Positions 1 to 34,731 of a DNA stretch of 34,731 nt are shown here, piece by piece. Position 1 is the stretch's first letter. Every line of letters begins with the position of its first letter. The stretch is from assembly GCA_030038835.1 (NCBI GenBank), contig JASHQZ010000041.1, forward strand, positions 1 through 34,731. Reading direction: 5' to 3'. The DNA is from a candidate division FCPU426 bacterium. Its GTDB lineage: Bacteria > Oederibacteriota > Muellerivitia > Muellerivitales > Muellerivitaceae. A program made the position numbers and the translations under genes. The notes beneath the pieces are model-generated. The model saw only the letters and a list, made by a program, of their open reading frames with translations, was not told where the DNA came from and did not search any database.

Positions 1-1
1 A

Positions 2-3000
2 GGGTGGTTAAATGCGGCCTCTCCACCCGCCTTAAACTTGGCCCCAACGCCGCCTTCCAGCGTGGGTGTCGCCAATCCGGTGGGGAACAACCAGATCGCG
101 GTGACATGGGCGCCGGGAGGCCCGGGGTTTTACGGAACGCAGTCGGATTACGTTGTTTACCGGGTTTTCGTTGGAACGCCTACACCAACCCCCCTGACCG
201 TGGCCACGGTTTCCGCCACCAATGTCAGCTATACGGATGTCGTTTCGGGTCCGGCGGGGAGCCTTTTGGGCTATGAGGTGGGCTTGGTGGACGCCCAAGG
301 GAACACCTCGGATCTGACTTTCTCCGGGAACGACGTCAACCTGGTGGCCCTGACGACGCCAGCGGTTCCCACGCCATTGCCTTTCGCCGGTTCGGCAAAC
401 GCCGTGAAGTTCGTTTGGCTAAACAATTCGCTGGCGGACAACGTGGCCAGCTATTCGATTTTCGGGCCGGATTGGCCGACCGATACCGTGACCCCGACTC
501 CACTGGCCACGGTATTAGCCACCCAAAGCCCCACGCCGACTTTGGTTTACGCACCTACCCCGACGCCCTGGGCTGCGGCCTTTTATTACCTTTTGGCGCA
601 GAACGCCGTGGGCTCCAGCGGGCCCGCCACGCTTTCGGGCATCGCCGTGCCGACCTACCAAGTAACGGCCGTGTTAACGCCAGGCAGCCGACAGGCACAG
701 ATTTCCTGGACACTGATACCGACGCCCGTTGCCACGCCCATGGTGGATAGTTATGGAGTTTACCGTTCCATCTACGCTTCGAAATGTTTTACGCCTGTTG
801 CCACCGTGCTCCTGCCGGGAGGAGGTTACACCGATGCCGTCTTGCCCACGGCGACGGCGGGTGTGACTTATTATTACCGGATAACGGCCAGAGCGGACGG
901 GCCCAATGGGCAGTTGGCGGAAAGCTCATTGTGTCCTGGAATAACGCCGGACCCTGTGGGAAGCTTTCAAACCTGGCCCAATCCCCCTGGTTGTTTCTCG
1001 GCCTTGTCAGGCGTGAGCCAGACTACGTTGTACTGGATGGGGAACAATCCACAGGAGGGCGTGACAAGCTATAGCATTTACCTTAACGGAACCCCCACCC
1101 CCATTGCCACGGTCGTGGCCAACTTAAGCCCCACAGTCACTTATATCTTTGTCGCAACGGAAACGCCGGGGAACCAGTCGTCTTATGACGTGTCGGCCAA
1201 CAACATCCAGGGTCCGGGCAACCTTACCCAATCCATCACGGTCCTGGTGCCTCCTGCCATGACTCCCATCCTCTCCCTTTCGCCGCCGCCGTCCCCGACT
1301 TATTTTCCCAGCGCCACCCTCACCCCGGGAGTTTGGATCACGGGGTTCACCTTCCCCAACGCGGTCAACGGCTATAACATTTACAGACTTAGCGCGCCTA
1401 CGCCGGGCACGACCAACACGCCGGCCGCAAGCCCGACCTATTTCGTCGTCGGGTCTGTCGCGGCGGGAACGGCCACGCCAGTTGTTTACGAGGACACGTC
1501 CGAAATTCCGGGCTACGTCAGCGATTACCAAGTGGTGGCCAACGATTCGGCGGGAGTGAGCGCCGTGCCCACGATTTCCGCCCAATTGGCCGTGACCCTC
1601 TGGCCCGGCGCACCCAATCCCCAGCTGCTGCCCAGCAACAGCGCCGTCACACTGGTTTGGGGCACGCCGGTGGGGAATGTGCCCGTGACCTCCTACGACA
1701 TTTACCGAAGCGCCTATCCCACGATAACGCCGACCGCCATCGCCACCAACATTCCTTATCCCACCACCTGCTACACGGATCCGAACGTGACCACTGGAAA
1801 CCCCTATGTTTACTGGATGGACGCCCAGAACGCCTCAGGTGGCAGCACCCTCAGTTCGCCCCAAACCATCCTGCCACTGGCGGCGCCCACCATTTACCTA
1901 ACGCCCCTCCCGGAAAGGAACCAGATTTATTGGGTTCCCATTACGGCCCCGACGGCAAGCCCGGTCACGGGCTATCAACTTTACCGGGCCACGGCGGTTC
2001 CGAGCATGGTGCCCACCTTTACGTCGGTAGGTTCCATCGTGGAACCCCTTTCCAACACCAATACCGTGGATTCGTCCGACGTGAGCGACGGCCTGACCTA
2101 TATCTATGAGATCGCACCTTCCACGGCTAACGGCATCCTGGGAGGCTTTTCGAACCCGGTGAGCCAGTTCGTTTTTCCACAACCCGTCATCGGTTTGCAG
2201 GCGGTATCGGGCGACGGTTTAGTTCAATTGAGATGGACCTACCAAGGGGTCAGCACTAACAGCTATTTCATCACCCGCCAGCTGGGGACCGCCCCCAGTA
2301 GTTCAGCCCAAACGGTTAAAACTGGAGTCCAAACCGTGAACTACATCGATACCGGCGTGGTGGACAAGAATTTCTATATTTATGAAGTCTATTCGGTGGA
2401 CGCCATCGGATTGACTTCTACCGCAGCTTCGGTGACCGCCCTGCCGGCCGCCGGGCCCGCACTTCCGCTGGTGGCGATCCAGACCGCCAACGGCCCGGTG
2501 ACGGCCGCGCCGGTCACCCTGGCCCAAAACACGAACAGCGACCAAACCTTGATCGGCAACACGCTCAGTTGGGGAGGGGCCGACCAGCCGGGCGCTTTCG
2601 ATCCCCAAACCATGTACCCCCTGGGCGGCTACGAGGTTTACCGTTCCTCGGACGGCGGCAGCGTGTACCAAGAGCTTGCGACGTTGCCGGTGACGCTCGT
2701 GGGCGATTATCCGTCGCCTACAGCCGGTTATTTCGATCAAGTGCAGCTGATTTCCGGAACCCCCTACACCTACCTCGTCCAAGCCTTCGACCTGCCGCCG
2801 AACCTCCCGGTCCCGCTTTCCCAAGCCATCACCACGGAGCTGGTGCACGAAGCCGACTACCAACCGGTGAATGCCTATCCCATCAGTCCCAACACGGCGC
2901 TGGACCGAAACGCCATCCGGCCCTACGGCGCGGCCAACGAGAAGGTCGTGAACATCCGGTTCATTATGACTTCGGGCGGCAATGTTCAGATCAAGGTCTA

Positions 3001-3181
3001 CAGCTTGAGCGGACAATTCATCAAGGAACTGGTGAACCAGAGTTATCCGGAGGGCATTTTCTGGACCCAATGGGATGCCACCAACATGAACGGCCATCTG
3101 GTGGCCTCGGGAGTTTACCTGATCACCACCCAATCCCCCGGCGGCCACCAGGAGTTCGAAAAAGTGGCCGTCATAAAGTAG
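2..3181 (+). CDS. Large secreted/surface protein with tandem fibronectin-III-like modules, TP-rich inserts and a C-terminal FlgD-Ig/sorting-tail-like domain (5' truncated by window edge)
   Basis: Frame is open to base 2 with no stop upstream of the listed TTG at 38. Repeated Y-x-[IV]-Y-R strands spaced about 90-130 aa apart. C-terminus NVQIKVYSLSGQFIKEL...WDATNMNGHLVASGVYLITTQ...KVAVIK resembles FlgD Ig-like/secretion-tail domains. Confidence 0.8.
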   Translation, partial: GWLNAASPPALNLAPTPPSSVGVANPVGNNQIAVTWAPGGPGFYGTQSDYVVYRVFVGTPTPTPLTVATVSATNVSYTDVVSGPAGSLLGYEVGLVDAQGNTSDLTFSGNDVNLVALTTPAVPTPLPFAGSANAVKFVWLNNSLADNVASYSIFGPDWPTDTVTPTPLATVLATQSPTPTLVYAPTPTPWAAAFYYLLAQNAVGSSGPATLSGIAVPTYQVTAVLTPGSRQAQISWTLIPTPVATPMVDSYGVYRSIYASKCFTPVATVLLPGGGYTDAVLPTATAGVTYYYRITARADGPNGQLAESSLCPGITPDPVGSFQTWPNPPGCFSALSGVSQTTLYWMGNNPQEGVTSYSIYLNGTPTPIATVVANLSPTVTYIFVATETPGNQSSYDVSANNIQGPGNLTQSITVLVPPAMTPILSLSPPPSPTYFPSATLTPGVWITGFTFPNAVNGYNIYRLSAPTPGTTNTPAASPTYFVVGSVAAGTATPVVYEDTSEIPGYVSDYQVVANDSAGVSAVPTISAQLAVTLWPGAPNPQLLPSNSAVTLVWGTPVGNVPVTSYDIYRSAYPTITPTAIATNIPYPTTCYTDPNVTTGNPYVYWMDAQNASGGSTLSSPQTILPLAAPTIYLTPLPERNQIYWVPITAPTASPVTGYQLYRATAVPSMVPTFTSVGSIVEPLSNTNTVDSSDVSDGLTYIYEIAPSTANGILGGFSNPVSQFVFPQPVIGLQAVSGDGLVQLRWTYQGVSTNSYFITRQLGTAPSSSAQTVKTGVQTVNYIDTGVVDKNFYIYEVYSVDAIGLTSTAASVTALPAAGPALPLVAIQTANGPVTAAPVTLAQNTNSDQTLIGNTLSWGGADQPGAFDPQTMYPLGGYEVYRSSDGGSVYQELATLPVTLVGDYPSPTAGYFDQVQLISGTPYTYLVQAFDLPPNLPVPLSQAITTELVHEADYQPVNAYPISPNTALDRNAIRPYGAANEKVVNIRFIMTSGGNVQIKVYSLSGQFIKELVNQSYPEGIFWTQWDATNMNGHLVASGVYLITTQSPGGHQEFEKVAVIK

Positions 3182-3187
3182 GGGCAC

Positions 3188-3913
3188 ATGACGGGTTCTT
3201 TTTGGGTCGATCTTCTTTTTCCCAAGGTTTGCCAGAGATGCGGGGAAGGGTTTCAAACAGGCCTTTCCAACATCCTCTGCGGATCCTGCTTTGACTCCAT
3301 ACCAGCCTATAAGGACCCCGTCTGCGACCATTGCGGAATATCGCTTCCAGCGCGGGCCTTCGAGGATGCAAGCCGGCCGCGGTGCCGGGACTGCGGGGAG
3401 GGGGATTATTTCCTGGATAAGGTCCGGGCGCTGGGACCTTACGAGGGGGCGTTGCGGATTGCCCATCACGGCTTCAAATTCGAGGGAATGGAATCCCTCA
3501 AATCGAATTTAGCCGAGAAGATGGTCTTCTGTTCCATCCCCGCCTTTTGGGAAGGGGTGGAAGCCTTGGTGCCTGTGCCCTTGAGTGCGGAACGCGAGAG
3601 GGAAAGGGGGTATAATCCGGCTACGCTGCTGACTGCAGAGATGGCCAAGGTCACCGGTATTCTCCCGCGGCCGATCTTAAAGAAAACAAAATCCATCCAA
3701 CCGCAGATGTCCTTGAGCCGTGAAGAGCGGTTGAAAAATCCCAGGGGTGCCTACCAAGTCCAGCCGGGTGAACTGTTGCCCTTGAAGGCTGTTTTAGTGG
3801 ACGATGTTTTCACAACTGGAGCCACCTTGGAGGAATGCGCACGAGTCTTGAAAAAGGCCGGAGTCGCGTGGGTGGGTGCGGTGGTTATCGGCCGAACCCC
3901 GCACCATCCTTAA
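3188..3913 (+). CDS. comF: ComF family protein (zinc-finger plus phosphoribosyltransferase domain)
   Basis: CxxC pairs (CQRCGEGF, CGSC, CDHCG, CRDCG), VPVPLSAERERERGYNPA, and the PRPP-binding motif AVLVDDVFTTGATLEEC. Confidence 0.88.
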   Translation: MTGSFWVDLLFPKVCQRCGEGFQTGLSNILCGSCFDSIPAYKDPVCDHCGISLPARAFEDASRPRCRDCGEGDYFLDKVRALGPYEGALRIAHHGFKFEGMESLKSNLAEKMVFCSIPAFWEGVEALVPVPLSAERERERGYNPATLLTAEMAKVTGILPRPILKKTKSIQPQMSLSREERLKNPRGAYQVQPGELLPLKAVLVDDVFTTGATLEECARVLKKAGVAWVGAVVIGRTPHHP

Positions 3914-4112
3914 TTTAAACCCGGATTTCCCGGATGAAATTTCCTTTCGAATATAAAATTAGGGCATCCTATAGCCGTTTAAATACCCCAAATGGGATGG
4001 GTGTCTGAACTTGAGGAAAAATGGGACCTCTGAAAGTGGTATTTGAAGCGCCCGTGGGAGGTTGGATGTCTTGTTATTGAATCCGCCGGGATAACCGTAT
4101 AGCATTCTTCCC

Positions 4113-5363
4113 ATGCCATTGACCTTGAGATTCATCATTGGTTCCATCATCTTTTTCCAGCTTTTGGCGGCCTGGCCCGGCGCCACTTGGGCTGACGACG
4201 GTACTGCGACCCCAACTGCTACGGCTGTCGCACTGCCCGGCCCGCCCCCCACGGCCAGCGTCCTACCCGAAAATTTGGCCGGCGAAAAACTTTACACCTT
4301 CGACACCGTTTTCGGGAGTAAGGGTTCGGGCGCGGACCAACTCGACGATCCCGAGGGGATTTGCGTGGGGCCCGGCGACAACCTTTATATCGCAGACACC
4401 AACAACAACCGTATCCAGGTATGGACCAGCGATGGAAAGCCCGTCAAGTCCATCGGTTCATTCGGCATCTCCGCCATGTGGCGCAATGACCCTCAATTCG
4501 ACCATCCGGCGGGGGTACTGGCGATCCCTGACGGCCAGGTCTACGTCGCCGACACCAACAACAACCGCATCGTACTGCTGGATCCGAACGGACTCGTCGC
4601 GCTTTCCTGGGGAAGCCAGGGAGCCCGCCACCGCCAATTCAACCTTCCCCGGGTGGTGGCCCAGGACCATTTCGGGAACATCTGGGTGCTGGATACGGGG
4701 AACTCCCGCGTCGAGAACTTCACCAACGACGGAAAATTCAACTTTGTCTGGGGGTCCCTCGGCTCGCAGGAGGGCCACCTGAACTTTCCCCAGGGGATGG
4801 CCTTGAACCAAATCGACCAGTGCGTCATATCCGACTCGGGCAATTTTCACATGGAGATCTTCAATGACCGGACGCCGGCCAACGTCGATTTTTCCCCGGT
4901 TACCACCGCCTCGGGCGACGTCACCATGGAGCCCACGCCTGTCACCACCGCCCCCGTCACGGTGGAGGGCTGGTACGGAGACGGGCCCTGCCAATTCAAG
5001 GAACCGGCCGGGGCGGCCGTCACCAAAACCGGCTTGGTCATCGTGGCTGACGGCGTGACGGGCCGGCTGGAGATTTTCAATAAGAGCCCCTTCGAATTCT
5101 ACGGCGAATGGCGGGCGACGGACGAGAAGTTGAACCTGCCATTCCCCCCGCATTTTCGGGGCGTAGCCTGCGATTCCCAGAACCGGCTTTATATCACCGA
5201 CATCCAGAATGATTGCGTCATCCGCCTGAAATTGGCCGAGGCGGATGAGCCCTTCATCCAGATCAATGTCACCCCCGTCCCGACGGAAGCCCCGTCCCCC
5301 ACCTTCACCCCCACGCCCGATGACTCCATACCTTTTGAAGGGCAGGGTTTCCCCATCCGGTAG
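4113..5363 (+). CDS. Secreted NHL-repeat (beta-propeller) protein with a Pro/Thr-rich C-terminus
   Basis: Repeated DxPEGICVGPGDNLYIADTNNNRIQVW / HPAGVLAIPDGQVYVADTNNNRIVLLD / FPQGMALN units; N-terminal hydrophobic signal; C-terminal TPVPTEAPSPTFTPTPDDS. Confidence 0.82.
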   Translation: MPLTLRFIIGSIIFFQLLAAWPGATWADDGTATPTATAVALPGPPPTASVLPENLAGEKLYTFDTVFGSKGSGADQLDDPEGICVGPGDNLYIADTNNNRIQVWTSDGKPVKSIGSFGISAMWRNDPQFDHPAGVLAIPDGQVYVADTNNNRIVLLDPNGLVALSWGSQGARHRQFNLPRVVAQDHFGNIWVLDTGNSRVENFTNDGKFNFVWGSLGSQEGHLNFPQGMALNQIDQCVISDSGNFHMEIFNDRTPANVDFSPVTTASGDVTMEPTPVTTAPVTVEGWYGDGPCQFKEPAGAAVTKTGLVIVADGVTGRLEIFNKSPFEFYGEWRATDEKLNLPFPPHFRGVACDSQNRLYITDIQNDCVIRLKLAEADEPFIQINVTPVPTEAPSPTFTPTPDDSIPFEGQGFPIR

Positions 5364-5424
5364 AAGCGCATTGAAATTCAAAATTAATAATTCAAAATTC
5401 ACCTTTCCCCCGTAATTCCTGCCC

Positions 5425-5453
5425 TTGACCACTTAAACCCCTTGTGCTAGCTT
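5425..5453 (+). promoter_or_regulatory. Putative sigma70 promoter TTGACC-N17-TAGCTT upstream of gap
   Basis: -35 TTGACC at 5425-5430, 17-nt spacer, -10 TAGCTT at 5448-5453. The upstream ORF start at 5452 falls inside the -10, supporting ATG 5488 as the real start. Confidence 0.5.
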
Positions 5454-5487
5454 GGCCGCTCTTATCCCACACCTTTTGGAGGCATCC

Positions 5488-6492
5488 ATGGCTATCAAGC
5501 TCGGCATCAACGGTTTTGGCCGCATCGGTCGCAACGTGTACCGAGCCGCGATGGGGAACAAAAACATCGACATTGTCGCTGTCAACGACCTCACGGACGC
5601 CCAAACCCTCGCCCACCTTTTGAAATACGACTCCGTCCTGGGGAACCTCCACGCGGACGTGAAGGCCGGGGAGGGAACCGTTATCGTTAACGGCAAGGAA
5701 ATCAAGGTTTACGCTGAAAAGGATCCCGCGGCCATCCCCTGGGGCAAGCACGGCATCGAGTACGTGGTGGAATCCACGGGCAGGTTCACCGACAAGGAGA
5801 AGGCCGTGGTCCACATCAAGGACAGCGTGAAGAAGGTCATTATTTCCGCGCCCGCCAAGGGCGAGGACATCACCATCGTCCTGGGGGTGAATGAGGACAA
5901 ATATGATCCGAAAAACCACCACGTGGTTTCCAACGCTTCCTGCACCACCAACTGCCTGGCGCCCTTCGCCAAGGTGCTGCACGACAAGTTCGGCATCGTG
6001 AAGGGCTTGATGACCACCATCCATAGCTACACCAACGACCAGGTCATTTTGGATTTCCCCCACAAGGATCTACGCCGGGCCCGCGCCGCGGCCTTGAACA
6101 TGATTCCAACCTCTACCGGGGCGGCCAAAGCTATCGGCCTGGTTCTGCCGGATCTTAAAGGAAAATTGGACGGTCTGGCCATGCGCGTTCCCACCCCTAA
6201 TGTCTCGGTGACCGACCTGGTGGCCGAGCTCGGCAAGACCGTCGCTAAGGACGACGTCAACAATGCCCTCAAGGAAGCCGCCCGGGGAAAGCTGGACAAA
6301 TACCTGGACGTAACGGACGAACCCCTTGTTTCCTCCGACTTTAAGGGCAATAGCCATTCCTCCATCGTGGACGCGCAGTCTACCTTCGTGACAGGCGGCA
6401 ACCTGGTGAAGGTGCTTTCTTGGTATGACAACGAATGGGGCTATTCCAACCGGGTCGTGGACCTCATTGAATACATGGCATCGCGCCATTGA
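5488..6492 (+). CDS. gap: Glyceraldehyde-3-phosphate dehydrogenase, type I
   Basis: [21 protein letters not shown], active-site [32 protein letters not shown]. Start at internal ATG 5488 preceded by TTTTGGAGGC. Confidence 0.96.
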
Positions 6493-6497
6493 AAACC

Positions 6498-6613
6498 AAA
6501 TTTTGAATTATGAATTCTAAATTATGAATTGTGGCTAATTTCCTTTTGGCAGTTCAATCGGAAATTTTCATAGATTCAAAATTATTAATTCAAAATTCAT
6601 AATTCGATTTTGA
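6498..6613 (+). repeat. AT-rich inverted repeat between gap and nfeD
   Basis: GAATTATGAATT at 6505-6516 is the exact reverse complement of AATTCATAATTC at 6594-6605; further ATTCAAAATT/AATTATGAATT units surround both arms. Confidence 0.6.
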
Positions 6614-6622
6614 GGTTTCGGA

Positions 6623-7048
6623 ATGCATCCTGTCGTTTGGTGGGTGGCAACGGCGGCTGTTTTTTTCATCCTGGAACTGACGACCGCTTCTTTTTTCTTC
6701 CTTTGGATCGGGGCGGGAGCCCTTCTGACGGCCCTTTTAAGCCTTTTCGTCGATAAAGCCCCCATTGAATACGTCACCTTCGCATTATCCTCCCTGGTTT
6801 TAGTGGGACTCAGCCGCCGTTGGGCCCCCCGATTGTCCGGTAAGACACAAAGAGCCTCGAATGTGGATGCCTTGGTCGGCCAAACGGCCATGGTCACCAA
6901 GGTGGACACAAATCAGCCCCACCAGGGTTACGCCAAAGTGGAAGGGGAATCCTGGAAAATCCAGTCGGAAAACCTGGAGCCGTTGACGATGGGCGCCAAA
7001 ACCATCGTCGTGGCGGTCAAAGGAAATGTTTTGGCGGTGAAGACTTAA
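6623..7048 (+). CDS. NfeD-like membrane protein
   Basis: Two hydrophobic helices (VVWWVATAAVFFILELTTASFFFLWIGAGALLTALLSL) followed by an OB-like domain (ALVGQTAMVTKV...GYAKVEGESWKIQSE); directly upstream of an SPFH gene as is common for NfeD. Confidence 0.82.
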   Translation: MHPVVWWVATAAVFFILELTTASFFFLWIGAGALLTALLSLFVDKAPIEYVTFALSSLVLVGLSRRWAPRLSGKTQRASNVDALVGQTAMVTKVDTNQPHQGYAKVEGESWKIQSENLEPLTMGAKTIVVAVKGNVLAVKT

Positions 7049-7074
7049 CAAGGTTTAGTTTTAAGGAGGCTGAT

Positions 7075-7998
7075 ATGGAGATTCTCGCCGGGCCGGCCAT
7101 TCTTATACTTCTTATTTTTGTTTTTATTTATGTTTCCCGCGCCATCCGGATTATCCGCCCATATGAAAAGGGGTTGGTGGAACGCCTGGGGAAGTACACG
7201 CGAACGGCGGATTCGGGCTTGACCGTTCTTTTTCCACCCTTTGAGAGCATGCGCAAAGTGGATATGCGGGAAAGGTACATCAGTGTTCCGCCGCAAGAAG
7301 TGATCACAAAAGACAACGTGGTCGTCTCGGTCGATGCCTTGATATACTTCCATGTGACCGATCCCTTTAAGGTTGTTTATAACGTTCAGTATTTTGAGGG
7401 CTCTGCAACGAACTTGGCCCAGACCAACCTGCGTAACACGATTGGCGAGTTGGATTTGGACCAAACGCTCAATAGCCGTGAGCAAATCAACACCCGCATG
7501 AGGGAAATACTGGATGAAGCCACGGATAAATGGGGGGTGAAGGTCACGCGGGTGGAAATTCAAAAAATCGATCCGCCCGCGGACATTGTCAACGCCATGA
7601 GCGCCCAAATGAAGGCCGAACGGACCAAGAGAGCCGCCATCATCGAAGCCGAAGGTATCAAACAGGCGGCCATCACAAAGGCGGAAGGCGAGAAACAAGC
7701 GGCTATCCTTAAGGCGGAAGGGGAAGCCGGTGCCATTGAACGGGTGGCCACGGCAAACAAGTTCCAAAAGATCGCCCTGGCGGAAGGGGATGGTCAAGCC
7801 ATCCTGACGGTTTTCAAGGCCATCCATGATGGCAATCCCACACAGGACCTGCTGACACTGAAGTACATGGAAATGCTGGGCAATGTGGCCAATGGCCAAG
7901 CCACCAAGATTTTCCTTCCCTTGGAAGCGTCGGGAACCCTGGGCGCCCTCAGCACTATCGCCGAAGCGTTTAAAACCGACCTGAAAACCAAAAAATAG
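7075..7998 (+). CDS. SPFH/Band 7 (stomatin/QmcA-like) membrane protein
   Basis: [65 protein letters not shown]-like core, and the [27 protein letters not shown] helical repeat. Confidence 0.9.
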   Translation: [307 protein letters not shown]

Positions 7999-8035
7999 CT
8001 CCGATATCCTGAACTTAAAACGGAAAGGGTAAAGA

Positions 8036-9244
8036 ATGTCTTCCAGCAGCAAACTGACGGTGGAGGATTTGCACCCGACGGGGAAACGTGTTTTGGTTCG
8101 CGTGGATTTCAACGTGCCTTTGAATGAATCCCTTCAAATCACGGATGACACCCGCATCCGGGAATCCTTGAAGACGATCCAATTCCTTTCCGGCAAAGGG
8201 GCGAAGGTGGTGCTTTGCTCCCATTTGGGCCGTCCTAAGGGCGTGGATGAAAAGCTCCGTTTGAAACCCGTGGCGGCCCGCCTTTCCGAACTATTGAAAA
8301 AACCCGTGATGGCACTTATGGACTGTGTGGGCCCCGATGTTGAAAAAGAAGTGGGGGCCATGAAGAATGGTGATGTGGTTCTTCTTGAAAACCTGAGGTT
8401 TCACGCTGAGGAGGAGAAAAATAACCCGGACTTCGCCAAAAAGTTGGCGGCCTTAGCCGACATCTACGTCAACGATGCCTTCGGCACGGCCCACCGCGCC
8501 CATGCCTCGACCGAGGGGGTGACCAAGTTCGTCGCCCAGTCGGCTGCGGGATTCCTGATGATGAAGGAAATCCAGTATTTGGGCGGCGCCTTGTCCAACC
8601 CGTCGCGGCCTTTCGTCGCCATCATCGGCGGATCCAAGATTTCCACCAAGATCGACGTCATCCAAAACCTGATGAAGATCGTGGACGTGCTCATCATTGG
8701 TGGCGGCATGGCTTATACATTCCTCAAGGCCCGGAAATTTGAGATCGGCAAGTCCCTCGTGGAAAACGACAAATTGGAGCTGGCCAAGCAGCTGATGAGC
8801 CAATCCATCGACACGGATGTCCCACTTCTTTTGCCGATCGACCATGTGATCGCTGACAAATTCGATGCCAAGGCCAACGTGAAAACTGTTCCCCGGGGAG
8901 GCATCCTCCAGGATTGGGAAGGGATGGATATTGGACCGTCCACGGTGGAAAAATACGCCAACTTCATCCGCACGGCGAAAACTATCTTTTGGAATGGACC
9001 GGTTGGGGTCTTTGAAATGGAGCCTTTCGCCAAGGGGACCTTCGCGATTGCCAAGCTTCTTGCGGAGGCTTCTGAAAAAGGGGCCACCACCATCGTAGGT
9101 GGAGGGGACTCGGTAGCCGCAGTAACCCAAATGGGCCTCGCTTCAAAAATGTCCCATATTTCCACCGGCGGGGGGGCATCCCTTGAGTTCATGGAGGGAA
9201 AACAACTACCTGGAATTGTTGCATTGACGGATAAAAAATCCTGA
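8036..9244 (+). CDS. pgk: Phosphoglycerate kinase
   Basis: [77 protein letters not shown]. Confidence 0.97.
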
Positions 9245-9254
9245 AAGGGTTCAA

Positions 9255-10007
9255 ATGGCCCGCACGCCTATTATCGCCGGAAATTGGAAGATGTACAAAA
9301 CCCCAAAAGAATCAGTGGAATTCGTCCGTCAGTTGCGGGATCAATTGAGGGACGTGAAAGACCGGGAAATTGTGGTTTGTCCCACAGCCCTTTCGGCAGC
9401 GGCGGTCGTAGAGACCTTGAGGTTTTCCAATATCCAGGTGGGATGCCAAGACGCTCATTGGGAGAATGAAGGGGCATATACGGGCAATATCAGCCCAGCC
9501 ATGTTCAAGGAAGCGGGAGTGCGCTATATCATTTTGGGCCACTCCGAAAGACGCCAACTTGACAACGACACGGACACAAGGATCAATGCGAAGCTTAAAA
9601 ACGTTCTCAGGAACAGTCTAAAGGCCATTGTCTGTGTCGGTGAAACAGTTTTGGAAAGGGAAGCGGGGAAAACCGAAAAAGTTATTGAGGCACAGGTTAA
9701 GGGGTGCTTTGAGGGAATTGGTTTGGGGGATTTGGCCGATATTGTGATTGCTTATGAACCGGTTTGGGCCATTGGAACGGGAAAAACCGCCACGCCCGAA
9801 CAAGCGAACGAGGTCCACACTTTTATCCGGGGCCTGGTCGCGAAAGGATATAATTCGGAAGCGGCGACTAACATGCGTATCCAATATGGGGGAAGCGTCA
9901 AACCTGAAAATATCAAACAATTGATGGCGCAACCTGATATTGACGGTGCCTTAGTGGGTGGCGCAAGTTTGAAGGTGGACTCTTTTGGGGCTATTGTCCA
10001 GTTTTAA
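9255..10007 (+). CDS. tpiA: Triosephosphate isomerase
   Basis: IIAGNWKMYKT, YIILGHSERRQ, VIAYEPVWAIGTGKTATPEQA, IQYGGSVKPEN. Confidence 0.97.
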   Translation: MARTPIIAGNWKMYKTPKESVEFVRQLRDQLRDVKDREIVVCPTALSAAAVVETLRFSNIQVGCQDAHWENEGAYTGNISPAMFKEAGVRYIILGHSERRQLDNDTDTRINAKLKNVLRNSLKAIVCVGETVLEREAGKTEKVIEAQVKGCFEGIGLGDLADIVIAYEPVWAIGTGKTATPEQANEVHTFIRGLVAKGYNSEAATNMRIQYGGSVKPENIKQLMAQPDIDGALVGGASLKVDSFGAIVQF

Positions 10008-10092
10008 CGTAAAGCAGCAAAGGTTTAAAAGATTTATTGGCAAATTCAGGCTAGTTTCATTTAAAATAAATATACTTTCAAGCGGGGGTTCC

Positions 10093-10494
10093 ATGAGCGT
10101 CATTGTCATCATTTTGTTTGTTTTGAATGCCTTAATGTTAATTGGCGTTGTTTTAATCCAGCAACCGAAGACTTCGGCCGGGCTGTTTTCCGGCACGGGC
10201 CAGAGCCTTCTGGGCACCAGTGGTAAAACATTTTGGACCAAATTCACCGCAGTTTTAGCCGGGTCTTTCATGATCCTTTGCCTTTTGATGTCTTTCGTCA
10301 ACCGTTATGAGAAGGCGCCTAGCTCGGTGACGGATCTCATCGAAAAACAACAGCAACAGGCAGCGCCTCCCCCACAAACGGCTGCTTCCGCTGCGGTATC
10401 AGCGGCTAACCCACAATCTCTAGTAAACCCAGCGCCCCAGGTGCAGGGAGCGCCCAAAACCGCGCCTTCTTCCCAAGGTGATTCAAAGAAATAG
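10093..10494 (+). CDS. secG: Preprotein translocase subunit SecG
   Basis: MSVIVIILFVLNALMLIGVVLIQQPKTSAGLFSGTGQSLLGTSGKTFWTKFTAVLAGSFMILCLLMSF; located after tpiA. Start at ATG 10093 preceded by AGCGGGGG. Confidence 0.9.
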   Translation: MSVIVIILFVLNALMLIGVVLIQQPKTSAGLFSGTGQSLLGTSGKTFWTKFTAVLAGSFMILCLLMSFVNRYEKAPSSVTDLIEKQQQQAAPPPQTAASAAVSAANPQSLVNPAPQVQGAPKTAPSSQGDSKK

Positions 10495-10538
10495 TGGATA
10501 TCGGGCGAGAGCCGTTTGAACGGGGGTGTAAAAACGTT

Positions 10539-11609
10539 ATGATCAGCGGAAGCAAATCTAGGGCCACTTTAAAGCAGGTCGCAAAGTATTGCGGCGTATC
10601 CCACACTACCGTTTCCATGGTGATCAATCAAAATCCTCGCATCTCGGCCGAGACCCGCGAGAAGGTCATGGCCGCCATCAAGAAGTTCAACTACTACCCC
10701 AACGTCGCCGCGCGGAGCCTGGTCATGTCCCGAACCAACACCATCGGCATTTTCGGGACCATGTTCGATTCTCCCTACTACAACGAGATTATCCGGGGCA
10801 TTGAGATGGAATGCCGCCACGCCAACGTGGACTTGAAAATCTATAATTGCAATGGAAGCTTGGAGGATTTCAACGACTTTTATGATCGCATTTTGGGCGA
10901 ACGCCGGATCGACGCGGTGATCGCCTTGTCCGTGCCCATGGAGGACGCGGTGTTGGATCGTTTTCAGAAGGAAGAATTACCGCTTATCATCCTCCAGCCC
11001 GTTTCCATTGAGGGCCCCAACCATCTTTTGGAAAAAATACCAACCCTTCACGCGGAAGACCGGAAAGGCATCTACAAGGCCGTCGGCTACCTTCTTTCGC
11101 TGGGGCACAAAAAGATCGGCTTTGTCAACGGCCCCGAGCACTTGAAAATCTGCCAGGACCGCTTGGCCGGCTACCGGGATGCGTTAAGGGACAACAACAT
11201 TCCTTATCAGGAGCAGAATGTCGTTTACTCGCATGTACGGCCCGATGCCTTCACCATGGACGCTGGCTACCAGGTGGGAAGGGAACTTTTAGAGCGCATT
11301 CCGGACCTCACGGCTATTTGCTGTGTATCCGATACCATGGCGATCGGTGTGATCAAAGCCTGTCGCCACAAGGGAAAGTCCGTGCCTGAGGACGTATCGA
11401 TCGTCGGGTTTGACGACACCTATGTGGCGCGCTTGGCCGATCCCTCCCTGACGACCCTTCATCAGCCGTTGTTGGAAATGGGAAAAGCTTCAGTGTCCAT
11501 GGCCCACGCCATCCTCAACAAAAAACCCATCGAGTACCTGCACCGTGGCTTTGATGTGGAACTCATCATCCGCGAGTCCAGCGCCAAGCCCCGCAAAAAT
11601 GCCAAGTAA
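10539..11609 (+). CDS. LacI-family transcriptional regulator
   Basis: N-terminal HTH ATLKQVAKYCGVSHTTVSMVINQNPRISAETREKVMAAIKKFNYYPNVAARSL plus periplasmic-binding-like domain ending SIVGFDDTYVARLADPSLTTLHQP. Confidence 0.93.
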   Translation: MISGSKSRATLKQVAKYCGVSHTTVSMVINQNPRISAETREKVMAAIKKFNYYPNVAARSLVMSRTNTIGIFGTMFDSPYYNEIIRGIEMECRHANVDLKIYNCNGSLEDFNDFYDRILGERRIDAVIALSVPMEDAVLDRFQKEELPLIILQPVSIEGPNHLLEKIPTLHAEDRKGIYKAVGYLLSLGHKKIGFVNGPEHLKICQDRLAGYRDALRDNNIPYQEQNVVYSHVRPDAFTMDAGYQVGRELLERIPDLTAICCVSDTMAIGVIKACRHKGKSVPEDVSIVGFDDTYVARLADPSLTTLHQPLLEMGKASVSMAHAILNKKPIEYLHRGFDVELIIRESSAKPRKNAK

Positions 11610-11613
11610 GGCC

Positions 11614-11705
11614 GGTCACAGTCTACAGCCGACAGTTCACAGCTAGCCGGACGGTTTTAAGGTTGGGTTGTTGCCGCGAACTGTCAACTGTGTGCTGTGA
11701 ACTGT
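11614..11705 (+). repeat. Imperfect inverted repeat (CTGTGAACTGT family) between the LacI gene and lnt
   Basis: ACAGTTCACAGC (11632-11643) is an exact inverse complement of GCTGTGAACTGT (11694-11705). A second register pairs 11614-11638 with 11678-11702 (19 of 25 by eye). Confidence 0.75.
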
Positions 11706-11714
11706 TGTTATAAT
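11706..11714 (+). promoter_or_regulatory. Extended -10 promoter TGtTATAAT ahead of lnt
   Basis: TG at 11706-11707, TATAAT at 11709-11714; standard spacing places +1 at about 11721, the A of the lnt ATG. Confidence 0.55.
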
Positions 11715-11720
11715 GCGCCC

Positions 11721-13325
11721 ATGATTCAAAGGCCTTCCTTTGCCACCCGGATCCTCCTGTGCCTTATCAGCGCCGTATTGGTCTGGTTATCCTTCCCAAA
11801 TTTCCTCTGTAAAACATTATCTCCACCCACCGCTTTCCTGGGTTGGATTGCCCTGATCCCCTTTTTCCTGGCCCTTCATGAAACTTCTCCGCACCAGGGA
11901 GCCTTCTTGGGATGGCTTTTCGGTTTTGCTCAGTTCGGCGGGATCCTTTATTGGATCGCCTTCCTGGAGGCGGCCCAATATTTGAGTGGTTTGGCTTGGG
12001 CGGTTTTGGTGTTTTACTTGAGCCTGTATTTTGCGGTATTCGGCTGGGGATATCGGTGGCTGACGGGGAAGGGAGTGCCGGAAGCTTGGATAGCCCCTTT
12101 CCTTTGGGTGGCCTTGGAGTACATTCGTGGAAGTCGGCCCTGGGGCGGTTTTTCTTGGGGGGAATTAGGTTACAGCCAGGCGCCCTACCCGATGGTGCTG
12201 ACCATCACTTCCTGGGGCGGGGTTTACGGGCTGACCTTTCTAATGGTTTTGTTTAATCTCCGCATCACCGAAGGACTGGGTGTCCGCTTGGAAAAAGGGA
12301 AAGGACCATGGTCTGCCTTCCACTTGAAATGGGGGATATTGGTTTTGACATTGGCTGTGCCAGTCCTGGTTCTCCTTAACGGATGGAGGGAGATCCAGGC
12401 CGCCAGCCTCCAAAAAGTCGGGACCGTGGCCTTGCTTCAGCCCAGCATCGATCAGGACATTAAATGGAGCAAGGAAAATGAAAACGCCACATATGACACC
12501 TTGGAACGGTTGGTCCGGAGTGCGAAAGAAGTAAATCCGGGGTTGGTGATTTGGCCTGAAACCGCCGCGCCGGCCTACTTGTTGTGGAGCCCGGACTCCC
12601 TCGGCCGGGTGGCATCCATCGTCCGGAAATCCAAAACCTACCATTTAGTGGGTTGTCTGGACGCTCAGAAAACGACTGGCGGAAGGGTTCGTTACTATAA
12701 CGCGGCGGTTCAATTCGGACCCCATGGGAAGCCGGAAGGCGTTTACCACAAACGCCATTTGGTTCCTTTCGGGGAATATGTTCCGTTCCAGAAATACCTG
12801 ACTTTTCTGGGACCTGTCGTGGGGGACCTGGGGAATTTCGATCCCGGCGAGAACTATGTGAAATTCAAGGTAAGGGGTTTCAGTTACACGCCGATGATTT
12901 GTTATGAAGTGATTTTCCCAGGCGATGTCGAAAAGGCTTTCCAAACCGGTGCAGATGCCCTAGTGAACATCAGCAACGACGCCTGGTACGGGCACACGGC
13001 TTCGCCCTACCAACACGCCATGATGGCCGTGGTTCGCTCAGCGGAAGAACGAAAACCCTTGCTTCGCGCGGCTAACACGGGTCTCTGCCTTGCCACCGAT
13101 CCCTTCGGGCGTGTACTTTGTTCCACGGACCTTTTCGAGACCACCTGGCTGGAGGCGAACGTCCTTTTGGCGCCCCGTGCGCACCGTACCCTTTATTCCC
13201 GCTGGGGCAACTGGTTCCCCCGTCTGTGCTGGGGCGTGGTGACAATTTTGACTTTGGGGTTTTTATTCAAAATTAGGATTCTCCAGGTTCATCCAGCTTC
13301 CGCTGAGGGAAACCATGCCGCGTAA
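11721..13325 (+). CDS. lnt: Apolipoprotein N-acyltransferase
   Basis: Multiple N-terminal TM helices, then a nitrilase-like domain: LLQPSIDQDIKW, IWPETAAPAY, HLVPFGEYVPF, MICYEVIFPG, NISNDAWYGHTASPYQHAMMAVVRSAEERKPLLRAANTG. Confidence 0.94.
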   Translation: MIQRPSFATRILLCLISAVLVWLSFPNFLCKTLSPPTAFLGWIALIPFFLALHETSPHQGAFLGWLFGFAQFGGILYWIAFLEAAQYLSGLAWAVLVFYLSLYFAVFGWGYRWLTGKGVPEAWIAPFLWVALEYIRGSRPWGGFSWGELGYSQAPYPMVLTITSWGGVYGLTFLMVLFNLRITEGLGVRLEKGKGPWSAFHLKWGILVLTLAVPVLVLLNGWREIQAASLQKVGTVALLQPSIDQDIKWSKENENATYDTLERLVRSAKEVNPGLVIWPETAAPAYLLWSPDSLGRVASIVRKSKTYHLVGCLDAQKTTGGRVRYYNAAVQFGPHGKPEGVYHKRHLVPFGEYVPFQKYLTFLGPVVGDLGNFDPGENYVKFKVRGFSYTPMICYEVIFPGDVEKAFQTGADALVNISNDAWYGHTASPYQHAMMAVVRSAEERKPLLRAANTGLCLATDPFGRVLCSTDLFETTWLEANVLLAPRAHRTLYSRWGNWFPRLCWGVVTILTLGFLFKIRILQVHPASAEGNHAA

Positions 13326-13692
13326 GTCAAGGGTTCGGCTGTTGAAAATCGCGACGGTCGGCGAGTTGAAAAACCATCGATCAAAGAAATTCATGATCCA
13401 ACGGTCCGACCGTCAAACCGAAGCATTCCTGATCCGAAAGGACGGACGGCACTACGCTTACTTGAACCTGTGCCGGCACTGGACCGTAGGACTGGATTTT
13501 GACGACAATGAGTTTTTTACAGAGGATGGAGAATGGCTAGTCTGCAAGAACCATGGGGCGGTCTACAACCCCATCAGCGGTGAATGCCTGGGCGGCCCCT
13601 GCGGTGGAGCGGCTCTTTACCGGGTTCCCTTGGTAGAAAAAGAAGGTTTTATTTACGCTGATGTGGCGAACATGGAGTGGGGAGAAATCTAG
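13315..13692 (+). CDS. Small Rieske-type [2Fe-2S] domain protein
   Basis: NLCRHW...LVCKNHGAVYNPISGECLGGPC matches a CxH...CxxH Rieske pattern; ATG overlaps the lnt 3' end by 11 nt. Confidence 0.82.
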   Translation: MPRKSRVRLLKIATVGELKNHRSKKFMIQRSDRQTEAFLIRKDGRHYAYLNLCRHWTVGLDFDDNEFFTEDGEWLVCKNHGAVYNPISGECLGGPCGGAALYRVPLVEKEGFIYADVANMEWGEI

Positions 13693-13797
13693 AAAAGTGA
13701 ATTCTGAATTTAAGTTTGAGTTTTGGAAAGTTTATTAATCTTTGGTTGAATGCCATCCGCGATTCATAATTTAACCTTTAAAATTGAAAATTGTCGT

Positions 13798-14853
13798 TTA
13801 GATGGGATGGAGCCCTCGGCGTGTCAACCCCGTCGTTTCGTCTAATCCGAACATCAGGTTCATGTTCTGGACACCCACATGGGCGCCTCCTTTGCCGATG
13901 CTGTCCAAGACGCTGAAGACAACGATACGGCCCCGGGCTTCGTCCACGTCCAAGCCGACGAAACAGAAGTTGGTGCCGGAAACGCTATTCACCCAGGGAT
14001 AGGGTTTGTATTGCCAGGAAACGCCCTCCTCTTTAGGGAGGTCATAAACCTTGACGAAGTACTCATCTTTGTAGAATTTTTTATAAAGACCCATGAGCTG
14101 GGCGCGGGTGACTTTGCGGTTGGGGAAGACATGGCAGACGTCCAGGATGCCGCGGACGATGGGGACATAGACGGGCGTAAACCCGATTTTAACCTTTTTT
14201 TTCGACAGGGCACCCAACTCCTGCTCTGCCTCATAGGTGTGGCGGTGTCCCACGACGTTGTACGGGATCAAGTTGTTCCCGATTTCGGCGTGGTGCGCCG
14301 GGCGGGAGAGGTCGGCACCGATGCCAGCGGTACCCGAAAGGCCGTCCACAACGATTTTGGAAGTTTCGATCCACCCGGCCTTAACCAGGGGGGCCAGGCC
14401 CAAGATGGCTGCGGAGGCGAAACAGCCGGGATTGGCAATGAGACGGGACTCCCGAATTTCATCCCGATGGAGCTCGGGAACGCCATAAACGGCTTCCCTC
14501 GTCAAGTTCCAGCTTTTATGTTTCTTCTTGTAGACCTTCTCCCAAGTGGTTCGGTCGCTCAAGCGAAAGTCCGCGCCGAGGTCGATGATTTTGGTGCCTT
14601 CCTTGAGGAACTTGGGTGCCAGCTCCATGGGAACTCCCGTGGGAAGGGCCATGAAAACCACGTCACAAGGGGTGGCCTCACCGGGACGGATAAATTTTAA
14701 GTCGGTCCCGTAGAGGTTGGGGTGATAATCGGCCACTTGAGCTTCGTGACGGCTCGTGGCCCAGGCGATTTCCACTTCCGGGTGGTCCATCAACACGCGC
14801 AGGACTTCACCGCCCATGTAACCAGTGGCACCGTAAACGCCGACTCGAATCAT
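13798..14853 (-). CDS. argC: N-acetyl-gamma-glutamyl-phosphate reductase
   Basis: MIRVGVYGATGYMGGEVLRVL, IANPGCFASAAILGLAPLV, VDGLSGTAGIGADLSRPAHHAEI, HRHTYEAEQEL. Start taken at ATG 14853 (GGGGAGACATC upstream). Confidence 0.95.
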   Translation of the reverse strand: MIRVGVYGATGYMGGEVLRVLMDHPEVEIAWATSRHEAQVADYHPNLYGTDLKFIRPGEATPCDVVFMALPTGVPMELAPKFLKEGTKIIDLGADFRLSDRTTWEKVYKKKHKSWNLTREAVYGVPELHRDEIRESRLIANPGCFASAAILGLAPLVKAGWIETSKIVVDGLSGTAGIGADLSRPAHHAEIGNNLIPYNVVGHRHTYEAEQELGALSKKKVKIGFTPVYVPIVRGILDVCHVFPNRKVTRAQLMGLYKKFYKDEYFVKVYDLPKEEGVSWQYKPYPWVNSVSGTNFCFVGLDVDEARGRIVVFSVLDSIGKGGAHVGVQNMNLMFGLDETTGLTRRGLHPI

Positions 14854-14983
14854 GATGTCTCCCCAAAAGGCAATCTTGATCAATGGAACGCTTGTACAGT
14901 AGTCCGCATTCTCTCCGGTACTGTTCTCAACAGTTCAACTGATCGCCTGCTACAATGTCCCGTTTTTCCGCTTCGGGGAAAAT

Positions 14984-15059
14984 TGGCGACCCCAACGGGA
15001 GTCGAACCCGTGTTGCCGGGATGAAAACCCGGTGTCCTAGGCCTCTAGACGATGGGGTC
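14984..15059 (-). tRNA. tRNA-Glu (TTC)
   Basis: Reverse complement GACCCCATCGTCTAGAGGCCTAGGACACCGGGTTTTCATCCCGGCAACACGGGTTCGACTCCCGTTGGGGTCGCCA: 7-bp acceptor, anticodon stem CCGGG/CCCGG with TTC, T-loop GTTCGACTC, encoded CCA. Confidence 0.96.
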
Positions 15060-15318
15060 GAAATTACGAAAAATGCGAAAAAGAAAGCAAATTTTAGGGG
15101 ACGAACCGGGGGAAGTCAAGGAAGGAAGGGAAGCCGAGGTGGGAATAACGGAGGGAAGCCTTGATAACCCAATGGGACGCCGTCAAAATTTATCCGATGG
15201 ATGACGCACGAGGGATAGGCCGCTATGATACGGGACCATAAGACGGGAACAATATGGCCGAAGGCCGGGTTTGTTCTTACTTTTCGGTTTAATTTTTTCA
15301 ATATGCCCTGGAGAAGAC

Positions 15319-15762
15319 GTGGCCAAGAAAAAGAAAGCCAACCCAAAGGTTCTATTTGAAACCGCGCAGAAAAAATTCACCGTCGAAGTTTTCCCGGACG
15401 TGAAAGTGACCTCCCAAAATTTCTTGGACTTGGTTTCTAGTGGCTTTTACAACGGCCTGACCTTTCATCGTTATGTTCCGGGCTTCGTGATCCAGGGAGG
15501 GGATCCGACGGGAACGGGTATGGGGGGATCCTCCAAAACCATTCCTCTTGAAATTACGGCTCATCAGCACGACAAGGGCGCGCTGGGCATGGCTCGGTCT
15601 CAAGACCCCGATTCCGCTTCCAGCCAGTTTTACATTTGTCTGGACGCGGCTCATCAGCTGGACGGAAATTACTGCGTATTTGGCCGGGTGGTAAAGGGCA
15701 TGGATAACGTTTTAAAGCTCCGCCAGGGCGACAAAATGATCCAAGTGACCTTGGCCAAGTAA
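15319..15762 (+). CDS. Cyclophilin-type peptidyl-prolyl cis-trans isomerase
   Basis: [69 protein letters not shown] 15319 preceded by GGAGAAG is preferred over the listed 15271 start. Confidence 0.92.
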
Positions 15763-15799
15763 ATCCCACGGGAAAACTTGGGTTCCCCCAAACCTGTTG

Positions 15800-15805
15800 T
15801 ATAAT
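15800..15805 (+). promoter_or_regulatory. Putative -10 box TATAAT upstream of the second LacI gene
   Basis: TATAAT at 15800-15805, about 39 nt upstream of ATG 15844; -35 is weak (TTGGGT-like). Confidence 0.4.
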
Positions 15806-15843
15806 GACGGCAGTTCAACTTAGTAAAGCGAGGTCCCAAACCG

Positions 15844-16884
15844 ATGGCCATCACCATCAAGGACGTTGCGCAGAAAGCCGGAGTTTCCGTAGCGACCGTT
15901 TCAAGGGTTGTCAATCAAAAGGACATCCATAAGGTTGGAGTGAAGACCCAACAACGGATCGAAAGAATTCTCAAGGAACTGGGCTATTACCCCAACACTA
16001 TGGCCCGGGGCTTGAAGACCCGCAAAACTTACAATATCGGCGTTGTTTTCTTCTGGTACGAAAAACCATCCCTCAGTGATTTTTATCTGACGCGCGTTCT
16101 GGACGGCATCATCAGCTTCATTAGCGAAAAACGCTACAACATTTTGATGAACACCTTTAGCCGCCAGATCCAAAACGAGGGGGTTTACGCCAATTTCGTC
16201 AATTCAGGGCTTGTGGACGGCGTTCTAGCCATTGCCCCGCCCGTGGAATCTCGTTTTTATCAGGATTTGAAGCAGGGGTCCCTTCCTTACGTGCTGGTGA
16301 ATTACCAAGTGAACGACCCGAATGTTTGTTTCGTGGACTGCCTGAATACCCAGGGGATGATCGACGTGGTGGACCACCTCCTATCGCTGGATCACAAGCG
16401 TATCGGTTTTATCGCGGGCGACGTCAACTACTCCAAGAACGCCTTGGACCGGTTCAATGCCTTTAAGTACATCCTCAAAAAACGTGGCCTTGCCTTCCAT
16501 GAGGAACACGTCTATTTCGGAAATTGGACCGAACAGGCGGGCGCCAAGGCGGTGGAGGTCTTCTGGAAAACCAAGAATCCGCCTACCGCCTTGATCGGTT
16601 CGACTGACATGATGGCTATCGGCGCCATCCGGCAGCTTCGCAAGCAGGGCTTGCGCGTGCCGCAGGACGTCGCGGTTGTGGGCTTCGATGATATTTCCAA
16701 TGACTCCACGCTGACCACCGTGCACCAGCCCGCCTATGACATCGGCTATGAGGCCGCCAAGATGCTGTGGAACCAGATCGAGAAGCGACCCTTGGAGTAC
16801 ACCCACCGTTTTTTTCCTACCAAGTTGGTGGTTCGTGAAAGCTGCGGCTATTACTTGAAAAATTCCCAGGAACAAAAAAGCTGA
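15844..16884 (+). CDS. LacI-family transcriptional regulator (second copy)
   Basis: MAITIKDVAQKAGVSVATVSRVVNQKDIHKVGVKTQQRIERILKELGYYPNTMARGLKT plus DVAVVGFDDISNDSTLTTVHQP. Confidence 0.95.
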   Translation: MAITIKDVAQKAGVSVATVSRVVNQKDIHKVGVKTQQRIERILKELGYYPNTMARGLKTRKTYNIGVVFFWYEKPSLSDFYLTRVLDGIISFISEKRYNILMNTFSRQIQNEGVYANFVNSGLVDGVLAIAPPVESRFYQDLKQGSLPYVLVNYQVNDPNVCFVDCLNTQGMIDVVDHLLSLDHKRIGFIAGDVNYSKNALDRFNAFKYILKKRGLAFHEEHVYFGNWTEQAGAKAVEVFWKTKNPPTALIGSTDMMAIGAIRQLRKQGLRVPQDVAVVGFDDISNDSTLTTVHQPAYDIGYEAAKMLWNQIEKRPLEYTHRFFPTKLVVRESCGYYLKNSQEQKS

Positions 16885-16953
16885 CCGCCACGGGCCTTTT
16901 TTCTAAAACGCTTTTTCGAAACAGCCCCAGTCACCGTCTTTCCTAGTTTGCCG

Positions 16954-16982
16954 TTGAAGGCCTTTCCGAAAGATGTTATAAA
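16954..16982 (+). promoter_or_regulatory. Putative promoter TTGAAG-N17-TATAAA (with TGt extension) upstream of the glycoside hydrolase
   Basis: -35 TTGAAG 16954-16959, 17-nt spacer, TATAAA 16977-16982, TG at 16974-16975. Confidence 0.5.
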
Positions 16983-17024
16983 TGCCCCGGTTTTTAATTT
17001 CCGATTGCCAGGAATAGTGGTTTC

Positions 17025-19916
17025 ATGAAACCCTCAAAGCTCGTCCTCCCCGCGGTTGCTTTCCTATGTTTAGGCTTTCCCCTGTATTCCGGCGCCGCAG
17101 GGCCTTCCGCCCAGATATCCGATACCACAACTCCGATTCAAATGGATGGTGACCTTTCTCAGTGGCCGGGCCAGCCCGTGATCACCCTTGATAAAAAAGA
17201 GAATGTCGTGCTCGGCCAGAACGATTGGACCGGCCCAGATTACGCCAGCGCCAAGATTTATATCACCTATGATAAGAAGAATCTCTATATCGGCGCGGAT
17301 ATCACCAGCAAGACCCCCCAATACAACAGCCAGAACGCCAGCAACATCTACAACGGCGACGCCTTGGAAATTTATCTTGGAACCGACAATTCCAACCCTG
17401 CCCGCCAGTCCTACGCGCCTACCGACGTGCAAGTGGTGATCTCCCCCGGCAAGAACGGCGACGGCGCCGAGATTTATAGCATGACGGACAAGGGAGACGT
17501 GCCAGACGCCCATGTGGCCACCAAGCTGACGGCTACTGGTTATACCCTGGAAGCCGCCATCCCCCTGGTTTACTTCTACAAGATTGACGTTGGGCAGGGT
17601 AAGTCCATTGGCTTTGATGTGTCCTTGGACGACGTAGGCGCCATGTCAAAGACGCGCACCCTCCAGATGTCCTGGAGCGGCAGCGACAAGAGCTGGCAGG
17701 ACCCCTCGGTTTGGGGAAGCCTCCAATTCAACGGGAATACTCTTTTCGTCAACACCGCTCCGAAGCAAGCCATGCCTGGGGCCCAAACCATGGAAATGGA
17801 TCCAATGGCCGGCAAGAAGGACGCCTCCACTCTTGGGGATCTGCTTTGGGGTTTCAATGGGGATCTGGGCGGGTTTGAGGGAAAGGTATCCCAAGAAGCC
17901 CAAACGGTCAGCGAAGGCACCGGAGCCCTCCGCATCGATACCGACGGATCCCAAGGCTGGAACCAGAACCTGGCGGTCTGCTCGGCCGTGCCCATGGCCG
18001 ATAAGTGGGAAAATTTTAAAGCTATTTCGCTGGACGTTTACTTTCCGGCGGGTAGCCTCGCCAAAGCTGGTTACGGTGAACTGTATATTGTTACCCAAAG
18101 CCCCGCTAACAGCTGGAACGAGATCAAGTTTCAGGTCAAGGAGGGCTGGAACCATCTCAAGCAAGACGTGGACGCGACCCAGTTCAAGGGCGGCGTCACG
18201 AAAGTTTACCTGGTCTTTAACTCAGGCGGACCTATCACGGGATCGGTAGTAGTGGATAACATCCGTGGCATCGAAAAGGGCGCTCCCGCTGTTTTGAAGG
18301 GAAGGGTGACCAGTAAGGTCACGGGAAAAGGGGTGGCGGGGGCCGTCTTGGCTGTCGCCAAGAAGACCGTCGTTACTTCAGCGGATGGTACCTTCCATAT
18401 TGATATCCCCGAGGACCAGTACACGGTGGAAGTCTTCAAGCCGGGGTACAAGCCGGCCAAGGAGTCGGTACAAGTTTCCGCGTCCTCAACCACCCCTCGG
18501 ACCATTTCTCTCTCGCCCGAGGTCGCAGTTGTTAAAAAAGCTGTGATGGATGTCTTCTTTGACAAGAAGATACGTACCATTAACCCCCACTATATGTTCG
18601 GTAACAACATCGCAGCCTGGCACGACGCCAAGTGGTTCAGCGACTCGGATGCTTTGAAAAAGACAATAGCCCTCACGTCTTATCTCCGGCTCCCAGGAGG
18701 TGAATATGGGAATATCTGGCAGTGGAAAACGGGCCAGCTTTTCAATAAGGACGGAACGGTTCAGAGTTTCGCTGGCAACTGCAAGTGGGAGGACATGGCT
18801 TCCCTCATCAAGAGTATCCCCGACGGCGAGCCCCTGCTAATCGCCAATATCATGACCATGAACGTGCAAAATGCGCTGGACTGGATCGCCGATGCTAAAA
18901 GCAAGGGCTTGAAGGTGAAGTATGTCGAATTAGGGAACGAACCGGATTACGAAGCCGATATGGCTTACCAGGGCCAGACTCAATATTGGACAGTCATCGA
19001 CAATTATTGCCAGCATTATCTGGAGTTCGCCAAGGCCATCAAGGCCAAGTATCCCGATGTCAAACTCATGGGCCCGGCCATCGCCCAGGTGGACAACCGC
19101 GAAAGGAAAGAAGGTTCACCCTGGCTAGCCTCCGCCGACTCTCCTTGGTGGGTCGAGAAATTCCTGGAGGAATGCGGTCCCTATGTGGATGTGGTTTCGG
19201 TTCACAGCTATCCCTATTGGAGCAACGACAGCGATTCCAACCTTTTGTCTAAAACTTCCATATGGTCCGAGTGGGTTCCCAAAATCCGGGAAGCTATCAA
19301 GAAAAACATCCCCGACCGGGCGGACAAGGTTGAAATCGCGGTCAGCGAATGGAATTCCGGCGATGAAAACTCCACCACTGCCAAGCTAGTTAACGGCATT
19401 TTCTGCGCGGATTACTTGGCCCAGATGATGGTTTGGGGCGTCAATCAGGACACCATTTGGGATCTTTTCACCCAGAAGCCGGGGCAGGGAGGGGGACATG
19501 GCGTGATGGACCCCAACAACGATCCCGATCATCCCTACGCTCCCCGGGCGCATTATTGGGCTCTTTACATGCTTGAGCATTATTTTGGAACGACCCTTTA
19601 CCAAGCTGTTTCTAACAACGACGATCTTTCGACTTATGCCAGTACTGGGAACGAAAAAAAATACCTTTTGGTCATCAATAAGAGCCCTAAGACCTCTTAT
19701 AAAACCGCTATCAACCTGGGAAAAGGGGTGGGTAAATCTGCCCTCAACATCTACCAACTCAGTTCCAAAGAGTACCAGTGGAGCGAAAACCTTTACCGGG
19801 CCGTGATCAATACGGGCCCCAGCCACTTGAAAACTGGAAAGGCAGTTCAGAGCCGTTTTGAGTACATCTTCCCCCCCTATTCCATCACCTGCATGGAAAT
19901 GACGCCGAAAAAATAG
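17025..19916 (+). CDS. Secreted multidomain glycoside hydrolase: CBM9-like, beta-sandwich carbohydrate-binding-like, carboxypeptidase-regulatory-like and clan GH-A TIM-barrel catalytic region
   Basis: Signal peptide; ISDTTTPIQMDGDLSQWPGQPVITLDKK and YVEAAIPL-type CBM9-like region (GYTLEAAIPLVYF); VLKGRVTSKVTGKGVAGAVLAV...DGTFHIDIPEDQYTVEVFKPGY; putative acid/base VELGNEPD and nucleophile AVSEWNSGDE. Confidence 0.78.
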   Translation: MKPSKLVLPAVAFLCLGFPLYSGAAGPSAQISDTTTPIQMDGDLSQWPGQPVITLDKKENVVLGQNDWTGPDYASAKIYITYDKKNLYIGADITSKTPQYNSQNASNIYNGDALEIYLGTDNSNPARQSYAPTDVQVVISPGKNGDGAEIYSMTDKGDVPDAHVATKLTATGYTLEAAIPLVYFYKIDVGQGKSIGFDVSLDDVGAMSKTRTLQMSWSGSDKSWQDPSVWGSLQFNGNTLFVNTAPKQAMPGAQTMEMDPMAGKKDASTLGDLLWGFNGDLGGFEGKVSQEAQTVSEGTGALRIDTDGSQGWNQNLAVCSAVPMADKWENFKAISLDVYFPAGSLAKAGYGELYIVTQSPANSWNEIKFQVKEGWNHLKQDVDATQFKGGVTKVYLVFNSGGPITGSVVVDNIRGIEKGAPAVLKGRVTSKVTGKGVAGAVLAVAKKTVVTSADGTFHIDIPEDQYTVEVFKPGYKPAKESVQVSASSTTPRTISLSPEVAVVKKAVMDVFFDKKIRTINPHYMFGNNIAAWHDAKWFSDSDALKKTIALTSYLRLPGGEYGNIWQWKTGQLFNKDGTVQSFAGNCKWEDMASLIKSIPDGEPLLIANIMTMNVQNALDWIADAKSKGLKVKYVELGNEPDYEADMAYQGQTQYWTVIDNYCQHYLEFAKAIKAKYPDVKLMGPAIAQVDNRERKEGSPWLASADSPWWVEKFLEECGPYVDVVSVHSYPYWSNDSDSNLLSKTSIWSEWVPKIREAIKKNIPDRADKVEIAVSEWNSGDENSTTAKLVNGIFCADYLAQMMVWGVNQDTIWDLFTQKPGQGGGHGVMDPNNDPDHPYAPRAHYWALYMLEHYFGTTLYQAVSNNDDLSTYASTGNEKKYLLVINKSPKTSYKTAINLGKGVGKSALNIYQLSSKEYQWSENLYRAVINTGPSHLKTGKAVQSRFEYIFPPYSITCMEMTPKK

Positions 19917-20096
19917 GCTGCCGCTTCGTCCTCAATTAAATGGGTTTTGGATAAAGCCCTTGGCCTGCTCCAACGCCTATGTTAAATTGTTTTTCACCCT
20001 GTTTATTCCCGCATTTTCAAGTTAAAAAGCACGAAACAAGTCCTGGCGTGCCTGCTGTTTCAACGCTTTTTTTAAGTTCAAAGGAGTTTTCCCGCG

Positions 20097-22166
20097 GTGT
20101 CCGAAGACAAAGCCGTTCTTATCAAGACCGCATACTCCTATTACCAGAAAGGTGATTGGGACAGGGCGATTGAGGAATACCACAAACTTGTGGACCTGGA
20201 TCCCAAAGACCTCAACGTCCACAACATGCTGGCCGATATTTACGCCAAAAAAGGGGATGCCCAGGAGGCGTTGCAGCAATACGACCTGGTGGCCCAGGGA
20301 TACGACCAGAAGAACCAAGTGGATAAAGTCCTCCAGGTCTATAGGCGAATGCTCAAGCTGGTGCCTAATGACGTGGAATTATTGAACGCCGTTAAAAACC
20401 TTGCGGACAAATATTTGGACCGCGCTCGCCAGGCCGAGGAAGAAGATCCCGTCAAGGCCGTTGAAATCTATCGGTCGATCCTCAAGGCCGAGCCCGGTCG
20501 CAGCGACACCTATTTCCAGCTCGCGCGACTGTTGACTAAAACGGGCCAGAAGTTCGAGGCGGTGGAATTGTTGACCACACTCCTGTCGAGCTTAGACCCA
20601 GAAACTCAAAAGGGTCGGCTCGTGGACGTGCTTCAGGTCATCACAGACCTGGATCCATTGAACATAGAAGCTCGCGAAAAGATGATTGCCCTTTTCACAC
20701 AAGCTGGCCAGACTCCCGCCGCAGTCAAGGGTCTGCAGGATTTAATCGAGATTTATATCAGTAAGAATGAATTTTCCAAGGCGCAGGATGCCGCTCAAAA
20801 GGCCATAGAACTTGGGGATTCAAGCACTTTCTACCATTTAGGCGTCGTTTATTTTAACCTCCAAAAATACGAGGAAAGCCGGGAGGCCTTTGAAAAATTT
20901 TTGACTTTCCAAGATGGGCATGTGGGAGCTTTGAAGTACCTCTCCCTCTCCTTATTGCGCCTGGGCCAAGCTCCGGAGGCGGTCCAAGTTTACCTGAAGA
21001 TCCTGCAGATTTATTTCAATGAAAACCTACTGGATGAGGCCCGCGAAGTCCGCCAAACCATTTTGGAACTGGATCCGACCAACGAGGCCGTCAACCGTTA
21101 CGCGTTGGAGCAGATCGTTCCCCGTTCGGAAATAATGGCCGAGGAAACCCTGTCCGCCGAACCGGTACTCGATGAGACCCAGGAACAACAAACCCTACTT
21201 TCCCAGGCGGTCGATTTCACTGAGAGGGGTTTTTACGAGCAGGCGATCGACATTTATTTGAATATGTTGAAACATTGGCCTCAACTTCCCGATATCCGGG
21301 TTCGATTGCAACAGGTTTACGCTTTGATGGCTAGGGCGACGGAACCCGTGGAAAAAACCCCTTCGACGGAGGAAATAAAGTCCGAACTGGAAAGAGAATT
21401 ACGTGAACAGATGCGCCGGGAGTTGGAGGAACAGGCTCGTTTGGTCCAGGCCCAACAACAGGAGTTGGAACAGAAGAGGGAAGAGGAGCAATTGCGCCTG
21501 AAACAGGAATTGGAATCCAAACTGATGGAACAGGTGCAGCGGTCCAAAGAAGAAGAGTTGCGCCACCAGATCGCAAGGGAATACGAAGAAAAGCAGAAAT
21601 TTTTGACGGCCGAGAGGGAACGACTGGAAAAAGAAAAGGCGGATTCTCTCAATCGGCTAAAAGCCGAGTTGGAAGAAAGCAAGGTTTCCATGGAGCAAAA
21701 ACTCAGGGAACAAATTGAACGGGAAACCCAAGAGCGGGTACAGCGGGAACTCCAACTGAAGGCCGCACTCCATCAAGAGGAGGAAATACGCAGACAAGAG
21801 GAGGAGGAGCGGAAGAGGTTTGCTACCCAGAGGAAGGAGCAGGAGGAGGCCAAGGCCAAAATTAATCAGGAAATATTGCAAGGAATGGAAAGGCTTCGGA
21901 TGGAGAAGGAGAAGGAAACCAAAAACCAGACCGCTTCTTCCACCGCGCCTTCCAAACCAATGGGCGCTGAAAAAACCACTCCGGCCGCCGAGTCCCAGGA
22001 GTCTCTGGCCGACCCCTTTGTGCGTCAAACCTTAGCCGAAATTTATGCCAGGCAGGGCCTTTATGTTGAGGCCCTCAAGATTTATGAGAAGATTTTGAAC
22101 GAGGAGCCTAACAATGAAGAGGTAAGGGAAAAGCTGAGGGACATCCTGCGCCTTAAAGGAATTTGA
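20097..22166 (+). CDS. TPR-repeat protein with a long charged coiled-coil/helical linker and a C-terminal TPR pair
   Basis: GTG start. TPR-like units (AYSYYQKGDWDRAIEEYHKLVDLDPKDLNVHNMLADIYAKKGD); about 200 aa rich in E/R/Q/K; terminal TLAEIYARQGLYVEALKIYEKILNEEPNNEEVREKLRDIL. Confidence 0.85.
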   Translation: MSEDKAVLIKTAYSYYQKGDWDRAIEEYHKLVDLDPKDLNVHNMLADIYAKKGDAQEALQQYDLVAQGYDQKNQVDKVLQVYRRMLKLVPNDVELLNAVKNLADKYLDRARQAEEEDPVKAVEIYRSILKAEPGRSDTYFQLARLLTKTGQKFEAVELLTTLLSSLDPETQKGRLVDVLQVITDLDPLNIEAREKMIALFTQAGQTPAAVKGLQDLIEIYISKNEFSKAQDAAQKAIELGDSSTFYHLGVVYFNLQKYEESREAFEKFLTFQDGHVGALKYLSLSLLRLGQAPEAVQVYLKILQIYFNENLLDEAREVRQTILELDPTNEAVNRYALEQIVPRSEIMAEETLSAEPVLDETQEQQTLLSQAVDFTERGFYEQAIDIYLNMLKHWPQLPDIRVRLQQVYALMARATEPVEKTPSTEEIKSELERELREQMRRELEEQARLVQAQQQELEQKREEEQLRLKQELESKLMEQVQRSKEEELRHQIAREYEEKQKFLTAERERLEKEKADSLNRLKAELEESKVSMEQKLREQIERETQERVQRELQLKAALHQEEEIRRQEEEERKRFATQRKEQEEAKAKINQEILQGMERLRMEKEKETKNQTASSTAPSKPMGAEKTTPAAESQESLADPFVRQTLAEIYARQGLYVEALKIYEKILNEEPNNEEVREKLRDILRLKGI

Positions 22167-22287
22167 TAGTGAATTCAAAATTCAAATTTGGTTTTAAACC
22201 CCCCCTTGTTTTCAATCTTCCCCTTTCTGAAAATGAGTGCTGGGCTCGTCCATTTTAATGATTTTCAAGTTCATATGAGAAGGCCGC

Positions 22288-24276
22288 ATGAAATTCGAGA
22301 TCGTTTCCAACTTCAAACCCACCGGTGACCAGCCTCAGGCCATTGAAAAGCTAGCACAAAATCTTGACAAAGGCTTGCCCCACCAAACCCTCCTTGGAGT
22401 CACAGGATCGGGCAAGACTTTTACCATGGCCCAGGTCATCCAAAGGGCCCAGCGCCCCGCCCTCATCATTTCCCACAACAAGACTCTGGCGGCCCAGCTT
22501 TACAGCGAGTTCAAGGAATTTTTTCCCAAGAATGCGGTAGCCTATTTCGTCAGTTATTACGATTACTACCAGCCCGAAGCCTACCTTCCCCAAACCGACA
22601 CCTACATCGAAAAGGACGCCTCCATCAACGCGGAATTGGACCGGCTCCGGCTGGAAGCCACGGCGCTTTTGCAGGAAAGGAGGGACGTTGTCATCGTCGC
22701 TTCGGTTTCCTGCATCTACGGGTTGGGATCCCCGGAAAATTACAAAAAGATGCACGTGGTTGTGCGGGAGGGGCAGGAAGTCCAAAGGGACCAATTTTTG
22801 CGGGATTTGGTAGCCATCCAGTATTCCCGGAATGATATCGACTTTAGCCGGGGAAGGTTTCGAATCAAGGGAGACGTCATCGAACTTTTTCCGGCTTATG
22901 AGGAAAATCCCTTCCGGCTTGAGTTTTTTGGGGACGAATTGGAAAAAATATCCGAGATCGACGCGGTTGATGGAAAAGCCTTGAACCTACGTTCCGTCCT
23001 GGCGATTTATCCCGCCAAACACTACGTCACCCCTGGAGACATCCTGAAGGGAGCCATCCAGAACATCCAGGACGAGCTGCGGGAGCGATTGCAGGAACTG
23101 AAGAAGGCAAACAAATTGGTGGAGGCCCAGCGGCTTGAGCAACGCACTCAGTTTGACCTGGAAATGATCGAGGAAATGGGTTATTGCCAAGGCATCGAGA
23201 ATTATAGCCGGCATTTCGACGGCCGCAAACCAGGCGAGCCACCCTATACCCTTTTGGACTATTTCCCGGACGATTTCCTGACCTTTATCGACGAGTCCCA
23301 CGTGACCTTGCCCCAGTTACATGGCATGTACAACGGGGATTTCGCCCGCAAGAAGAACCTGGTGGATTATGGCTTTCGCCTTAAATGCGCCTTTGACAAC
23401 CGTCCCTTGAGGTTTGAGGAATTCCAAAAAAAGGTCGGACAGGTCGTTTACGTCTCGGCCACGCCGGCGGTGGAGGAGCTGAAATACTCCAAAGGAGTCG
23501 TGGTGGAGCAGATCATCCGGCCCACGGGCCTGATGGACCCGGAGGTGGAGGTGCGGTCCGCCGCCTCACAGGTAGACGACCTGGTCGGGGAGGTCCGTGA
23601 CCGTATCCAGAAACAGCAACGGGTGCTGGTAACCACCCTGACCAAGAAGATGGCCGAAGACCTGACCGGCTACTTGAAACAGCTCAACATCAAGGTAGCC
23701 TACCTGCATTCGGATGTAGAGACTCTGGAACGAATCAAGGTTATCCGCGACCTGCGGCTGGGCACCTATGACGTGTTAGTGGGGGTCAACCTCCTGCGTG
23801 AAGGATTAGATTTGCCTGAGGTGAGCCTCGTTGCCATCCTAGACGCGGATAAGGAAGGATTCCTCCGGTCCGAGGTCTCGCTCATGCAGACCGCCGGCCG
23901 CGCAGCCCGCAACGTGGAAGGGAAAGTGATCTTTTACGCTGACAAGGAAACCGGCTCCATTCGGCGGACTGTCGAGGAGACCCTACGTCGCCGGAAATTA
24001 CAAGCCGATTACAACCAAAAGCACGGCATTACCCCGGCCACGGTCAAAAAACAAATCCGTGAGATACTGTCCACGGTCTACGAGGCGGATTATTACACGG
24101 TGCCCGTGGCGGCGGAGCAACCGGAAGCCTACCTGTTACCTGAAGCCATCCCGCGGAAGATCGTGGCCCTCGAAAAGGAAATGATCGAGTACGCACAAAA
24201 GTACGAATACGAAAAGGCTGCCGAGTTGCGGGATCGGATCCGTCAATTGCGCGAACGGATCAAGAGTCCCGTTTGA
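22288..24276 (+). CDS. uvrB: Excinuclease ABC subunit B
   Basis: [107 protein letters not shown]-terminal UVR motif. Confidence 0.98.
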
Positions 24277-24326
24277 AATCTTAGAACCGCCCCAAAATAT
24301 GTTCAAGGGACTTTAAAGAGTTTTCC

Positions 24327-26135
24327 ATGGCTGACATCTCCAACGAAAACAAACTCGAAAAACTTAAAAAGGAAGTCGTCGCCTTCCCGGATTCGCCCGG
24401 CGTTTACTTGTTTAAAAGCACCGTGGAAAAGGTTCTCTACGTGGGAAAAGCCGTTTCGCTCAAGAAACGGGTCTCATCGTATTTCAACCAGGCCGGCCAG
24501 GAAAGTCCAAAGGTCCGTTCCCTGACGGCCCAGGCTAGCCATGTGGAATACGTTCTGACCGAGGACGAAAGTCAGGCTTTTCTTCTGGAAAGCAACCTCA
24601 TCAAGCGCTATCGGCCCCGATACAACGTGGTCCTGAGAGACGACAAAAGCTACCCCTATCTCAAACTCACGGTTTCCGATGATTTCCCCCGCATCCTGAT
24701 CTCTCGGCGGCCGGCACCGGACGGATCCAAGTATTACGGCCCCTATCCCAACCTGAAACTGCGCGAGATCGTCAAGATGATTTACCGCTTTTTCAACATC
24801 CGGGACTGCAACCTGGAGATCGACGGCAAGGCGGAACGGGCCTGCCTGAGCTACCAGATCAAGCAGTGTCCCGCCCCTTGCGTGGGGCTTATCCAAAAGC
24901 AGGCATATGGCCAGTTGGTCAGGCGCGTCCGTTGGTTCCTGGAGGGACGGCACGAGGAACTGATGGACCACGTGAAATCCGAGATGCTGAAGGCCTCGGA
25001 ACGCCAGGAATACGAGGAGGCCGCCAAGTACCGGGACCTGATGATGACCATGGAACAGATGCAGAGCCATTACACGGTGATTATCTCCGATAAGAGGGAT
25101 GTGGACGCCTTCGCCTTTGCGGCGGGCTTGGGCAAGGTGCTGGTTTCGGTGCTCCAAGTGCGCCAGGGAAAAGTCGTGGACCACGTGAGGCTGACCCTGG
25201 ACAACGAGATGGAGGAGGGCTTGGAGGAGGTCGTGCCACTTTTCTTCCGGCAGTACTACGCGGCCGGAGTCTTCGTGCCGGAGGAAATCCTGGTTTCACG
25301 GGAACTGGACCTGGAGCCTTGGATAATGTCCTGGCTATCCCGAGCCGAGGGCCCCCCTGCGGCTTTTAAAAAGGCAGAGGGCGAGTGGCAACAGAATTTG
25401 ATGGACATGGCTGAAAAGAACGTTTTGACGGCCTTGAAGGAAGACGTGGGCCGGACCCAGTTGCTCAAGGAATTGCAGGATTTACTGGGTCTCACGGTCC
25501 TTCCCCGGGGCATCGCCTGCTTCGACATCTCCACCCTGCAGGGCAGTTTTACCGTGGGGTCGGCCGTTTTTTTCAGGGATGGCGTTCCCGAAAAAAGCCG
25601 ATACCGCAAATTCAAGATCAGGGAAGTCCAGGGCCAGGATGATTTTCGCTCGCACCAGGAAATGATGCGACGTTATATTCGCTTGGTGGAAAGGGAAGGA
25701 AACGCCCTGCCGGATTTATTCCTCATTGATGGGGGTAAGGGCCAGTTGAGCGCGGTGAAAGAGGTGCTAGACAAGGAATTGGGGGGGGATTATGGACTGG
25801 TTTCCCTGGCGAAAAGGGAAGAAGAAGTTTTTGTGCCGGGCAAAAGCCAGCCCATTGATTTTACCGGCCACCTCAAGGCCCGCCATCTCCTTCAGAGAGT
25901 TCGGGATGAATCCCACCGCTTCGCCGTGGGCTACCATCGGATCATCCGCGACAGGCAGGCCGTCACATCCCTGCTTCAAAAAGTGAAAGGAATTGGACCC
26001 TCCCGTCTCCGGGCCCTTTTGAACCGTTTTGAGTCGGTGAAGGCCGTGCAGGAAGCCGCTTTGGAGGACCTTACGGCCGTCCCCGGATTCTCCAAGGAAC
26101 TGGCCTACCAGCTTTACAAGGCGTTTCATCCCTAG
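24327..26135 (+). CDS. uvrC: Excinuclease ABC subunit C
   Basis: N-terminal GIY-YIG-like PGVYLFKSTVEKVLYVGKAVSLKKRVSSYF, LESNLIKRYRPRYNVVLRDDKSYPYLKL, KQCPAPCVG, UVR motif, endonuclease region CFDISTLQGSFTVGSAV, C-terminal HhH. Confidence 0.97.
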   Translation: MADISNENKLEKLKKEVVAFPDSPGVYLFKSTVEKVLYVGKAVSLKKRVSSYFNQAGQESPKVRSLTAQASHVEYVLTEDESQAFLLESNLIKRYRPRYNVVLRDDKSYPYLKLTVSDDFPRILISRRPAPDGSKYYGPYPNLKLREIVKMIYRFFNIRDCNLEIDGKAERACLSYQIKQCPAPCVGLIQKQAYGQLVRRVRWFLEGRHEELMDHVKSEMLKASERQEYEEAAKYRDLMMTMEQMQSHYTVIISDKRDVDAFAFAAGLGKVLVSVLQVRQGKVVDHVRLTLDNEMEEGLEEVVPLFFRQYYAAGVFVPEEILVSRELDLEPWIMSWLSRAEGPPAAFKKAEGEWQQNLMDMAEKNVLTALKEDVGRTQLLKELQDLLGLTVLPRGIACFDISTLQGSFTVGSAVFFRDGVPEKSRYRKFKIREVQGQDDFRSHQEMMRRYIRLVEREGNALPDLFLIDGGKGQLSAVKEVLDKELGGDYGLVSLAKREEEVFVPGKSQPIDFTGHLKARHLLQRVRDESHRFAVGYHRIIRDRQAVTSLLQKVKGIGPSRLRALLNRFESVKAVQEAALEDLTAVPGFSKELAYQLYKAFHP

Positions 26136-26161
26136 TTCGGGGAGGAGCCGGACCCAAAAAA

Positions 26162-26219
26162 GAAAGCTCCTCAATGGTTTCTGGATGAAGCCGAGGTACT
26201 AACCATCGGTGGAGCTTTC
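26162..26219. other. Strong 58-nt stem-loop between uvrC and the histidine kinase gene
   Basis: GAAAGCTCC (26162-26170) pairs with GGAGCTTTC (26211-26219); ATGGTT (26174-26179) pairs with AACCAT (26201-26206). Read on the minus strand it is followed by TTTTTT. Confidence 0.7.
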
Positions 26220-26276
26220 CTTTACACCTTCTGAATGTCCTTATTTGAGTCAAAAATCTCACAAAAAAATTTTGGT

Positions 26277-26285
26277 TGTTATAAT
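26277..26285 (+). promoter_or_regulatory. Extended -10 promoter TGtTATAAT upstream of the histidine kinase gene
   Basis: TG at 26277-26278, TATAAT at 26280-26285, no convincing -35 at 17 nt, predicted leader about 68 nt. Confidence 0.5.
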
Positions 26286-26359
26286 TTAGCCACGAAGTCA
26301 ATAAAATGACATCATCTTCAAAGAGTGATGAATTTTTGGATAGATGATTTGAGACGGGA

Positions 26360-28234
26360 ATGAAAAAAAACTCTTACTATTTCAGGGGCAGTATCTTGGC
26401 TGAACTGGTCAGCCGCACCCTCTTCGTAGGGATCGTCATTCTTTTTGTTTACGGGGGCTTCGCCTATTACGTTTCTAAACGCACTTTCGACGCAGAATTG
26501 GGAGACCGGCTGGTAGCCATTGCCCGTCTTTCAGCGGGCCAAACCAAAGCCGAGTGGCTGCCCTATTTAAACGGCAAGGGCGAACTCTACGGGAAATTCC
26601 TCGAATTCCTCGCAGATAAAAAAACCGAAAGTCAGGCGCGGAATCTTTTCATCTTGGACCCGGATGGCCGGGTGTTGGTGGATGCCAACGGCCAATACGA
26701 TTTTAAGGAAAATAACTGGTTGCGGGACCTGGACGGGGAGCCGTTCCTTCGGGCGAAAAACGGGTTCCCCGACGCCTCCATCCTGTTCCCGGAAAGTGAC
26801 GGGGGCATCTACAAGATCGGCTATGCGCCCATTTACAGGGGCCGGAAAGTAATTGCCATCCTGGGCGTGGAAGCCAGCGCCAAATTTATTTCCGGCCTCA
26901 ACCAGTTCGCCAGGGTACTTTTCAGTTTCGGACTCCTTTGCCTCCTGCTGATGGGGGGACTTCTTTTTGCTTTCGGGAGGCGGTTCATATCGCCCATTGA
27001 GGAAATGGCCTGGGCGTCCCAAAAGGTGGCGGAAGGGGATTTCAGCCAGCGTGTTTCCGTGACTTCCTCGAATGAGCTGGGCGCCTTGGCCCAGGCCTTT
27101 AACGAGATGACACGCCGGCTGCAAAGCCACAACGAATACATATTGGAAAGCATGTCCAATGGCCTGTTGGTGATGGATCGGGACGGATTTGTGACCACCT
27201 TCAACCAAGCGGCCTCCCGTATCCTTGAGATTGCCCAAGAAAAAACCCTCCATCGTCATTTTGAAGCGGTCTTTTCCAAGTACCCCCCTTTTTTAAGCGC
27301 CCTCCAGTTGATCTATTCCGGCCGTCGGCATTTGGAAAACGTGGAAATCAACCTTTCCGAAGAGGCGCCCAAATTCATCCGGTTGCGGAGCGCGCCCCTC
27401 TTGGGTCCGGATTCCCAGGAGCTGGGGATCGAGGTCCTTTTTACCGATGAGACGCAGCTGCGGAAGCTGCAGGACCAGATCAAAACTTCAGAAAAAATGG
27501 CCACTATTGGGGAGTTGGCTGCCGGTATCGCCCACGAGATACGTAATCCCTTGGGAGCGATGAAAGGATTCACGGAAATCCTGCAAAAGAAGCTGACCCG
27601 GCAGCCCGAGGCCCAGGAAATGGTGTCCGATATCGCCTCGGAGATCGAGATTTTAAACAAGATAGTGACCAATTTCCTGGTCTTCGCCAAACCCACCGCG
27701 GTCGAGCCCCAGGAAACTGAATTGTCCGAAGTGGTTCAAGGAGTCCTGCCCTTAGTGGAGAAGGAAGCCGAAACAAAAAAAATTAATGTTTCCTTTGAAA
27801 CCCAGGCCGGAATTTGGACGTGCATCGATGTGGAACAATTCAGGCGTGCAGTCTTGAACTTGGCCCTCAACGCAGTCCAGGCCACGCCACCGGGCCGCAG
27901 CATCACACTGGGCATTCGGGGTTTTTCCCGCATGGGATTGATGCGTTTTTTGGGGGAAAAGGGATTCGACGAACTCTCCCCCGTTGAAACGGAGGGGCAG
28001 TGGGCGGCCTTGTGGGTACTGGATGAGGGCCCGGGCATCGCACTAGAAAACATGAGAAAGCTTTTTACGCCCTTTTTTACGACCAAAACCGAGGGATTTG
28101 GACTGGGTCTGTCGATTACGAAAAAAATCGTGGAATCCATGGGGGGGAACGTGGCAGCGGCCAACCGCCGCGAGGGCGGAGCCATGTTTTTAATCCTTTT
28201 GCCGGCCATTGATAAGAAAAGGGAGGCTGCTTGA
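26360..28234 (+). CDS. Membrane sensor histidine kinase (extracytoplasmic sensor, HAMP, PAS, HisKA, HATPase; NtrB/AtoS-like)
   Basis: Two TM segments flanking about 150 aa; PIEEMAWASQKVAEGDFSQRVSV HAMP; H-box GELAAGIAHEIRNPLGAMKGF; N-box LNLALNAVQATP; DEGPGI; PFFTTKTEGFGLGLSITKKI. Confidence 0.95.
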   Translation: MKKNSYYFRGSILAELVSRTLFVGIVILFVYGGFAYYVSKRTFDAELGDRLVAIARLSAGQTKAEWLPYLNGKGELYGKFLEFLADKKTESQARNLFILDPDGRVLVDANGQYDFKENNWLRDLDGEPFLRAKNGFPDASILFPESDGGIYKIGYAPIYRGRKVIAILGVEASAKFISGLNQFARVLFSFGLLCLLLMGGLLFAFGRRFISPIEEMAWASQKVAEGDFSQRVSVTSSNELGALAQAFNEMTRRLQSHNEYILESMSNGLLVMDRDGFVTTFNQAASRILEIAQEKTLHRHFEAVFSKYPPFLSALQLIYSGRRHLENVEINLSEEAPKFIRLRSAPLLGPDSQELGIEVLFTDETQLRKLQDQIKTSEKMATIGELAAGIAHEIRNPLGAMKGFTEILQKKLTRQPEAQEMVSDIASEIEILNKIVTNFLVFAKPTAVEPQETELSEVVQGVLPLVEKEAETKKINVSFETQAGIWTCIDVEQFRRAVLNLALNAVQATPPGRSITLGIRGFSRMGLMRFLGEKGFDELSPVETEGQWAALWVLDEGPGIALENMRKLFTPFFTTKTEGFGLGLSITKKIVESMGGNVAAANRREGGAMFLILLPAIDKKREAA

Positions 28235-29625
28235 TGAGTACGATTTTGTTGGTGGACGACAAAAACAGCATGCGCAAGGTGCTGCGGCAGACGCTGGAAA
28301 GCGACCAAAAAACTATCCTGGAGGCCGAGGATGGGGAAAAGGCCCTGGAAATCATAAAGACCAAGCACGTAGACGTGGTCATGACCGACATCAAGATGCC
28401 GCGACTGGACGGTATGACCCTTTTGAAGATGATCAAGGAACTGGACACGGAAATCGTGGTCATCATCATGACGGCCTACGGCACCATCGAAACTGCTGTC
28501 GAGGCCATGAAACTGGGGGCTTATGATTACATCACCAAGCCCTTTTCCACTGAGCAGGTGAAGCTGACCGTGGAAAAAGCCATTGAGAGGCAGAAGCTAC
28601 TTTACGAGAACAAGTACCTGCGGGAGAAGCTCAATGACCAGTACAACTACAAGCGCATCGTGGGCAACAGCCCCGCGATGCAGCCGGTTTACGAGCTTAT
28701 CGAAAAAGTGGCTCCTACTGACACGGCCGTTTTGATTCGCGGGGAGTCGGGCACGGGCAAGGAACTGGTCGCCCATGCTATCCACTTTAACAGCCGTCGG
28801 AAGGAAAAACCTTTTATTAAGGTCAATTGCGCGGTTTTGGCGGAGGGGGTTCTGGAGAGCGAGCTTTTCGGACACGAAAAAGGTTCCTTTACCGGCGCTG
28901 CGGGTAAGCGCATCGGGCGGTTCGAGTTGGCCAACGGCGGCTCCATTTTCCTGGATGAGATCGGTGATATCAGCCTGGCCACCCAAGTGAAGCTCTTGCG
29001 CGTTCTGCAGGAGAAAGAGTTCGAAAGGGTGGGGGGGACCGAAAGCATCCGTTCGGACGTGCGGGTCATCGCGGCCACGAACAAGAACCTGGAAGAGGCC
29101 ATCAAGAAAGGGCAGTTTCGCGAAGACCTCTTCTTCCGCCTGAACGTAGTTCCGATCCACGTCCCGCCCCTGCGGGAGCGAAGGGAGGATATGGAGCGAT
29201 TAGCAATGCATTTCTTGAACCGCTACAGCTTGGAGGCCAACAAAAAAATCGCCAAGATCGACAAAAAGGCCATCGATTTGATGGCGAGATACAACTGGCC
29301 CGGAAACGTAAGGGAATTGGAGAACGCCATCCAGCGGGCTGTGGTTTTGGCCGACACCGACACCATTTATCCTTCCAACCTTCCACTGGATATCCAGACA
29401 TTCCAAAAGGACGAATACCTTCATGTCTTGAAAGAGGATGCCAGCCTTACGGAGAAGGTGGAGAACTATGAGAAAGAGCTCATCCTCAAGGCGATGGAAA
29501 AGGCCGACCACGTCCAGACCAAGGCCGCCAAACTATTGGACATCAATCGGACGGCGCTCATTTACAAATTAAAGAAATACGGCCTCCTGAGCGAAGCCGC
29601 TGAGGGAGCCGAACCGGCGGAATGA
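28234..29625 (+). CDS. NtrC-family sigma54-dependent response regulator
   Basis: ILLVDDKNSMRKVLR receiver with MTDIKMPRLDG; AAA+ GESGTGKELVAHAIH; GSFTGA loop; FLDEIGDIS; Fis-type HTH VQTKAAKLLDINRTALIYKLKKYGL. ATGA overlap with the kinase stop. Confidence 0.96.
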   Translation: MSTILLVDDKNSMRKVLRQTLESDQKTILEAEDGEKALEIIKTKHVDVVMTDIKMPRLDGMTLLKMIKELDTEIVVIIMTAYGTIETAVEAMKLGAYDYITKPFSTEQVKLTVEKAIERQKLLYENKYLREKLNDQYNYKRIVGNSPAMQPVYELIEKVAPTDTAVLIRGESGTGKELVAHAIHFNSRRKEKPFIKVNCAVLAEGVLESELFGHEKGSFTGAAGKRIGRFELANGGSIFLDEIGDISLATQVKLLRVLQEKEFERVGGTESIRSDVRVIAATNKNLEEAIKKGQFREDLFFRLNVVPIHVPPLRERREDMERLAMHFLNRYSLEANKKIAKIDKKAIDLMARYNWPGNVRELENAIQRAVVLADTDTIYPSNLPLDIQTFQKDEYLHVLKEDASLTEKVENYEKELILKAMEKADHVQTKAAKLLDINRTALIYKLKKYGLLSEAAEGAEPAE

Positions 29626-29647
29626 AAAGGAAAGGAGCCTTCGGCTT

Positions 29648-30652
29648 TTGAAGAAGAAACCCGTCCCTCAAGCCTTCATTTTTTTGGCATGGATGTCGCT
29701 TTTATTGGCCTTCGCTTCAGTGATTTCCAATATGTCACAGGCCCAGACCTTGCCATCCGTTTCGGACTCGGGTGTGAGTTTAACGGACGCTCAATGGAAA
29801 AGCATTGTTACCCAGTTCGAGGGATCGGTGCTTGTCCTTTCCCAATGGCTGTCCGATACGCGGAAAAAAATGGAGGACCTGCAGGACGATATCCGGAATC
29901 TCGAGTTAAAAATCGCCCGGCTCCGGGCGGAGACCGGGGACGGGGGTGGAGTTTTTGACGAGTTCCGGTTGAAAGGCCTGTTAAACGACTTGAAGGATAA
30001 GTTGGAAAGCAACTCCGACCTACAGCACGAATGGGACCAGAAACAAAGGGAATTTGAGCAAAAAGCTCTTTCCCTCATCGCCCTCTACAACGACCGTATC
30101 GCCCAGGATTTGGAAACAGGCGAACCGTCTGTTCCACCCTCTCAGTTGAATTCCAAATTAGACGAATTGACGGTTTTGGTCCAAAAACGCAATCAAATCC
30201 AGGACCTCCTCAAGCAATACCGCGAGAAAAACAACGTTGAAAGTCCGCAGATCCCCCCTTCTTTCGGTGCTCCACAGGCTAGCGACCGTGACGGCCTCCT
30301 TTTGACATTGGATTTAATCCGGGACCGCAAGAAGAGTCTCGAGGAACAGATCGAAAAATGGTCTATCGAGGAAGAGGAAGTCAAAAATGAATTAAAACTC
30401 CAGGGAAAAATGCAGGAATTCCTGGAGGACCTCCAAAGGGACAACGAGGATTCCAGCTTTCCCCACGACAGTTTGAAACGCAACGATTTAAGCGACATGG
30501 CGGGGGATAAAGAACGCCAGCGACTGGAGGCCCGACTGGAGGACCTTCGCCAAATGACAGCCCACGGCCAAGCATCCTTGGGCCAACTTGACCAATTCAT
30601 GGATAAAGTCCAAAAACACCTGGACTCGCTTGGGAAAGGGGAGGCGAAATGA
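29648..30652 (+). CDS. Exported coiled-coil protein of unknown function
   Basis: TTG start behind AAAGGAAAGGAG; KKK plus a hydrophobic signal (FIFLAWMSLLLAFASVISNMSQAQ); long E/K/L/Q heptad-like stretches. Confidence 0.75.
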   Translation: MKKKPVPQAFIFLAWMSLLLAFASVISNMSQAQTLPSVSDSGVSLTDAQWKSIVTQFEGSVLVLSQWLSDTRKKMEDLQDDIRNLELKIARLRAETGDGGGVFDEFRLKGLLNDLKDKLESNSDLQHEWDQKQREFEQKALSLIALYNDRIAQDLETGEPSVPPSQLNSKLDELTVLVQKRNQIQDLLKQYREKNNVESPQIPPSFGAPQASDRDGLLLTLDLIRDRKKSLEEQIEKWSIEEEEVKNELKLQGKMQEFLEDLQRDNEDSSFPHDSLKRNDLSDMAGDKERQRLEARLEDLRQMTAHGQASLGQLDQFMDKVQKHLDSLGKGEAK

Positions 30653-31725
30653 AAAGGAGATGGTTATTGTTGATTTTGATCTTGAGCCCGCGATTCGGTT
30701 GGGCCCAACAGGTTGCCAACTCGGACAGTCCACAGTTGAGCGCGAGCCTAACTCCCCTTGAGTTCGGTTACCGTTTTGGCGACAACGTATTCCAATCACC
30801 CGATCCCTCAACCCGGCTGTCGGACGAAATCTACCTGTTAAATGGGGGGGGACAAGCCCATTCCACTTGGGGTCTTATCCAAGCCGATTTGGGCTACCAT
30901 TTGGGTGTGGACCAATACCAGTATTACTCCGTCCTCAGCAGCCTGAAGGATCGGTTTGACTTTTTATTGGAGGCGGAACCGCAGGATTTCCGTTTTTACT
31001 ACAAAAAAGAGTATTTTGTCCGGGATAGCGAATACGACCAATTCAACTATTGGGACGACGATAACATGGCGGGTATTCAATGGAATCCCGCCGGGCCGTG
31101 GAACTATGAAATCGAGGGCAAATATTTCTCCCGGCAATATTACAGCGCCGCGGCGACTATCCAGACCGAAAATTTCGTGGACCAGGGAGTCTTGGCCGGC
31201 ATCGGGAGGGAAATCGACGAAAGAATATCGATCAAACTCGAAGGCAGTTACAACAACCGGCAGTTCAACCGTTGGGCGGTCACTGAAACCGCGCCCATTC
31301 CCGGAAGCCTCCAAACGGACGAAACTTGGTCGGTGCTTTTTAACGCTCATCTATACCTTGAAAATATTCTCCAGGATTTTAACTTGGAACAACAACGGAC
31401 GAATTCCAACAGCTACGGGTTTTCCAATACTGTCCAAAGCGCTTCATGGGCCGCGGTGGTGCGCCCCTCATCCTCTGTTTACCTTCAACTGTTGTTCCGG
31501 TTTTTCTCCAAGGTTTACGATGTCCAGCCCCTGACGAATTCTCTCCTCAACATTGGGTTTATCGATGAGGACAGCCAGGATTTGCTTTCGGTCAAAGCCA
31601 CATGGGATTGGGCACCCCAATGGTCGGCCAGCCTGGGAGCCAGCAGGTTCCGGAACGAATATATCCAGCCCGGTCAATATTACATCGAAGACCTGCTGAC
31701 CGCGACTGTGCAGAGGGACTTCTAG
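30649..31725 (+). CDS. Outer-membrane beta-barrel protein of unknown function
   Basis: Signal peptide KRRWLLLILILSPRFGWAQ; alternating aromatic/polar strands throughout; C-terminal YYIEDLLTATVQRDF with terminal Phe. ATGA overlap with the preceding stop. Confidence 0.8.
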   Translation: MKRRWLLLILILSPRFGWAQQVANSDSPQLSASLTPLEFGYRFGDNVFQSPDPSTRLSDEIYLLNGGGQAHSTWGLIQADLGYHLGVDQYQYYSVLSSLKDRFDFLLEAEPQDFRFYYKKEYFVRDSEYDQFNYWDDDNMAGIQWNPAGPWNYEIEGKYFSRQYYSAAATIQTENFVDQGVLAGIGREIDERISIKLEGSYNNRQFNRWAVTETAPIPGSLQTDETWSVLFNAHLYLENILQDFNLEQQRTNSNSYGFSNTVQSASWAAVVRPSSSVYLQLLFRFFSKVYDVQPLTNSLLNIGFIDEDSQDLLSVKATWDWAPQWSASLGASRFRNEYIQPGQYYIEDLLTATVQRDF

Positions 31726-31817
31726 ATTTGATTTAGGGAAGTTCCCGATAGATCACCGCCGCTTCGAGTCCATAGAGCTTCGCAGGTAGGGCGCCGTTAC
31801 GCCGAATCGGCGGCTCG

Positions 31818-31847
31818 TTGACAAGGCTCCGACGTACTTTATATGAT
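31818..31847 (+). promoter_or_regulatory. Putative sigma70 promoter TTGACA-N18-TATGAT
   Basis: TTGACA 31818-31823, TATGAT 31842-31847. Confidence 0.55.
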
Positions 31848-31875
31848 GAAACCCCAGAAGCAAGGAAGGCAGGAG

Positions 31876-32796
31876 ATGCGGAAGCCGGACGATGATCTAA
31901 AGATCGACATCTCGGAACTTTTCGGCGGTGACCTTTCCGGACCCTCGGAAAAGCTGGAAGAAACCGTGGATATGGGGGAAGTGCCGACGGCGATTCCCGG
32001 CCCGTTGTCCGCTTCCCCCGAGGATGAGAATCATTTCCAGGAGTGGATGAACAGCCGGAATATCGAGTTGGAAGCCAAAAGCCAGGAACTGGAAAGACGT
32101 TTCCAGGAATCATCCATAACAGATGCGGCCCCAGTCGAGACCCTTTCCAGCGGCGAATTGTTGGGGGGGGCGGCTGAGGAAGCGACGACCCCGGCCCCTG
32201 CTTCCGCATCTCCCATCGACTTTAACGCGCCCATGTCGCCGCCTTTCATGGGTCCTCCTGCCCCCGAAGCCGCGGTGGCCGGCGAATCGACCCCCTCCAC
32301 TACTCCGCCGGCCCCCGGGCCTGATCTGGAGGAATTGAAAAGGCTGCAGGCGGAACACGAGTTTTTAATGCTTTACGATGAGTTCCGAAACATCATCGCT
32401 TATGAATTGAAGGATTTGGTGGGGGAGAAAAAAACCCTCACCATGTTGGGCCGGACCGTGGAGCTTGCACGCGAAAAATTTCCTGAGGTTTTCCGCAACG
32501 CCAACTGGGATTCGGCGGGGAACTTGTTGGAGGACGGCTCGGTGGACAGCCAGCGGCTAATGGACAACAAAAAAGCCCTGGACCCCCAAAGGGCGGATGA
32601 GGTGTTGGATGCGGCTTTGGCGACTTTGTTGAAGCTCCGGCTTCAAGCGGTGGAAAAAGGCCTTGGAACGGGTTTGAAGAATAAGGTGCGCGTCCATCTC
32701 TATCAATGGATCAGCGAGAAAACGCAAAAGGCCATTCGGGAAGGGAAGAACGCCGCCCATTTGAAACGCTTAAGCTCCTACGTGGCTTCGACTTAG
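31876..32796 (+). CDS. Hypothetical protein: acidic N-terminus, Pro/Ala-rich linker, helical C-terminal domain
   Basis: ATG 31876 with AAGGAAGG upstream; the ATGs at 31843/31846 lie inside the predicted -10. C-terminal domain FLMLYDEFRNIIAYELKDLVGEKKTLTMLGRTVELAREKFPEVF... not assigned to a family. Confidence 0.75.
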   Translation: MRKPDDDLKIDISELFGGDLSGPSEKLEETVDMGEVPTAIPGPLSASPEDENHFQEWMNSRNIELEAKSQELERRFQESSITDAAPVETLSSGELLGGAAEEATTPAPASASPIDFNAPMSPPFMGPPAPEAAVAGESTPSTTPPAPGPDLEELKRLQAEHEFLMLYDEFRNIIAYELKDLVGEKKTLTMLGRTVELAREKFPEVFRNANWDSAGNLLEDGSVDSQRLMDNKKALDPQRADEVLDAALATLLKLRLQAVEKGLGTGLKNKVRVHLYQWISEKTQKAIREGKNAAHLKRLSSYVAST

Positions 32797-32804
32797 GCCC
32801 CAAG

Positions 32805-32833
32805 TTGACAAGGTAAAAAAGGAAAGATAAAAT
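32805..32833 (+). promoter_or_regulatory. Near-consensus sigma70 promoter TTGACA-N17-TAAAAT
   Basis: TTGACA 32805-32810, 17-nt spacer, TAAAAT 32828-32833; located after the stop codon of the preceding CDS. Confidence 0.7.
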
Positions 32834-32839
32834 CCAGAA

Positions 32840-33018
32840 GGTTTGCCCTCGTTCTCCTTTCTAAGATCGGGCTATCCCCGATGCATTGTAAAGAGGGCGA
32901 CACAAGTTTCAGTATGGGGCCAAAGGCCCTTTTCTTAATGATGAACTGTGTGAGTTCAATTGCCGCAAGACTTTTTTAAACCTCATCTGCCGATCAGTGC
33001 AGGATGGGGTTTTTCTTT
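32840..33018 (+). ncRNA. Candidate structured intergenic RNA (6S-like/novel sRNA or rph leader attenuator)
   Basis: Bounded by the promoter at 32805-32833 and the terminator at 32978-33020; internal complementarities ATCGGG/CCCGAT, GCCCTC/GAGGGC, GGGCC-AAA-GGCCC, ACACAAGTT/AACTGTGT, AGAAGGTTTGC/GCAAGACTTTT. Confidence 0.5.
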
Positions 33019-33020
33019 TT
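32978..33020 (+). terminator. Rho-independent terminator upstream of rph
   Basis: AAACCTCATC (32978-32987) pairs with GATGGGGTTT (33003-33012, one G-T), inner TGC/GCA, followed by TTCTTTTT. Confidence 0.78.
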
Positions 33021-33045
33021 AAACGGTTCGAACAAGGGGGAGCCA

Positions 33046-33744
33046 ATGACAGCCCAAATAAGGCCGATTCAATTCTTGAGGTCCTACACCCGTTACGCCG
33101 AGGGCTCGGTTTTGGTGTCCATGGGTCAGACGAAAGTCCTTTGTACCGCCTCGGTTTCCGAGGAGGTGCCGCCCTTTCTCAGGGGGAAAGGAAAGGGGTG
33201 GGTTACCGCCGAGTATTCCATGCTCCCCCGAAGCACTGCCGAGCGGACGCCGCGGGCGGCCGTGAAGGGGAAAATCGACGGACGGACCCATGAAATCCAA
33301 CGGTTGATCGGGAGGTCCCTTCGGTCGGTGGTGGACTTGGCAGTCTTGGGGGAGCGGCAAATCGTCATCGACTGCGATGTGCTTCAGGCCGACGGGGGGA
33401 CCCGTACAGCGTCCATCAACGGCGCCTATGTGGCGCTAGCTGACGCCCTGGCGGGCTTGGTCGGGAAAAAGGCCTTGGATCGGATGCCGATCCGGGAAGC
33501 GGTCGCGGCGGTCAGCGTGGGCGTTGTCCAGGGGAAGCCCGTCCTGGACTTGTGTTACGAGGAGGATTACCAAGCTGACGTTGATTTCAACGTGGTTATG
33601 ACGGCTTCGGGAAAATTCGTCGAAATCCAGGGAACTGCCGAGAAGGAACCGTTCAGCCGGAAGGAATTGGAAGAGTTATTGAAATTGGCTGAGGCGGGAA
33701 TCCGGCAGGTCCTTCGGTCTCAGGAAAAAGCTTTTCGCAAATGA
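33046..33744 (+). CDS. rph: Ribonuclease PH
   Basis: [94 protein letters not shown] 33046 after AAGGGGGAG. Confidence 0.95.
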
Positions 33745-34331
33745 ACCAATTGATCGTTGCCACCCATAATCGAAATAAATTCAAGGAAATGGCGGAATCC
33801 TTATCCGGAGCTGGATGGGAGGTCCTCCCGGGATACGATTTTCCGGGAATGCCCCAAGTGGAGGAGGACGGCACGACGTTGGAGGATAATTCCCTCAAAA
33901 AGGCCCGAGTCGTTTCAGAATTCACGCGGTTGCCAGCCTTGTCCGACGATACGGGATTGTTTGTGGACGCTTTGGACGGCCGACCCGGCATCTACGCGGC
34001 CCGTTTTGCCGGGGATAATTGCACCTATGAGGACAATGTCCGAAAATTACTGGGGCTGATGGCAGGTGTGCCGCAAGGGAAAAGAAGCGCGTTTTTTAGG
34101 ACCGTCATCACGTTATATTATCCCGATGGCCAGTTTTGGCAGGTGGCGGGGGAGGTCCGGGGAAACATCGTCACCGAGGCTCGAGGTCAAGAGGGATTCG
34201 GATATGATCCGGTGTTCCGTCCCTCGGGTTCTTCGAAGGTTTTCGCGGAAATGACCCTGGAGGAAAAGAACAAAATCAGCCATCGCGGCTTGGCTGTCCA
34301 AAAAGCCAGAGAATTATTGAAAGTGATTTAA
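33741..34331 (+). CDS. rdgB: RdgB/HAM1 family XTP/dITP (non-canonical purine NTP) pyrophosphatase
   Basis: [94 protein letters not shown] overlap with rph. Confidence 0.96.
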
Positions 34332-34481
34332 ACGTCTTAGGGATTGGGTTGTGGTGTATTAGGCCTGTACGACATAGCCTTTAGGCGAAGGCGATTGGGG
34401 ACGAAAGGTCCTAACAAGTCTGATTTTCAGGTCGGGGAGTAGTGCGGCAGAAAACTGAGCTTGGGCCAATGGGTCATCCCC

Positions 34482-34587
<106 letters not shown>

Positions 34588-34653
34588 TTTGGATAGAGGA
34601 AATCTCACCGCCTCGAAGTCTCTTTGTTGTCGAAGGTTTGCTGTTTGTTGTTT

Positions 34654-34730
<77 letters not shown>

Positions 34731-34731
34731 T

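Follow-up and report, generated by a model that had tools for sequence, protein, structure and literature searches.

The window, by which we mean the whole stretch of 34,731 nucleotides of candidate division FCPU426 DNA that was analysed, contains an RNase PH gene (rph) followed by an rdgB-like gene, and the leader upstream of this pair carries a promoter, one copy of a dispersed repeat and an intrinsic terminator. The features, all on the plus strand, are as follows.

32805..32833, + strand: sigma-70-type promoter of the rph leader, TTGACA-N17-TAAAAT (promoter scan; a TTGACA-type promoter is kept in relatives)
32844..32952, + strand: a copy of the dispersed double-hairpin repeat, counted with its two terminal TGs (blastn and covariance-model matches)
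32844..32845, + strand: left terminal TG, same as the right end and a probable target duplication (end comparison; empty-site comparison of TA-type copies)
32845..32898, + strand: composite hairpin A (covariation in 77 copies), with outer stem GCCCTC (32845-32850)/GAGGGC (32893-32898) and inner stem ATCGGG (32866-32871)/CCCGAT (32877-32882)
32900..32951, + strand: composite hairpin B (covariation in 77 copies), whose outer stem starts with ACACAA (32900-32905) pairing with AACTGTGT (32944-32951) and whose inner stem is GGGCC (32917-32921)/GGCCC (32925-32929) with loop AAA
32951..32952, + strand: right terminal TG dinucleotide (end comparison)
32978..33014, + strand: intrinsic terminator of the rph leader (fold; core kept in relatives)
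33046..33744, + strand: rph, RNase PH (Pfam PF01138 and PF03725)
33741..34331, + strand: rdgB-like gene, Ham1 family (Pfam PF01725)

The leader of rph

The promoter, which a sequence-only reading of this DNA had described as near-perfect, matches 11 of 12 consensus positions, and the segment 32400-33300 holds three promoter-like sites against 0.3 expected from shuffles. The terminator hairpin (AAACCTCATC...GGATGGGG, followed by a T run), which had been called strong, is present in the minimum-energy fold of 32836-33020 and ends about 30 nt before the rph ATG at 33046; a bulge in its stem kept a simple terminator scanner from detecting it. Compared with shuffled sequences, 32836-33020 folds only moderately more stably (z -2.15).

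Both signals recur in relatives. Within a family set of eight genomes, made up of the source genome (G000), its congeners G001 and G002, and G003 to G007, the TTGACA promoter and the terminator are kept upstream of rph in six (G000, G001, G002, G003, G005 and G007), which by their kinship labels represent four genera, and the terminator core (CCTCAT...ATGGGGTTTTT) is retained with small changes in G001, G002, G003, G005 and G007. The unit is absent from G006; in G004 the rph region could not be located. The earlier proposal of a short transcription unit or attenuator upstream of rph is thus upheld by a promoter-terminator unit conserved across genera. Orthologous rph leaders were compared (L183, L185, L186 and L187), and the repeat lies between promoter and terminator only in G000 and G002, being absent from G001, G003, G005 and G007; leaders without it have a variable spacer of 35-55 nt. 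Taking the window copy out together with one TG leaves a TCCA-to-AACCTC spacer of 35 nt, compared with 36 nt in G001 (hand count), and on its own the leader of G001 forms a small hairpin in addition to the terminator. Read from these sequences, the host promoter-terminator unit most likely predates the repeat: that promoter and terminator are kept in six genomes, four of which lack the repeat, suggests that a mobile element lengthened an ancestral short leader. Independently of the repeat, the host unit is a candidate in its own right and may be a short RNA or an attenuator of rph transcription. G002 has a further insert of about 155 bp, made of a different repeat, in the stretch that separates the rph promoter from the upstream gene (L003/L067).

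The leader had been interpreted as a 6S-like or lineage-specific sRNA, in which a closing helix and internal hairpins enclose an open bubble. The hairpins ACACAA/AACTGTGT, GGGCC-AAA-GGCCC and ATCGGG/CCCGAT are indeed where they had been placed, and all three covary in the family alignment. The bubble is not supported; the outer stem GCCCTC/GAGGGC had been overlooked, and this part of the leader is therefore a second composite hairpin. As for the closing helix (32836-32846 with 32965-32975), 10 of 11 positions do pair in the window, a match that 4.6% of shuffles equal; in G002, however, the count falls to 6 of 11, and the helix is impossible in leaders without the repeat. A conserved closing stem with a central bubble, by which a 6S RNA would be recognised, was not found. 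Against Rfam, including the 6S/SsrS model RF00013 that the sequence-only reading had named, the region gave nothing at gathering thresholds; with E values relaxed up to 10 there was still no 6S match, and only chance-level matches appeared (sX14, 16.9 bits; rnk_pseudo, 15.1 bits). Moreover, all eight family genomes have exactly one full-length 6S candidate each, elsewhere than in the rph leader; three of these exceed the curated cut-off of 46.4, and the candidate of the source genome, at C136:1723-1903, comes close to it with 43 bits (E 2.4e-7). A 6S-like RNA, binding RNA polymerase as an open-promoter mimic, would account for a length of about 180 nt, a promoter and terminator of its own, and hairpins that a closing helix could join. 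However, the likeness to 6S/SsrS ends with length and promoter/terminator, and the interior is a dispersed repeat that occurs in either orientation and that four relatives lack in this leader, so that we regard the idea as scarcely credible and the sRNA reading as no longer tenable.

A dispersed double-hairpin repeat

A blastn search among relatives matched the segment 32839-32956 to several further loci, both in its own genome and in three relatives. A covariance model built from twelve copies, against which 32840-32956 of the window scores 115 bits, found 36 matches in G000 (35 in a deeper rerun), 33 in G001, 44 in G002, 10 in G007, 3 each in G003 and G005, 1 in G004 and none in G006; some of these are weak or count one copy again on the opposite strand, and the true copy numbers are therefore slightly lower. 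The repeat is thus multicopy and dispersed, and it is restricted to the family, the same model giving no match in 51 more distant genomes. Scanned with a strict pattern, a set with one genome for each GTDB species gave 16 loci, a lower bound because of that strictness, with 14 in metagenome-assembled genomes (MAGs) titled candidate division FCPU426 and 2 in a MAG, JAJPJW01, that was deposited as 'Proteobacteria bacterium'. No match was found among phage or plasmid records, and no Rfam family matched the repeat.

Each unit of about 108 bp consists of hairpin A, one spacer base and hairpin B, and is bounded by T-R on both sides. In an alignment of 77 copies, 94.1% of cells are paired, against 35-45% in slid controls, and 25 of the 27 pairs show two-sided (compensatory) change, against 10.4 in shuffles and a level reached in 0 of 500 of them; these figures gain from an alignment that had been fitted to the structure, although the contrast is large nonetheless. 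The two ends of a copy usually carry the same dinucleotide (TA/TA in 43 of 85 copies, TG/TG in 25 of 85), and in 73 of 77 copies the R of the right end agrees with the Y in the foot of hairpin A. On inspection, no clear terminal inverted repeat extends beyond the T-R dinucleotide.

With a simple codon-based gene caller, nearly all copies are intergenic. Their orientation is unbiased: among 85 copies, 30 are co-directional with the flanking genes and 31 opposite to them, 12 lie between divergent genes and 5 between convergent ones, and the remainder are at contig ends. This lack of orientation bias argues against a strand-specific RNA gene. The nearest copy in the same genome has a median identity of 74%, which indicates that the copies are old; movement is therefore inferred from presence and absence and not from near-identical copies.

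Our searches for a mobilising enzyme covered two families, Y1_Tnp and IS630-type DDE_3, and found none for the repeat. Y1_Tnp was matched in six of the eight family genomes. The two without it, G001 and G003, are 98-99% complete and both have copies of the repeat, and G006, which has Y1_Tnp, has none; no copy lies in the fetched neighbourhoods of Y1 genes. For DDE_3 there was no match over the cut-off.

Insertion sites and change in place

Empty sites were found at several loci. The spacer downstream of ruvA holds a copy in G002 that is missing from G000, G001, G005 and G006. This spacer and that of rph have diverged, and exact target duplication was read instead from a separate host repeat in G007, which three copies interrupt at GGGAGAGGG-TA: many unoccupied host repeats read GGGAGAGGG-TA-GGGTGAGGGG, and occupied ones GGGAGAGGG-TA-[element]-TA-GGGTGAGGGG, with GGG-TA-GGG at the empty site and GGG-TA-[element]-TA-GGG at the filled one. 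This direct evidence comes from TA-type copies in one host repeat only, and the three filled sites could descend from one insertion copied along with the host repeat. Several further copies sit inside arrays of AGTTTTG-like heptads, whose 7-bp register is restored when a copy is removed with one 2-bp duplicate (0.40 for a 2-bp duplication, against 0.25-0.29).

Copies at shared sites also allow change in place to be followed. Across eight pairs, one of which (L071/L052) is of unproven orthology, differences fall at 47 of 432 paired and 134 of 452 unpaired positions, although differences in loop length may inflate loop divergence. This suggests, from sequence comparison, that the hairpins are partly maintained after insertion. 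Since stems change less than loops, the hairpins may serve a role in place, such as mRNA end protection, RNase processing or a protein-binding palindrome, which is the weakest step of our explanation.

In two genera (L107 in G007 and L117 in G005) a copy stands immediately before a tRNA-Trp-like gene that is followed by a secE-like gene, and in L117 an rpmG-like end precedes that copy. As we read these sequences, this is probably an old insertion shared by both.

Discussion

The most probable explanation of the locus, to which we give a probability of about 0.88, is that the supposed sRNA gene is a pre-existing promoter-terminator leader of rph into which a copy of a mobile double-hairpin repeat has been inserted. 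The host unit comprises a strong promoter, a short variable leader of about 35-55 nt and an intrinsic terminator just upstream of rph-rdgB. The repeat of about 108 bp would have entered between promoter and terminator, probably in an ancestor shared by G000 and G002, and would have spread as a non-autonomous mobile element of ERIC/MITE-like character that is presumed to insert at TA or TG and to duplicate the dinucleotide. Within the rph leader it would be transcribed, and the leader RNA would have grown from about 75-100 to about 180 nt.

The repeat is a new family of a known kind, the small dispersed bacterial repeats, and is ERIC-like. As in ERIC, RU and YPAL elements, it is short, non-coding, multicopy, dispersed, intergenic and base-paired, with insertion polymorphism seen as empty sites and with terminal TA or a short target duplication. 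ERIC/IRU of enterobacteria are 127 bp long, intergenic and strongly base-paired, occur in dozens of copies and have terminal TA with target duplication (PMC2229807, PMC10969869). The FCPU426 repeat is similar in length, location, pairing, copy number and TA ends; it differs in being built of two adjacent composite hairpins, in ending in TA or TG, in having no terminal inverted repeat that we could see, and in being found here only in FCPU426-type genomes, with no Rfam, phage or plasmid match. MITEs of the RUP and Correia/NEMIS type are non-autonomous, shorter than 200 bp, associated with insertion at TA and give strongly paired transcripts (PMC2229807). Unlike these, the FCPU426 repeat has neither detected terminal inverted repeats nor a detected partner transposase, and it therefore falls short of the strict definition of a MITE; we describe it as MITE-like. 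The family of miniature mobile repeats that it forms in candidate division FCPU426 appears not to have been described before.

Other accounts of the repeat and of the leader fit part of these observations. REP, BIME and REPIN elements are extragenic palindromes with several hairpins per unit (PMC3733652, PMC3116915), and our repeat, which is extragenic, palindromic and orientation-independent with two hairpins per unit, could be imagined as such an element spread by a Y1 tyrosine transposase (RAYT), the more so as Y1_Tnp occurs in most family genomes. However, REPs are 20-40 bp long and carry a GTAG or CGTC tag (PMC3733652), while the repeat is about 108 bp long and no such tag is apparent on inspection at the ends of aligned copies; its presence does not follow the Y1 transposases either, given the two genomes with copies and no Y1_Tnp and the one for which the reverse is true. 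This origin therefore seems unlikely. Somewhat less likely still is that selection has shaped the entire leader, together with the repeat, as an attenuator of rph-rdgB, with the repeat forming its antiterminator. The conservation of promoter and terminator in six genomes and the retention of the repeat in G000 and G002 would agree with this, but in relatives the two signals persist without the repeat, in leaders of dissimilar sequence, and by eye we recognised no conserved alternative helix with the terminator.

We give even less weight to the view that the repeat is a strand-specific regulatory RNA family, either a cis-acting 5'-UTR motif or an sRNA, with its own promoter at each copy. Strong covariation and the slower change of stems than of loops would be expected of such a family, and some copies (for example L093) are preceded at a short distance by a TATAAT-like box and followed closely by a ribosome-binding site. 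Against it stand the balanced orientation, the insertion-like presence and absence with matching end dinucleotides, and the fact that G-U pairs (n = 69) are not clearly commoner than A-C mismatches (n = 52), by which the constraint is not clearly one-stranded. TD-1 and TD-2 of Treponema denticola are multi-copy RNA motifs, and a likeness to motifs of this sort was set aside because of the missing orientation bias. Lastly, the repeat might be a domesticated mobile palindrome, its hairpins selected at many loci as a lineage-wide RNA-processing or protein-binding site, and the choice between TA and TG as its insertion site dictated by a complementary base in the foot of hairpin A; taken jointly, these propositions are improbable to about the same degree as a RAYT origin. 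In IS200/IS605 elements target choice is guided by base pairing, and the R/Y agreement between copy end and hairpin foot is what such guidance would produce, although two inherited subfamilies would also account for the counts.

Reading the locus as a host leader with an inserted repeat has consequences beyond rph. A promoter and a terminator with a mobile repeat inserted between them have exactly the appearance of a new gene for a structured sRNA, and a plausible false positive is thereby corrected. The strong covariation of this repeat would mislead searches for structured RNAs that rely on covariation alone. The comparison has also exposed a conserved promoter-terminator leader before rph-rdgB.

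Further repeats were seen in these genomes. Beside many copies there is a second repeat system, in which AGTTTTG-like heptad arrays are accompanied by an AT-rich hairpin and an inverse AACTCAAAACTC array (L045, L066, L072, L074, L077 and others). In G007 (L192-L221) the repeat CCCTCGCCCCTTGCGGGAGAGGGTAGGGTGAGGGG is abundant, with 32 core matches within one mismatch. Some copies, among them L087 and L116, are flanked by a third dispersed repeat, of the TTGCTTCGTC...TCGCAATGAC type.
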